Source: Hippopus hippopus (lineage: Eukaryota; Mollusca; Bivalvia; Cardiida; Cardiidae). From it: a stretch of DNA of 64,000 nucleotides. Shown one piece after another: positions 1-64,000 of the stretch (positions within the stretch are counted from its first letter, which is position 1; each line of letters opens with the position of its first letter). A program made the position numbers and the translations under genes. A model generated the notes under the pieces. That model made no database searches and was not told the origin of the DNA. It saw nothing but the letters and a program-made list of their open reading frames with translations. The DNA is taken from the NCBI GenBank assembly GCA_946811185.2, contig OX328102.1:15811194-15875193 (forward strand). Direction: 5' to 3'.

Positions 1-39
1 CTGAAAGTGTTACGATTGATACAAGATAATTATATTATA

Positions 40-301
40 AGCCGTGCTCTGGGAAAAGGAAGCTTAATACAACTCCGTGGTGCATTATACTAAGCAAGTC
101 ATTACATAATTATGGATCCCTAAAATCCATCTACCTTAACAATTGACTGAATTATTGGGTAGAATTTTCCTTGGACATGCAGGAAAATTTCCAGCGAGCA
201 AAAAGTTTCGACTCATGTCAGCCTGCGCGGACTGCGCAGGCTGACATGGGTTGATACTTTTTGCAGATGCATTAAGCCCCCTTTTCACAGAGCAAGGCTC
301 A
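40..301 (-). mobile_element. MITE family A, copy 1
   Basis: Defines family A. The ends are inverted (GCCGTGCTCTGG...AAGGAAGCTTAAT at the left, ATTAAGCCCCCTTTTCAC...AAGGCTC at the right). A near-perfect hairpin with core GCCTGCGCGGACTGCGCAGGC lies at about 214-247, close to one end, so the element has a long arm and a short arm. The long arm carries GGATCC and GTCATTACATAATTATGG blocks that recur in every copy. No coding capacity; non-autonomous DNA element. The transposase that mobilises it is not in the window. Confidence 0.8.
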
Positions 302-579
302 TATATTCAATGGCTTTAAAAAGATTCTTTTCTATCGAATTACTTCCCTAACATTCAAAGAGTACGTTTAAATAAGCGATTATATTCAGTGTAACATTTC
401 ATCTTCTAACAGCGTAATGCACCTAACCACGACTGAAATGGCAATTATCATCGATTTCAAAAGAAATCACCCTTATGCCATCAAGATAAATTTTAGTTCC
501 GTTTGCGAATGGTATAAATCAGGAAGCAATATCTGAGAATTTTTCGATTCAATAATTGTAATAATTGGTACTTTTCATA

Positions 580-844
580 CGAGCCATGTTACGGCAAATG
601 GGGGTTAAACAGATCTCCGTGATGAATCCTACCAAGCAAGTCATCACATAATCATTGCTCCCTGAAATGCATTTTGTCTAACAATCGGCTGAATACATGG
701 GTAGAATTGTCCTTTGACATTCAGAAAATATGCAAAAAGCAAAACGTTTCAACCCATTTCAGCCTGAGCAGACTACGCAGGCTGACATGGGTTGATACCT
801 TTTGAAGAGGCATTTTAGAACCCCCTTTTACAGAGCACGGCTCA
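580..844 (-). mobile_element. MITE family A, copy 2
   Basis: Starts GAGCCATGTTACGGC and ends CAGAGCACGGCTC. Hairpin around AGCCTGAGCAGACTACGCAGGCT, with several mismatches, so this is an older copy. The long arm is at the left. Confidence 0.75.
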
Positions 845-867
845 TGATTATATTTTGAGATATAAAG

Positions 868-1081
868 GTTAACCCTCGACCAGCTAAATAACTGGAATGA
901 AACTTTCAAACTGATAATAAGACCCACAACTCTACCATTACAAACTTGATTTTGGGGAAAATATAATCTCCGTATCGGACAGTGTAGATTCAAGATCAGA
1001 CTGCACGTTCTGTGCAGTCTGATCTTGATCTACGCTGTCCGCAAAAGGTCCTTAATTCGCTCTCAGCAACCTAAGGGTTAA
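868..1081 (-). mobile_element. MITE family B, copy 1
   Basis: Defines family B. It is bounded by TTAACCC at the left and AAGGGTTAA at the right. The hairpin core is CAGACTGCACG-TTCTG-TGCAGTCTG, flanked by GTGTAGATYCAAGATC and its complement. The short arm ends CGCTTAGCAGCCTAAGGGTTAA; the long arm contains GAAACTTTCAA. About 215 bp and non-coding. TTAA at both ends suggests piggyBac-type mobilisation (inference). Confidence 0.75.
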
Positions 1082-1328
1082 AAAATCACTACTGCCTTCC
1101 TTAGAACCAATATTTATTCAGACAAGTTTACATCATAAAACATTTTGGAGTGTATCCAATATATAACTTCTTTTTTGCTCTTTTATATCAGCAATGAAAT
1201 TAGTTCTATGGTTAAATTATTATGTATTTTGATTGAATAAGCAGCAGGTTCAACCTTTGGAGGAATGCTTTCTTATTTATGTTGAAGTTTTTATTGTTTT
1301 TATCTTTGTTTCCTTTTTTACCCATTAG

Positions 1329-1550
1329 CAGATGACAACAATTTTTTGTAAGTTCAAACTCAAAATATTTGCAGACGACAAATAAAAAGTGGCTGAAATA
1401 ACAGGGTTTGTCTTTGGTAGGGTAGAAAACATTGTAGGAAAATGAAAAAAAATATGCTGTTTACCTGTATTTTCGCACATTTCCCCCTATTATGTTTCCA
1501 AAAGGCGTTTTTTCTTACCGTCGTTAAAAGAAGGATTGTTTTGTAAAGCG
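1329..1550 (-). mobile_element. MITE family C, copy 1 (degraded)
   Basis: Long-arm words GCAGACGACAAAT and GGGTAGAAAACATTGT are followed by a decayed hairpin and the short-arm words AAAAGGCGTTTTTTCTTAC and GTCGTTAAAAG. The central palindrome is largely lost. Confidence 0.55.
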
Positions 1551-1689
1551 TATTTTTTCGCTATCTAACTGAACATCTTTAAGCTTATCACTCAGCAATC
1601 TAAACCCTTATACCTAACAAAACCGTCTTCTAACGACCCCGTGAATTAACTGAATGTTATTTTACACCGCTTTTGTTATCATTTTAGTC

Positions 1690-1890
1690 CTATCATGGCG
1701 GCAGCTCACATATTCATGTATGTGCAAGGTTTCATCGGTACCAGGTCAGGGCTCTTAAATGATTTACCCATGGGCACTTCCATGAAAAACCCAGTGCTTC
1801 CATTCAGAGTCGAAACCGGGGCCTCCAAGTTACGAGTCCTATACTTTACCACTGAGCCACTGAGGACGCCATACGACCATGAGGAAGTAG
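1690..1890 (-). repeat. Possible tRNA-derived SINE head, minus strand
   Basis: On the minus strand, about 1872 to 1806 reads like the start of a tRNA (TGGCTCAGTGGTAAAGTA as A box, GGTTTCGACTC as B box). The remainder at 1700-1800 has no clear family match with the other SINEs here. It could be a different SINE family or a chance A/B-box pair. Confidence 0.3.
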
Positions 1891-1893
1891 GCT

Positions 1894-2122
1894 TTAACCC
1901 ATTACCACTCAATCCCTACTTTTGACGACCCTGAGAAAGAAGCCTTTAGAAAACATTGTGGGAAAAGGAGAAAATGCTGGTTACCAGCATTTTCTCCTTT
2001 TCCCACAATGTTTTCTACCCTTCACAAAACAAATTTCAAATTTTCAGTCACTTTTATTTTGTCGTCTGCAAATGCTTTCGATTTGGACAAGCCTAAAATA
2101 TTGTCGTTTGGTAATGAGTTAA
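1894..2122 (+). mobile_element. MITE family C, copy 2 (intact)
   Basis: Best early example of family C. Left end TTAACCCATTACCACTCAAT. Central palindrome ACATTGTGGGAAAAGGAG...CTCCTTTTCCCACAATGT with loop around GCTGGTTACCAGC. Long arm with TTGTCGTCTGCAAATGCTTT and GGACAAGCCTAAAAT. Right end GGTAATGAGTTAA. About 228 bp, TTAA at both ends. Confidence 0.8.
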
Positions 2123-2400
2123 AAAGAATGGGGATGGGGGGGAGGGGGGGTATGTCGTCGGCAAACGTTTTTTATCTATACAAATCTAAAATTTTGTCGC
2201 ATGGAAAATAATTTACTTCTGTACAGACAAATCTTTTTAACTCAGATTCGTAATACTTGGGTAAAAAGGTAAACAGCATTTTCTCCTTTTCCCACAATGT
2301 TTTCGATCCTTTCGTTGACAAATGCCATCGTTTCAGCTGCATTTGGTATTTTGTCTTTGGCCCTCTCTCCCTGCCGTCACTTAATAACAGAATGCTTATT
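2123..2400 (+). repeat. Family C fragments, tandem pieces
   Basis: A second long-arm fragment (about 2150-2212, GTCGTCGGCAAACG and CTAAAATTTTGTCG) is followed by a half hairpin (about 2268-2360, GCATTTTCTCCTTTTCCCAC then GACAAATGCCATCG). Both are partial copies abutting copy 2. Confidence 0.55.
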
Positions 2401-2627
2401 TCAAATAATTCGATGATTTAAAAGCCAATCCCTCCAGTTTAACACGCAACACGAAAGCCTTGAATTTCATCTGAATTAGTAATAAGTGTCAACCCCAAAT
2501 TCTTCATTCTTTAACCTACCTTTCTCTTGTCACAATTTATTTATGCTTGTGTTATTCACGTTATTTGTCTATAATGCTATTGTGCTCCTGTATTTACATT
2601 TTGTGAATTTGAGCCATTAAAAGATTA

Positions 2628-2629
<2 letters not shown>

Positions 2630-2664
<35 letters not shown>
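2630..2664. repeat. (GTCT)n microsatellite
   Basis: About nine uninterrupted CTGT/GTCT units. It lies in otherwise unannotated sequence just after an AT-rich stretch. Confidence 0.95.
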
Positions 2665-2774
2665 GCAAATGTTATGCACTAGTCGAAAATGTTATCATCT
2701 GGTAAAGAGCTAATTGATACAAAAAGGCTGATAAGCCGGCTCATTAATCTGGTGCTACTTTTTGGTGTAGTTCG

Positions 2775-3031
2775 TCTGTGTTAGAGTTTATCGCTGTTTT
2801 AACAGCTTATGTCATATCACGGCGGTCAGTAGGCCTACATCTACGCAGGTTTTTTTTCCCAGTACTGACACTACTTTCTTTTCAAGCCACTGACAACTTT
2901 CCTACATGCATCAGAGGTGAGAGGCGAAAAATCGCTGGAAAGAAAGTTTGCCTCAATCAGGTATCGAACCCGCAACCTTCAAGTCACGAGTCAGATACGC
3001 TATTTACTGATCGAGCTACCCAGCCGGGTTA
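2775..3031 (-). mobile_element. tRNA-derived SINE, copy 1
   Basis: Reads 3' to 5' on the plus strand. The minus strand begins with a tRNA-like head (about 3030 to 2951) having GGGTAGCTCGATCAGTAAA as A box and GGGTTCGATACC as B box. A SINE body with CCACTGACAACTTTCCTAC complement follows, and the tail lies near the TCGCTGTTTTAACAG block. The cloverleaf is incomplete, so it is not a functional tRNA gene. Confidence 0.65.
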
Positions 3032-3189
3032 GGAATGTGGTATGAAATTCTCTACGTGTATAATTCATCCAGTGAATAGTATCACGATAAGGCACGTCAT
3101 CAAACAGCAATAACATTTGAACAAAATATTTCTGCGCCACGTGGTTCTTTTACCTCTTTACAACGTGGCCACATTCTTTCCGAGGTCTG

Positions 3190-3345
3190 ATGGAAGTCAC
3201 AACCATAGTATTCATTCCTCTCTCACCGATGAACTTTCTTTCGACGGCGTTTATATGGGAAAGCAGTCAGTATCCTGGAAAGAATATTTGCGTGGAATAC
3301 TGGAAAAAGAAACTCCAGGAAAGCAAAACTGTATCAAAAAAGTTC
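3190..3345 (+). repeat. SINE body remnant
   Basis: Words shared with the other SINEs: ATTCATTCCTCTCTCACCG, TTCGACGGCGTTTATATGGG, AAAGCAGTCAGT and AATATTTGCGTGGAATACTGG. No tRNA head is left, so the 5' end is truncated. Confidence 0.5.
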
Positions 3346-3440
3346 TCATTAGAAACTAAAAAGTGACTTAGGGAGTTGTTTTGGGTAAGCTTTGCAAAGT
3401 CTGAGTATCATTTGCTGTTCTTTTTTTGAAACATACTTGA

Positions 3441-3688
3441 CTTGCGCTCTGGCAAAAGGTCCCGTGACGCATAATACCAAGCAAGTCATTACATGATTAT
3501 GGATCCATAAAGTCCACTTTGTTTAATAGCCGACTGGATTTTGAGGTAGAATGGTCCTTGGATACGCAGAAAATTTACAAATAGCAAAAAGTTTCGACCT
3601 AGGTCAGCCGAAGAGGGCTGTGCAGGCTAACGAAGGTCGATACGTTGGAGATGCATCAAAACGTCTTTTCAATGAGCATGTCCCATTT
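3441..3688 (-). mobile_element. MITE family A, copy 3a
   Basis: Long arm first (CTTGCGCTCTGGCAAAAGG). The hairpin is degraded to GGTCAGCCGAAGAGGGCTG. It ends GAGCATGTCCCAT and abuts copy 3b, giving two A elements in opposite orientations. Confidence 0.6.
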
Positions 3689-3689
3689 A

Positions 3690-3930
3690 AGCTATACTCT
3701 GTGAAAAAGGAGCTTAATGTATCTGCAAAAAGTATCGACCCAGGTCTGGGCCGAAACTTTTTGCTATCAGTCAATTTTTTGTATGTCAAAGGACCAGTTT
3801 ACTTCATGACTCAGTCGGTTGTTCTGCAAAATGGATTTTATGGATCAATATTTACATGTATGTGATGACTTAAATTATGTATAATACTTTACAGACATGC
3901 TTTAAGCCCCCTTTTGCTAGAGCTTGGCTC
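3690..3930 (+). mobile_element. MITE family A, copy 3b
   Basis: Short arm first (CTATACTCTGTGAAAAAGGA). The hairpin is almost deleted (ATCGACCCAGGTCTGGGCCG). The long arm with CGGTTGTTCTGCAAAATGG is complete to TAGAGCTTGGCTC. Confidence 0.7.
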
Positions 3931-4030
3931 CTTTATTTTTACAGCGATTTAGATACAAGATCTTGCTATTCTAATCTAGAGATCTCATATCTGCTTCCCA
4001 GGAACCATACCCAGTATCATGTTTGACTTT

Positions 4031-4536
4031 ATTAGTTGTACGGTCAGGTGGCAGGGGACTTGGAAACTTGTTCACGGCTGTGGTGAATCATGTCGCCCCG
4101 AGCCGAAGGCGAAAAGGCTCGGGGCGACATGATTCACCACAGCCGTGAACAAGTTTCCAAGTCCCCTGCCACCTGACCGTACAACGAATTTATTATACAG
4201 CAAAGTTTTACCATTCCAACGTGTGTTAAGCGAATTTTACCTGTTTTTTGGTTTCAAAAATTGAGTTCGCTGACGAAGTAGGATTTCCCTTCTGACTGCC
4301 CCAATTCAATGAAAACTGACGTCACTGGGAACTGACGTCACTGAAACCTTGGTAAAACGTGCTAAAACGTGCAGTTTGGCGCATAATCTTGATGTTGTGT
4401 TGAAAGTGTAGTCATGTATACGGGGCTCCCGAAAGGGAAACTGCTTTTACGTTGGTTTTGCCAGTGTAGCGGATATATATATTCGGGGCATATTATCCAA
4501 TCAGATCACGAGAAATTTCTTTGCAGTATAATAAAG
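4031..4536 (+). mobile_element. Family E element, copy 1, with perfect long hairpin
   Basis: At 4035-4185 there is a hairpin with perfect arms of about 70 bp and an 11-base loop (GAAGGCGAAAA); it starts GTTGTACGGTCAGGTGGCAG. The body after it is bounded by TTTATTATACAGCAAAG (about 4191) and its inverted copy CTTTGCAGTATAATAAA (ends 4536). Two TGACGTCA sites lie near 4318-4343. No long ORF. Other copies are at 33.4, 33.8-35.4 and 59.9 kb. Confidence 0.75.
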
Positions 4537-4596
4537 CGCAATGTCACTAAAATAACCGTGAGAAAGACAAGCAAGCAAACAAACAAATTTCCCTCA

Positions 4597-4665
4597 AAAG
4601 GGAAAGGTCCGCAAAAATAACTCGTGCCTTACGGCACTCGTTATTTTCGCATACCTTTCCCTTTT
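4597..4665. repeat. Inverted repeat (hairpin) beside family E
   Basis: AAAGGGAAAGGTCCGCAAAA and its complement TTTTCGCATACCTTTCCCTTT flank ATAACTCGTGCC-TTACG-GCACTCGTTAT. Two nested arms total about 30 bp, with a few mismatches. Origin unknown; possibly another foldback element. Confidence 0.7.
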
Positions 4666-5015
4666 TCGGCAAATATTTCCCCATATTAACCACAAGCTGA
4701 TGAAATAAACTCTATTTCTTTCTAAACTATGATACAAGTATGTTCGTTTAAAGTGAAATCTTTTTTATTGTCGTCCAAAAAGTCAAATTCAAGGCTTGTT
4801 TGGTTTTTATCGTTTTGCTGCATCAGTTAGTTTTTCGTTACGTCACTGCAGCTGGTGAGCATGTCAAAGCATGTGTTGTCTTTTTTTTAACCTGTTCTGT
4901 AGAAGCATTTTTTCCACGCGATTGACTGCTTTCCCATGTTAATAGAATGGGGAAAAAACGATCAACGGTGACAGGGGAATTAATCAAGTCATAATGAATC
5001 TTAATAAAGATTTGA

Positions 5016-5244
5016 ACCGGGCTCTAAGAAAAGGGGACTTAATGCATCTCCATAATGCATTATACCAAAGCTGTCATCACATAATTGTAGATCCATGAAA
5101 TAAATCCATTTTGTGTAACAACCGACTGAATCATTAGGCAGACTGTAGAAAATTGACCAATAGCAAAAAAGTTTCGATCCATTTCGACATGAGTCGATAC
5201 TTTTTGCAGATGTTTTAAACCCCCTTCTCACAGAGCATGGCTCA
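5016..5244 (-). mobile_element. MITE family A, copy 4 (internally deleted)
   Basis: Left end CCGGGCTCTAAGAAAAGGGG, right end CACAGAGCATGGCTC. The central hairpin is reduced to about TTTCGACATGAGTCGA, having lost the GC core. About 229 bp. Confidence 0.7.
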
Positions 5245-5249
5245 TTGAA

Positions 5250-5330
5250 TGAGTTGTGACTAGGATTCGAATTCACAACCCCAGCATAACAGTCCCTGTG
5301 TAGTAATTTTCGAGTAAGTTGGTCTTTAGA
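5250..5330 (-). repeat. Possible tRNA-like SINE head remnant
   Basis: The minus strand contains GAATTCGAATCCTAGTC as a B-box-like block with a weak upstream A-box-like block. Body and tail are absent. Confidence 0.25.
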
Positions 5331-6514
5331 TGCTGTGGTTGGTGTGATAACAGGTATCGTTGGAAATGAGATTAACAAAAACTCCGGGCAAAAAGTGCAT
5401 CATAATTACAATGAAACGAGCTAATTATCATTATTGAATCTGTGGTTTGTATCTTTGAGCATCAAACAAGTAAAACAGATATTTAAGTCGGTGAAAACGT
5501 CAAAAAGGAATCTTTTTTTTAAGATTTGCTAGGTAATCATAGCTCACGAAATGCCTGAAACTGAGGTTTACTGATCAGACTCTCAGCTGTGAAATGGATC
5601 TATAACGACTGCAAAAGCAACCAGAATCATACCATGGGTATTAAAAGGGTAAGTAAAAACATAGACCGAAGTATACGGGTGGAGTTTTAAGACCGTATCT
5701 AGAAAAAAGTCGATAAGAAAACGAAACTTTATGTATAATACATTTTCCAGATTATGCCGCTTTCTCTCCTTAATCGATGATGCGTGAGCGTACCTTTGAA
5801 AATTACTGGTGATTCTTCTAAGTGTATGGATCAAGATCAGGTTGTAATGAACCCATAGATGGATATTAGATCTATAGTTCAAGCCTTTCCGTTATATATC
5901 ATCGTAGCTTCTGATCCAAACGCAGTCCATATTGCTTTACTAACTAATTTTCGAAACCGATTTTCAGCACACAATGATGAAACTTACTAAATAAGAATAA
6001 TCAAAATGGACAATGGATTAATCTATTAGTACACTTTAACATTTTCGTAAGATAACGAATTATGATCGATGTCTGAAAAAGTTTTACACATTTTTGAAAC
6101 GTTAATAACTATTCAGTTTTTCAGCGTAGCTGAATGAGCTGGCTTTTGACCTACATGTATACCATTTGGTAATGATGATAAATGAATGAATAGAAATTTG
6201 TGATTGGTCAAAAGAGTAGACATGTTTATTCTAAGGGCTCCTGCCTATTTAATGGCAAATTTACGCCGTCTAACTTTTTTAAAGATAATTCTTGTTTATT
6301 CGTTTATCCAAACACTGTGTTTTGATCTCATGCATAGACTTACGGCTTGGTTTGAGACAATTATTGCATTAGTCTGTTATTAGAAGCAAAAAAGTCGTCT
6401 GCGAAAGCTAATATGTTTTTGTTAACTGTTAAAACTATCAGTTCTACTATTTTTTTCTGAAGTTTAATTCTCTCAGCTCCAAACGCGAAAATAAAGGCGT
6501 TTGCTGACGGCATA
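5331..6514. other. No recognisable feature
   Basis: About 1.2 kb of AT-rich sequence on both strands. Short open frames such as 5882-5583 (minus, 99 codons) show no motif I recognise. Confidence 0.5.
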
Positions 6515-6612
6515 GATCAAGCTCAGACTGCACAGGACTGGGCAGGCTAATCCTAGACGACACTTTACGCAAATTTTCGAATGCCCCTTTTCGCGTGTTT
6601 CAGGCCATATAT
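6515..6612. repeat. Family D fragment
   Basis: The right half only: ATCAAGCTCAGACTGCACAG, then GACGACACTTTACGCAAAT and ATGCCCCTTTTCGCGTGTTT. The left half and first hairpin are missing. Confidence 0.6.
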
Positions 6613-6884
6613 ATTGCGTTAAAAGAGTCTAAGCCTCGAAATAGTTTAATGCAAACTCATTATGACTTTTTTTATCAATTATTTTTTTTTTTAATCCTGT
6701 CAAAATATGGATCTTCTGATGCACTAAATAGAAATTGTTTGATGTATGCAGGTTGAATCAACTCTTTTTGTTGCAAAGAAAATAAATTATTCCATTTTTT
6801 TTCCCCGACGTCTGATAGTCATAATGTAATAGCAATATAAATGAAGAGAAGTTTTTGTGGTATTCTAAAATTATATAAAGAACA

Positions 6885-6955
6885 GTTTGGATAAAAGATC
6901 AGACTGCACGTTTTATGCAATCTGATCTTGATTTACACAGTTCGCAAAATGCTAC
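6885..6955. repeat. Family B hairpin core fragment
   Basis: AGATCAGACTGCACG-TTTTA-TGCAATCTGATCT only; no TTAA ends. Confidence 0.55.
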
Positions 6956-7511
6956 TTATGTTGCCGTCATAAGAGAAATTATTCAGCTGTTCTTTTTCAA
7001 TTTGCTGTGAAATAAGTTCTTGTGACTGTTTGAAAACTGCAGTGTAAGCATTTTTACAAATATCCGTTTTATTACAAAAGTGCTTCTAACAAAGCATGCT
7101 TTTTATTATGTGGGCGAAGATCACTGCTGCTGAAACAGATCAATTAGGAAAACACCGTGACAAATAGACAGAATAGGTCGTGTCTAGACTCAATTTTGTG
7201 TCTGTCTTGCAATATCTGTCGTCAAACTCCGAACAGATTGTTTTTGTAGGAGCTAAGTTCGAACACACAAACACTTCATAACGCACGCTCGATGTCTTTA
7301 TGATCGACTTGATCCATTAGGGTCCTTTGAAAATATGCACAACTAAGCAGCGTTATAAATAAAGCTTATACGATTGATGCGCGTTATTACATTTCAATCT
7401 AATAGTTAAAGGTGCACCGACTTTGAAAAAACGTACCTCCTACGGGTCCAAAGGTACTTCTTCGTTATTTCTACGGATTTTTTAAAAAACATAATTTGCT
7501 ATTTGTTTCAT
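6956..7511. other. No recognisable feature
   Basis: Unique-looking AT-rich sequence without an ORF above chance length or a family word. Confidence 0.5.
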
Positions 7512-7734
7512 GTTAACGCTTTGCACAACAATCCTTATTTCTACGACCCTGAAGAAGAAAAGCCTTTTGAAAACATTGTAGGAAAGGGAGAAAATGCTGG
7601 TAACCAGCATTTTCTCCCTTTCCCGCAATGTTTTCTTCCTTATCAAAAATCTTCAATTCATTGGTACCGTTTTAATCTTTAGCAGATGCTTCTGAATTTG
7701 AATAGTCCAAAAATTTGTCTTAGGAAAGGGTTAA
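7512..7734 (+). mobile_element. MITE family C, copy 3
   Basis: Starts GTTAACGCTTTGCACAACAA and ends GGAAAGGGTTAA. The hairpin at about 7572-7634 is ACATTGTAGGAAAGGGAGAA...TTCTCCCTTTCCCGCAATGT. Confidence 0.8.
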
Positions 7735-7845
7735 ATTTTTATCAACTCCAACTATAAATCTATATAATCTCGGTCTGTTTCAATGGTTGAAAATACAATC
7801 TACTAAAACTTAAAGATATTTTCACCCTATAGACTGGACTAAAAA

Positions 7846-7912
7846 GTTAGACGGTATAGATACAAAATCAGACTACATGTTCTGTGCAGTATGGTGTTGG
7901 TAAATGCCGTTC
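7846..7912. repeat. Family B hairpin core fragment
   Basis: GACGGTATAGATACAAAATC, then CAGACTACATG-TTC-TGTGCAGTATG. Terminal arms are missing. Confidence 0.45.
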
Positions 7913-7929
7913 ACAAATGTTCATGTTTT

Positions 7930-8175
7930 GCCTATGGGGCTAAAAGCGTTAATAACTTTCTGTAATGTACTTAAGTTTTGTCAAGGCGGCCAGTGCACCT
8001 TTTTTTTCTTGTTTTCCTTTCTTGGAATTTCCTTTCTTTTGGGACATTGGCTGCTTTCCCATATTGACAAAGAGAACCCCATTTTACGACTTAAAAGAGA
8101 GGTCGATTCAGTCAAAACAACTTTTATAAGTCGCAAATACTCTATTTGAGTAGGGAATCGAACTAAATACAAGGA
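7930..8175 (-). mobile_element. SINE remnant, minus strand
   Basis: Tail-to-head words in reverse orientation: AAGGCGGCCAGTGCACC, GGGACATTGGCTGCTTTCCC and a B-box-like GAATCGAAC complement near 8156. It faces the plus-strand SINE at 8207, forming an inverted SINE pair. Confidence 0.5.
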
Positions 8176-8206
8176 TGAGATTACTGGCCCTACCTTTAAA
8201 TCAAAG

Positions 8207-8405
8207 CAGTCAAGCCCGGTAGCTTATTCGGTAGCGTACCGGGCTCGTTCGAATCCAAAGCTCGACCAATTTCTCCCCCAGGATTGATCGGCTTCAGAAG
8301 AGAATTGTGCGAAGTATTGGGAAGAAGAAACTTCAGGAAAAGTATACATAGGTGCATTGGCCGCCGCGAAATAACTGATATAATGTTTAACGGCTACCAG
8401 TATTT
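8207..8405 (+). mobile_element. tRNA-derived SINE, copy 2
   Basis: tRNA-like head CGGTAGCTTATTCGGTAGCG (A box) and CTCGTTCGAATCC (B box), then AAAGCTCGACCAATTTCTCC. Later body words are GCGAAGTATTGGGAAG and GGCCGCCGCGAAATAACTG. The tail ends near ATAATGTTTAACGGC. Confidence 0.65.
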
Positions 8406-8482
8406 TCTGTTTTTCCTGTAATGTATTCAAAAGCTTTATTCCCCTTAGGGTCGTTAAGATAACCACTGAGTTGCTGTGGTCG

Positions 8483-8712
8483 CTTAACCCTTTACCACAC
8501 AATCCCGACTTTTAACGACCTAGAGGGAGAAGCCTTTTGAAAACATTGTGGGAAAAGGAGAAAATGCTGGTAACCAGCATTTTCTCCTTTTCCCACAATG
8601 TTTTCTACTCTATCAAAGACAAATTGCACCACTTGAGCCACATTAAAATTGTCGTCTGCAAATGCTTTCAATTTGGACAAGTCTAAAATTTTGTCGTTTG
8701 GTAAAGAGTTAA
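8483..8712 (+). mobile_element. MITE family C, copy 4 (intact)
   Basis: Left end TTAACCCTTTACCACACAAT, right end GGTAAAGAGTTAA. The hairpin at about 8541-8602 has perfect 28-29 bp arms (ACATTGTGGGAAAAGGAGAA). Reference-quality copy for the family. Confidence 0.85.
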
Positions 8713-8905
8713 GAGTTTATGAACTGATAAAAAAAAAAAATCCTCTGGCAGATGTGTTCAGAAGCTGGCTGTAAGAATATTCCCAAGAGAAATCAGTCGT
8801 GTGGTTGTAGAATTTTAAGCGATCAGTTAGATTAAGAAGATACTTTGATATGTAAATTTCAAGTTTAAAACCCGTCGATTTTAAAAGTTCTTTCTTCGTT
8901 TTTGT

Positions 8906-9116
8906 TTAACCCAAACCTGCTAAATAAGTCAAATGAAAGTTTCAAGCCGATAATAGATACCTAGATGTTGCCATTTCATATTTATCTTTTTGGGAAAAAT
9001 ATCTTCCCAGCTGACAGTGTAGATCCAACATCAGACTGCACGTTCTGTGCAGTCTGATTTTCATCTACACAGTCCTCAAAAGGTCCTTGAGTCGCTCTTA
9101 TCAGCCATGGGGTTAA
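8906..9116 (-). mobile_element. MITE family B, copy 2
   Basis: Left end TTAACCCAAACCTGCTAAAT, right end GGGGTTAA. Hairpin CAGACTGCACG-TTC-TGTGCAGTCTG near 9035-9058. Confidence 0.8.
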
Positions 9117-9149
9117 TGACCTTTTTGGGTCGACCTCTATCAGGTATTG

Positions 9150-9893
9150 AAGTCCATTAATTCAGAATTAAAGTGAAAACAGGAAAGATCTTTTGAGGAA
9201 AGACAGATGGCGTAAGAATTGCAGTAATTGGAATATGAATATTGGAACCCTTTTGTGGTTCAATATGAAGAGAGATAATGAAAAGTAACCGTCTAAGCAA
9301 TTGCCCTTTTTCCCTAGTTTTTTTTTTTTTTTTTTGTTTATTGTTAAACACACACACACAAAAAAAAAAAAAGCAATTAGTTGCTGGTTTCATCAACTGG
9401 TTTCCAAATAGGGCCACAAAAGAAACATGTCCGTAATTTTGACCAATCGCTAATAAAGAATTATTCATTCGAATATATCAATACGAAGAAGTGGGTTAAA
9501 AGCGAGCTGACACAGCTACGCTGAAGAAAAACTTTCCTCGCGTATACTCATTTCGATCTCTGAACCATGATGATAATTTGGATTATTGCGTTCTTCCGAC
9601 ATGCTTTTTGAGTCAAACATGTCTGAGGAAAAGCATAGCAGCGGTTCATACTGCTCACTTGAGAAAAGAAAATTACTGCTACACTATTTTCACAGAAAAG
9701 TTGCCATATACATCTATATGAAAACTATATTACCAGATAAATACATCAACATGTATTGAGTAAGTTTTTGATAATCCAAACATACCGATAGTCTGAAATA
9801 GATCTACGTGTTATTTCCTTGAACATGAAATATGCGAATTAACGAGGTTTGATAGACTTTATCTGTTTATTTATTTTCAGATACTAGAAACCA
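9150..9893. other. Unannotated stretch with a poly-T/CA/poly-A cluster
   Basis: Only low-complexity DNA stands out: a T-run (9319-9335), (AC)n (about 9349-9360) and an A-run (9360-9372). No gene evidence. Confidence 0.5.
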
Positions 9894-10103
9894 TTAACTT
9901 TTAAACTACTCAGTGAAATTAAATGACAATTCCCTAGCCGATGGTAACAACCCATAAAATTCCAATTTCAAAGTTTTTAGTGGCAAAAATCTCATCGAAA
10001 TGGGCAGTTTAGATCTAAAACCAGACTTCACGTTCTGCGGTCTGATTTTGATTTACACTGTCTGCTAAAGGACAATGAGTTGTGCTTAGGCGCCTTAAGA
10101 TTA
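9894..10103 (-). mobile_element. MITE family B, copy 3 (diverged)
   Basis: TTAACTTTTAAACTACTCAGTGAAATT at the left is a diverged long arm. Hairpin TCTAAAACCAGACTTCACG-TTCTG-CGGTCTGATTTTG. The right arm TTGTGCTTAGGCGCCTTAAG is decayed. Confidence 0.6.
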
Positions 10104-10583
10104 CAGAAAACTTTTTTTAAAGAAAAATATGTATAGCTTTCTAAACGTTACCATCCATAAGTCTTTCAGTTGAATTCCCCAAATACTACTCATTAATGAC
10201 AATAATGCGAACGCGATAATTGTTGTATTTGTTTACCGTTTTTGGTTCACTGAAAACATTTATAAACACAGGTCGTAAGTTGTGAATATACATGCAATTG
10301 TTATTTTACACTGCCAGTGCTGGTAGAGTAAAAACCCTGACATCTTTCTGTTCCTGTTAAAAGACAGCAATCACATGTCTTTGTAACTGATGACAAATTA
10401 AACGGATAGATTTTTTTCTCCGTGAATCTACATAATGGAACAAAGGAATTAATGATACGGTATCTGTAGCCTCCAAGGTCAAGAGCCATTTGGGCCATTT
10501 GGGCAAGGTCAAACATTTTTTGTGTGTTCGGATAGATTATTTTTGTGCTAAAAAAGGAATCTAAATCACGACCAAAAATCATA
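10104..10583. other. No recognisable gene
   Basis: A minus-strand open frame of 113 codons spans 10642-10301, but its first third is the family A repeat. The remainder (TEKKIYPFNLSSVTK region) matches no family I know. Possibly a fortuitous frame. Confidence 0.4.
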
Positions 10584-10860
10584 TGAGCCTTGCTGTGTAA
10601 AATAAGGGGTGCTTTATGCATTTGCAAAAAGTATCGACCCATGTCAGCCTGCGCAGTCCGCGCAGGCTGACATGGGTCGAAACTTTCTGCTATTGGTCAA
10701 TATTTTGCATGTCAAAGGACCGATGTACCTCAAGATTCATTCGGTTGTTAGACAAAATAGATTATATGGACCTATATAGATCTGTAATACTGTGATGTCT
10801 TGTTTGGTATCATGCGTTACGGAGATGCATTAAGCCCCCTTTTTCCAGAGCGTGACTCAT
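10584..10860 (+). mobile_element. MITE family A, copy 5
   Basis: Short arm first (TGAGCCTTGCTGTGTAAAAT). Perfect GC hairpin CAGCCTGCGCAGTCCGCGCAGGCTG, then TCAATATTTTGCATGTCAAA. Ends AGAGCGTGACTCAT. Confidence 0.85.
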
Positions 10861-10921
10861 ATTTTTCTGATCGGTTCAACCATTTGGTTTAGCCAATTAG
10901 AAATTACATTTAACATTTTGA

Positions 10922-11182
10922 TTCATGCTTTGTGAAAAGGAGGTTAAAATGCATCTACAAAAAGTATCGACTCATGTCAGCCTGCGCAGTCTGCGCAGAC
11001 TGACATGGGTCGAAACCTTTTGCTTCTGTTCAATTTTCTACATGTCAAAAGACCATTGTACCTTATGATTCTGCAGGTTGTTCTACAAAATGGATTTAAT
11101 GGATCCACAATCATGTAATGACTTACTTGGTTTAATATATCATGGAGATGGATTAATTCCCTTTTTGCCATAACACGGCTCA
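10922..11182 (+). mobile_element. MITE family A, copy 6
   Basis: Only 60 bp after copy 5 and in the same orientation. Left end TCATGCTTTGTGAAAAGGAG, right end CATAACACGGCTCAT. Confidence 0.8.
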
Positions 11183-11724
11183 TTTAAAAAAAAGATCTTC
11201 CGAAATCTAACAATTTTCAGATTCTTTTTATCACATGAATTTATATCAAGAATTTTACTTGTAGTGACTAGACCTATATGCAAAACCCACATATTCTCGA
11301 ATAAGACCGGTTCAATCCTTCAACAGTAGTGTACGATTTGGATGAAAGTAGTTCCAAATAAGCTGACACATAACTATGGAACACACCTAAGCTTTACCAC
11401 GATCACCAATTTTGAGTGTTAAACTTAACGGTAAATTTGTGAAATATCTAAAAATTAATGTTGTTTAACAATGAACACAGAAATTTAAAGCACTGTAGGG
11501 ACCGTGTAAAAAATGTGCATTCTTCTCAAGACCGAGTACTCCTTTTGTGGGCACTAAAATGGAGATCAGGGTCAATGTTAATAAAACTGTTTTCATGTTC
11601 AACTCATCTGAGCATGAAATTTTAAAAATATATACAGAATAATCAAGGGCCCATTCAACCCATTGCTATACAGGCTTAAGAATAACAGTAAGTGATACAA
11701 AGAGACACAAAACCGAAAATCTGG
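11183..11724. other. No recognisable feature
   Basis: No ORF with family resemblance and none of the local repeat words. Confidence 0.5.
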
Positions 11725-11905
11725 ATGTAGAAAGTTTTTGAAAACTTGGTAAGATAAGAAGAAAACGCTCATAATATGGGATTTCTTCATGCGCCAAAAT
11801 GTTTTGTATCAGTTCATAGACAAATCCAATCACTTGGGCCATATTTATTTTCGATGCTTTCAATTAGAACAAGTTTAAAATTCGGTTGTCTTTTCGAATA
11901 GTTTT
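11725..11905 (+). mobile_element. MITE family C, copy 5 (diverged)
   Basis: AAAACTTGGTAAGATAAGAA and a decayed right half (CGCCAAAATGTTTTGTATC), then long-arm words GGGCCATATTTATTTTCGAT. It lies directly before a family B copy. Confidence 0.5.
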
Positions 11906-11922
11906 TCTTCGTCTGGTGAAAA

Positions 11923-12136
11923 ATTAACCCTTAGGCTGCTCAGCACGACTCACTGACCTTTTGCGGACCGTGTAGATCAAGATCAGACTGCACAGAACGT
12001 GCAGTCTGATCTTGGATCTCCACTGTCCGATAAGGACATATTTTTCCCCCAAAAAATAATTTTGTATTAGCAACACTCGGGCTTTAACTATCGACTTAAC
12101 TAATTTAATTTTACTTATTAAGCAGGATAAGAGTTA
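11923..12136 (+). mobile_element. MITE family B, copy 4 (intact)
   Basis: Left end TTAACCCTTAGGCTGCTCAG, right end AGCAGGATAAGAGTTAA. Perfect hairpin AGATCAGACTGCAC-AGAAC-GTGCAGTCTGATCT. Good reference copy. Confidence 0.85.
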
Positions 12137-12370
12137 AGTAGAGACAGAACCCCAGTCCAAACAAACAGTTTCGAATTCCGTATCTGGGCAATGTTAATTT
12201 TAAGCTAATATAGAAAACTTAAACAACAGTTTGTTGTTTCGCTGAGGTCTCAATGGAATAGAAAAGTGGCTGTTTAGTTTCAGGATGCTTTTGTGTTTTT
12301 TGTTTTTGTTTTCGTCAGGTTATTCTAAAATTATGTCAGACAGTGATATCTTGTTACGTTTAATAGATTT

Positions 12371-12632
12371 GAGCAACGATGTAGCAAAAGGGGGCTAAAA
12401 TGCTTCTCCATGATGCATTGTACCAAGCTATTCATCACATTATTGTGGATACATAATAATAACTTAAAAGAAAAAAAAAACGACTAAATCATGAGGTAGA
12501 CTGGTCCTTGGACATACAGAAAATTGACCAATTGCGAAAAGTTTCGGCCCAGGTCAGCCTGCGCGGACTGCGCAGGCTGACCTGGGTCGATACTTTTCGC
12601 AGATGCATTAAGCCCCCTTTTCACAGAGCATG
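12371..12632 (-). mobile_element. MITE family A, copy 7
   Basis: Left end GAGCAACGATGTAGCAAAAG. Perfect hairpin CAGGTCAGCCTGCGCGG-ACTG-CGCAGGCTGACCTG around 12551-12586. The right end stops at CAGAGCATG. Confidence 0.8.
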
Positions 12633-12668
12633 TAAGTAGGTTATTTCTCTTAACTAAACTTCTAAAAT

Positions 12669-12850
12669 TTCAACGACTCCAAGCAAAACGGCTTTAGAAA
12701 ACATTGTGGGAAAATAAGAAAACGCTGGAAATCATTATTTTCTCATTTTCTCTCAATGTTTTCTACATTCTCAAAGACAAAACCGACGTCAGCGCCACAT
12801 TTACTTTGTCGTCTGCAAACGCTTTCATATTGCACGCGTATTGAAAGTTT
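12669..12850 (+). mobile_element. MITE family C, copy 6
   Basis: CAACGACTCCAAGCAAAACG, then hairpin ACATTGTGGGAAAATAAGAA...TTCTCATTTTCTCTCAATGT with a variant loop (GAAATCATTATT). The terminal TTAA ends are not found. Confidence 0.6.
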
Positions 12851-12949
12851 TTTCTGCTGGTAGATCTAAATAGTGAACAAAAAACATCGTATTCAAATAT
12901 ATTTCAGTTATAATACGGTGGCAAGTCTGTTTATCTATTCATACTATCC

Positions 12950-13150
12950 AGTGCTACACCCAACATTCTTTCCAAGTCACTGGCTGCTTTCCCACAGAAG
13001 CAGGGCAGGAACATTGTTAACATGTGAGAGAGGATTAAGACCTTGATGACTTGCATCAGCCTTCAGAAAGAACATCGCCCTTTTCGAGATTCGAACTCGA
13101 AGTCTAGGTAAGCTAGTCCAGTAAGTTACTGTACGATGCGATCTAACTTC
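12950..13150 (-). mobile_element. tRNA-derived SINE, copy 3
   Basis: Reverse-oriented body TTCCAAGTCACTGGCTGCTT and GTGAGAGAGGATTAAGACC, then a B-box complement CGAGATTCGAACTCGAAG near 13084-13101. The tRNA head is to the right. Confidence 0.55.
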
Positions 13151-13338
13151 ATCTGTAGCCGTCGGGTTATTGCACAGGCGATCTCCCTATGGACAATACG
13201 CATGTGCTTTTATTTTTAATTTTTGGGTGCTATTATAGTTTGGTCGGTTTGTGTTTTCTTATGATTTACCTATCTGTTGCTGTCTTGTTTTGATTGCAAC
13301 CATGCATCGCACTTTCCACTTTATAAATAAAACATTAA

Positions 13339-13602
13339 GTGCCATGCTCTGTGAAAAAGAGGCTTAATGAACCTGCGAAAAGTATCGATTCAGGTCAGCC
13401 TGCGCACTCCGCGCAGGCAGACCTTGGCCGAAACCTTTCGCCATTGGTCAATTTTCTGTATGTCCAAAGACGAGTCTACCTCATGATTAAGTCGGTTGTT
13501 AAAAAAGAGTAGATATTATGGATCCCTAATCATGTGATGGCTTGCTTGATACCATGGATCACGGAGATGCATTAAGCCCCGTTTTGCCGGAGCATGGCTC
13601 AT
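13339..13602 (+). mobile_element. MITE family A, copy 8
   Basis: Left end GTGCCATGCTCTGTGAAAAA, right end GGAGCATGGCTC. Both TIRs are well preserved; the hairpin has a few mismatches (CCTGCGCACTCCGCGCAGGC). Confidence 0.85.
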
Positions 13603-13700
13603 TAGTGTAGACTATCATCTTTGTTCTATCCCATCTTCCTGTAGATTTCATTTATCTATAGATCTAGTTCAACAACCTCAAATCAAACAGATCGTTATTT

Positions 13701-13853
13701 AAGGAATGAAGAGAACTTTTTTTGTTTTCATGGAGGTATGAAAAAAAAACTAATCACACTGTATGAAACCGCGAAGCGGTTTCATACAAAAGTGTGATTA
13801 GGTTTTTTTTTTCATACCTCCATGAAAACAAAAAAAAATTCTCCTCATGCCTT
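13701..13853. repeat. Large foldback palindrome
   Basis: Arms of about 70 bp: AAGGAATGAAGAGAA...GTTTTCATGGAGGTATG at the left is answered by CATACCTCCATGAAAAC...CTCCTCATGCCTT at the right. The centre is GTATGAAACCGC-GAA-GCGGTTTCATAC. Homopolymer runs within the arms differ by one or two bases. No family resemblance to A-E. Confidence 0.8.
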
Positions 13854-14450
13854 ATAATTCAATATCACAGAAAACAAATATGCACTTAAATTTTACTCTG
13901 TTTTTTTTTTGTAAATCCAACATTGCGTATTTAGTTAACGTCCATTTCATTGATAATTCATAGCGCGGTAAATCTGCTTGTTTATGACGTAATAATGACG
14001 TAAATTCATGACGTCATTATAGTATTGAACATTGGCAGATTTAGTAGATTTATTATTTGAAGTTCAATACGCTAGAATTAGTAGAAAATAAGTTTGTTAG
14101 GACCCAGCAAAGTGACAATAAGTTTAAGCTCTCTTTTTGAATTTACTGTTGGATATTTTTTTCAATGTTCAGAGAAAATAAATTTAGCTAGCAATTTGAA
14201 ATTCGGACTGGATATAAAATCAGACAGAAAAACATTATTGAATCTCGTATACATGTTTGTTTACATTAGTTTGACTGAAAAAGTAGTTCCGGCACTGCTT
14301 AATTTTTTTTCATGGAACTAGATCTATGAAAAAAAAATTTCAGCCAATGAGAACTCGCCAATGTTCATGAAAAAAACTAATATTGAATTATTCTGAATAT
14401 AAAACAACTCGAGACCAAAGATACTACTTATCTTCCGAAACCATGAACAC
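13854..14450. other. Unannotated stretch with CRE-like sites
   Basis: Three TGACGT motifs cluster at about 13985-14020 (TGACGTAATAATGACGTAAA, then ATGACGTCAT). A plus-strand 75-codon frame at 14094-14321 has no recognisable motif. Confidence 0.4.
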
Positions 14451-14653
14451 GTAAGCCTTATCCTGATAAACAAGTGGAATGAAGCCAATAGTAAAAACCC
14501 AAGTTGTGTTATTTCAAATGTATTTCGGGGGAAAGATTTCTGCATATCGGATAGTGTAGATCCAAGATCAGACTGCACGTTCTGTGCAGTCTGATCTTGA
14601 TCTACACAATCCGCTAAAGGTCCTTGAGTCGCGCTAAGCAGCCTAAGGCTTAA
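14451..14653 (-). mobile_element. MITE family B, copy 5
   Basis: The left arm is diverged (GTAAGCCTTATCCTGATAAAC). Perfect hairpin AGATCAGACTGCACG-TTC-TGTGCAGTCTGATCT near 14566-14600. Right end CTAAGGCTTAA. Confidence 0.75.
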
Positions 14654-15203
14654 AATAAACTTTATCTGAAACATTTTTCGTATGAAATACTGCATCAAAA
14701 GTTCTTGTGACTACATGTGGTTGCTTTACTGTTTGTATCAAGGTATTTATGTCCTTCCTGATTAATAACTTGGATTTCATAAACTAAAAAAAATTGAACG
14801 CAAGAAAATTGCCTTCCATCCGAATCAATCAATCAAACTTCATCGAGTCCTACGGCCTGACCACTGTACAACGGTAGCAGATACACTGCTGGCAGAGTGA
14901 AATAACAACTACATGTATATTAACAACTCTTATATGCCTGTGTTTATGTTTTCATTGAGTCAGTATTGGTAAAAAATATCACAACTATCACAATGGAATC
15001 TCTGTGGATATAAGTTTGTTATTGCATGTAATAGTTAAACGCTAAGAAGTCAAAATTAAACGATTTAAACAGCCAAAAGGATTGAGCGTAAAGACTAAAT
15101 AGCGTTATACATTGTATCGGAAAATTGGACAAGGAGTCAGATTTTCAGATCTATATATATGCATCGCACATGTAATCAACATTTTCATCAGATACTATAT
15201 AAA
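14654..15203. other. No recognisable feature
   Basis: Unique AT-rich sequence; nothing supported on either strand. Confidence 0.5.
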
Positions 15204-15457
15204 TGAGCCTCGCTCTGGCAAAAGGGGGTTTAATGCATCTCCCTGATGCATGATGCTAAGCAGGTCATCACATAACTATGGGTCCATAAAATTCATTTCG
15301 TATAACAACCGATAAAATCATGAGGTACAATGGCCCTTTTACTAGCAGAAAACTGACCGATAGCAAAAAGTTTCGGCCCAGATCAGCTTGTGCAGGCTGA
15401 TCTTAGTCGATACTTTTTGCAGATGCATTAAGCCCCTTTTTCACAGAGCATGGCTCA
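15204..15457 (-). mobile_element. MITE family A, copy 9
   Basis: TGAGCCTCGCTCTGGCAAAA to CAGAGCATGGCTCA. The hairpin is shortened (GATCAGCTTGTGCAGGCTGATC), having lost the GC loop segment. Confidence 0.8.
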
Positions 15458-15493
15458 AATACTAATAACATGCAATGTTAAAACAATAACTCT

Positions 15494-15585
15494 CGCAAAG
15501 GAAGCAGAGCGAATTCTGACAACATTGTGACAAATAGGAAAATTACTCGTAACGAACAATTTATCCTCTTGCCACAATATCCTCA
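15494..15585. repeat. Family C-like variant hairpin fragment
   Basis: ACATTGTGACAAATAGGAAAATTACTCG-TAA-CGAACAATTTATCC..., related to the variant at 18.93 kb. The ends are not preserved. Confidence 0.45.
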
Positions 15586-16029
15586 CATGTATCCAGTGCA
15601 TTAAACCTTAATTCAAGTTAATTTTCTTTTACTGGAATGTTTTATGGATGTGCCTACCGCAAAGTGGCTTCAAGCGGGAATCAGATAATACTTTCAACAG
15701 GTGAATCGTTGCATCGTTTCTGCTATCGATTGCTGTCCAGGGACTTGTTTCGGTAAACTACTCTGTTTTTTCTCGGTGGGTAGGCGGTGTAGATTTTATC
15801 ATGATTTTTTTACCGCTATATGATTATAATGTTAGTTTCCCTCTGCTCAGATAAAGCTGGCAATAAATGGTGTATCGCCTCGTAAAACCCATTTCAGGCA
15901 CATCTTGATCTCTGATATTCTTACCGAAGAATGCAGACTAAGATCAATCTGCGCTTTCGATCTTTCTCCAATATTCTCAATGTGACTTCTTGCTGGATTT
16001 TTTGCTGTACTCGTTGACTAAAATGTATC
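15586..16029. other. No recognisable feature
   Basis: No supported gene or repeat. Confidence 0.5.
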
Positions 16030-16289
16030 AGTCATTCTCAGGCAAAAGGGTGCTTAATGCATTATCTGTGATACATGATACCAAGCAAGTCATTGCATAA
16101 TCATGTATCCATAATAGCCATTTTAACAACCGACTTAATCTTGAGGTAGACTGGTCTTTGGACATACAGAAAACTGATTAATAGCGAAAAGTTTCGGCTC
16201 AGGTCAGCCTGCGCGAACGCGCGCAGGCTGACCTGGGTCGATACTTTTCGCAGATGCATCAAGCTTCCTCTACATCGAGCATGACTCGT
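16030..16289 (-). mobile_element. MITE family A, copy 10
   Basis: Left end CATTCTCAGGCAAAAGGGTG. Hairpin CAGGTCAGCCTGCGCG-AAC-GCGCGCAGGCTGACCTG. Right end CGAGCATGACTCG. Confidence 0.8.
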
Positions 16290-16480
16290 ATATGACACTC
16301 GCGAAGGCTGGGGTCATATAATTTTAGTCAACTGATTTGATAAAAAGCATAATACATAAACACTAATGTAAGATCTTCTATAAAGAACACGATATGTAGA
16401 AATGTAATTTAACTCCTGCGCTTCTAACTAAATAAAACTGACCTTTTATACGGACGAAAACCTCCAATTTTGGGGGAATG

Positions 16481-16564
16481 GGATCCACAGAAGGCTGTGC
16501 AGGTTGACCCAAGTCGATACCTTTTACAGACACATTCAACTCCATTTTCACAGAACTTTGCTCT
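16481..16564 (-). repeat. Family A right-end fragment
   Basis: GGCTGTGCAGGTTGACCCAA, then GTCGATACCTTTTACAGACAC and CACAGAACTTTGCTC. Confidence 0.55.
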
Positions 16565-16847
16565 TATCTATCAGACAAAACAATTGGAATTCTGAGTCCA
16601 AATAGCTGATTTCCCGCGAGAATAATTTTGAAACCGGGACAGTCTAAAATCCCCCTTTTTTGTATCGACAGCTTACCGTGTATAATAGTAATCTCAAAGC
16701 ATTCTATCTCGTTTGTGTCTTTCCCCCACTCCCCACCTTGGGCAAGAATACCCGAAATACATTCTTATAAGCAGATTTGTATCCAGTATTGGTTAAGTCT
16801 GATAAATTTTGTATTTCTATTTTGGTCACCTTTTTCCTATTTATCAA

Positions 16848-16997
16848 TATTCTGCATGACATAGGACTGGTGTATCACATAATTCAGTCGGTTGTTCCAC
16901 AAAATGGGTTTTATGGATCCATAATTATCTGACGACTTGCGTGGTACGATGCATAGCAGAGATGCATAGAATCCCCTTTCGTCGGATGGCCGCTCAT
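16848..16997 (+). repeat. Family A long-arm fragment
   Basis: TATTCTGCATGACATAGGAC through GGATGGCCGCTCAT. Truncated just beyond the hairpin and abutting a family D element. Confidence 0.6.
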
Positions 16998-17000
16998 AAA

Positions 17001-17263
17001 TGGGTTGCAACACGTGAAAAGGGGCATTCGGACATTTGCGTAAAGTGTCGTTTCGGATCAGCCTGCGCAGTCCGCGCAGGCTAATCCGAGACGGCACTTT
17101 CCGTTTTTATGTAATTTTCTGTTTCACACAGGTCTACTGTAGGAAAAAATCTAATGTAGTCGTAAAGTGCCGTCTCGGATTAGCCTGCGCAGACTGCGCA
17201 GGCTGATCCGAGACGACACTTTACGCAAATGTCCGAATGCCCCTTTTCGCGTGTTGCAACCCA
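17001..17263. mobile_element. MITE family D, copy 1 (double hairpin)
   Basis: Defines family D. The TIRs are TGGGTTGCAACACGTGAAAAG and CTTTTCGCGTGTTGCAACCCA. Internal to each is GGGGCATTCGGACATTTGCG followed by a hairpin with core AGCCTGCGCAGTCCGCGCAGGCT. The two hairpins (about 17044-17100 and 17165-17222) are near copies in inverted order, joined by an AT-rich linker with TAGATTTTTTCCTAC-type sequence. No coding capacity. Confidence 0.8.
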
Positions 17264-17578
17264 ATTTTTAATGATATCGCTAGCATTCCTTTGATTAATG
17301 CAAGCAATAAGGTTGGGCAAAGTGTTTGAGGTGCTGTGTCTAGGCACTGCTGTGCTGTATATATCAGTTGAGGCTGACGCTTTTTTGTTGAACGTCGGAC
17401 GCCTGAGTATGTATGTCTGTATACGGTGTCACAGCTGGGAGTATTCGCCATATTTGTCTGGTTGTTCCTAATAGTTCTTTGCTTCGGCTTGCTGGTCGTG
17501 ATGTCAACAGAAGAGCATCACTTATACACAAAAGTATTACATCTAGTGGATGCACGTCTACAGTCATGTTTAAATCTC

Positions 17579-17696
17579 TGTCTGTCTGTCTGTCCGTCCG
17601 TCCGTTTCTGATTCTGTCTCCTCATTTCCCTCTCCGTCTCTCTCTTTCTATGTCTCGGTCTCTCTCGGTCTCGGTCTCTCTTTCTCTCTCTCTCAT
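17579..17696. repeat. (CTGT)n/(CCGT)n then CT-rich tract
   Basis: TCTGTCTGTCTGTCTGTCCG, then about 65 bp of TCTC/TCGGTCTC repeats. Confidence 0.9.
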
Positions 17697-17976
17697 TCTG
17701 CAACATCGACATATATTGTAACATAAAATGGTCCTTGGTTTAATACCGAAGAAAAAAAAAAACTTTGTTTTCCTCGTAAAAGTACGCACCTATCTGATTT
17801 GTAATTCTCTTATTATCGAACATGACTCATATTCCACTCCGTTGCTGATCTTATCAAGATATGACAAGAATTTATTTTAGAAACAGACACTTGGCACGTC
17901 AAATATCTATAGGTTTAATCATTTAATACCTGGAACTGATAGCGACAGTTTAAACGTCTGTCTACATGGTTTCCAT

Positions 17977-18188
17977 TTAACCCCAAGGCTGCCAAGCGGG
18001 ACTCACTGACCTTTTGCGGACAGTGTAGATCAACATCAGACTGCACAGAATGTGCAGTCTGATGTTGGATCTACACTGTCCGATAAGGAGATATTTTTCT
18101 CCAAAAGAATATGTTTGAAATAGCATTATTCGGGTTTTTGCTATCGGCTTGAAAGTTTCATTTAACTTATTTAGCAGCATAAAGGTTA
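17977..18188 (+). mobile_element. MITE family B, copy 6
   Basis: TTAACCCCAAGGCTGCCAAG to AGCAGCATAAAGGTTAA. Hairpin ACATCAGACTGCACAG-AA-TGTGCAGTCTGATGT with compensated changes in both arms (ACATC...GATGT in place of AGATC...GATCT). Confidence 0.85.
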
Positions 18189-18926
18189 ATCTGAAGAATT
18201 CCATAATGTACGGAATAAAAAATTTCAGTAAAAAAGACCTGTTAATTCAATTGGAAATTTCCTTACTTTCTACATCTAGAATTAGACAACACACGAAATT
18301 AAGTTAAGTTCGTTTTTTCGTCAGTACTATTTCACTAAGTATCAGACAGTCAGTGTAACGGGTCTTTTCACAAATTCTTCACAGTACAATTGACTTTTCC
18401 CCGCTATTTTTTAATATCATTCAAGCTTTTATTCAAGTGTGATTCATTTGAAATTACTAATTTTTACGGCGTGCTCCGGTTACTCAGCCCTCTTATTGAT
18501 TTTAAATGAAATAATACAATTATAACGTGTTACTAATATAAATTTCATTTAAGTCTTTCAATTCATTAAAGATTCATTCACGTTTATGGAATTTTATATG
18601 TATATATGTTAAGTTTTTCTCTCAAAACATACATTGTCTCAATAATTTCCGAACAACCCTCGTATGCCCACGCTAAGACAGTACTTCGTGTCAATAGGCG
18701 TCAAAAGCATTGTGTAATAATGACTTTTAAAACTTTACTGTATCGAAAATTTAGATCGTAGAAAAAATATTTCCATAAAACTTATCCCCGTGTGGGTAAT
18801 CATGAAATTCATGTTTAAGTTTTAACTCTTTGCATAATGACACATTTTTGGGCTGATAGTTTTTCGTAAATATTGTTGCAGTCAAAGAAACAGCCACAAG
18901 CCATGATCATGGCGTAGAGAGAACAG
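18189..18926. other. No recognisable feature
   Basis: About 740 bp of AT-rich sequence without a supported gene or repeat. Confidence 0.5.
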
Positions 18927-18927
18927 A

Positions 18928-18994
18928 GAAAACATTGTGGCAAAAAGAGAAATTGCTCGGAACGAGCAATTTCTCTTTTTGCCGCAATGTTTTC
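18928..18994. repeat. Family C-like variant hairpin
   Basis: GAAAACATTGTGGCAAAAAG...AATTGCTCG-GAA-CGAGCAATT...CTTTTTGCCGCAATGTTTTC. The outer 12 bp match family C but the inner arm is different, a subfamily also seen at 15.5 kb. Confidence 0.7.
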
Positions 18995-19520
18995 AAAACC
19001 CATCTATGGCAGATGCCTCATGATAATTCAACGATAGAAAAGAGAGTAACGGTGGGGGTTATGAACGCATATCTATGAAAAAAGCTCAGGAGTTAATTCA
19101 CGTTAAGTGATCAAAACTAGCCATATTCAAAAGATTAACATTTTCATTTGAAGAATCCGCCAATCTGGTGCCGAATTACATTAATTCTTCGAGCAAAGTC
19201 ATAAAAATTATGGCTTTTCAGAAATCGCCTCCCTATCCCAAACGCAATCTGTTTCCATGCAGATACGTACTCGTACATCTTTTTCCATTCTCCTACATTC
19301 TTGGGTTTGTCAAATCATGGATGCAAAAGGAGCAATTTATAAAGATTTCTAATTAAGTTGGCTACGGGTGACGCCTGGAATAAAACACACTTTCCTACCC
19401 TTTATGTAGTCTCATTTTACTTGTAAAAATACATCACAAATCAGCTTAAAGGTTAGTGGTTTCCTCAAATGCTCTCGCAAAAGATTTTACTCTCCCTTTG
19501 GAGCTGTGTTTTGATAAATA
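18995..19520. other. No recognisable feature
   Basis: No supported gene or repeat. Confidence 0.45.
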
Positions 19521-19726
19521 TCAGCCAAGTTCTGCGAAAAGGAGTTTTGGTGCATCCGCAAAAAGTAAAAAGCCCGCGCAGCCTGACATGGGTCAAAACG
19601 TTTTGCTTATTGTAACTTTTCTACATGTCCAAGGACCAAACTATCTCCGGATTGACTCGGTCGTTAGACAAAAAGGATTTTATGGTTCAATAATCGGAAA
19701 CCCTCTTTTGTCAGAGCAAGGCTCAT
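19521..19726 (+). mobile_element. MITE family A, copy 11 (hairpin deleted)
   Basis: TCAGCCAAGTTCTGCGAAAA to CAGAGCAAGGCTCAT. The left half of the hairpin is lost; only GCCCGCGCAGCCTGACATGG remains. Confidence 0.7.
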
Positions 19727-20008
19727 AATACATATTTACATATTGTTAATCTCGATTCGTGTTGGTTATCCATCCCCTTAAAGGAAAATTTCGGTCGTCT
19801 CCTGCAAGATTTTTTCACGATGAAATGACCGAAAGAGTTTCAGACATCCATAACGTGACGGTTGGTACTTTGCTCGGATATCATCGGTAATTTACATCGA
19901 TACGATAACGGGAAAACAGAAATCCCTTTGTAAAATAACGTTTCAGAAAAACATTATACCAATTTCCGTTTGATGTTAGCTTTCATGTATAGCCTAGAAC
20001 ATCTTCAC

Positions 20009-20098
20009 GTGCCTTTTGTGTGGATAGTGTAGATCACGATCAGACTACACGGGATATACAAATCTGATGATTAGATCAGCGCTGCCTGATATTTAGAA
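20009..20098 (+). repeat. Family B core fragment (diverged)
   Basis: TGTGGATAGTGTAGATCACG, CAGACTACACG and ATCTGATGATTAGATCAGCG. Confidence 0.45.
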
Positions 20099-20132
20099 AG
20101 ACTGAATTAGACAAATTGGTTAGAAAGGCCAA

Positions 20133-20362
20133 TAGCCCTTTACCAAACAAAAAACCGTTAGACTCGTGCAAATTCAAAGCTGTTGAAAACGACAAATTAA
20201 AAGTGCCTCAACCGATATGATTTGTCTCTGAAAAGGTAGAAAACATTGTGGTCGAAAAGGTGAAAATGCTGGTAACCAGCATTTTCACCTTTTCGACCAC
20301 AATAATTTCATAAGTCATCTTCTAAAGGGTTGTTAGAAAACGGGATTATTTGGTAAAGAGTT
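20133..20362 (+). mobile_element. MITE family C, copy 7 (variant hairpin)
   Basis: Left words AGCCCTTTACCAAACAA, right end TTGGTAAAGAGTT. Hairpin GTGGTCGAAAAGGTGAAAAT...ATTTTCACCTTTTCGACCAC, with substitutions mirrored in both arms. Confidence 0.7.
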
Positions 20363-20424
20363 CACCTGCCGTATTTGGAACTATTTACATCTGAGCATGT
20401 CCCGTTTTATCGACAGATGGATTG

Positions 20425-20733
20425 TATGGTGTTTGACGCAGTTTTCAACATGATTTCAGTTATCTTATAACGCGACAGCCAGTGCACCTATCCATGCTTT
20501 CTACGAGTTTGTTTTACTAGTACTATGCACAATATTCTTCTCATGCCACTGGCTACTTTTCCGCATGACCATCATCGAAACAATCATCAGCGGTGTCTGG
20601 CAATGACTTTTATCAACCTTCGGAGGGAAATTGGCCGAGCTTTTGGCCGAGCTGGAGATTCGAACCAGCGACCCCCTATTCTCAAGTACATGTATGCTAA
20701 CGGCTTCCTTACCGCAGCTTGGCCAGCTTTATT
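20425..20733 (-). mobile_element. tRNA-derived SINE, copy 4
   Basis: Minus strand from about 20733: GGCCAAGCTGCGGTAAGG (A-box region) and GGTCGCTGGTTCGAATCTCC (B box near 20655-20675), then CAGCTCGGCC. The body complement has GCCACTGGCTACTTTTCCGC. The 3' tail at 20430-20490 has GTGTTTGACGCAGTTTTCAA. Confidence 0.7.
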
Positions 20734-20811
20734 TGCATATAAAAAAGGTAAGGTTAAGGTAAAAAAGTGAAGGTTAAATCGCAGATAAGTTCAATTCATA
20801 CCATTTCATTA

Positions 20812-20871
20812 ATGGACTGTATGATGTTTAACGCCGTTTTCAACATTATTTCAGTTATATCGCGGAGGCGC
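20812..20871 (-). repeat. SINE tail fragment
   Basis: TGGACTGTATGATGTTTAAC, GCCGTTTTCAACATTATTTC and ATATCGCGGAGGC: a second copy of the SINE 3' tail, joined to a truncated family A element. Confidence 0.55.
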
Positions 20872-21060
20872 AAGTCAGCGCAGGCTGACCTGGGCCGAAA
20901 CTTCTTGCTTTTGGGTAAATTTTCTGCATGACAAAGGACTGATCTACCACATGATTCAATCGGTTGTGAGAGAAAATGTTTTTCATAATAGTGTAATGAC
21001 TTGCTTTGTATTATTAATGTCGGAGATGCATTAAGCCCCCTTTTGCCAGAGTATGGCCCA
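20872..21060 (+). mobile_element. MITE family A, copy 12 (5'-truncated)
   Basis: Begins inside the hairpin (AAGTCAGCGCAGGCTGACCT) and runs to CCAGAGTATGGCCCA. Confidence 0.7.
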
Positions 21061-21150
21061 TTTATATTTGGCAGCTATAGAGGGCCTTCAAACAAAATCG
21101 ATTGCTTTTTTCTGCGGTGGCCTAGCCTATCAAAGACGCTGACTAAGCAG

Positions 21151-21361
21151 TTAATTTCTTACCAAACTCTCCCGTTTTTTAACAACCAAGAAGAAGAAGC
21201 CTTTTGAAAAACCATCGTGGCAAAAGGAGAAAATGCTGGTGGATAGCATTTGCTCTTTTTGCACACAACGTTTTCTATCCTAGCAAAGACAGGTCTCACC
21301 ATTTGAGGAATATTAGATTTGCCGTCTGCAAATATTTTCAATTTGGACTAGTCCAAAGTTA
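21151..21361 (+). mobile_element. MITE family C, copy 8
   Basis: TTAATTTCTTACCAAACTCT at the left. The hairpin is diverged (ATCGTGGCAAAAGGAGAAAA / GCTCTTTTTGCACACAACG). The right end runs into an A-tract at 21361. Confidence 0.65.
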
Positions 21362-21536
21362 AAAAAAAAAAAAAACTGAAACTATGGGCGGCCACCAAAT
21401 ACAGCCATGTAGTTTTCGCGACCTGTTCCTTAGCCGCCCGATTGAAATTCGAAATATGTTTTGGTTCTGCTTCCAAATTTCTACAATTTTACTTTGTAAA
21501 AACTGGAAGCGAAAAGCCGAAAATGCCGAAATACAT

Positions 21537-21802
21537 ATATGGCTTGCAACACGCAAAAAGGGGCATTCGGACATTTACGTAAATTGTCGTGTCGGATCAG
21601 CCTGCGCAGTCCGCGCAGGCTAATCCGAGACGGCACTTTACAACTACATTAGATTTTGTTCTTCATTAGACTTGTGCAAAACAGATAATTACATAAAAAC
21701 GGAAAGTGTCGTTTCGGATTAGCCTGCGCGGACTGCGCAGGCTGATCCGAAACGACAGTTCACGCAAATGTCCGAATGCTCCTTTTCGCGTGTTGCAGGA
21801 CA
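21537..21802. mobile_element. MITE family D, copy 2
   Basis: ATGGCTTGCAACACGCAAAA to TTTTCGCGTGTTGCAGGAC. Two hairpins as in copy 1; the linker has TTAGATTTTGTTCTTCATTAG. Confidence 0.8.
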
Positions 21803-21820
21803 TATACAATCGTTTCAGTT

Positions 21821-22032
21821 TTAACCCTTAACCTGCTAAATAAAATAAATGAAACTTTCAAGCCTATAGTAAAAATCCAAATATTGCTGTTTGAAAGGTA
21901 TTTTTGGAGGAAAGATATCTTCCTATAGGACAGTGTAGATCCAAGATCAGACTGCACGTTTTGTGCAGTCGGATCTTGATCTACGCTGTCCGCAAAAGGT
22001 CAGTGAGTCGCGCTTAGCAGCTTAAGAGTTAA
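21821..22032 (-). mobile_element. MITE family B, copy 7
   Basis: TTAACCCTTAACCTGCTAAA to TAAGAGTTAA. Hairpin AGATCAGACTGCACG-TTT-TGTGCAGTCGGATCT. It lies 20 bp from family D copy 2. Confidence 0.85.
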
Positions 22033-22511
22033 CCCTTAGAGTACAGTGCATTTCAACTGGAAGAATGGACCTAACGTTACAATTTCAACGCTGCTTCTTT
22101 CTAATTTTCCCACAGAACAGCAGTCAAATTAGACCAAAGATCGGAAAACACGTCTTTTACAGTTCTATCTTGGCCTTAATTGCTATTAAAGTTATGAAAG
22201 ATATTGCAGGAGGCGTTAAACGCAGACCAGAGAAGTGCGTACCCTGAAGGTTGGTAATTAACGCGACACTGTAAATAGGAAGTTGGGTCTAAAACTCGTC
22301 AATATTTCATTACCGACACGTCTTTGAACAAGAAAAATAGCAAACTGCCATGAAACAAATTGACTGGAAGGCTAGTTTTGGCTTTATTTTTTTCTCACAC
22401 CACGCCGCTCGTTGGAGAATTGGACAAAATGTCATTTCACTGAGTTTTAGGCAAGCAAAACCTCTCGGAAAATTCATTTTTGTTTTTGCCCTGTTTTTAA
22501 GCATTCATATT
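22033..22511. other. No recognisable feature
   Basis: Short frames on both strands without motifs. Confidence 0.5.
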
Positions 22512-22769
22512 TGAGTGGCGCTCTAGTAAAAGGGGTTTAATGTATCTTCGTGATTCAGTATACTAATCAAGTCATCACAAACTCATGTATGGATCCATTA
22601 TGTCTAACAGCCGACTGAAGCATGAGGTAGAGTGGTCGGTAGGCATGTAGTAAATTTACAAATAGAAAAAAAAAACGTTTCGACCATGTCAGCCTGCGCA
22701 GACTGCATAGCTTGACATGAGTCGATACTTTTCAGATGTATTAAACCCCCTATTTACAGAGCATCACTA
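22512..22769 (-). mobile_element. MITE family A, copy 13
   Basis: TGAGTGGCGCTCTAGTAAAA to CAGAGCATCACT. Hairpin ATGTCAGCCTGCGCAGACTG..., with the right arm decayed to TAGCTTGACATGAG. Confidence 0.75.
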
Positions 22770-23801
22770 ATTTGTTTTTGTTTGGTAGTGTAGATCCAGG
22801 AACGGCTGCGCATAAAGAGTTTTATTAGTGACAGAAAAGAAGTCAAAAACGTTTAAAGTACTCGCGCAGAAAGGAGAGTATATTTGCTAACTCCGTTTAT
22901 GTCTAATTCGTGGTATCTTTGTGGAAGGAACTTGTCCAACAAGAGCAGATAGGATTTTGTTTTGTATTCCTGCCATCATGAGAAGAACATATGCTATTAA
23001 ATATTACACTTTATTCCATGTTTCTTGGTAGTTTATCGAGAAATAATAGTGGATTATGGTTTGATGTTTCATGGTTACAACCAGTGAAACCACTTCCGAT
23101 TGAAGGTGGACACAGTGGTTCCCGGCACTAGTTACCTAGGTAAAAAGCGCGTGCCATTCAACCAGAAGGAACTAGGACGTAATTTAGCCGCATTTACACA
23201 ACATTTCTCGCCCTTTACGCAATATTGTAAAGCGTTCTTATGTGGAGGGGGTACGCCATGGGGAATTACAGATAACAGCTGTGCTGCATTTTGACGAAAG
23301 TCCCATCAAAAAAAGGGCTAGAAGTAAAAAATAAATAGATTTTTTTTTTCGGTGAAAGATCGAAATCTATTTCATCGAGTGAACATCATTGGAAATATTT
23401 TCATCCTAGGCAAATGAACGTGTTAGAATAAATAGTGCAATTGTACTTTAGATTAAAAGTCTCGAATTTTTATGACCCATCATATGCCTTACACCGTGGA
23501 CGAGTCAATTTTTAAGTAAATGTGTGTCTCATGTGGTATAGGTATATCTATCTCACATTAGCCAGACCATGTTACTATTTCAAAGACGTTGTGTACCAAA
23601 CCTTAAGACGTACTGACGATAAGTACCCATAAACTTACTATAGTATGAATCTAGGAAAGAGAGTCTTACTGGTGTTTTTTTTTTTTATTTTCTATAATAA
23701 CTTTTCTTCCTGCTGGTTGTTACCTAATTTGTTCTTTCGGACTAGCAGGCAGTGACTTCTTGGGTCTCGTTAATCATCCATTTTGTATTAGTTCTAGTTT
23801 T
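22770..23801. other. No recognisable feature
   Basis: About 1 kb without repeat words from the local families. A 64-codon plus frame at 23100-23294 has no motif. Confidence 0.5.
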
Positions 23802-23956
23802 TTAACCTTTTCAGTGCCGAAATCGACTGAAAGTACAATACACAGAAACTCATAGGCTTCTTTTTATCTTAAAGGCTATACTAAACAAACGGACAACATA
23901 GATTCGAGATCAGAGATCATGATCTATGACGTCCGCAAATGCCCTTAAAATGTTAA
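23802..23956 (-). repeat. Family B remnant
   Basis: TTAACCTTTTCAGTGCCGAAA at the left, then GATTCGAGATCAGAGATCATGATC, a partially deleted hairpin. Confidence 0.4.
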
Positions 23957-24111
23957 GAAAGGTCAGACATCGTGCGTCTTTTTTTATCAATAAAAAGGTC
24001 AGGTTCTTCATTGGAGATCACTGTAATAGTTATTTCTGATACAGCTCTAAATTACCCAAGCATTATACAATGATAATCAACGCCGTTGTACCGATGGCAT
24101 GACCTAACTAG

Positions 24112-24335
24112 GTTAGCCCTTTACCAAACAATCCTTAGCTTTAACGACCTTAACGATGAAGACTTTTAAAAACCTTGTGGGAAAAGGGGAAATGCTGGTC
24201 ACCAGCATTTTCTCCTTATCCAAAATGTTTTCTACCCATTTAAAAGATGCATCTAAACATATGAGTCACATTTAATTTGTCGCCCGCAAGTGCTTGTAAG
24301 ATGCAGGAGTCTAAAATTTTTGTACTCTTGCGAAG
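24112..24335 (+). mobile_element. MITE family C, copy 9
   Basis: GTTAGCCCTTTACCAAACAA at the left. Hairpin CTTGTGGGAAAAGGGGAAAT...ATTTTCTCCTTATCCAAAATG. The long arm decays after GGAGTCTAAAATTTTTG. Confidence 0.65.
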
Positions 24336-24429
24336 AGTAAAACTTGATGGAGGCCTAATGTTACCATTTTCTATGACACAGTGACGATAGCCAGGCCATG
24401 CATCGCTAGCCAGTTGACTAAACAAGATC

Positions 24430-25860
24430 TAAAGAAGATTTATGTACTTCAGCTGTTGTTTCGTCGGAATTATTTTTGTGTATCTTTGTTTAAAAAAATC
24501 TTGTCTAGCTCGCATTTACTGTTTTGGTCGGATTACTTGGAATTGCTCTGTTAATGGTTTCATTGGAATTACTCTTTAAAAAAGAAAACATACACTTTCT
24601 AAGCTTCTATTTCGATTTTCTTTGTACTATGGCGGTCTAGCCAATGGTACCCGTTGATACGTGACAGAATAATGAAAGTGCCAGCCAACTGGTTTCTCTG
24701 GATCTTAAAAAAAAAAAAATATTCTTCACCGAGTGTTCGTTTGAATTCACTTGAGATATCTTTATAAAAGTCCTTTTCCTTTAGCACAGGTTCATTTTAA
24801 TTTGTCTACAAAAGCCCCCTCTCCCTTTTCAAGCTTACAATATTATCATGCGATCCATGATTTATTTTGTTTTTGTTTGTAACATGGTGGTCTTACGTTA
24901 CTCGTATCTACGTTACAGAACAATGAACGCTATACCATGTGTGTGGAGCCAATGGGAGACAAAAGACAGTTACTTCCCTTGATAGCTCTCCACTACTAAC
25001 AAGGTCCTAATAAGGTATCACTTGGTTTTTATCCTTGATATTCTTTGCACTACTTAGCAATGTTCAGGTTTAAATATCTCCTTCAAAATTTATCAAACCA
25101 CAAAATTGATCAATTTGTTGCATTTCAAAGGTAATAGTGTGTAAAATTAGATTTTCAAATGTTATGAAGACCATACATACATAAGTCAAATTATAATAAT
25201 CGCAACATCTTGTAAAGCAAGGATAAAAACGGAGGAAATCAAATAAATGGACTTAGTTGCAATTTGGTTATCTTGGTTTTTATCTGACAAGGGAGATAAT
25301 TTGAATTTCACTTTTTTCTCCCATGGATTCAACAGGGTCTGAAGAAGATTTATCTCTTTGATAACTATTGTTTTACCGGAATTCATTCTGAATATCTGGT
25401 AAAAGTTCTCTATTTTAGCTCTTATTTTTGTCCTACTTGGGTTTATTTGAATTTTTCTGTAAACCCCCCCCCCTTTCAGCTTAAATTATTTTAATATCAA
25501 ACTATGATTCATTTTTATTTTTCTTTAGACAATGGTGCTCTAATGCTACCCGTTGACGTTTAAGCATTGCAGAACCGTAAAAGCTTAACTATGGATTGCC
25601 CTTTGGTTATTTGGTATTGAAACTATTTATGTCCCTCAGCCATTGTTTCATTGGGATCATTTTGAATGTCTTTGTAAAAGTCCTCTTTCTTTAAATCGCA
25701 TTCGATGTTCTACTCTGAATCACTGGAATATTTATGTAAAGCCCCTTCTTTATGCTCAGAAATGATAGTGTTCTATCATGCATCTTGATTTGCTTTTCCA
25801 ATTAATTCCTCTTTTTTTAGAGCTTACATGTGCATATATTTGTTTGATTCTTTTTATTAT
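24430..25860. repeat. Old diverged tandem repeat, units of roughly 250-290 bp
   Basis: Corresponding blocks recur: GGCGGTCTAGCCAATGGTAC (24629), GGTGGTCTTACGTTACTCGT (24886) and GGTGCTCTAATGCTACCCGT (25531), each followed by a CGTT...CAGAA(T/C) block. TTTTGAATGTCTTTGTAAAAG-like and AAGCCCC(C/T)TCT blocks also recur in order. The units are strongly diverged and partly interrupted. Function unknown. Confidence 0.45.
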
Positions 25861-26177
25861 TTTTTTTTCTTACATGATGTATTTCAAGGCGCTTGCGGCA
25901 ATATTTCAGTCACTTTACTAAGATTGCTAGTTTATTCATGTCTTTCTAGTTTCACTAACACTAGGCTCTTAAATATCTGGCCGAGGGACGCTCCATTCTG
26001 ACTGGCGCGGTCAGACGAGACAAACAAATTTTCCTTTTTACAATTCAAACGTGTTGACCAGTGAAACAAAAAAGACCCAATCTGACAAAAAATTATCTTG
26101 TTATCGCTCTATGGCCCTTTCATTGCCATTCTCTGCAAACAAAGGGGCCTTTGTGTATGGCATAGAATAATTATTTA

Positions 26178-26335
26178 ATCGTACTGCACAGAACGTGCAA
26201 TCTGATCGTAGATGTACACGGTCCGCTTGTCGTTCATGTCAATAAGATAAACATCTCTCTGAGTTTCAGTTGACTGTATGTTCAACTGTCAAAAGAGGTC
26301 GAGTATATGTGTACTGTTTATTTGGCGGTGAAAGT
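26178..26335 (+). repeat. Family B-like element, longer variant
   Basis: Hairpin half CTGCACAGAACGTGCAATCTG plus TACACGGTCCGCTTGTC. A tail AGTTTCAGTTGACTGTATG...AGAGGTCGAGTATATG recurs after the B hairpin at 29.1-29.3 kb, so this is a separate B subfamily. Confidence 0.5.
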
Positions 26336-26541
26336 GTTAGGCTGCTAAGCGCGATTCACTGACCTTTACGATCAGTGTAGACCATGATCAGACTGCACAG
26401 AACGTGCAGTCTGATCTTGGATCTACACTGTCCAATAAAGAGATATTTTTCTCCAAAAAGTATAAGTTTAGAGTAGCATTATCCGGATTTTTACTATCGG
26501 CTTGAAAGTTTCATTAAGTTATTTATCAGTATAAGGATTAA
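26336..26541 (+). mobile_element. MITE family B, copy 8
   Basis: GTTAGGCTGCTAAGCGCGATT to CAGTATAAGGATTAA. Hairpin TGATCAGACTGCACAGAACGTGCAGTCTGATC. Confidence 0.8.
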
Positions 26542-27141
26542 GAAGCGGGGTCCTTATCTGATTCAGACTTTGTTCTCTGTCCTAGTTCAAGAATAAGTGT
26601 AAAACAATTTTCTTCTGGTAGTCATTTGTTTCACTTAAATTCTCGTTTTGTGTTTCTGTCTGTCTGGGACAAGCGATGCTCATTTTGTCGTTTGTAGGCA
26701 CGTGTACCAAGAATGATACTAACCACGACCATTCAAAGTGTCTATCTTATTAATTTTACTCTTATCTTCAATAGTTCAACTCATCTCCAAATATTTGATG
26801 TATTGCGTAAAAAAAAAAAAAAGATCAGACCTGGGGTTCTAAACAGTCCAATCTTAATCTACAGTGGGCGAAAAATGCATCGAATGTTCTCTGTCGAAAA
26901 CTAAAAGTTATAGTAGGAATTCTTTCCACTATAACTGAAATCAAAATGCAAAGACGATGTTCCAATGACAGATATTAGTAATAAAGCAGTAGTACTTTGT
27001 ATTTCTCAATTTCCCACTATGTGTTCTAGCCTTGAATTGACAAATCCCATCGTTTGAGCATCACTTAATCTGTTGTATGCAACAATTCTTTCTTGCTGGC
27101 TCAGTCCAAAATTTTGCTGTCGGGTAAAGAATGAGATACCT

Positions 27142-27388
27142 ATATGGCTTGCAACACGCTTGCGTAAAGTGTCATCCCGGATCAGCCTGCGCAGTCCGCG
27201 CAGGCTAATCCGAGACGGCACTTTACGTCAATATTAGATTTTGTCCTACAGTAGACTTGCGTGAAACAGAAAATCACACACGATCGGAAAGTGTCGTCTC
27301 GGATCAGCCTGCGCGGACTGCGCAGGCTGATCCAGGATGACACTTTACGCAAATGTCCGAATGCCCCTTTTCGCGAGTTGCAAGCCAA
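27142..27388. mobile_element. MITE family D, copy 3
   Basis: ATATGGCTTGCAACACGC to GCGAGTTGCAAGCC. The left end lacks the GAAAAGGGGCATTCGGACAT block. Both hairpins are near-perfect (GATCAGCCTGCGCAGTCCGC, GATCAGCCTGCGCGGACTGC). Confidence 0.8.
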
Positions 27389-27424
27389 AAATGTGCACCG
27401 ATGTACTCCTTTTGCTACCAGTCG

Positions 27425-27661
27425 CTTAACCCTTTACTCTTTTCCATACAGTCCCGACTTTTAACGATCTTGAAGAAGAGAGCTTTTGAAAACATTGTGG
27501 GAAAAGGAGAAAATGCTGGTAACCAGCATTTTCTCCTTATTCCACAATGTTTTCTACCATTTCAAAAGAACATTTAAATTGTTGAGCCTCATTTATTTTG
27601 TTGTCTGCAAATGCTTTGAAACTGGACAAATTCACATTTTTGTTGTGTAGTAAAGAGTTAA
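27425..27661 (+). mobile_element. MITE family C, copy 10
   Basis: TTAACCCTTTACTCTTTTCC to AGTAAAGAGTTAA. The hairpin has 29-bp arms with one mismatch (CTCCTTATTCC). Confidence 0.85.
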
Positions 27662-27769
27662 AGCGCCTTTCAGAGCTTTAATTAGTTGCCTTTGGGGTCA
27701 GTGTAGATTAGTTTAAACATTTATTTTACATGGATTGAGAAAAAAGTTCTTACAGCTTATACTAATCTC

Positions 27770-27985
27770 TCTCGGTTCTGCTTCCTGGGAACTACACCAG
27801 TACTCGCATCGAATGTGTGGGCCAATGAACGATCCCACAGTTGACACCCGCTCCCGAGTATCAAATTAGGGACCTTATGGTCACGAGGCCGACACTCTAC
27901 CTCACAACCACGGACACTACTGTAGTGTAGGTCAAGATCAGAACGTGCAGTCTGGTCTGTGTCTACACCGTCGGCTTTGCTGAAA
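27770..27985 (-). repeat. Possible tRNA-like SINE fragment with a family B core
   Basis: The minus strand reads GTGAGGTAGAGTGTCGGCCT, an A-box-like start, followed by a poor B box. Immediately to its right (27919-27985) is a decayed B hairpin (AGATCAGAACGTGCAGTCTGG). A minus frame of 95 codons over this area is repeat-derived. Confidence 0.3.
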
Positions 27986-28231
27986 CATTCCGGGCAAAAA
28001 CAAAAAGTTATACACTGAAATTGTCGATTTATTACGGGCTCCAAGGGCTAACTAAATATCAGTCTTTTTTTGGACTTAGGTATATGTACCAAATAACATA
28101 TGACACAAAGAGGACACATGTAAAGGCAAACTGTCCTCTTTTTAGGGATATGACATACCATTTCGGAAAAACGAACCGGAGATATAACTGATGTATTGTT
28201 GAAACGCTATTTTAACGGGGACTAGAACAAC

Positions 28232-28423
28232 CCAGGGCCCGTATTCACCAACCATTCTTAAGTACATTCTTAGTCTAATTCTCAAGAATTTTCTAAATTT
28301 GAAAGTATCACAACTTCCGATTGGCTAAATCAAATGATTTAGCCAATCGGAAGTTGTGTTACTTTTTACATCTAGAATTGGAACTAGAATGAAATTAAGA
28401 TTGGATGGCGAAAACGGACCCAG
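28232..28423. mobile_element. MITE with perfect central hairpin
   Basis: The TIRs are CCAGGGCCCGTATTCACCAA (continuing CCATTCTTAAG) and, inverted at the right, ATTAAGATTGGATGGCG...CGGACCCAG. The centre at 28309-28358 has perfect 24-bp arms around AA (arm starts CACAACTTCCGATTGGCTAA). It is 192 bp and non-coding. A decayed relative is at about 44.99-45.16 kb. Confidence 0.75.
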
Positions 28424-29105
28424 TTTTCATTGTACTTTTATACCTATATTCCGGAATAAACCAGTACATTCTCCTAGACACGATACTCTACATATAAAGA
28501 CTTTTATTCTCTGTTACTGTCTGCTGAACACGTAAAGTCTCAAACACCGTGACGAATAGACAACGTTGTAGATAAATGATATCTGACCACTGTCCTTTAG
28601 TCACCTTGTCTTTATACAACAACATACTTCATTTTGTCCCTCAACTACATAGATGTACAACATGAATAGAATAGTCTTCGTTTTTTTTTTTGGGGGGGGG
28701 GGGGAAGCAAAGCAGTATATACTCGTGGAGCATGACAGATCTGAAAGACAAATTGTTCTATTCAACTCTTCATTGTCAGATAAATATGCCTCTTTCGTGC
28801 CCCGTGCCCCTCCCCCTTTTAATGCTATAGGCGACATATTATGTGTATATTTCGGACGAAGTAGGTCAAGATAAGATCGATTTAGAATTAAAAGTATTTC
28901 ATTTTTGGTAAGTACTTTTATCGTTGGTCGATATCGACTCGGATCTTAAATCTCCCGGCATTTCTTCGACATCACAGGATGTTGGAACACATTATCTGGC
29001 CTGGAAGTGTCTAATTCCTAGCCATTATTGAGCTTCCTTGTCTAGGCAGGAATGAGAGATAACCCGCTGGACGTGTTCTATTACGATTGAAGACATTAGG
29101 ATTTG
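28424..29105. other. No recognisable gene
   Basis: Contains a T9/G13 homopolymer junction at about 28681-28704, otherwise unique sequence. Confidence 0.5.
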
Positions 29106-29300
29106 ATTAACCCTATAGACCAAAACAGAGACATATGAGGACAGTATAGATCAAGATCAGACTGCACAGAACGTGCAGTCTGATCTTGGATCTATACCGT
29201 CCGCTTGTATAGTGAAGTATTCAAGGTATGTCTTTTTTAAGTTTCAGTGGATTGTATTTTTCAGCCGCGGAAAGAAGTCGAGTTTATGTTGTCGGTGCTG
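29106..29300 (+). mobile_element. Family B-like longer variant, copy 2
   Basis: TTAACCCTATAGACCAAAAC, then perfect hairpin AGATCAGACTGCACAGAACGTGCAGTCTGATCT, then TATACCGTCCGCTTGTATAG and the AGTTTCAGTGGATTGTATT tail shared with 26.2 kb. Confidence 0.6.
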
Positions 29301-29334
29301 TACATACCTTGGTAATGAAAGAGAGATTGATTGA

Positions 29335-29565
29335 ATTTGCGTTTATTTATCGTCGTCACCGGTTTCCCATATGGGCGACGCCCCCTGAAGGCTGTTAGTA
29401 TTGTTACGGGGGATAGTGCGGATACAGGACGAAACCCATCCTAAGTTTCGCCTGGTTCTTTAACGTGCTCGGTGTATAGCATCGTCACATGGGACCTCGG
29501 TTTAACGTCTCATCCGAAGGACTATTATTAATTTTTGATGGCCAGCCGTGAGAATCGAAGAGAGG
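29335..29565. repeat. Conserved dispersed block (SINE or other interspersed repeat)
   Basis: TGGTTCTTTAACGTGCTCGG, GTGTATAGCATCGTCAC, GGGACCTCGGTTTAACGTC and CATCCGAAGGAC form a stretch I recall as recurrent in marine invertebrate genomes, often as part of retroposed repeats. That assignment rests on memory only. Not protein-coding in any frame here. Confidence 0.4.
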
Positions 29566-30481
29566 GAGATCAAATGTCCTTAAATATTCAGTCTACGCTT
29601 TCTTGCATGAAATTGTGGATGACTGTACCATGATGTTGTCCTCAAATATAAACAAAATATTGACACCTTGCTAGTGTATTACCATACAACAATCTGATGA
29701 CATTCTGTTTACATATCGATAATAACAGAACAATGGTTTGACATTAATCTGAAATGAAATAGTAGTTTTTTATGGTGCTATTCGGATTTTTATTATCGCA
29801 CCAAACCTGAACATAATCATTTACTGCTAAATTAAGTAAAGCTATAGCTGGCAGGCCATCGTTAAAACTGAAGGGCAAATATAAGACAAATATTTATTAG
29901 TAGTATTTCCTTTATGGGCTTCGTAGCCCTTCCAGGTGTTTTTAGAGTTCGTGCAAGAGATTTGCAAAGACTTGTAGCAATGTCACATTTTCAAAAACAC
30001 TGGTTGATTTTGCGGATCCGTATTAAAATCATTTCGATATCCTTATATCTGAGCTCAAAAGAATTAGATTATTGGCTGATTGCAAAACGACCATCCTGCT
30101 GTCTTATCGCCAAAAAGCGCATATTTTCACTGAATTTAACCGTAAGTGTCTCTACAGTTGCAGGAAAAAAAAAACGTACTAAGTTCTGTTTATCAGTGTT
30201 TTACAAGAAATTCTTATTTACGGCAAAACATCTCAATCGGTCTTTTCAACCAAAATATGGTTATGCCGTCTAACTACATGTAATTTAGTATAAAACAAAT
30301 AGGCTTAAACGGTGATATCATTTATGGGTATTGGGTAAGACACAAATATGTTAGTCTTTTATATAATATACAACCTTATCAAGACTTGTCAATAGCTTTC
30401 ACCCAGATTTACTTTGTTTAATGCTTGAACACATAGCAGCAAAGATCCAGCGTAATTAAACACTCTCATACTTAAATACAT
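29566..30481. other. No recognisable gene
   Basis: A 119-codon plus frame at 29914-30273 has no family resemblance, and its basic/aromatic composition fits chance translation of AT-rich DNA. Confidence 0.45.
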
Positions 30482-30746
30482 ATGAGCCGTGCTCTGGCAA
30501 AAGGGGGCTTAATGCATCCCCGTAATCCATCATACCAAGCAAGCCATCACATACTTATGGATCCATAACAGTCACATTTTTTAACAACCGACTTAATCAT
30601 GGGGTAGACTGGTCCTTGGACATGCAGAAACATTACCAATAGCGAAAAGTTTCGGCTCAGGTCAGCCTGCGCGGATTGCGCAGGCTGACCTGGGTCCATA
30701 CTTTTCGCAGATGCTTGAAGCCCCCTTTTCACAGAGCATGACTCAT
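30482..30746 (-). mobile_element. MITE family A, copy 14 (intact)
   Basis: ATGAGCCGTGCTCTGGCAAA to CAGAGCATGACTCAT. Hairpin CAGGTCAGCCTGCGCGGATTGCGCAGGCTGACCTG. One of the best copies. Confidence 0.85.
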
Positions 30747-30887
30747 ATGTATAGTAATAATGTCCGCTTAATAATTCACATAATTCATATTGTTCAGTAT
30801 AGGTATATTTAAATATATTGCATGCTTTGAAATTAACTTCTATGATCACTGAGCTTGTATGCTTATGTGTCAAATAAAATTTCTATT

Positions 30888-30912
30888 GAAAAGAGAGAGA
30901 GAGAGAGAGAAA
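30888..30912. repeat. (GA)n microsatellite
   Basis: Uninterrupted GAGAGA run in AT-rich DNA. Confidence 0.9.
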
Positions 30913-31256
30913 ATCATTTCCTAACGATGAATATCATTTCAGGTTAACACGCAGTCGCACAGATCGTGGATCTACATCGCCCGTTGCCTGATTCGAAAGT
31001 AAGTCCAAATTCGTTTTGAAATCTACTTTCAGACCTAAAAAAAACTCGCACATATTTTGCCGGCAGCGAAAGACTTCATTCAGACACTGACCTTTTTACG
31101 TTACAAAAAAGGAAATTAGGGTTTGTGCGAAATACTAGCTCCATTCAAGTATGTGTCGAAAAAAAAAAACAATCCCAAAAAATCTGTTATTTATCGTATT
31201 CTCTCAAAGAATCCAAACCTTCAGGCTTCTCAGTAACCCTTTCTAGCACCTCTTGC

Positions 31257-31476
31257 TCTTAGTCCTTAAACTGCTGAATAAACAGAGTGAAGATTTCTAT
31301 CCAGTACTATATACCGAATCATAGTGATTACAATGTTCTTGATGCTTGGAAAAAAAAAAAAACATCGTTGCGGACAGTGTAGATCCAAGATTAGGCTACA
31401 CGTTCTGTGCAGTCTGATCTTGATTTACACTATCCGCAAAAAAGCATTGAGTCCCGCTTAGCAGCCCAACGGTTAA
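31257..31476 (-). mobile_element. MITE family B, copy 9
   Basis: TTAGTCCTTAAACTGCTGAA to CAACGGTTAA. Hairpin AGATTAGGCTACACG-TTC-TGTGCAGTCTGATCT with three mismatches. An A-run is inserted near 31350. Confidence 0.7.
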
Positions 31477-32131
31477 TTTGTAGACTGTTATTGAAATTTA
31501 TGCCGTGCGCTGTGTTCTGGTCCTAGATATCTCAGGGCTGGGCTATTAAACCTGGAATAAAATTCTTTCAGGACTACGATTGTGTTAAAAAAAGAATCAG
31601 CCATGACTCTTTCCTGATCCACGCGTAAGCATTTGTTACACTGATTAATATTTAAAGGACTCTTTTTGTAAGGAAAAAGTCTACGGTGCTATAGGGTACA
31701 TCGTTGTTTACGAAAAGGTTGTAACCGTTCGCAAGGAATGATTCACTTGCAGGCGTAATACAACTGTAATACGATTGAAATGACTTTAAAGGCAATCAAA
31801 CTCTCATAATGAACTGCGTGGAAGAGAACGTTTTCTATAATCTGTCGGGGAAAGATTCAGTCTGTAATTTCACTTGAGGCGACACGAGTGCTCAGAGAAT
31901 AGAGAAGTTATATTCAGAATTATTAAGTCGTCTTTTCAATAGATTTCTCTGAATAACGCAAAAAGGACAGTCGTGTGACATCAATGGGGTTTTATTGACA
32001 GTCAATAAATTCATGTTTCCCCCGCCCACCCTTTCTATCTCTCTCTCTCTCTCTCACTCTGTCCGCCCTCTCTCTCTCTCTCTTTCGCTAAATACGATTT
32101 TTTCGACTAACCTTCATACCTATCCAGCCAA
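31477..32131. other. No recognisable gene; CT microsatellite
   Basis: Only the (CT)n tract at about 32036-32088 stands out. Confidence 0.5.
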
Positions 32132-32445
32132 ACCCCAGTAGCGCAGCCAGTAGCGTGCAGGGCTTGAGACCAGGAAGTCGCTGGTGCAAATCCCAAGCTC
32201 GACGAATTTCTTTCAGAGGATTGAAGATAGACAGTGCGACAGGACTCAATCCTCTCTCACAGCTGACCATTGCTTCAACGATGTTTATGATTGAAGGTAG
32301 CCAGTGGCTTGGGAAGAGTATTGTGCGGATTACTTATTTAAAAAAAAAAAAAAAAATCCAGAAAAGCATGGATAAGAGCACTGGCCACAATGATATAAAT
32401 GAATTAATGTTTAAAACAGGGTGAAACACCATACAATCAATCCAT
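32132..32445 (+). mobile_element. tRNA-derived SINE, copy 5
   Basis: Head CCCCAGTAGCGCAGCCAGTA (A box) and GCTGGTGCAAATCCC (B box, decayed). Body GACGAATTTCTTTCAGAGGA, TTCGACG-like TTCAACGATG and GGTAGCCAGTGGCTTGGGAA. Tail ATATAAATGAATTAATG. Confidence 0.7.
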
Positions 32446-32549
32446 CCATCGATCAATCATGTGTCCGTGCGTCCCCTCCGTTCGTCCGTGCGTGGGTGTG
32501 TGCGTGCGTCCGTCCATCCATCCATCCATCCATCCATCTATCCATCCAA
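32446..32549. repeat. (GTCC/CATC)n low-complexity tract
   Basis: GTGCGTCC-type variants followed by (CCAT)n at 32511-32548, directly after the SINE tail. Confidence 0.9.
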
Positions 32550-33369
32550 CGCTAGCAACGTTTTCTTCTGTATTCACATATAATGGCACAAGCCATAATT
32601 CCAACACATTCACTTTTGTTGCAACAATGCTTCATGGGGTAATGATTTTTTTCCTAGCCTAAGTATATAACATCGATTGTTGAAAAAGCCTCGCCATGAT
32701 TATTATCCAGAAACCTTACTTGTATCCGTGTTGTGATATGGGTAGCTCCAAAGGGTCAACAACTAGGAACAGCTGATGTTAGAGGCCGATCCTCTACCCA
32801 CACAGGTCTATCTAAAACCTAAAAGACTTAATTCAAGAACTGCTTAGTAAAATAGATATAAATTTCAGCTCGTTGTAAAAAATTAAAGGTCCAGTAGTGG
32901 CAAAAAATAACGATACTGATGTTGAAATGAATTTCAATTCAAATCATACCTTTAAAAAGTATACAAATAATTTTGTAAAGATGACAAACTGTTGCTGTAC
33001 GGTCAGTCTAAGTATTAGATGCTGGCAGAAAACTGAATTATAAATCCAGGTAAACAGTATACAAAAGATTTAGCTATCTGGCAACTTTTTACCTAGTCTT
33101 AAAAGTTTTTTTTTTTTTTTCTGCCAGCGACTTATACTTGGACCGACCTTACAATAACAGATTGTCATCTTTACTTTAATTTCAAGTATTATTATTAAAA
33201 TTCAAAGGCATTTTAACACCCGCATTGTTAATTACATGTATTGGCCGCAACTGGATATACAATACTGTCATCTACCGACAACAGCTGATGTGCGAGATCG
33301 CTGCTTTAAAATATCCCAACAGTACTGTCTACTAAATGAAAGAATTGGTTCTTGAAAAGCTAGATAGAT
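32550..33369. other. No recognisable gene
   Basis: Imperfect inverted similarity between about 32995-33030 and 33118-33155 (CTGCCAGC, TAAGACTGACCGTAC-like), otherwise nothing. Confidence 0.4.
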
Positions 33370-33838
33370 TAATAGTTGTAAGGTCAGGTAGCAGGGGACT
33401 TGATTCGCCACAGCCGTGTACAAGTTTCTTTATTATACTGCAAAGAAATTTCTCGTGATCTGATTGGATAATATGCCTCGAACATATATATCATGTACAC
33501 TGGCAAAACCAACGTAAAAGCAGTTTCCCTTACGGGAGCCCCGTATACATGTCTACACTATCAACACAACATACAAAATGGCGGCGTCGATCAAGATTAA
33601 CATCAAGATTATGCGCCAAGCTGCACGTTTTAGCACGTATTACCAAGGTTTCAGTGACGTCAGTTCCCAGTGACGTCAGTTTTCATTGAAATGGGGCACT
33701 CAGAAGGGAAATTCTACTTCGTCAGCGTACTCAATTTTTGAAACCAAAAAACAGGTAAAATTCGCTTAACAAACGTTGGAATGGTAAAACTTTGCAGTAT
33801 GATAAATTCGTTGTACGGTCAGGTGGCAGGGGACTTTA
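33370..33838 (-). mobile_element. Family E element, copy 2 (reverse)
   Basis: GTTGTAAGGTCAGGTAGCAG marks a deleted hairpin. From 33427 the body runs in reverse relative to copy 1 (CTTTATTATACTGCAAAG, CCCCGTATACATG, two TGACGTCA). It ends at CGTTGTACGGTCAGGTGGC. It contains CAAAATGGCGGCG, a YY1-like word. Confidence 0.75.
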
Positions 33839-35395
33839 TTAGTTGTACGGTCAGGTGGCAGGGGACTTGGAAACTTGTTCACGGCTGTGGTGAATCATGT
33901 CGCCACCTCGCCTTCGGCTCGGGACGACATGATTCACCACAGCCGTGAACAAGTTTCCAAGTCCCTGCCACCTGACCGTACAACGAATTTATCATACTGC
34001 AAAGTTTTACCATTCCAACGTGTATGTAAAAGCGAACTTTCCCTGTTATAGTCTCACGAATTAAGTACGCTGACGAAATAGAATTTCCCTTCAGAGTGCC
34101 CAAATTCGATGAAAACTGACGTCACTGAGAACTGAAATCACTTAAATCTTGGTAAAACGTGCAGTTTGGTGCTTAAACTTGATGATGTCAAGTGTTGCGA
34201 TAGACATTCGAAGTAATTTTATTTAAACATGGATTTAAACAACTTCAAGGAATGTGACTATACATTTCAATGATTTGTTGGCAAAAGTAAACGACCATCA
34301 GTTGCCTCAAACGATTATTGGGTCATCCTTTTTGAAGTTACAATGTATGAATTTCGACACTTCACAATTTGCTTACCTGACGAAGGGATGCTCGTTTTAA
34401 CCCCGTGCATTGGTTTTAGAATGACAACAAACGATATACCAGGTACATGTGAAGTATATGGTGGCATATTTCTGCCGCGAGATACGAGATAGCTATTGCA
34501 ATAATTTAAGAGAGCTATCGTGATAAAACAAAGTTTCCTGGAAATATTATCTAGATAAAAAAATTCACGATAAAAATATCACGATAATTCTAACTGTTAT
34601 CATGATATTTTTTGCTTTCGTGCCCATAACTGACACTCACGGTATCTATAATCAGATACGGTTTCGGAACATCTTCGTCTACAACCTTATGAATTCTCCT
34701 TTTCCCTGAATGGTTTTAAAGTTGCTCGTAGGAGGCATTTCGAGTCGTCTTTGTGATCTTATAGACTTCTATTCATTTCGAGTCTTGTCAAAATTTACCA
34801 ATTAAGCTACAATTGTGAATGATTAGACATTTTACTTACTGCAATATTGTGAAGTCAAAAACTACCGAGTTCATCCAAATGATGAATTTTCTATTTATAG
34901 ATATCGTGAAACGGATAGAACTATCACGATAATTTTATCTCGAATGTCAGCTTCGTGCACGATTGAGAAATTTCGCGTTAAAATATTAAGTTTATCGTGA
35001 TATTTTTTTCAGGAAACTTTTCGCTTTCTCGATAGGAAACTTTAATCTGTCGCGATAGTTTTCTAAAATTATCATGAAAGTTATCTCGTATCTCGTGGCA
35101 GAAATATGCCACCATAGAAGTGTTATATTTATTTATTTTCAAAAATAACCCATTCCTTCCGCTTTAATGATAACCATCAAGAGAAACTAGGTATAATCTG
35201 GTGCTGTCTTGTGGGTGGCTCGTACCTATTGACGCCGCCATTTTGGATGTTGTGTTGAAAGCGTATTTATGTATACAGGGATCCCGAAATTGAAACTGCT
35301 TTTACGTGGATTTTGCCAGTGTACATGAATATATATTCGGGGTATATTATCCAATCAGATCGCGAGACATTTCTTTGCAGTTTAATAATAATTTT
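33839..35395 (+). mobile_element. Family E element, copy 3, split by a nested foldback
   Basis: It starts head-to-head with copy 2. The hairpin at about 33845-33991 has long arms (GTTGTACGGTCAGGTGGCAG) and loop around CCTTCGGC. The body continues to 34456, resumes at 35117 and ends CTTTGCAGTTTAATAAT. This copy defines the sequence expected after AACAACTTCAAGGAATGTGA in an uninterrupted E element, which is used to place the junction at 60,280. Confidence 0.7.
34457..35116. mobile_element. 660-bp foldback/MITE nested in family E
   Basis: The termini TATGGTGGCATATTTCTGCC and its inverted copy GGCAGAAATATGCCACCATA are nearly perfect over about 35 bp, continuing with ATACGAGATAGCT-type words. Subterminal ATCGTGATA repeats occur in both halves. 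TA flanks the TGGTGG ends on both sides, so a TA target duplication is possible. No ORF. Confidence 0.75.
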
Positions 35396-35397
35396 TT

Positions 35398-35616
35398 TAT
35401 CACACAATCCCGAATTCTAATGACCCTGAGCTGGAAGGCTTTTGAAAACATTGGGGGAAAAGGAGAAAATTCTGCTAACCAGCATTTTCTCCTGTTTCCC
35501 AAATGTTTCCATCATTTTAAAGACAAATCTCCCAATTTGAGACACAATCAGTTTGTCGTCTGCAAATCCTTCCAGTTTGGACAAGTCTAAGATTCTGTCG
35601 TTTGGTAAAAAGTTAA
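35398..35616 (+). mobile_element. MITE family C, copy 11
   Basis: CACACAATCCCGAATTCTAA to GGTAAAAAGTTAA. The hairpin has mismatches (ACATTGGGGGAAAAGGAG / CTCCTGTTTCCC). Its right-hand TTAA is shared with the next element. Confidence 0.75.
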
Positions 35617-35792
35617 ATGCAAATTTCAAGCCGAAAGTAAAATCTTGATATTGTGATTTTAAAGTTAGTTGTCCCGGAGAAGCATATCGGACAGTGTAGA
35701 TCCAAGATCAGACTGTGCGTTCTGTGCAGTCTAATCTTGATCTATACTTTCCACATAACCACTTTGAGCCACGCTTAGCAGCCCTAGGTTAG
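35617..35792 (-). mobile_element. MITE family B, copy 10, abutting family C
   Basis: Begins immediately at the family C end (GCAAATTTCAAGCCGAAAGT) and runs through hairpin AGATCAGACTGTGCG-TTC-TGTGCAGTCTAATCT to CTTAGCAGCCCTAGGTTA. Confidence 0.7.
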
Positions 35793-36159
35793 CCGCTTTA
35801 TGACATTGAACAAGCATCACAGAAATTTGAATAACCCGTTTCCTGCATTTTGAGAACTTTAAAGATGTCTCTTCAATGCATCCTGTTTTGTGTAGGCTTC
35901 TTTTAAACACTCCTTGCGGCGTATTTGATATGGCTTCTTTCTGACACGCCGTCTTTCAGAAATTGACTGATTAATCAAGTTTGTCGCTCGAAGTATACTG
36001 AAAGTATATTATAACCTGTAGTTGTAGACTAAAAAAAAAAATGAAGAAACTCCTTCCTGCTTTCATCAAAATAATTATCCTGTTTCTAAACCCAGTGGGT
36101 TTTTAAAACACATTTACTACAAACGACTTTGGTGTTTGTTTACTTGTTTTTGTTTAAAG

Positions 36160-36620
36160 CCGTTTTAAACATTTTTTCTGTATTTATATCGCGCCGGCCA
36201 GTGCACCTATCAATGCTTTACTCATCCGAGAGCGGAAGATCAGTAGGAAACGTACACGATAGTTCTTCAACTTCTTGCGACAGGATCCATTCCTCTCTAA
36301 CCGTTGAACATCGTTTTGATGATGGCAATGTGGGACAGCAGCCAGTGGCTTGAGAAGAACAATTTGCGAAGTACTGGTAAAAACAAACTTCAGCAAAGCA
36401 TGGACTTGTATGAGCAATAGCCGTACCGATATAGTTGGAATAGCATTGGGACGGCGTACAACACCATACAAACACTATACATTCTTTCCAGGATTTTCTT
36501 GTACCATTACTTCGCGCAACACTCCATCCTAGCCTCTGGCTGTTTTCCCACACCATCGAAACATCGCTAAAGGTGAGACAGAGGAAAGAATCTTGTGGCA
36601 TTGACCAGCATGAGTCAACC
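36160..36620. repeat. Composite of SINE pieces in alternating orientation
   Basis: 36160-36235 is a reverse tail (ATCGCGCCGGCCAGTGCACC). 36270-36475 is a forward body (CTTGCGACAGGATCCATTCC, CAGCAGCCAGTGGCTTGAGA, GACGGCGTACAACACC). 36500-36620 is a reverse body (CTCTGGCTGTTTTCCCACAC). No tRNA head remains in any piece. A minus frame of 138 codons across it is repeat-derived. Confidence 0.55.
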
Positions 36621-36851
36621 GGTTTTAAAAGCAATCTTTTAAAATATGGATACTCAAAATATTGTAAGCTCTAAATAATGCTTGAAACAAAAGGAAAAAA
36701 ACTTCTTCTTCTGTAAGAACTTCTTCTTTTGTCAACTCCTTCTTTCAAAGGGGAAATTGCTCCTTTGTACTCATTTTTTCTTTCGTCAAAATGTTTTAAA
36801 ATTAGCCTGTTGCAGGGCGCAAAAAAATCGTCTGCAGTAGGTAGCAAGCTA

Positions 36852-37078
36852 ACTCCTATACCAGACGACAAAATTTCAGACTTGTCACAATCAATAAAAT
36901 TTGCAGACGACAAATTAAATGTAGCTTAAAGGATAGAATTTGTCTCAGAAAGGGTAGAAAGCATTGAGGAAAGAGAAGAAAATGCTGGTCAATAGCAGTT
37001 TCTTCTTTTTCCGCAATGTTTTCTAAAGCCTACGCCCTCTGCGTTGTTAAATCCCTGGATGGTTCGGTAATGACTTAA
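36852..37078 (-). mobile_element. MITE family C, copy 12
   Basis: CTAACTCCTATACCAGACGA to GTTCGGTAATGACTTAA. The hairpin has decayed arms (GAAGAAAATGCTGG / TTTCTTCTTTTTCCGCAATG). Confidence 0.65.
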
Positions 37079-37171
37079 TCAGACTTAATTCTCGTTGAAG
37101 TTCGATATCCTATTACCTGAATCAAGTTTCCGCTAATTTATCCCTTGAAATACTGTGAACACTGTAAGGTG

Positions 37172-37268
37172 ATTTTGCGGACAGCACAGGCAAAGATCAT
37201 ACTGAACCTTTTCAGTTATTTTTTAAGAAGATGCAGTCTGATCTTTGATCTACACTCTCTCCTAGAGT
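37172..37268. repeat. Family B core with insertion
   Basis: TTGCGGACAGCACAGGCAAA, then about 30 extra bases inside the hairpin loop (CAGTTATTTTTTAAG), then GATGCAGTCTGATCTTTGATC. Confidence 0.5.
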
Positions 37269-37740
37269 CTACTTTGATTCGCCTCTACAATCTCTTCGAA
37301 TTGGCATAATTGCATCTTTCTCACAGACTGAAAATTTACGCAGTCTCAAAACGCTAACGCTTTATCACATATACAAGCACTTCTTTAGTCGGTAGTGTTT
37401 GAAACAGTATGGAAATAAAAGGGGAAATAACCCGCTTATTTCCCTAAATGTTTTACCTACTGTTAAAAAAAAAATACTTTTCTTTCCTTTATTCTTTTGG
37501 TCCTGTGTTTGATGGACTTTAGTATATTAAAAAAGTCTGTTCGTCAAAGGGTGAACACAATAGAGACGATCCAAAACAATTTACGGGTTATTTTACTGTT
37601 ATTTCAAAGAAGCAGTTTGCTGGCTTCCATGGATATTCGAGAAGCCGCCCTGGAAAAAGGTTGAAGTGTGCGTCAGTCTAAAATAGCTTGGTATATTTCA
37701 GTGATGACAGGTAATGACTGACGAAGAGCTTGATGTTTTA
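37269..37740. other. No recognisable feature
   Basis: Nothing supported on either strand. Confidence 0.5.
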
Positions 37741-37995
37741 GGTATACCCTGTGAAAAGGGGCTTAATGCATCTGCAAAAAGTATCGCCTCATGTCAGTCT
37801 GCGCAATCCGCACAGCCTGACCTGGGCCGAAACATTTTGCTTTTGGTCAATTGTATGCATGTCCAAGGACCAGTTTACCTCAGGATTCAGTCGTTAGCGA
37901 AAATGGAAAAAAGGATCAACGATAATGTGATGACTTCCATAGTATAATGCATTACGGAGGTGCATTTAGCTCCCTTTTGCCAGAGCATGGCTGAT
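37741..37995 (+). mobile_element. MITE family A, copy 15
   Basis: GGTATACCCTGTGAAAAGGG to CAGAGCATGGCTGAT. Hairpin with several mismatches (ATGTCAGTCTGCGCAATCCG). Confidence 0.75.
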
Positions 37996-40039
37996 TTGTT
38001 TTGTGTCTTTCTAGAATGTAATCAGTGCTAGTCTGAGCTTCTACAGTATCTTATTCAAAGACACTAACACGTGACTAGCAGCCTCGCTCGCGGAAATCAA
38101 GCAAGAATTTTACAGATCACAAATATTATTCCGTAACCGGTGATACAAGTTCATACAGTAACAGCTATGTACGAGTATGTCTGTTTTTACTTTGACCTCT
38201 TTTCTTTATAAAAATCTAATAATCATTTTGATCAACTTCGTTGTTTGATATCACATCATCTTTTTTCCCCATTGTGATGGCATATTTATAAAGAAATCAA
38301 AGCGGATGAAATGTATCAAATTCATGACTAAATTAAAAAGAAAACAAAAACGCTAAAAAATGACAATACTTATCAGCTACGACTGAATATCGACGCTTAC
38401 AATGGTAATTGCCTGTCAGACATTTTGATTTTGACAGAGAGAGTAGTGGTTCTAAAGAGACGGAAGATAAAACCTATATCTTTATGCGGCCCTGTTGACA
38501 TAACCTCCATATCATAGCTACATACTGTCCAGCAGATTTGCTTCTCAGGACCTCGGGCCTTTGATTTCCATATCTCTTTCTGAACATAGTCTGTTGTGGT
38601 ACCCTGAGGCAAGTCACTTTTAGAGCCGCGAGGCATTAAGGATGTAAACCGAACATCATGAGTACTTTTTACCTGCATATTTTCTAGCTAACAAACGTCA
38701 GTTCTCGTAAATAAGTAACAGAACTGTGCTATTGTGTCAGATATAGTAATAAACAACAATCCCCCACCAAAAAAGAAAAAAAAAAAAATAGCATTTTGGT
38801 TCTAGTAATTTTATACATATACATGTATATTTGAATGTAATTTCTTGTTCATAAGATCTAAGGTTTTACTTTAAATGATACTACAAAAAAAAATATGTGA
38901 CTTGAGCCTTATCTAGTGACTCACTGTTGCCGTTATGCTATATCATGTATGTTTTTTTCGGTTCTTTCACATCGCGTCCACGACAACTTGTTAGGTAGTT
39001 TCCGTGCTCATCGCGGCTTTGTAATCTGTTTTGAGAAATAAATTGCAACAACAACGTAACTATTTATCTCTCCTGAGTTCCTTAAACTTTGTTTGCAAGA
39101 AACTGTACGATAATTAAGATGGATATTTAGGACAAGTTCGAAAGGTCCAATTGGTTTTCAATTCGAAGAGTTGATTTTCTTTCAGTACGTTTATACACAA
39201 ATTAGCATTTTTACCGGCGTAGCAGAATAATTTCGCTTTGACCTTATTGTTATTCAAGTGAAATGAGTGCATACTCATTTGTCCTTGGATAATAATGAGT
39301 AAACTATGCCGAAAAGTATGAGTAAGTGTGGAAATTTGCGGGTGTTTAACGAGAACATTCGTGGCTGATTGAACAATCACATTATTATGGCAGTTATTTA
39401 TGTAAAAGTGCACAGTATGGCAGCGAAGATGCTAAACACTGGGAAGACACTTATAATCTAAAACAGTACTTATCAAATGGTTTTAATGAAATGATGAGCT
39501 TTTTATTTTGTTCAGTGGCCTAAAGAGGGGCGTTCAACTGTTTTGTTAGTATCATGTGCCTTGAATTATTTTTTTTTTTAAAAAGCGGTGTAAAATCGCA
39601 TATTTCAATTTATCGATGTTTCTAAAAGGTTTTAATTTTATATATACGCAGTTGATCTCTTTCTCGTTTACTATTAAATTATATTCACTTTTTTATTGGG
39701 GGGGGGGGGTGAAATAATGACCTGGCCACACTCTAGGTGCCTGTGGATCGCATGCCCAAAATCATGGGAGGTTTTTGTGTCTATTTTTGTGTGAAGCGTA
39801 CGCAAATGTGAATGGGAACGTAATTTGAGGAATCAATGATATTTGAACTTATTTTGGGAATTGTAATCGACTCGAATTTCCAAATAATGTCTGATGATGC
39901 TTGAAAAAAGAATCTACATTGGTAGCCTGGTTTAATTAACCGTCTCCAAGTAAACCCATTAGAGGGTCTAATAAACCCAGTGCACATTGACAGTCTTGAT
40001 GAAATACCCCAGTAATTGTTTTCGTAAAGAATGTCTGGC
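37996..40039. other. Longest repeat-poor stretch; one possible exon
   Basis: About 2 kb without local repeat families. A minus frame at 38678-38397 (93 codons, ends at a TAA) has a more balanced base composition than its surroundings and includes CWTVCSYDMEVMS and IGFIFRLFRT. I recognise no domain. It might be an exon of an unidentified host gene or chance. Confidence 0.3.
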
Positions 40040-40325
40040 CGAGTCTGGCAGCTCAGTCGGCCAGGTTCATCGCTTACATTTTTCAGGAGGGTTGTAGGTT
40101 CGAAACACCAGCTCGACCAAATTCTTTCCCATGACTAATGACAGCTATTGCAACAAGATTAATTTCTCTCTCAACACTGATCATTGTTTCGATGATAGTT
40201 ATGTAGGAAAGCAGCCATTGGATTAGGAAGAATATATTGCGAAGTACTGGTGGCATAAACTCTAGAACTGGCCGCCGCCGATATAAATGAAATAATGCTG
40301 AAACGGCGTGAAACACCTTACACAC
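40040..40325 (+). mobile_element. tRNA-derived SINE, copy 6
   Basis: Head GAGTCTGGCAGCTCAGTCGG (A box) and TTGTAGGTTCGAAACACC (B box), then AGCTCGACCAAATTC. Body CATTGTTTCGATGATAGTTA and AAGCAGCCATTGG. Tail GATATAAATGAAATAATGC, then AACGGCGTGAAACACC. Confidence 0.75.
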
Positions 40326-40489
40326 AAACAGAAATATTGAATGTAGAATGCAAAGCGGACAGTGTAAATCAAAGATATGAAAAGGAACTTTAGGGTAAGT
40401 TGTCTGAGTAGTCATCTAAAGATTACTAAAAACCGAATTTTTAAAACGAACTCAAAATGAGTAATGATTCTTTAGAGCGAACGGGACAA

Positions 40490-40759
40490 TATATGGCCTG
40501 CGACATACATAAGGGGCATTCGGACATTTGCGTAAAGTGTCGTCTCGGATCAGCCTGCGCAGTCCGCTCAGGCCGATCCGAGACGACACTTTCCGAGAAC
40601 ATTCGATTTTGTCCTACAGTAGACTTGCGCGAAACAGAAAATTATATAGGAACGAAAAGTGTAGTCTCGGATTAGCCTGCGCGGACTGCGCAGGCTGATC
40701 CGAGACTACAATTTACGCAAATGTCCGATTACTCCTTTTCGCATGTTGCAAGCCATATC
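40490..40759. mobile_element. MITE family D, copy 4
   Basis: ATATGGCCTGCGACATACAT to CATGTTGCAAGCCATAT. Both hairpins are present. The second has a matched substitution (TAGTCTCGGATTAGCC / GATCCGAGACTACA). Confidence 0.8.
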
Positions 40760-40761
40760 AT

Positions 40762-40835
40762 AGTAGATAAAGATCAGGATGTACAAACAATGCAATCTGA
40801 TCTTATACTTGATTTACAGTGTTTGAGAGATATTC
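40762..40835. repeat. Family B core fragment
   Basis: AGTAGATAAAGATCAGGATG and CAATCTGATCTTATACTTG. Abuts family D copy 4. Confidence 0.4.
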
Positions 40836-41040
40836 AGACCAGCGAAATTTTGGTATTATAAAGGCTTTTGTTCTGATGACATACGTATTTTTCAGTATTT
40901 GATACTATAACGGTTACCGTAAACATTTTCCCTCTGTAGAGAAACAGTTTCCTTATATAGAAGTAGCAGGAATTTATTCGGAGTAGAAAAATGTCCAACT
41001 ATTGAAATGCAAACATGTGATTGTATTGAAATGAAACTTG

Positions 41041-41089
41041 TAGAGAGAGAGCGAGAGAGAGAGAAAGAGAGACGGAGAGAGACAGAGGC

Positions 41090-41126
<37 letters not shown>
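41041..41126. repeat. (GA)n/(CAGA)n tract
   Basis: About 85 bp of purine-rich GAGAGA with a terminal (CAGA)n. Confidence 0.9.
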
Positions 41127-41431
41127 TTTACAGTAGTAATGCTCATTTTTCAAATAGCACCTTCTCGGTTTTTGATGAATTAATTTCTTTGCAAAAAAGC
41201 AAAAACAATTATATTCATTTATTATAATGATTTTAACAAATGAAGATGTTGTACTACAAGGATTTCGACGTAACATTATACACCTTCAGTGCTGATCAGT
41301 GTGCAGTGCCTAACGAAGACTGTAGACAGATAATAAAATCCGCGTGATCAACGACGTGATATGAACGTCTCCCTCCCCTTTTCCAATATCCAAGAAAATT
41401 CTTACATACAGAAGAAACGCTCAAACCGAAA

Positions 41432-41650
41432 CTAAACAATCCCGTTTTTTTACAACTCCGGGAGAGAAGTCTTTTGAAAACACTGTGCGAAAAGGAGAAA
41501 ATGCCGGTACCCGGCATTTTCTCCTTTTCTCACATTGTTTTCCAACCATTCAAAGAAAATTTTTCACCATTTCAGCCACATTTAATTTGTCGTCTGCAAC
41601 TGCTTTCAATTTGGACTGGTTTTAAATCTTGTCGTCTTGGAAAGAGTTAA
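41432..41650 (+). mobile_element. MITE family C, copy 13
   Basis: ACTAAACAATCCCGTTTTTT to TTGGAAAGAGTTAA. The loop GCCGG-TACC-CGGC is a compensated change relative to GCTGG...CCAGC. Confidence 0.8.
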
Positions 41651-41727
41651 TTAATTTCTCGAGAACCCGGTGTGAATTGGAGAATTCTCATCTCGTCGTA
41701 ATTTCCCGACAAAGGAAAGAAAATATA

Positions 41728-41989
41728 TGAGCCGACTAGTGGCAAAAGCGGACTTAATGCATCTCCGTAATGCATTGTACCAAGCAAGACATTATATAAT
41801 TATGGATCCATACAACCGAGTTTGTTCAACAACTGACTGAAACGTGGGGTAGAATGGTCTTTGGACATACAGAAAATTGACCAAAATCAAAAAGTTTCTG
41901 ACCAGGTCAACCTGCGCAAGTCGCGCAGGCTGACTTGGGAGACCTTTTGCTGATGCTTTAAGCCCCCTTTTCACAGAGCACGACTCATA
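41728..41989 (-). mobile_element. MITE family A, copy 16
   Basis: TGAGCCGACTAGTGGCAAAA to CAGAGCACGACTCAT. Hairpin GGTCAACCTGCGCAAGTCGCGCAGGCTGAC. Confidence 0.8.
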
Positions 41990-42089
41990 TAATGTTTGTC
42001 TATAGTCTTATACGGGAATTCGTAAGGAACGTTGAAATGCTTTAAATGAGCTTTTTGAACATCATAGACTAGACTCATGACCGTATTTC

Positions 42090-42383
42090 CGAGCCTGGCA
42101 GCTCAGTCGGTAACGTTCAGGGCTTGAAAACCAGGGGTTCACTGGTTCAAATCCCCAGCTCGACGAATCATTTTTCGAGGACTAATGATAGTCATTGCGA
42201 CAGGATTCATTCCTCTCTCAACTGTGATCGTTCTTTCGACGACTGTTATGTGGGAAAGCAACCAGTAGTTTTAGAAGAAAATTGTGAAAAATACTTGTAA
42301 AAGGAACCCACAGGAAAGCATGAATTGGTTCACTGGCTGCCATGATATTACTAAAAAAATGTTGAAAAACGGCGTTAAACGTA
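42090..42383 (+). mobile_element. tRNA-derived SINE, copy 7 (best copy)
   Basis: Head GAGCCTGGCAGCTCAGTCGG (A box) and CACTGGTTCAAATCCCC (B box) with correct spacing, then CAGCTCGACGAATCATTTTT. Body GATAGTCATTGCGACAGGA, TTTCGACGACTGTTATGTG and GGAAAGCAACCAGTAG. Tail GATATTACTAAAAAAATG, AAACGGCGTTAAACG. RNA polymerase III promoter boxes look usable. Confidence 0.8.
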
Positions 42384-42440
42384 ATGTTGCCCGAAGAAAT
42401 TTACTCATCACCAGGCGACAAAATTGCACACTCCTAAAAA

Positions 42441-42667
42441 TTTATGCTTTACCACACAATCTCGACTTTTAATGACCCTCTGGAAAAAGTTTTTGAAAAC
42501 ATTGTGGGAAAAGGAGAAAATGCTGGTAACCAGCATTTTCTCCTTTTCCCACAACGTTTTCTACCTCATCAAGGACAAATTCCGTCATTTGGACCAGCTT
42601 TGAATTGTCGATTGCAAATGCTTTCAATTTGGACTGGTATAAAGTTTTTTCGTTTGGTGAAGGGTTA
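42441..42667 (+). mobile_element. MITE family C, copy 14
   Basis: AATTTATGCTTTACCACACA to GGTGAAGGGTTAA. Hairpin arms ACATTGTGGGAAAAGGAG / CTCCTTTTCCCACAACGT. Confidence 0.85.
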
Positions 42668-42765
42668 AAAGCATTTGCAGACAACATACTCAATGTGGCT
42701 CAAATATGGCTCTAAGATGGTGGAAAACAGTGTGAGGTAACAATTGGAAAAAATGATGTTTGTCG
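42668..42765 (-). repeat. Family C long-arm fragment
   Basis: GCATTTGCAGACAACATACT, CAATGTGGCTCAAATATGG and GGTGGAAAACAGTGTGAGG. Inverted relative to, and abutting, copy 14. Confidence 0.55.
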
Positions 42766-42844
42766 TTTGTGCCATTTATAATAAAAAAATAACTAATCGA
42801 AAACTCTCGTATAATCTTAGATAAGATAGCTACCATTGTAATCT

Positions 42845-42886
42845 CTGTCTGTCTCTGTCTCTCTGTCTCTTTGGTTTTCTGTCCCC

Positions 42887-42921
<35 letters not shown>

Positions 42922-42974
42922 AGTATCTCTGTCTTTCTCTCTCTCTCTGTCTCTCTTCCTTAGTCTCTTTGTTT

Positions 42975-43005
<31 letters not shown>

Positions 43006-43198
43006 GTCTCTCTCTGTCTCTTTGTCTTTCTTACTCTCTCTCTCTTTGTCTCTCTCTATGTCTCTCATTCTCTTCGTCTTTCTTACTCTCTCTCTGTCTC
43101 TCTCTGTCCCTTTTTGTATCTCTCTCGATCTGTCTGTCTGACTGTCTTTCTCTTTCTCTCTCTCTCTCGGTCTCTCTCTGTCTCTCTCTCGTTGAGTG
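42845..43198. repeat. Long pyrimidine-rich (CT)n/(CTGT)n tract
   Basis: About 350 bp almost free of purines apart from scattered G and A. Open frames in it translate to Ser/Leu repeats and are not genes. Confidence 0.95.
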
Positions 43199-43213
43199 TT
43201 AAAATACAATATT

Positions 43214-43252
43214 CGTGTGCGTGTGTGTGTGGGGGGGAGGGGGGGGGGGGGA
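43214..43252. repeat. (GT)n then G-tract
   Basis: GTGTGCGTGTGTGTGTGG followed by about 20 G with one A. Confidence 0.9.
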
Positions 43253-43575
43253 AAGAAGCGTTGCTGGCCGAAATATTTCACATTATATTTCTAGATAGTG
43301 CTGTAATCCGGGTTTTAAAAAATTCCCTGTCGTTGATAGAAAGTATCAGGAATCATTAACGATGGAATAAAGCAAAATACGTCTATCTCGTTTTTTGTTT
43401 TAAAAGTGAGTGACATGCCAAGAAATAAAACGTCAAATCTTTGAAACTGTTTAGACATTTGCTGTTGTCGTGGTTTCGTGTTGCAGTCGTTTATTGCGGA
43501 GCGTAACAGAATGTTTTTCAGAGACAGACAATCTTGGTGAAAACAAAAACAAAATTTTGTTTTGTTTGTTTTGTG

Positions 43576-43743
43576 TTAACTCTGTACAAGACGACGAAAA
43601 AGGGAGAAAATGCTGGTAAACAACTTTTCTTTTTTCCACACATTGTTTTCTTAACTTTCAAAAGCAAATCCCATCATTGCAGTAACATTTTATATGTTAT
43701 CTGCAAATGCTTCCATTATGGACGAGCAAGAACGTTTTTTATC
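43576..43743 (+). mobile_element. MITE family C, copy 15
   Basis: GTTAACTCTGTACAAGACGA at the left. The hairpin is reduced (AAAAGGGAGAAAATGCTGG / CAACTTTTCTTTTTTCC). The right end merges with family B at 43744. Confidence 0.6.
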
Positions 43744-43945
43744 ACTTGAACTGCTAAATAAGTGAAATGAAACTTTCAAGCCGAAAGTAAAAGCACAAAT
43801 TTTGCTATTTCAAAGTTACCTTTGAGGAAAAAAAATCTCCTTATCGGACAGTGTAGATTCAAGATCAGACTGCACGTTCTGTGCAGTCTGATCTTGATCT
43901 ACACTGTCCACAAAAGGTCCTTGAGTCGCGCTTAGCAGCCGAATC
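43744..43945 (-). mobile_element. MITE family B, copy 11
   Basis: ACTTGAACTGCTAAATAAGT to CGCGCTTAGCAGCC. Perfect hairpin AGATCAGACTGCACG-TTC-TGTGCAGTCTGATCT. The right TTAA end is lost. Confidence 0.75.
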
Positions 43946-44002
43946 GCAAAAGGTCCTCTTCCACAGCGTCGGTACAGTCCGGGATTGTCTTGATGCTTAG
44001 AC

Positions 44003-44743
44003 TTTTTATACGCCCGAAGGGTCGTACTATGTTATGGCCCCGGTCGTCCGTCCGTCCGTCTGTCCGGGCGTACGTCTGTCCGTCCGTCCGTCCGTTAGCA
44101 AGTTTTTGTGTGCGCAACTCCTCCTACAGTTTCCATTGGAATAACTTGAAACTTACAACAATGAATCTCTATGATGTCTAGTTGTGCATTTTTTACATTT
44201 TGATCTCTTCAGGCGTTCAAAAGTTATCTGCCCTTGAATTCTGAAATAACCAATTTCTTGTGTGGCTATCTTCTACTACAGTTTCTATCGGAATAACTTG
44301 AAACTTACCACAATGAATCTCTATGATGTCTAGTTGTGCATGTGACTTTTTTACATTTGGATCTCAGCAGGCATTCTAGAGTTATCTTCCCTTGATTTCC
44401 AAAATGGAAAAATTACTAATTTCTTCGGTGGCTTTCTTCTCACATGGATTTCAACACAGTAACTTGAAATTTACCACAATGTATTTCTTTGATGTCCATA
44501 GTCTTCACTAATAGAGTGGTACAAACTTATGATTGTGTAGTAGAGGTTTTCTTTTTTTTTAAATAAACTATTACAGATGATCAAGACTTATTTTCCTTAT
44601 TGTGCAAAATAACTCCATGGTCTCATATGTGATCCCTAACTGTCCGGTGTCTTGTTCTTTTACGGTACATCCTTCATTTTAGCCCATTTCACTGACAAGC
44701 CCCTTCGGGCGTATATGCGCCGCTTTGCGAAGCTCTTGTTTTT
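44003..44743 (+). mobile_element. Helitron-like or MITE-like repeat with (GTCC)n block
   Basis: Begins TTTTATACGCCCGAAGGGTC and ends CGGGCGTATATGCGCCGCTTTGCGAAGCTC-TTGTTTTT; the CGCCCGAAGGG / CCCTTCGGGCG words are inverted at the two ends. Inside are (GTCC)n at 44041-44098 and three direct copies of about 150-165 bp (TAACTTGAAACTTAC at 44142, 44294 and, decayed, 44461). No ORF. I recall similar elements as common in bivalves; class assignment is tentative. Confidence 0.6.
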
Positions 44744-44989
44744 AAACTGCAATCTACAACACTATTTCAAAGCCATTGACAGCTTTTACCTGAGATTGGA
44801 TTTAATTTCACAACCCGTGGATATCTAGTCTTCACTGATTTGTGGCTCTTAAAACTTAAACCCTTTCAGCTCAGATATGTAAACTTTTTCGACGGTTGGA
44901 AATACAAAGACGGTTGGAGAAAGAACTTTATCTAACATCCCAATTTCCCGCCTTTGGCGTTGAAAAGGTTGACTTATGGCGTGCCTATT

Positions 44990-45165
44990 GCCATGGTCCA
45001 AGATCGCATTCACTAATTATTCTCAATATCATTTTAAGTCCAGTTATCAATTTAGAAAAAAATCGCTATTTCTGATTGGCTTAACTAATCGATTTAGCCA
45101 GTTAGACTTTGCCTTATTTTTATTTAGAAAACTCCTAAGAATAAGTACCGGAATGCATATAAATG
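44990..45165. repeat. Decayed relative of the 28.2-kb hairpin MITE
   Basis: TATTTCTGATTGGCTTAAC...CGATTTAGCCAGTTAG is a weak central hairpin, with ATTCTCAAT and CTCCTAAGAATAAG at the sides. Confidence 0.4.
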
Positions 45166-45167
45166 TA

Positions 45168-45430
45168 TGAGCCATGCTCTGTGAAAAGGGGACTTAATGC
45201 AGTTACAAAAGGTACCAATCCAGAACAGCCTGCACAGTCCGCGAAGGCTGACCTGGGCCAAAAAAAAAATCCTTTTGGTCAATTTTCTGCATGTCAAAGG
45301 ACCAGTCTACCTCATGACTCAGTAGGTTGTTCTACAAAACAGATTTAGGGATGTATAATAATGTGAAGACTTGCTTTGTATAATGCATCACGGAGATGCA
45401 TTAAGTACCGTTTTGCTAGAGCATGGCTCA
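45168..45430 (+). mobile_element. MITE family A, copy 17
   Basis: TGAGCCATGCTCTGTGAAAA to TAGAGCATGGCTCA, the best-preserved terminal repeats in the window. The hairpin is degraded (CAGCCTGCACAGTCCGCGAA). Confidence 0.85.
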
Positions 45431-45730
45431 TAAATGTACCAGATATAACTATATGACTGAGCCGTTTAGACGAATGAAAGTAAATCTACATAGATCTAGT
45501 TGAAAACGTAATTTGAAAAAAGTAGATCTGGTTTAATGTTTAACGAACAGAATCTCTGGGACAATGTTGAATTTCAATTTTAAATGAGAGGAAATAACGC
45601 TAGAGTTAATCAAACACGCTGTACGTGCGGGTGTTACAAATGAACGCTGTTGTATAGAGAATGTATGGCCAAAATCTAATGTCGGCACTGTCATTTTTTT
45701 TTCTGTCAAACAAGACATCAGTAGCTTTAC

Positions 45731-45810
45731 ATTTTGCGGACGGCGTAGACCAAGATCAGACTGCTCAAAACGTGCAGCCTGATCTTTGATCTACACCGTC
45801 CGCTTTTTTA
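45731..45810. repeat. Family B-like hairpin core
   Basis: TTTTGCGGACGGCGTAGACC, AAGATCAGACTGCTC / GTGCAGCCTGATCTTTGATC, ACACCGTCCGC. Confidence 0.6.
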
Positions 45811-45827
45811 AAATTGCATACGGTGCT

Positions 45828-46034
45828 AACCCTTAGGCTGCTAAGCTCGACCTTTTCCGGAGAGTTTAGATCAAGATCAGACTGCACAGAACATCCAGTC
45901 ATATCTTGGATCTACATTGTCCGATAAGGAGATAAGAAGATAATTTTTCCAAAAAAAAAAAATGCTTTGAAATAGCAACATCTGGGTTTTTACTATCGAC
46001 TTAAAGTTCAGTTAACTTACCTAGCTAGTTAAGG
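45828..46034 (+). mobile_element. MITE family B, copy 12
   Basis: CTAACCCTTAGGCTGCTAAG to TAGCTAGTTAAGG. Hairpin AGATCAGACTGCACAGAACATCCAGTCATATCT. Confidence 0.75.
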
Positions 46035-46410
46035 GTAAAAATACTACCCAGGATTTTATTAGTGAATTAATATGCAGTGTTGCTACAGTTGATATCGTCA
46101 GTAGTGATCATATCCCCTTTTCAGTGACGATATCGTTTCTTGTCGGAACCACAAGTGGAAAAGACGGACCGTACGTAAAATAGATTTCCCAAGACTATTT
46201 TGTTTTAAGAAAATGCATCGTAAATGTATTTTACCTGAGCCGTAAATCTAATGTTTTATCATTCAAAAACGTAGATTATCACTGAATTTTCGCATTAGTC
46301 TAACTCCACTGTACTTGTAAGAGTCCCAAGGTTACTATGCGCTTCAAGGTTACTATGCGCTTACTATGCCAATGAAATGTACCCTTAAACTTGTGTCGCA
46401 GTTAAATATG

Positions 46411-46442
46411 ATGATATGCGCATGCGTGAAATATGGCGGTTT
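46411..46442 (+). promoter_or_regulatory. Candidate LINE promoter: NRF1-like and YY1-like sites
   Basis: TGCGCATGCG (46417-46426) is a palindromic NRF1-type site. It is followed 6 bp later by ATGGCGG (46433-46439), a YY1 core. YY1 sites near the 5' end are known to fix transcription start in human L1; the same role here is inference. Confidence 0.4.
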
Positions 46443-46561
46443 GGATTTTTTGTTTGACTGAAAACAAAGTGTAATTTTGTAATTTACTCTTGAACTATAC
46501 CACAACTTCTTGTTATTTTTGGTGTGCGACTTGATATTTAAATGGTTCAAGATTTGAGCTG

Positions 46562-47644
46562 ATGACTAGAAGCAAAAAAAATCGGAGTGGTCAGCAAAAG
46601 CGTGGTTTACCTTCACCTGATAATGACGATACTCAACCCGAGAAACGTTCAGCGGTGAGCAATATGTCCGCTCAGGAGAATAACGGGCAAGTACAAAACT
46701 ATTTAAATACATCTGGATACACTCAACCTATGAACATGGCGTCTACGAATGCTTATGGCAATTACCAAACACCTCCAGGAGTTTTTCATACACCTATGCA
46801 ACAGCAGTTCTTGCCACAGATGGTTAATCAGTCTTCAACCCAGCAGTCTAGTCCGGGTGTCAGTTTTCAACAAGCAATTCTAGATCGTCTAGATTCTTTG
46901 GATAATCGTCTCGGAAAACTTGATTCTATAGAAAAGCAACTTTCGAACTTGACCAAGAAAGTAACCTCCATGGAAAGTCGTTTATCAGTGTTAGAAACTA
47001 CTTGCACAGAATCAAAACTTAAAATCACGGAATTAGAGAATTCTCGGTCATTTGATAGCCATATTTTAGACGAAGTTAAGAACAAACAGTCACATTTCGA
47101 TGATCAGTTAAAACAGGAAAGAGCGAAAGTAGAATCACTGACGGATGAATGTGAGAAATTGAGATCGGTCCGAGAAGATATTTTGGATTTGCAAGCGAGA
47201 TCGATGAGAGATAATCTGTTGTTCATGGGTTTTCCAGAATGTGAAACTGTTGAATCCAGAAAAAATGAGAACTGCACTAAAATTATTCTTGACTTCTGCC
47301 ACGATGTTTTGAAAATACCAGATGCACACGAATCTATTAAAATTGAAAGGGCACACAGGCTTGGAAAATTTAACAGAAATAAGAGTCGCCCAATAGTTGT
47401 GAAATTCAATCATTTCCCGGATAAAATGTCAGTGAAAAGTCGGGCTTATGAGCACTTGAAGGGATCGAACTACAGAGTGGTTGAACAATTTCCAAAAGGG
47501 ATACAGGACAGGCGAAGAATCTTGGGAGAGTCCATGAAAAAGGCACGTGATGCAGGAAAAACAGCTTCATTGTCATATGACAAGTTATACATAGACGGAA
47601 AAGTTTACACTGTTGATAACATTACGAGCTCAGGTTTTGCTTAG
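46562..47644 (+). CDS. LINE ORF1 protein (nucleic-acid chaperone type)
   Basis: 360 residues. The N-terminus is basic (SKKNRSGQQKRG) and then Gln/Asn/Pro-rich and probably disordered to about residue 100. Residues 103-212 form a heptad-rich coiled coil (LDSLDNRLGKLDSIEKQL). Residues 216-308 look like an RNA-recognition fold: RDNLLFMGFPE at the start resembles the RRM of L1-type ORF1 proteins, and IERAHRLGKFNRNKSRPIVV is a typical later segment. Residues 309-355 form a C-terminal domain (DRRRILGESMKKAR). This architecture is that of trimeric ORF1p, which coats LINE RNA and acts as a chaperone during target-primed reverse transcription. The ATG at 46562 follows an in-frame TGA at 46559. It ends with TAG at 47642, immediately in frame with ORF2. 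Confidence 0.85.
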   Translation: MTRSKKNRSGQQKRGLPSPDNDDTQPEKRSAVSNMSAQENNGQVQNYLNTSGYTQPMNMASTNAYGNYQTPPGVFHTPMQQQFLPQMVNQSSTQQSSPGVSFQQAILDRLDSLDNRLGKLDSIEKQLSNLTKKVTSMESRLSVLETTCTESKLKITELENSRSFDSHILDEVKNKQSHFDDQLKQERAKVESLTDECEKLRSVREDILDLQARSMRDNLLFMGFPECETVESRKNENCTKIILDFCHDVLKIPDAHESIKIERAHRLGKFNRNKSRPIVVKFNHFPDKMSVKSRAYEHLKGSNYRVVEQFPKGIQDRRRILGESMKKARDAGKTASLSYDKLYIDGKVYTVDNITSSGFA

Positions 47645-50600
47645 GGGTGTATAAATGAACACCTTCAGTTTGCTGTATGGAATGTACAGGGTTTAAAATC
47701 AAAATTAGATGATCAAAGTTTCAATTATCTCATTTCGTCTTATGATGTCTTATTGTTTACTGAGACGTGGCATTCAAAAGTCACAAATTTATCTCTTGAA
47801 GGGTTTGAATACATTAGCTGCCCTCGTCCGAAGTTTAATAAGCGAGCAAAGCGGGACAGTGGAGGAATTGTAGTTTACTTTAAAAAAAGTCTCAGTAAAT
47901 ATATCGAACCTGTGGAAGTGAACAGTAACGGTATAATTTGGTTCAAATTGTTGAAAGCTGTTACTTTTTTAGACAAAGATTTATATTTTTGTTTATGTTA
48001 CATTCCGCCTGAGGACTCGCAAGTTTACAAAAACAGTAGATCAGCATTATTTCAGTGTGATTTTTATGACATTTTGGATAACGGTATAAGGAAATACAGT
48101 GACTTCGGGCATATATTCTTAACTGGCGATTTCAATGCGCGCACGGGAGAAGATTTAGATTTTATTCCGAGTGCGGGTTTAGATCGCTTTGTTGATTTGC
48201 CGTTCTCCGTGGATAATCACTTACCTGGTCGCAGGAATTGTGACAAACTTGTAAATACTTTCGGGCGTAAGCTTTTATCTCTTTGTAAAGAAAATAGTTT
48301 ATTTATAGTTAATGGCAGGTTAGAAAAGGGAGAGTATACATTTCATGGTACTCATAGAAATAGATCTATAAATAGTACTGTCGATTATCTTACAACAAGC
48401 GAATCTGATTTTCAATTTGTTGACAATTTTCGAGTAATTCCATTGACAGAATTCTCCGATCATAGTCCTTTAAATTTTGAGTTACGTACTAAAGTTGATT
48501 ATGCTATTAGTACTGATAACCAAACTTGTGTTGACAAAATTGTATGGAATAGTTCCAAAAAGGAAGAACTTCTCCGCTATTTAAATGAAAACTGCTTTCT
48601 GTTTGACAATCTAACGGAGCGCCTTTTAACAAATGAAACTGATTTAAATCAATGTATGACTGAATTTTCACAATTAGTGTATGATACTTCATTCGCTTTT
48701 TGTGGAAAGACGGTACATACTGTTTCACATAAAAAACATTATAAACAACAATCATCATGGTTTAATCATGAATGTAAAAATGCAAAATCTAAATTTTATA
48801 CAGCTAAAAGAAATTGTTTGAAAAATCCTACGGATGAAAACAAACACTTATTTTTAAAAAGTAGATCAGATTTCATAAAAATCAAAAGAGATACAAAGCG
48901 TAAATTTGATTTTAGAGAGAAATGTAGGCTTAGTAATTTGAGCAAAGAATCTCCGCGGCAATTTTGGAAATATATTAATAAGTATAAAAGATCGGGCTCT
49001 GCAATGCCCGAATTATCAGCAGATGACTTTGCAGCATATTTTTCAAATTTGTCTGATGCAGTGCGAACGGATAACGTTTTCAATGAAAACGAGATCCGCT
49101 CGCATTGCATCGATGAGTTGGACAGACATATAACTGTGTATGAAATTGATAAGGTGATTTCTTCTATGAACAGGAACAAGAGTTGTGATCTTGAACATAA
49201 TGTCGCTGATTTCTTTATTGAATGTAAAAGTTTTATATCACCTTATCTTTGCACTATTTTTAATCATATTTTTGATACATGTTCCTACCCTGATGCATGG
49301 ACTAAGGGAGTAATTGTTCCCTTATATAAAAAAGGTGATCCTCAACAACCTGATAACTACAGAGGCATAACTCTTATGAATATAACTGCAAAAATTTTTT
49401 CTTTAATTCTTAGAAATCGCATTAACTCATGGTGCGAAGGACAGCAAATTTTCACTGAAAATCAGTTTGGATTTCGTGATGGCCATTCCACTGTCGATGC
49501 TATTTTTATTTTACATTCTTTAATTCAAAAGGTTTTATCAAAAAACCGTAAGCTTTGGTGTATTTTTATAGATTATAAACGTGCATTCGATACAGTGGAC
49601 AGGGATCTCCTTTGGTATAAACTTTTACAAACTGGTATCAGTAGTAAAATGTTAAATATGATCAGATGTATATATCAAAAAGTCCAATCTTGCGTAAAAC
49701 TATCAGAAAAGTCTGATTTATCTTACTTCTTTGATGTTTCGATAGGCTTGAAACAAGGAGAGCCTCTCTCACCTATTCTCTTCATACTTTTCATTAATGA
49801 TATTGTAGAAAATATAGATTTGGAATCGTTAACAGACACGGATTTAGAGTTTTTAACGAAGTATATGATTCTTTTCGCTGATGATCTTGTTTTATTTACC
49901 ATTAGTCCAGTTAGTTTACAAGCTCAGGTTAACAGTATTTTGCGTTACTCTGAAAAATGGGGATTAACTATTAATGTTGATAAGACTAAAGTATGTGTCT
50001 TTGAGAAAAGAAAGTCAAAACATGATTGTGATATTTTTATTAATGGTAGAACTGTTGAAATAGTTGACAGTTTCACTTATTTAGGCCTCAAATTTTATTA
50101 TACAGGCAGTTTTAAACATGCAGTCCGTGCTCTGAATGAACAAGCACAAAAAGCCTATCATACTTTACTTAAAGTTTTTGATAAAGTTTCATTGGACATA
50201 AAGACAAAAGTTTCGCTTTTTGACTCTTTGGTTTTACCAATCCTATTATATGGAGCAGAGGTTTGGGGAGTATATAGTTTTAAAGACATTGATAAGTTAC
50301 ATGTCAGATTTCTGAAGTACCTTTTAGGTGTAAAACAGCAAACACCAAACTTTGCAGTTTTAGGTGAATTTGGTAGACTTCCTCTTTCCGTTCTATGTAA
50401 GCAACGAACACTTAAATTCTGGTCTAAAATTATGTCAAACGATCAGTCACCTATACATGATATATATCTAGATCAATGTAATAATGTTGCTGGTAATTGT
50501 TGGTCAAAAAGACTCCATTCAATCATTGATCACTTAGGATATACTAATATTAGATTAAATTTTAATCGAGAGCTGAATAATTTTTCTGCCTTGAAATTAC

Positions 50601-51052
50601 GATTAAATGACCAATTTGTTCAAGAGTGGCACCATATCATTAATAATTTACCAAAACTTTCATGTTACCGTTCATTCAAACGGAAATTTTGTTTCGAGGC
50701 TTATCTTGACAAAATCCAAAATCAGAAACTGTTGAAGACTTTTGCTAAATTTAGATTAAGTTCACATGAGTTAGAAATCGAAACAGGACGCTTCAGTAAT
50801 ATTCCACGTGACGAGAGATTTTGTAAAATGTGTAATAGTGGCTACATAGAAACCGAATTTCACTTTCTTTTATGCTGTCCAACATACAATGATATGAGGA
50901 GGGAATATTTTGGTAACAACTGCCGGCCAACTCAATCTAAATTTATAAGTTTAATGTCATGCAATAGTAAAAAGATAATTCTTAATATTTCCAAGTATAT
51001 TTCAACTTGCTTAGATTTTCGCGAAGCGATCTATAATTCTGGTGAATCGTAA
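47645..51052 (+). CDS. LINE ORF2: AP-type endonuclease, reverse transcriptase, C-terminal zinc motif
   Basis: The frame opens directly after the ORF1 TAG. The domain begins at once: WNVQGL (from 47678), LLFTETW (catalytic Glu at 47762), TGDFNAR (Asp at 48128), STVDYL, and SDHSPL (Asp-His at 48458-48463), the full set of exonuclease/endonuclease/phosphatase-fold residues. Reverse transcriptase motifs follow: LYKKGD and NYRGI (about 49.3 kb), QFGFR, FIDYKRAFDTVD, GLKQGEPLSP, the catalytic FADD box (49874-49885) and TYLGL. Near the C-terminus a C-x2-C...H-x3/4-C motif (50822-50880, CKMCNSGY...HFLLCC) matches the CCHC finger usual after LINE RT. The first in-frame ATG is at 48656, beyond the endonuclease, so independent AUG initiation could not make a complete protein. 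All key residues seen are intact. Confidence 0.9.
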   Translation, partial: GCINEHLQFAVWNVQGLKSKLDDQSFNYLISSYDVLLFTETWHSKVTNLSLEGFEYISCPRPKFNKRAKRDSGGIVVYFKKSLSKYIEPVEVNSNGIIWFKLLKAVTFLDKDLYFCLCYIPPEDSQVYKNSRSALFQCDFYDILDNGIRKYSDFGHIFLTGDFNARTGEDLDFIPSAGLDRFVDLPFSVDNHLPGRRNCDKLVNTFGRKLLSLCKENSLFIVNGRLEKGEYTFHGTHRNRSINSTVDYLTTSESDFQFVDNFRVIPLTEFSDHSPLNFELRTKVDYAISTDNQTCVDKIVWNSSKKEELLRYLNENCFLFDNLTERLLTNETDLNQCMTEFSQLVYDTSFAFCGKTVHTVSHKKHYKQQSSWFNHECKNAKSKFYTAKRNCLKNPTDENKHLFLKSRSDFIKIKRDTKRKFDFREKCRLSNLSKESPRQFWKYINKYKRSGSAMPELSADDFAAYFSNLSDAVRTDNVFNENEIRSHCIDELDRHITVYEIDKVISSMNRNKSCDLEHNVADFFIECKSFISPYLCTIFNHIFDTCSYPDAWTKGVIVPLYKKGDPQQPDNYRGITLMNITAKIFSLILRNRINSWCEGQQIFTENQFGFRDGHSTVDAIFILHSLIQKVLSKNRKLWCIFIDYKRAFDTVDRDLLWYKLLQTGISSKMLNMIRCIYQKVQSCVKLSEKSDLSYFFDVSIGLKQGEPLSPILFILFINDIVENIDLESLTDTDLEFLTKYMILFADDLVLFTISPVSLQAQVNSILRYSEKWGLTINVDKTKVCVFEKRKSKHDCDIFINGRTVEIVDSFTYLGLKFYYTGSFKHAVRALNEQAQKAYHTLLKVFDKVSLDIKTKVSLFDSLVLPILLYGAEVWGVYSFKDIDKLHVRFLKYLLGVKQQTPNFAVLGEFGRLPLSVLCKQRTLKFWSKIMSNDQSPIHDIYLDQCNNVAGNCWSKRLHSIIDHLGYTNIRLNFNRELNNFSALKLRLNDQFVQEWHHIINNLPKLSCYRSFKRKFCFEAYLDKIQNQKLLKTFAKFRLSSHELEIETGRFSNIPRDERFCKMCNSGYIETEFHFLLCCPTYNDMRREYFGNNCRPTQSKFISLMSCNSKKIILNISKYISTCLDFREAIYNSGES

Positions 51053-51295
51053 CGTTTTTTTATATAATATTTGTGTTCAACAAAATAGCCCCTACTTTCC
51101 TATTGTATTAGAATGTGTACTTCTTATATTTCCAATAAGCTACATGATCATCCTTTTTTCTCGCACATTGTATTTTATAACTGAACTGATATTGTTACTT
51201 TCACTTGCCTTTGCCATATTTCGTTTATTTGTAAATGGCCAAAGACATGTGATGTGTCGATAATGCCAATAAATGAAATGAAAATGAAATGATAT

Positions 51296-51660
51296 CCTCT
51301 AATTTACCACATGTATACCTTCGATAATGTCCATAAACAATACACGAAGAACATGCCAATTCAGAAATCATTAACTGTTCCACAAATCCTTGTCAATACA
51401 ACAGTTTGCCATATTGATTGCAGTAAACATGGCGGCAATGTTTTAATATGATAATGGCAAAATTTGTATGTCGGCTAACTTTGTAATGGGCCGAGGCATG
51501 AGTATTGCCTTATACAAGTACCTTTGTATCAGGCACTTTTTCGCGCCACTTTATTTTCCCTATTTGACTTTTTGAGAAGTATTTGATAAAAATAATGATA
51601 AAACGATTATCTGCATCCGTATGGTGTAAAGAATATGGCGCTGGAATGCGGTGCTAATCG
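51296..51660. other. No recognisable gene
   Basis: Unique flank of the LINE; contains AACATGGCGGCAATG (51426-51440), a YY1-like word of unknown relevance. Confidence 0.45.
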
Positions 51661-51873
51661 GTTAATCCTTCTCCTGCTAAATAAGTTGAAGAAAACTTTC
51701 AAACCGGTCTTAAAAAACCGAATAGTGCTATTTCAAACTTACTTTTTGGAGAAAAATATCTCCTTATCGGACAGCGTAGATCGAAGATCAGACTGCACGT
51801 ATTGTGCAGTCTGATCTTGATCTACATTGTCCGCAAAAGGTCAGTGAGTCGCGCTTAGCAGCCTAAGGGTTAG
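51661..51873 (-). mobile_element. MITE family B, copy 13 (intact)
   Basis: GTTAATCCTTCTCCTGCTAA to CTAAGGGTTA. Hairpin AGATCAGACTGCACG-TAT-TGTGCAGTCTGATCT. Confidence 0.85.
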
Positions 51874-52021
51874 GACTATTTTTTCAACTGGCTTACAACC
51901 CATCCTCGTGACATAGTTTTTTTTTTGTCAAACTTTATTAGCCACGTGTATTGGATAGGGGAGGTCGTGGCCATCCTCCCTCTATCCTTACAACAATCGT
52001 TATTTACATCCAATAACATTT

Positions 52022-52117
52022 GTGACCCCTGCGAACAGTGCAGACCAAGATTCGAGTGTAGATTGATTTTGGCATTCACTGCTCGCAAAGGTGACAAATT
52101 GCAGAATAAGAGTTAAT
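52022..52117 (+). repeat. Family B relative (GAACAGTGCAGACC subtype)
   Basis: CCTGCGAACAGTGCAGACCA, then GCATTCACTGCTCGCAAAGG and AGAATAAGAGTTAA. Same layout as B but different arm sequence. Confidence 0.45.
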
Positions 52118-52182
52118 AAAAATACATGTACTATTCAGAGGTCCAGATAAGATTGTGTGTTTACATGTACACACATGCCTCT

Positions 52183-52258
52183 TTATATCACACTTGAGAT
52201 CCAAAATAAGACTGTCTGCTCTGTATAATCTATAATTAATCTACACTGTCTGAGAACA
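52183..52258. repeat. Family B core remnant
   Basis: TGAGATCCAAAATAAGACTG and AATCTACACTGTCTGAGAAC only. Confidence 0.4.
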
Positions 52259-52477
52259 GCAAATTAAATTAGCCTTGCCACCGTTAGGCTAACGAAAGAG
52301 CTCGGGGAAATTTAAATTTGCAAGTTTTAACGACAACACGTCAAGAACGCCCTTTTTATCTTAATTTTAGCACTTTTCATTTCAAGTTAAATTAGTTAAA
52401 AATGGGCCGTTGGGAAAACATAAAACTTGTCTGAATACAAAAATGAAGAAAAACAGTCCGACAAGAAATTTTTTTAA

Positions 52478-52550
52478 TGGGCGGATTAGATCAAGATTAG
52501 ACTGCACTTAACAAGCAGTCTGATGATTGATCTACGCTGTTCGAAAGCCT
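52478..52550. repeat. Family B core fragment
   Basis: GGGCGGATTAGATCAAGATT, AGACTGCACTTAACAAGCAGTCTG, ATTGATCTACGCTGTTCG. Confidence 0.5.
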
Positions 52551-52952
52551 TGAAGATGCTAAATGTGGAGATTACCCATTAACTGAAAGCAAGTGGGCTG
52601 CATTTACATGGAATACAAAATGCAATACTGATAAAAAATTGACCTTTGCTCTCGAAACAGTATCTTGAGTTGTTTATTGGAAAACAATTATAAAAGAAAG
52701 TAACTCAATCGGTATGATTTCTGTTTGGCATTAACCTTTTGTTTAGCCAATCCGATGTCTCGCTTCTCTGAAACTCAGAAAAATCTCATGAATTACAATT
52801 TCAATGCATTTTAGAATGGATGGTTAGTAATGCCCCTGTCCTCACAATGGACTCAAGAGGTCGCAATACCCTGAATATCTTTCTGTCAAACTGTGTAAGC
52901 TGGATTGTGAAGATTTCTGTGTCAGTTTCCGTTCAAAATGTTCTAATATGCC

Positions 52953-53184
52953 AAACTCTTTGCCAAACGGCAAAATCTTAGACTTGTACGAAAGGAAAGC
53001 ATTTGCAAGCGAAAAAGTAAATGTGACTTTAAAACTGAAATTTGGTTTGGGTACAATAAAAAACAGTGTTGGAAAAGGAGAACAAGCTGGTCACCAGCAA
53101 TTTTTTCCTTTTTCCACAATATTTTTAATTTAAGCTTCCTTTCTCAAAGTCGTTAAAAGTCGGAATTCTGCGTTAAATGGTTAA
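52953..53184 (-). mobile_element. MITE family C, copy 16
   Basis: AACTCTTTGCCAAACGGCAA to GCGTTAAATGGTTAA. Hairpin GTGTTGGAAAAGGAGAACAA / ATTTTTTCCTTTTTCCACAAT. Confidence 0.7.
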
Positions 53185-53219
53185 ATACAAGAGGCTAAGT
53201 CTGTTCCTTTTTGGATATG

Positions 53220-53469
53220 TGTTAATCCAAAGGCTGCTAAAGGACCCAAGGACCTTTTGCAGACAGTGTAGATCAAGATCAGACTTCACAGAACGTACTG
53301 TCTGATCTGTGATCTACACTGTCCGATAAGGAAATATATCCCTCCAATAAATGAATAAATAAATAAATAAATAATGATGAATAAACAACATAACTTTGAA
53401 ATTGCAATATTAGGGTATAGTACTATTTGCTGGACAGTCTCTTTTAACTTGTTTAGCAGGTTTAGGGTT
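53220..53469 (+). mobile_element. MITE family B, copy 14 with (AATA)n insertion
   Basis: GTTAATCCAAAGGCTGCTAA to AGGTTTAGGGTTA. A (AAATA)n stretch at 53345-53375 lengthens the long arm. Confidence 0.75.
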
Positions 53470-53999
53470 ATACTTTTATCCATACATAAATAAAATGGAC
53501 TTTCACAATCAGAAAAAAAAACAGACCAAAACATTGCGATTGCAATGGTGGTTTTGCTCAAATATTTCTTAAAACATGACATGCGGTGCAAAAATACTTC
53601 TTTCGATCAAAATATACGAAAGATTTTCCAGGAATGGAATTTCAAATTTCAAGTTTTATTTGTAAAAAAGAAAGCGTTGCCAATGTTGCAAGCATATCCT
53701 AATACTCTGAATGGAGATCCAACAGTTATTTATTCATAAATATATTACAATACTGGAATCTCATAAATAAAATATGCAGTTCTGCCTTCAACCCTTAATT
53801 ACTCTTTATATATTTTCGTTTCATCCGTAATAAATAACGATTCGGCTTTTTTTTTAAAACCAATTTTAGTGGGGTTTTTTTTGTACAAAAAACCTTTTAG
53901 TTTCTGTTTGTACAAGCAATCAATCACAATTTTGTAAGAGATATATGTTTCCATAAGCGGTCTAATAAAGGTTGTATTTTTTCCTAGCACAGGGCATAT
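53470..53999. other. No recognisable feature
   Basis: Short frames only; no motif. Confidence 0.5.
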
Positions 54000-54222
54000 T
54001 TACCCTTTATCACACGATCCCGAGTTTTAATGACTCTAACGAAGAAGGCTTTTAAAACGTTGTGGAAAAAGGAGAAAATGCTGGTAATCAGCATTTTCTC
54101 CTTTTCCCACAACGTTTTCTACCCTGTCAAAGACAAACCGCATCATGTGAGCCATATTAAGTTTGACGTCCAAAAACACTTTTAATTTGGAAGAGTTAAT
54201 TTGGTCATGTGGTAAGCAGTTG
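54000..54222 (+). mobile_element. MITE family C, copy 17
   Basis: TTACCCTTTATCACACGATC to GGTAAGCAGTTGA. Hairpin CGTTGTGGAAAAAGGAGAAA / TTTCTCCTTTTCCCACAACG with loop GCTGGTAATCAGC. Confidence 0.8.
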
Positions 54223-55209
54223 ATGAAACTGACAACAAGAGGGTCTCCATAGCCGTAAAAAATTCTTTTGTATTGATATTCGTTTTGTAAGTCCTTTTTC
54301 TTAAGTATTCAATATGGCGGATTTATTACGAATGAATGCGTATGTTTAATCAGGCAAATACTTGTTTCACACACAGCTGTTGTTTTGTTCGTGGTGTTGT
54401 CCGAGTTAGGAACATGCCATACGCTCACTGGTTTTTAGGCTTGGCTTATATATGCCGTTGTTACAGAGTTCAACCGGAAGTACAAATGTATTAACCATCA
54501 TCAAAAATTATCCATGCGATGGAAAAAGTAGATCTCTGAGAATTCATTAGCGACTGTCTGAAATTTATAACCGGAGAGTCGTAACAATCAAATTCAACGA
54601 CTTTTACACCAGAAGTTTCTGTGTAGTAAGAAAAAGGGTGATAAAGACAGACTCTTCTTACTGTCGCAGCGTCGATGAATTATTGGAGTAGTTTAAAGCC
54701 AGCTAGTTTATCATATTCTTTCACAAGTATTTAAACACATCTCCAGCGAAGATAAACTTGAGTTAACAATCACAAACCATCAGAGATATTGTTTTAATGT
54801 TCAATTTTAAAACTAGCAATCTGATTGGTCGAGACAAAACCTCTTGGCCAATCAGATCACTAGTTTTTGTTTAAGCTTGATTTAGAGATGAAATGAGTAT
54901 GTCAATAAGGCTCCTGATGTCCCATTTTCGACCCGTTTTCGATACACAGTTAAATTCGAAACAATAGAAGATGTCGTTGATAACAGAAGGACAAAAGTTT
55001 AACAACTATTCACAGCTGTTCAGTGTCCACTAATGACGAGCATCGGCGATAAATATACAGGGATTAAATCATTGCCGTCATTCCACACGGAATTTTATGT
55101 ACACTGTGAAATCTCAATAACTTTGCTACAAGACGGGCATAATTATCTGTATGAGCGAATGATCAAAATATATCACCTATAACTTCAATATGCTTCTAAA
55201 GAAGATATA
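54223..55209. other. Mostly unannotated; one imperfect hairpin
   Basis: 54809-54868 holds an inverted repeat (AAAACTAGCAATCTGATTGG / CCAATCAGATCACTAGTTTT, about 26-bp arms, 3-4 mismatches). Nothing else is supported. Confidence 0.5.
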
Positions 55210-55453
55210 AGCAATGCTCTTGGAAAAGGGGCTCAATGCATCTGCAAAGAATATTGATCCAAATCAGCCTGCGCAGTCAGCGCTGGCTGACCCGGGTCGA
55301 AACACTTTGCTTTTTGTAAAATTTCTGCATGTCAAAGACAAATTTTACCTCCAGATCCAGTTCATTGTTAGACTAAATGGATTTTATGGATCCATAATCA
55401 TTTAATCACTTGCTTGGTATCATGCATCACAGATTCGCATTGAGTATGGATCA
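55210..55453 (+). mobile_element. MITE family A, copy 18
   Basis: GCAATGCTCTTGGAAAAGGG to TTGAGTATGGATCAT. Hairpin ATCAGCCTGCGCAGTCAGCGCTGGCTGACC. The right end is decayed. Confidence 0.7.
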
Positions 55454-56079
55454 TATATAAGAGGCTCTCTGTACAATGTTGGCAGTCTAAATGACACAAA
55501 GAAGAAATAATAGTTCGAAGGAAAGGAAAGCGGCTATTTTGAATTACATGTATGGGGAAAACATGATGAGCGACGGAGTATTTGATTGTTACAAGCAGTT
55601 GGTTCTTTTCTAAAAATGATATACAACTTTGTATAGAGTTTTGGCGATGAATTGCTACTTTCTGTCTACATGTAGACTTTGAATTGTAGCATGTCTCACC
55701 GTGAGATAGGAATCCTCTTTGGAAATGCTGATAAAAAATAACACATATAAATTTAAAAAGTCTTGGGCCGGAAGTGAACACTTCAAATCTGCAGAAGTGA
55801 CGAAACTGAAAGAATGGTATTTCTGTTATCGCACTTTATTCATTTCAAGACCCCTTTGTGACTCACTCTTTTTATTACAGATTTAAAGTCCAAATATATG
55901 TGTCTCGGAAGATTTCAGAAACGTTGTAAATGAAACTGGGAGCTAAAGTTTATAAATACTTATAATGTTTAGTATTGTAGATTTAAGCTATTAACATTGC
56001 TTGAACTGAGGACCATGAGAAGTTTTTACAAATATCAATATGCTTGAAGCACACCAGAGCTTTCTCTTCTGATATACAA
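55454..56079. other. No recognisable gene
   Basis: A minus frame of 127 codons (55781-55398) overlaps the family A end and shows no domain. Confidence 0.45.
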
Positions 56080-56312
56080 GTCATGCTCTGGTACGGGGTT
56101 AATGCATCCCTACGATACATTATACAAAGCAAGTCATGAAACAGTTATGTATGGATCCGTAAATTCATTTTGTCTAACAACAGACTGAATTATGAAATAG
56201 AATGGTCCTTAGATATGCAGATAATTTATCTTTAGCAAAAAGTTCGACTCAGATCCGCCTACGCGGACTGCGCAGGCTGTCCTGAATCGAAACTTTTTGC
56301 AAATGTATTAAA
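56080..56312 (-). mobile_element. MITE family A, copy 19 (3'-truncated)
   Basis: AGTCATGCTCTGGTACGGGG at the left. Hairpin CCTACGCGGACTGCGCAGG. It stops at GCAAATGTATTAAA and is replaced by a family C end. Confidence 0.7.
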
Positions 56313-56369
56313 AATGAAGCTTGCTTCTTTAGGGCCTTTTAACACGGGATTGTAGGTTAACGGGTTAAA
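56313..56369 (-). repeat. Family C terminal fragment
   Basis: CTTCTTTAGGGCCTTTTAAC, ACGGGATTGTAGGTTAACGGGTTAA: only the short-arm end of C. Confidence 0.5.
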
Positions 56370-56429
56370 CTAACATATTTTTGTGTATGAAGAAAAGAAA
56401 AGAAGAGGAAAAAAAGGTATTTTACTTAC

Positions 56430-56705
56430 TGTCTGCAAACGTCGTTCCGTTTTCACCGCATATAACACCATTGCATTTCCAACCGACGTTAGAAGACACA
56501 GTAGCGTTAACACTATTCCCAACGGAATCTCCCGCCATAATTCTTTACCGGAAACATCCTGTGACGTCACAGATATATTGGTGTCATTAAAAATATCCCA
56601 AAATGAGAGGTTAAAAGTGGGGTCTGTCAGCTGGTAAGTGTAGTCCGTCGTTATATCCATTTTGTTCGAATTACAAACTTCTTGTATTTTTCCCTCCCGG
56701 AACAC
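56430..56705 (-). CDS. First coding exon of a class A G-protein-coupled receptor
   Basis: The frame from ATG 56705 (an alternative, perhaps better, ATG at 56660 begins MDITTDYTYQ) encodes an extracellular N-terminus with glycosylation sequons (NLS, NDT, NIS). Then comes one strongly hydrophobic helix, GIVLTLLCLLTSVGNAMVLY, containing the GN motif of TM1, followed by the intracellular-loop-1 sequence KTERRLQTV. GN-x4-Y-x3-TERxLQTV is characteristic of aminergic receptors (histamine and muscarinic acetylcholine types). A consensus splice donor GTAAGT follows the ACA codon (minus strand, from 56429), so the exon ends in phase 0 and the next exon should begin at Val/Asn of the loop. No TM2-TM7 exon was found at lower coordinates in the window. 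Either a gene with a very long intron or an orphan exon. Confidence 0.65.
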
Positions 56706-57250
56706 ATGCCAGTATTCTTTCGGAATTAGATCTAGATCTATTCAAAACAATAATCAAAAATATTTGGTAGATTTAGATGTGTAGATCTATTTAGATTTGC
56801 TGATTTCAATGCTAAATTTAGAAGATTAGGCTACATCAGTGAAGTTTCTTCTTTTGTTTGTGAGGAGCAAAAACCTTTCTTGTGATGTTCATTCTTTATG
56901 AATCACGAATGGCACGATTGTTTTCTCTTCAGGAACAAAGGCTAGATCCAGTTGAGTCTATACTTTTTTCTATCTGAAATACACGGAAACAATCTGGTAA
57001 ATCTGTTCATTTCAAAACATAGACCCAGAATATTGATCTATATCAAGATCTACTGCTTATCTGAAAAAAGCAGTCTGTCTTACACAAATTTCTTCTTTTC
57101 TTGTACAGGAGTAAAAACTAAATTGTTCTTAGACCTGTGCACTTTTTTTTTTTAAAGAGGAGAAAAAATCGATAGACATTTTCACTCTAGAAATAATACC
57201 CAAGGTAAGTGAAGTTTCAATGTCGCATAAATTTATCTTTAGTGTTTCAG
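56706..57250. other. No recognisable feature upstream of the receptor exon
   Basis: Would be the 5' side of the receptor gene; I see no clear TATA or CpG-rich promoter. AGATCTA words recur. Confidence 0.4.
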
Positions 57251-57330
57251 CAAAGTGGAAAGTATAGATCGACGATCAGACTGCCTGCTTTATGCACTCT
57301 GACATTAATATATACTGGCTGCCAAGGCAA
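57251..57330 (+). repeat. Family B core fragment
   Basis: AGTGGAAAGTATAGATCGAC, GATCAGACTGCCTG / GCACTCTGACATTAATATATAC. Confidence 0.45.
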
Positions 57331-57529
57331 ATATAGTTGTAAAAGGCAATTAAATAGCAGTTAAATTAACCTTAACACAATAAATTTAGTACTAAAAGTA
57401 TTAATAACTAAAAGAATAGAGATCTAGCTGTAATCTTTCAGACATTAAGTGCAAATTAATTTCCTTTCGCAGGTTTTGTTGATCAATATCAGCATGTACA
57501 AATGTGCAGTCTGACATTTGGAGGACGCG

Positions 57530-57770
57530 TAACTCTTTCCCAGACGACAAAATTGAAGACTTGTCCAATCTGAAAGCATGTGCAGACGGCAAATCAAATG
57601 TTGCTCAGTTCGTGAAATTCGTGCTTGAAAGGGTAGAAAACAGTGACAGAAAAGCAGAAAATGTCAGTTACCAACATCTTCTCTTCCAATTCTGTTTTTC
57701 AAAAGTCTTTTTCTATACGGTCGTTGAAACTCGGGAATCTTTGGTAAAGGTTTTTCATGTTCTTTAACCT
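57530..57770 (-). mobile_element. MITE family C, copy 18 (diverged)
   Basis: TAACTCTTTCCCAGACGACA to TTTGGTAAAGGTTTTTC. The hairpin is nearly lost (ACAGTGACAGAAAAGCAGAA / CTTCTCTTCCAATTC). Confidence 0.6.
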
Positions 57771-57799
57771 CCTATATTCCCTCTTTACAAAAGTTTCCC

Positions 57800-57846
57800 G
57801 GTGTTAAAGCTTTCATATGACCTTGCCATATGAAAGCTTTAACACC
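57800..57846. repeat. Perfect hairpin between two family C copies
   Basis: GGTGTTAAAGCTTTCATATG-ACCTTGC-CATATGAAAGCTTTAACACC: 20-bp perfect arms, 7-base loop. Confidence 0.8.
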
Positions 57847-58012
57847 TTTTTGAAAAAAGGAGATATGAGGGGAACCAGCATTTTCTCCTTTTCTCAAAAT
57901 AGTTTCTACACTGTGAGAAGAAATACGATAAATTAAGCCATAATTGAACTATCGTCTGCAAATTCTTTCGATTGGGATGGGTCTTTAATTTTCGAGTCTG
58001 GCGTTGAATTAG
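57847..58012 (+). mobile_element. MITE family C, copy 19 (right part)
   Basis: AAAAAAGGAGATATGAGGGG, ACCAGCATTTTCTCCTTTTC, then TATCGTCTGCAAATTCTTTC and GGCGTTGAATTA. Confidence 0.6.
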
Positions 58013-58241
58013 AATGAACAACGGGATCAAATCCGTTCATATTCTTCTTGATTTGCTGATCTCAATGCTAAATTTAGAAGATTAGGCTACACCTATAGGT
58101 ATAAAAAAGCCTAATAATAAAAGAATATTGAATAAAATGTCGATGGGATTAGAGCAAGCTCAGCCTGTCTGGATGTGCAGACTTATCTTTGTCTATAGTC
58201 TTTGCTTATAATAGCATAGGTGTATTATCATGGGTCTAAAT

Positions 58242-58433
58242 CGTTACCAAACGACATTTAAAACATATAATTTGCATACAAACAAAAAGGTGACTCAAGT
58301 GATGGAGTTTGTCTGTAGAACAGGAGAAAACATTGTGGTAAGAAGATCAAATGCTGGCTACCAGAACCTTCTCCCTTTCCCACTTTGTTTTCAAAAGGCT
58401 CTTTCCACGGGGTCGCTAAAACACGGGATTGTA
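58242..58433 (-). mobile_element. MITE family C, copy 20
   Basis: CGTTACCAAACGACATTTAA to CGCTAAAACACGGGATTGT. Hairpin ACATTGTGGTAAGAAGATCA / CCTTCTCCCTTTCCCACTTTG. Confidence 0.6.
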
Positions 58434-58575
58434 ATGTCAAGAGTTATGTTTGCATATCTGACAGATCATCTACTGACATAAAATAAATATCGACATAACT
58501 TATTTAGAAATATACAAAGGCCTTAAAAAGGCCCATGGTGACCAACCGCTCTACGTTGCATTCTGATTCTTGATC

Positions 58576-58740
58576 TTACAGTCGACTGGATCATGAGATT
58601 GACTGGTCCTTGGACATACAGAAAGCTGACCAATAGCGAAAAGTTTCGGCCCAGGTCAGCCTGCACGGACTGCGCAGGCTGACCTGGATCGAAACTTTTC
58701 GCAGATGCATTAAGCCCCCTTTTCACAGAGCACGCCTCAT
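58576..58740 (-). mobile_element. MITE family A, copy 20 (5'-truncated)
   Basis: Starts inside the long arm (TACAGTCGACTGGATCATGA). Perfect hairpin GGCCCAGGTCAGCCTGCACG...GCAGGCTGACCTGG. Ends CAGAGCACGCCTCAT. Confidence 0.75.
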
Positions 58741-58902
58741 TTATTTCTATTTTCCTAGAGGCCCCCGGTTTGGTGCTCGCTCTAGACATTGGGTTTTCCG
58801 TTGGAGTGTCCCGTGGCAAGACGTTTAGAAACCTATCCTTCTAGCGATGAAACCCAGGATACACTAGTAAGTGAGCTCTTGCCGTGATGTGGCTGAAATA
58901 TT

Positions 58903-59166
58903 TGAGCTACGCTCTGGCAAAAGGGGGCTTCATGCATTTCTGTGATGCATTATACCAGGAAAGCCATCACATGGGTATGGATCTACAATAGCCACTTTTT
59001 TTAACAACCAACTTAATTACCAGGTAGACTGGTCCTTGGCCATACAGAAAATTGACTAATAGGGAAAAGTTTCGGCCCAGGTCAGCCTGCGCGGACTGCG
59101 CAGGCTGACCTGGGTCGATACTTTTCGCAGATGCATTAAGCCCCCTTTTCACAGAGCAAGGCTCAT
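58903..59166 (-). mobile_element. MITE family A, copy 21 (intact)
   Basis: TGAGCTACGCTCTGGCAAAA to CAGAGCAAGGCTCAT. Hairpin CAGGTCAGCCTGCGCGGACTGCGCAGGCTGACCTG, perfect. Confidence 0.85.
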
Positions 59167-59441
59167 CTATATTAACAAACCATAAAATGCTCTCCTGTTT
59201 TATTTATATTTTTTTCTTCGTCATAATAATGATTATAATGGTTGGTGATTGCGGGCTTGGTGCGTATTAAGTATTTACTTGAATATTCATCTACATTCTA
59301 TTCAATTGGCGAAAGGGAAATTTAATAGTACACCGCGAGCAACTTTTAATCTGTAACAACGTGCACTTCTAAGGACTCCCCTGCCAAAGTGCACTCCTGT
59401 CAATGTTAGAGTGCAACGAAGGCAGATCGCCATTATTTCAA

Positions 59442-59661
59442 TCTTTACCAACCGAAAAAGTTCTTGGACTTGTCTAAATTCAAGGCATTTGCAGACGACA
59501 AAATGAAACTTGCTCAACGAATGGCAAGTCTTCTTGAAAGCCCCTAAAAACATTTCGGGAAAATGAGAAAATGCCGACCAGCAATATGTGCTTTGCCCAC
59601 TCTGTTTTCAAAAACCTTCTTTCTCAAGATCGTTTAAAGTCAAGATTGTTTGTAAAAGGTT
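59442..59661 (-). mobile_element. MITE family C, copy 21
   Basis: TTTACCAACCGAAAAAGTTC to TTTGTAAAAGGTTAA. The hairpin is decayed (AAAATGAGAAAATGCCGACC). Confidence 0.6.
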
Positions 59662-59866
59662 AAAGAGCTTTTATTCATATTTCAAACACAAATCGATGTT
59701 TGTGCATGCCTATTATACTTTACTCTTTTTTGGCATTTTTAACAATTTACTACGTCGAATCTGACCAGAAGATGCCGATTGCTTTAGCCAAAGACACCGA
59801 TGGCCCAAACTGATTGTCGCATAAATTGACAGGTAAACAGACGTTCTCAGACTACATTTATATGAG

Positions 59867-60280
59867 ATGCACGGTCAGTTGGCAGGGGACTTGGAAACTT
59901 GTTCACAGCTGTAGCGAATCAAGTAGCCCCTAGCCGAAGGCGTGGTGGCGACATGATTCGCCACAGCCGTGAACAAGTTTATAAGTCTACTAACAGCTGA
60001 CCGCACAACGAATTTATTATACTGCAAAGTTTTAAATACCATTCCAACGTGTTTTCTGCGACATTTCCCTGTTTTATGGTCTAGCAAATTGAGTGCGCTG
60101 ACGAAATCGAATTTCCCTTCTGAGTGCCCCAACGCACTAAAAGCTGATTTCACTGAAAACGGACGTCACTAAAACCTTGGTAAAACGCGCAGTTTAGTGC
60201 ATAATGAATTCACTGCGATAGACATTCAAAGAATCTTTATTTAAACACGGATTTAAACAACTTCAAGGTATGTAACTATT
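59867..60280 (+). mobile_element. Family E element, copy 4, interrupted at its right
   Basis: Hairpin ACGGTCAGTTGGCAGGGGAC...GTCTACTAACAGCTGACCGC with decayed arms, then CGAATTTATTATACTGCAAAG. The body agrees with copy 3 through AACAACTTCAAGG and ATGT(A/G)ACTAT and then diverges abruptly at about 60,280. Confidence 0.7.
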
Positions 60281-60289
60281 AGTAGTAAA

Positions 60290-60344
60290 GGACGAGAGAA
60301 TAGGGTACTACCCAGGGCCCGGGTAGTACCCTATTCTCTCGTCC
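60290..60344. repeat. Perfect terminal hairpin of the Polinton-like element
   Basis: Arms GGACGAGAGAATAGGGTACT(ACCC) and complement, 24 bp each with no mismatch, loop AGGGCCC. It lies 9 bp inside the proposed left terminus. Confidence 0.85.
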
Positions 60345-60424
60345 CTGAGTGCCCTACATCACCATCCCTGACAAAAATGGGGCCCTATTTGCTGTCCCCG
60401 AAAGATTTTTTTTTATTTTGTCCC

Positions 60425-60605
60425 TAGGCTCTCTTCCCTGAGAGGGATTTAGCATTCAAAATGGCGGCCGTTTGGACAGCAACCGCGGACAAAAATTGAC
60501 CAGGCTCTCTACCCTGAGCGGAATTTTTTGCAAAAAAGGGAAAAGGGGGCGAGTTTTGCCTATTCTCTCTACCCTGAGAGGGATTTAGCATTCAAAATGC
60601 CGGCC
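60425..60605. repeat. Direct repeats with small hairpins and YY1-like site
   Basis: CTCT(C/A)..CCCTGAGAGGGA, then TTTAGCATTCAAAATGGCGGCC occurs at 60430-60469 and again, with one change (GCCGGCC), at 60571-60604. A third CTCTACCCTGAG lies at about 60513-60524. CAAAATGGCGGCC (60457-60469) is a good YY1 consensus. Probably part of the terminal repeat. Confidence 0.6.
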
Positions 60606-60952
60606 TTGTATGTATGATTTTCTCTCTTTCTAATTGCCTGACCATTGAGTTGGACTTAGACTTTTTTCTGCATCTCTATGAATGATTTCTCTTTTCTAAA
60701 AGGAAATTTATCCTATATCACTGAGTTGGACTTAGTTTTTTCTTCACCTATGTATGATTTTCTCTCTTTCTAAAAGCCTGACCATTGAGTTGGACTTAGT
60801 TTTTTTTCACCCTATGAATGATTTGTTCTCTTTCTAAATGTCTGAGCACTGAGTTGTACTTAGTTTTTTTTGCCCTATGTATGATTTTCTCTCTTTCTAA
60901 TTGCCTGACCATTGAGTTGGACTTAGTCTTTTTCTGCATCTATGAATGATTC
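60606..60952. repeat. Tandem repeat, about 64-bp unit, five copies
   Basis: Unit words: TATGTATGATTTTCTCTCTT, TCTAATTGCCTGACCATTGA and GTTGGACTTAGTTTTTTT. GAGTTGGACTTAG or its variant falls at about 60647, 60723, 60787, 60851 and 60914, spacings 76, 64, 64 and 63. No ORF runs through it. Confidence 0.8.
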
Positions 60953-61016
60953 TTACTCTTTGCAGTATAACTCTCTGGAGTATAACTCTTTTGGAGTGTA
61001 TCTCTTCTAAAAGAAA

Positions 61017-61500
61017 GATAGAACTTTCGTGGTAGATGGTTAGTCCTGAAAAGGACTGTTGGGTTAGCTCTGAAAAGAGCTGTGACAATTTGAAGAAATG
61101 ACAACTTGAAGATAGAACTTTCGTCTGGCAGCTTGAAGGTAGAACTTTCGTCTGACATCTTGAAGATAGATCTTTCGTGGTAGATGGTTAGTCCTGAAAA
61201 GGACTGTTGGGTTAGCTCTGAAAAGAGCTGTGACAATTTGAAGAAATGACAACTTGAAGATAGAACTTTCGTCTGACAGCTTGAAGGTAGAACTTTCGTC
61301 TGACATCTTGAAGATAGATCTTTCGTGGTAGATGGTTAGTCCTGAAAAGGACTGTTGGGTTAGCTCTGAAAAGAGCTGTGACAATTTGAAAAGAGCTGTG
61401 ACAATTTGAAGAAATGACAACTTGAAGATAGAACTTTCGTATGACAGCTTGAAGGTAGAACTTTCGTCTGGCATCTTGAAGATAGAACTTTCGTGGTAAA
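61017..61500 (-). repeat. 148-bp tandem repeat array, three full units
   Basis: GGTAGATGGTTAGTCC falls at 61031, 61179 and 61327 (period 148) and, as GGTAAATGGTTAGCCC, at 61495 (168 because a 20-bp piece is duplicated). Each unit has a hairpin pair plus GATAGAACTTTCGTCTGACA sub-repeats. Open frames on the minus strand (up to 151 codons) are translated repeats, not convincing genes. Confidence 0.9.
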
Positions 61501-61569
61501 TGGTTAGCCCTGAAAAGGACTGTTGGGTTAGCTCTGAAAAGAACTGTTGGGTTAGCCCTTAAAAGGGCT
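61042..61569 (-). terminator. Array of nine histone-type 3' stem-loops (putative RNA 3' processing signals)
   Basis: Minus-strand hairpins at 61569-61554 (AGCCCTTTTAAGGGCT), 61545-61530, 61521-61506, 61377-61362, 61353-61338, 61229-61214, 61205-61190, 61081-61066 and 61057-61042 (AGCTCTTTTCAGAGCT or AGTCCTTTTCAGGACT). Each has a 6-bp stem and UUUC or UUUA loop, like the histone mRNA stem-loop. The 3' flank is AACCCA or AACCAU. In the 148-bp units, 10 nt after the second stem comes CACGAAAG, close to the purine-rich downstream element bound by U7 snRNA (CAAGAAAGA type). The first hairpin is preceded by CAAAAC, as in many histone genes, and lies about 50 nt after the stop codon at 61621. Similarity is by eye; function is inferred. 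Confidence 0.55.
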
Positions 61570-61620
61570 GTTTTGTTTTGGAGGCTGTGTTTTTTTCGTC
61601 TCACGTTGTTTTTTCCACTT

Positions 61621-61926
61621 CTAATGACAGCATCCGAAATTCGCTTGACAAATGGGGCATGCTTCAACTCTTTTTCTGATTACCATTGCTCCATTATCGA
61701 AAGTAATCTTCCTCCAAAATTCGATATCAACCAAAATGACATCCGGTGTTGCCTTTAAAAATAGTTGAACTAATCTTTCACCGAGATCTTTGTATGGCTG
61801 TGTTATACGTTGTAGTTGGTTTTGTTCCTCCTCTCCTACGAAATGAGTGTTTAGTTGTAATAACTGTTGACCTGCATTCAAATAGTCTTGGAGAGCCTCA
61901 CGTAGTTGATAATTTATCTCCTCCAT
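61621..61926 (-). CDS. Small hypothetical protein of the Polinton-like element
   Basis: 101 residues, not recognised. The N-terminal half is Gln/Glu/Leu-rich and helical (INYQLREALQDYLNAGQQLL). A middle segment LGERLVQLFLKATPDVILVD follows, and the C-terminus has a CPIC...CCH cluster that might bind a metal. A TATA promoter lies about 110 nt upstream and the stem-loop array just downstream, so it looks like a complete transcription unit. The start ATG abuts three 19-bp repeats in the leader. It could be a conserved accessory protein of this element family. Confidence 0.5.
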   Translation of the reverse strand: MEEINYQLREALQDYLNAGQQLLQLNTHFVGEEEQNQLQRITQPYKDLGERLVQLFLKATPDVILVDIEFWRKITFDNGAMVIRKRVEACPICQANFGCCH

Positions 61927-61983
61927 ATTGATACTGCTTCCGAATATTGATACTGCTTCCGAATATTGATACCGCTTTCGAAG
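61927..61983. repeat. Three 19-bp tandem repeats in a 5' leader
   Basis: ATTGATACTGCTTCCGAAT twice exactly and once with changes (ATTGATACCGCTTTCGAAG), directly upstream of the minus-strand start codon at 61926. Confidence 0.9.
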
Positions 61984-62027
61984 TGTTCGTTAGCTGAGAG
62001 TCAAAAATGATGAATGTATGGAAATAA

Positions 62028-62060
62028 CCCTGGGTTTTTATACGTTTAAGGAGGATTGAA
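62028..62060 (-). promoter_or_regulatory. TATA promoter cassette, minus strand
   Basis: The minus strand reads TTCAATCCTCCT then TATAAAAACCCAG (TATA at about 62042-62036). It is matched almost base for base by the plus-strand cassette at 62193-62225. Predicted start is near 62010, before the 101-codon gene. Confidence 0.6.
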
Positions 62061-62172
62061 ATTTTTAAAGAGCGCGGACCTGACGGGAAACACCAGGATT
62101 GTACTGTGTGACACTGAGTTAGGAGTGGTAAAAACAGCATGAAACGGCGATGCGGGAAAAACATAGGAAAAA

Positions 62173-62187
62173 TGACGTCATGAGTCA
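62173..62187. promoter_or_regulatory. Adjacent CRE (TGACGTCA) and AP-1 (TGAGTCA) sites
   Basis: Full-consensus CREB/ATF site at 62173-62180 immediately followed by a full-consensus AP-1 site at 62181-62187, 25 bp before the plus-strand TATA box. Suggests signal-responsive transcription. Confidence 0.6.
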
Positions 62188-62192
62188 ATCAG

Positions 62193-62225
62193 TTCAATCC
62201 TCCTGTAAAGCTATAAAACCCAGCG
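62193..62225 (+). promoter_or_regulatory. TATA promoter cassette, plus strand
   Basis: TTCAATCCTCCTGTAAAGC then TATAAAACCCAGCG (TATAAAA at 62212-62218). An ATG follows 40 nt later at 62258. Confidence 0.6.
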
Positions 62226-62257
62226 ATATTTTTACATAAAATCATATTTGTTCCAGT

Positions 62258-62401
62258 ATGGTTCGAATTCTTGTCTACCCCCACTGCGCAAGCAGATGTC
62301 TGATAGAGTATGGGAAATGTTTTGTTGATTTGCAAAAGAAACAGTTCTTTGTTACTCGTTTTTTCTTCTTTTCGTTGTTTTGCTTTTTTCTCCTCTTTTA
62401 G
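62258..62401 (+). CDS. Short ORF with hydrophobic C-terminus, downstream of a TATA box
   Basis: 47 codons. Begins MVRILVYPHCASRCLIEYGK and ends in a run of Phe/Leu (FFFFSLFCFFLLF) that could be a tail anchor. Supported only by promoter geometry. The opposite strand carries a competing 72-codon Lys/Glu-rich frame (62407-62189). Not recognised. Confidence 0.3.
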   Translation: MVRILVYPHCASRCLIEYGKCFVDLQKKQFFVTRFFFFSLFCFFLLF

Positions 62402-62426
62402 ATCCAAAGTTTGTTGTTTTCTTAGA

Positions 62427-62786
62427 TTATCGCTTGTAGATATTTTTTTCTCTGCCTGTTCTGTTATTTTGCAGATTTTTTGAATCGGTGATATCCGTTG
62501 TGTCGGACTGCATGTCTACGGTCTGATTTTCAACCGGTGATATTGTAGTCTGTAGTGAACTTGTTTTCCATGTATTTTCGTTGTAGAATGAATGTAGTGT
62601 CCCGACGAATTTCGTATGTTGGAGATCGACAACGTTGTAAAACGATGGTGAAATTTCGATGTCATGACTGTGTGGGTTCACGTAGACAAAAAAACAAATG
62701 TTCCTGTCTGATTTTCTTTTTTGGACAATTTCTGGACCAATGTCCTGCTTCGTTGCACGTAAAACAAATATTTGTTCTCTCACCAT
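62427..62786 (-). CDS. Hypothetical ORF overlapping the zinc-knuckle frame
   Basis: 119 codons. Ser/Thr/Asn-rich in its second half (SSLQTTISPVENQTVDMQSD). Its first 35 codons overlap in another frame the CCHC motif described at 62662-62790. One reading is a +1 shift within a once continuous gene, another is a true overlap. Not recognised. Confidence 0.35.
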   Translation of the reverse strand: MVREQIFVLRATKQDIGPEIVQKRKSDRNICFFVYVNPHSHDIEISPSFYNVVDLQHTKFVGTLHSFYNENTWKTSSLQTTISPVENQTVDMQSDTTDITDSKNLQNNRTGREKNIYKR

Positions 62787-62790
62787 TCAT
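62662..62790 (-). CDS. Small CCHC zinc-knuckle ORF (possibly frameshifted)
   Basis: 42 codons from the ATG at 62790 to TGA at 62662. Contains CFTCNEAGHWSRNC, a perfect C-x2-C-x4-H-x4-C knuckle followed by PKKKIR, typical of single-stranded nucleic-acid binding in Gag-like and recombinase-associated proteins. The frame is open for at least 19 codons upstream without an ATG. A TATA-like TATAAATAG on the minus strand (62863-62855) is about 65 nt upstream. Either a genuinely tiny knuckle protein or the broken start of a larger one. Confidence 0.5.
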   Translation of the reverse strand: MNGERTNICFTCNEAGHWSRNCPKKKIRQEHLFFCLREPTQS

Positions 62791-62849
62791 CCGATATCGT
62801 TTGTCGAGCGTCGCTTGATCTAAAACTCTGTAGCTGATAGTACAGCGTA

Positions 62850-62947
62850 TAGAGCTATTTATAAAAAATACGCTTCACTACTAGACGCTGACGTAGTGTA
62901 CCTCTACCCAATGGTCTATTTATAGCAATAGACGCTAACATATTGTG
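62850..62947. promoter_or_regulatory. Putative divergent promoter
   Basis: Two CTATTTATA boxes (62855-62863 and 62916-62925; the second, CTATTTATAG, is nearly symmetric), a CCAAT word (62909-62913), and a direct repeat TAGACGCTGACGTAGTG / TAGACGCTAACATATTG. It separates the minus-strand zinc-knuckle unit from the plus-strand polymerase unit. Confidence 0.45.
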
Positions 62948-62986
62948 ATTTAACCCCTTGTCACACTAAACGGCGTTTCCACTGAG

Positions 62987-63592
62987 TTGGCACGGTGTTG
63001 TTTAAGTTCCCAGACTGCCAAGAGATCGCAGGAAAAATGCGAAGCTCCCGTGGCCTATTATCGCGTTCCTGATGTTGATGAAAAAAGCAAGAAGGAAATC
63101 AAGTACATTGATATCTGTTCTCTGGACCCTTATGTTTGTAAACACAAATCCTATCCTGTAGGTCAGCCAGAAATTTTGTCTGCTGAGAATATTGACATGA
63201 ACAATATTCGACAATATGAGGGCTTAATCAAATGCAAAGTTTTGCCTCCAACTGATTTGTTTCACCCCGTTCTCCCAGTTCACTGTAACAACAAAATGAT
63301 GTTTCCACTCTGTATGAAATGTGCAGAAGAAAGTTCAAGTATTTGTAGCCATGGTGAAGAAAAGAGGGCTTTGGTCGGAACTTGGGTCACTTTTGAATTA
63401 TTCAAGGCTCTTGACTGCGGTTATCGATTATTGCAAGTGTATGAAATTTGGCATTTCAATTCTATGTCAGATCAGTTCTTTAAACGTTATGTGACCAATT
63501 TCTTGAAAATTAAGCAAGAAGGCAGTGGTTATCCAGATCGGTGTCAATCAGACTCAGAAAGAGCAATTGCACAAAGACATTACGGAATATGA
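62987..63592 (+). pseudogene. Protein-primed type B DNA polymerase fragment
   Basis: 201 codons open from a TTG (no suitable ATG; the frame is closed by TAA at 62951). Residues about 20-180 match the middle of Polinton/viral family B polymerases: YIDICSLDPYV is motif A (D-x2-SLYP) with the key Tyr replaced by Asp, followed by SYPVGQP, CKVLPP, FHPVLPV, a Cys/His cluster (CMKCAEESSSICSH), ALVGTWVT, and FLKIKQEGSGYP. The exonuclease domain and motifs B and C are missing. Resemblance to the family continues in the +1 frame from about 63,545 to 63,617, so there is one frameshift before the truncation. A polyadenylation signal follows. Non-functional as a polymerase. Confidence 0.75.
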
Positions 63593-63628
63593 AGACAAAT
63601 GTGAAACTCGTGGTATTTTGCGAATTTG

Positions 63629-63770
63629 CATTGTAAAAAAATATTTCAGTGTGAATTTTTTCATTGTCAAGAAAATGTATTTTACGCTGTATTGTAAAAA
63701 AATGTTTCCTTATGATTTTTTTCATTGTCAAGGAAATTTTTTATGTTGCATTGCAAAAGATGTTTCATTG
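63629..63770. repeat. Tandem repeat, about 60-bp unit, 2.4 copies
   Basis: ATTGTAAAAAAATATTTCAG / ATTGTAAAAAAATGTTTCC / ATTGCAAAAGATGTTTCATTG with TTTTTTCATTGTCAAG between. It forms the apparent 3' UTR of the polymerase fragment. Confidence 0.75.
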
Positions 63771-63783
63771 TTTAGTTCTGTTC

Positions 63784-63789
63784 AATAAA
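63784..63789 (+). terminator. AATAAA polyadenylation signal
   Basis: TTCAATAAAAATGC followed by T-rich sequence, 190 bp after the polymerase-fragment stop and 60 bp before the ATPase start. Confidence 0.6.
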
Positions 63790-63851
63790 AATGCTTTCAT
63801 TTTCAATGATGTTATCATTTTATCATTAGCCTTTAAAGAGTAAAGTAAAAA

Positions 63852-64000
63852 ATGGATGTACAATCCATATTATTTCAACATCCTTGTAATATTTTCATCA
63901 CAGGGCCGAGCGGTTGTGGAAAAACAGAGTTCGTTCATAAATTAATTGAGTATCGAGAAGACTTGTTCAACATCGTTCCTGAAAGAGTTGTTTGGTGTTA
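63852..64000 (+). CDS. Packaging-type ATPase (FtsK/HerA, A32-like), N-terminal part
   Basis: Open from ATG 63852 to the window end (49 codons). MDVQSILFQHPCNIFITG is followed by the Walker A loop GPSGCGKT, then EFVHKLIEY and ...PERVVWC. The P-loop within the first 30 residues preceded by HP-x-N/F, and the later PxRVVWCY-like segment, are typical of the genome-packaging ATPase of Polintons, adintoviruses and related viruses, which pumps DNA into capsids. Walker B and the rest lie beyond the window, so integrity cannot be judged. No break in the visible part. Confidence 0.75.
   Translation, partial: MDVQSILFQHPCNIFITGPSGCGKTEFVHKLIEYREDLFNIVPERVVWC

Follow-up and report, generated by a model that had tools for sequence, protein, structure and literature searches.

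The minus-strand array of nine hairpins at positions 61042-61569 of the window (the whole 64,000-nucleotide stretch of DNA that was analysed) very probably consists of 3'-end signals resembling those of the host's own histone genes, carried in the terminal repeat of a Polinton. The array would likely give the mRNA of a small, outward-reading gene a histone-like, non-polyadenylated end and S-phase expression. A histone-type function had been proposed in an earlier note on this DNA and gains support, at the level of sequence, from the host-like spacing of downstream motifs, from models trained on host histone genes, from the same signal behind other genes and from promoter words shared with the host.

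The hairpin array and host histone 3' ends

A motif scan of the 64-kb window recovered all nine of the 16-nt, minus-strand hairpins with 6-bp stems described in the earlier note. Every one forms six pairs when G-U is counted, and seven of the nine are fully Watson-Crick, the other two containing one G-U each. The six perfect copies of two sequences mentioned there were counted as three of AGCTCTTTTCAGAGCT and three of AGTCCTTTTCAGGACT. Also as described, AACCCA or AACCAT lies directly 3' of each hairpin (9/9), CACGAAAG begins 10 nt past the last stem of every hairpin group (4/4), and the first stem pair is A-U in place of G-C (9/9); the distance from the preceding stop codon to hairpin 1, given as about 50 nt, was measured as 51 nt (ORF 61926..61621). 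A guanine at the second pair and flanking adenine are likewise present in all nine. The other 34 loose matches to the hairpin motif in the 64 kb had five pairs or fewer, or T runs. The nine hairpins are:

61554..61569, minus strand: hairpin 1, AGCCCTTTTAAGGGCT, identical to the host H4/H3/H2A stem-loop except at the first pair
61530..61545, minus strand: hairpin 2, with one G-U pair
61506..61521, minus strand: hairpin 3, with one G-U pair
61362..61377, minus strand: hairpin 4, from the motif scan
61338..61353, minus strand: hairpin 5, identical to the host H1 stem-loop except at the first pair
61214..61229, minus strand: hairpin 6, from the motif scan
61190..61205, minus strand: hairpin 7, from the motif scan
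61066..61081, minus strand: hairpin 8, from the motif scan
61042..61057, minus strand: hairpin 9, from the motif scan

A 148-bp unit, itself made of sub-repeats of 24 and 27 bp, recurs in tandem through the array, and because the hairpins lie in tandem repeats they do not represent nine independent events. Covariation among them is modest, an equally high value being reached in 34 of 500 shuffles. A protein-coding role for the array was considered and is unlikely, since 148 is not a multiple of three and the frames shift with each unit. On the minus strand at 61379-61406, AAATTGTCACAGCTCTTTTCAAATTGTC is similar to the 5' portion of U7 snRNA (RF00066, 13.9 bits, E 3.3); this is probably chance or shared logic.

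The host's histone genes were used as a yardstick. The genome searched (1.07 Gb, 34 contigs) contains the window, and at least 58 matches to the Rfam histone stem-loop model RF00032 exceeded its cut-off, all of them on contig C15, with 75 of 305864 candidates scored. Open reading frames for H4, H3, H2A, H2A.X, H2B and H1 lie just upstream of the host hairpins, which read GGCCCTTTTAAGGGCC in H4, H3 and H2A, GGCCCTTTTCAGGGCC in H2A.X, GGCCCTTATCAGGGCC in H2B and GGTCCTTTTCAGGACC in H1. In these genes the stem begins 28-39 nt past the stop codon. A purine core follows the stem at +11 in H4, H2B, H3, H2A.X and H1 (as GAGAG in the last); in H2A, CGAAT was read by eye at +11, a form outside the scripted search. 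TGTCA, mostly as ATTGTCA, lies 30-34 nt past the stem in all six gene types, this box and the distance ranges having been picked after inspection of the host genes, and is a possible extra 3'-end element of host histone genes. In a second H4 copy of the host, the purine stretch is doubled (+11 and +33) and TGTCA comes only at +54. The element array follows a similar plan: each of its four hairpin groups has CGAAA at +12, and at +32 two have TGTCA, one TGCCA and the last neither. Outside the element, CGAAA at 9-13 nt combined with TGTCA at 30-36 nt occurred at 10 of 120300 positions in the window. The sequence GAAAGTTCT is common to the purine stretch of host H2B and the 27-bp repeat of the element.

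The earlier note had looked for an RF00032 score above threshold, and here its expectation failed: five of nine hairpins matched at 18.9-22.9 bits (E 0.0008-0.027 in an 801-base search), short of the 34-bit gathering score. The A-U stem base and the local spacing may explain this. Two covariance models were made from the host: R1 from six host histone 3' ends, the second H4 copy being left out, and R2 from five host histone genes without H4, one gene being held out. On the 64-kb window R1 gave four matches, with rough E-values of 8.5e-7 to 5.3e-5, the next best being at E 0.49. These four modules are:

61470..61527, minus strand: module 1, hairpin 3 with CGAAA at +12 and TGCCA at +32 (R1 31.0 bits, E 4.9e-5)
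61302..61359, minus strand: module 2, hairpin 5 with CGAAA at +12 and TGTCA at +32 (R1 37.8 bits, E 8.5e-7)
61154..61211, minus strand: module 3, hairpin 7 with CGAAA at +12 and TGTCA at +32 (R1 37.8 bits, E 8.5e-7)
61005..61063, minus strand: module 4, hairpin 9 with CGAAA at +12, without TGTCA (R1 30.9 bits, E 5.3e-5)

With R2, whose E-values are equally rough, the held-out H4 gene scored 41.5 bits and the window modules 41.4, 41.4, 37.5 and 35.7 bits; hairpin 1 alone scored 20.6 bits. The window modules match host histone 3' ends as well as the held-out H4 does.

The Polinton element, its terminal gene and its promoters

Besides the array, the element's left terminal inverted repeat contains a terminal palindrome, 64-bp repeats, a 101-codon gene and its promoter. 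The boundaries of this repeat come from alignment to a copy on contig C4. The window's own place has no partner among the matches listed. Alignment with the right repeat of the C4 copy covers 60281-61379 at 87% and 61163-62077 at 96% identity. The C4 copy has terminal inverted repeats of 1633 bp that are 99.755% identical to each other; promoter, gene, array and terminal palindrome all lie within them. Near the left end of the window copy, 60290-60344 is a 27-bp inverted repeat, 96% complementary, with one base between its arms. The features of the element in the window, apart from the array, are:

60281..62077, no strand: left terminal inverted repeat, by alignment to the right repeat of the C4 copy
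61621..61926, minus strand: 101-codon ORF with a C-terminal CPxC..GCC motif, the gene preceding the array
62022..62231, no strand: divergent promoter region with inverted TTCAATCCTCC..TATAAAA arms, found as an inverted repeat
62035..62042, minus strand: TATA box of the 101-codon gene, read from the sequence
62051..62065, minus strand: AAAATTTCAATCCTC, a 15-mer common to the host H2A.X promoter, from the promoter comparison
62068..62082, minus strand: CAGGTCCGCGCTCTT, a 15-mer common to the host H1 promoter, from the promoter comparison
62152..62163, plus strand: GCGGGAAAAACA; CGGGAAAAACA is common to this region and the host H1 promoter
62954..63592, plus strand: DNA polymerase B fragment (PF03175, E 2.2e-18, profile positions 222-362 of 468)

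The Polinton-like assignment made in the earlier note was upheld. An integrase (PF00665, 1.1e-13) with a chromodomain (2e-7) and an A32-like ATPase (PF04665, 4.4e-6) were found in the interior adjoining the window (L132), which belongs to the window's own copy, and an adenovirus-type protease (PF00770, 1.3e-5) in the C4 copy (L103). With the polymerase B fragment and the inverted repeats, the element carries a predicted Polinton gene set, pieced together from separate, unjoined stretches. A capsid-like protein of the C4 copy (L131/L103) has 958 homologues and was without a match in a Pfam search; among the 120 of these homologues that were listed, the named animal ones are F54H12.2-like and come from clam, oysters and ribbon worm. 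These names, and the homologues of host H1, point to a lophotrochozoan host. In the interior adjoining the window, an ORF rich in SPKK motifs (L132, 822-1709) resembles H1 tails or a DNA-condensing virion protein and had no Pfam match. Elsewhere in the window, 46535-51052 is a LINE with endonuclease and reverse transcriptase ORFs.

The 101-residue protein had no homologue at E 0.01 in the protein database searched. Single-sequence structure prediction gave a mean pLDDT of 62.9, with two helices and a low-confidence tail. Of 2365 candidate copies of its gene, 150 were scored; identity among these was 95-100% and 149 were without a stop. Array and gene occur in outward-reading inverted pairs, the genes of a pair often being about 10.9 kb apart; many array/gene places are without a partner among the matches listed. 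Two short versions (C10:36209289-36214385 and C15:5846444-5851540), in which the two terminal genes are only about 4.8 kb apart, are likely non-autonomous.

The expectation that the array would stand behind the same gene elsewhere in the genome was borne out, hairpins being present 3' of the gene in 30 of 30 further loci read. Their number in the copies read ranges from two to thirteen. Of 293 hairpin instances in 36 loci, all six pairs are preserved in 284 and the stem base is A-T in 289; these instances lie within three mismatches of known forms, which favours paired ones, and many copies are close relatives.

Six element promoter stretches, from three families designated A, B and C in the present analysis, were compared with six host histone promoters; two of the six stretches are opposite strands of one region and some are homologous. 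Words of 15-16 nt were common to element and host, shared with H1, H2A and H2A.X. Of 300 shuffled sets, two yielded a sense-strand word of 15 nt and none a word of 16; in 300 sets of window pieces no such word exceeded 14 nt. The promoters of families A and B share CGGGAAAAACA with host H1, and that of family C shares AAAGTAGGTCAATCC(C) with host H2A. All six element stretches, and host H2A too, have TCAATCC ahead of a TATA box. GCGGGAAAAACA is E2F-site-like, and GCGGGAAA and TGACGTCA could be given the names E2F and CRE. In a family B copy (L143), the inward promoter arm precedes a gene with a histone-type end of its own.

The signal across the genome and in related families

The tripartite pattern was defined as a hairpin, 10-13 nt, CGAAA, 14-18 nt and TGTCA, with purines/pyrimidines allowed at the stem base. 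It gave 3075 matches in the genome and none in the reversed control. Among the matches listed (about 100, all on C1), the stem base was A-T, and individual matches were traced to elements only in part. When G-C was required at the first two pairs, 60 matches remained, 59 of them on C15, and the control again gave 0; because this search requires CGAAA, other histone types are missed. Fifty-seven of the G-C-form matches lie at C15 40.59-41.47 Mb among H4 hairpins, and one at the H2A.X gene, also on C15. Two further G-C-form matches are outliers, at C15:40437312-40437363 (40.44 Mb) and C18:10429645-10429698. The host-trained models, together with the genome pattern searches and their reversed controls, place the hairpins beyond chance.

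A sense-strand signal was found in five gene contexts in the three families, with the first stem 20-59 nt past the stop codon: 51 nt for the terminal gene of family A (window), 44 nt for the terminal gene of family B (L066), 33 nt for the interior gene of family B (L143), 59 nt for the interior gene of family C (L141) and 20 nt for the terminal gene of family C (L142), where the frame is interrupted upstream in that copy. The arrays of families A and B are 89-95% alike. Among the genome-pattern matches listed, each place with an interior or family C signal has just one; this count rests on that listing, as the pieces read at L141-L143 stop no more than about 70 nt past the hairpin. With R1, the modules at L141, L142 and L143 scored 48.4-53.6 bits; in L066 and L136 the first module reached 44.1 bits, and further modules there and in L137 and L103 ranged from 25.0 to 38.4 bits. 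A hairpin also lies 29 nt behind the capsid-like gene, with a poor downstream part (18.5 bits, E 0.046). A separate host place (L135, 667-711; C8:42665067) has a hairpin scoring 31.4 bits with RF00032 and 29.2 bits with R1; the 901 bases read there contain no ORF of at least 50 codons on the strand of the hairpin.

Outside this genome, the pieces examined of three relatives belonging to other animals, found in microbial assemblies, contained no histone-like hairpin; terminal repeats were not recognised there. The Polinton-type capsid genes in these bacterial assemblies (L138 and L140, Escarpia laminata endosymbiont MAG; L139, Breoghania MAG) are presumably animal contamination. In viral contigs, the exact hairpin pattern was met at 50 loci, and a stricter scan left four scattered hairpin-like sites and no array. 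One viral-contig locus (L006) was rejected as a pentapeptide-repeat gene in which LFRAN codons resemble the hairpin motif. No relative turned up in viral contigs when the polymerase fragment, the 101-residue protein or a capsid alignment served as query.

Proposed mechanism, alternatives and known systems

According to PMC10388802, no metazoan mRNAs other than those of replication-dependent histones are known to lack poly(A), and SLBP needs the second-pair guanine, its sole base-specific contact, and flanking adenines. PMC7026596 describes U7 snRNA as pairing with the purine element and CPSF73 as cleaving between that element and the hairpin. On this model, the histone-like promoter would drive transcription of the 101-codon gene in S phase, host SLBP would bind an array hairpin, and U7 snRNP would pair with CGAAAG. 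CPSF73 would then cut between hairpin and purine core, so that the first product would keep three hairpins, with its end behind hairpin 3, and the later modules may serve as spare processing sites. Through S-phase expression the element could gain access to nucleotides and replication factors. The host SLBP gene was located on C11. A search for host U7 snRNA with RF00066 gave no match in the host, and none in 14 controls either; a U7-like pattern was noisy in the host genome (280 matches vs 105 in the control). In the window copy a single AATAAA lies 1206 nt past the stop codon, beyond the array, so a polyadenylated end is possible there; 1.87 AATAAA or ATTAAA are expected by shuffling. No AATAAA follows the gene in the stretch of the C4 copy that was read.

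Signals in excess of one gene's need (nine hairpins here, 2-13 in copies, 3075 modules genome-wide) could also mean that the amplified hairpins and purine cores mainly soak up SLBP and U7 snRNP, lowering host histone supply, with 3'-end formation secondary. Such a decoy is unlikely, however: among the matches listed there is a single signal per place, as in histone genes, at family B interior genes and at both interior and terminal genes of family C, promoters and stop-codon distances resemble ordinary gene ends, and tandem repeats may grow without selection. Alternatively, a piece of a host histone gene may have been captured once and carried without function, which would agree with stems nearly identical to the H4 and H1 stem-loops of the host and with the occurrence of GAAAGTTCT in its H2B purine stretch. 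We regard a passenger of this kind as very unlikely, given that the three parts are kept across related families while spacers differ and that 284/293 hairpins are fully paired; the A-T base in 289/293, against G-C in the host, argues that these are not recent histone copies.

The placement of the array within terminal inverted repeats, next to further tandem repeats, and the ability of the palindromic 16-mers to form hairpins as DNA (the opposite strand giving mostly GAAA loops) raise the question of whether replication or packaging at Polinton ends makes use of the hairpins and 27-bp repeats, their likeness to histone signals being accidental. That a DNA-level role of this sort explains the array is extremely doubtful, because the tripartite signal is also present behind interior genes, on the sense strand in both that were read, the purine core and TGTCA box keep the host spacing, the host-trained scores equal that of a held-out histone gene, and reversed-pattern controls gave zero.

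As to the origin of the signal, the words common to element and host in both promoter and terminator favour capture from a histone gene over a resemblance that arose separately. We also lean, with less assurance, toward a broader proposal: Polintons here may imitate histone genes in both the promoter and the 3' end of several transcription units, routing part of their expression via SLBP, U7 snRNP and S phase instead of polyadenylation, and spreading thousands of copies of the signal. If this is true, a Polinton is a second user of the histone mRNA pathway, and a DNA element has a new route for coupling its expression to host DNA replication, with a bearing on how Polintons time their life cycle. 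The thousands of natural signals, with their A-U stem base and TGTCA box, offer material for studying SLBP and U7 recognition. In the searchable full text, titles and abstract openings covered (subscription papers lying outside), no report was found that joins a histone stem-loop with a Polinton or transposable element.

Compared with the known histone 3' end (RF00032, SLBP/U7), the array has the same 6-bp stem, UUUC/UUUA loop, second-pair guanine and 3'-flanking adenine, with a purine core 12 nt past the stem, TGTCA at +32 in two of four modules and, over the five gene contexts, a first stem 20-59 nt past the stop codon. It differs in its first pair, A-U rather than G-C (9/9), in having repeated groups of two or three hairpins for each purine core, in following the non-histone ORFs of a mobile element, and in scoring below the Rfam cut-off. 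Polinton/Maverick elements and their adintovirus-like relatives share with the present one an integrase with chromodomain, A32-like ATPase, protease, capsid-like protein, polymerase B fragment and long terminal inverted repeats, whereas what sets this element apart from them is that its terminal repeats hold a gene whose promoter words and 3' end are of histone type. The host's own histone genes (H1, H2A, H2B, H3, H4 and H2A.X) resemble it in stem-loops, downstream spacing and promoter words, but differ in the first stem pair, in coding content and in lying in the C15 cluster, the copies of the element being dispersed.
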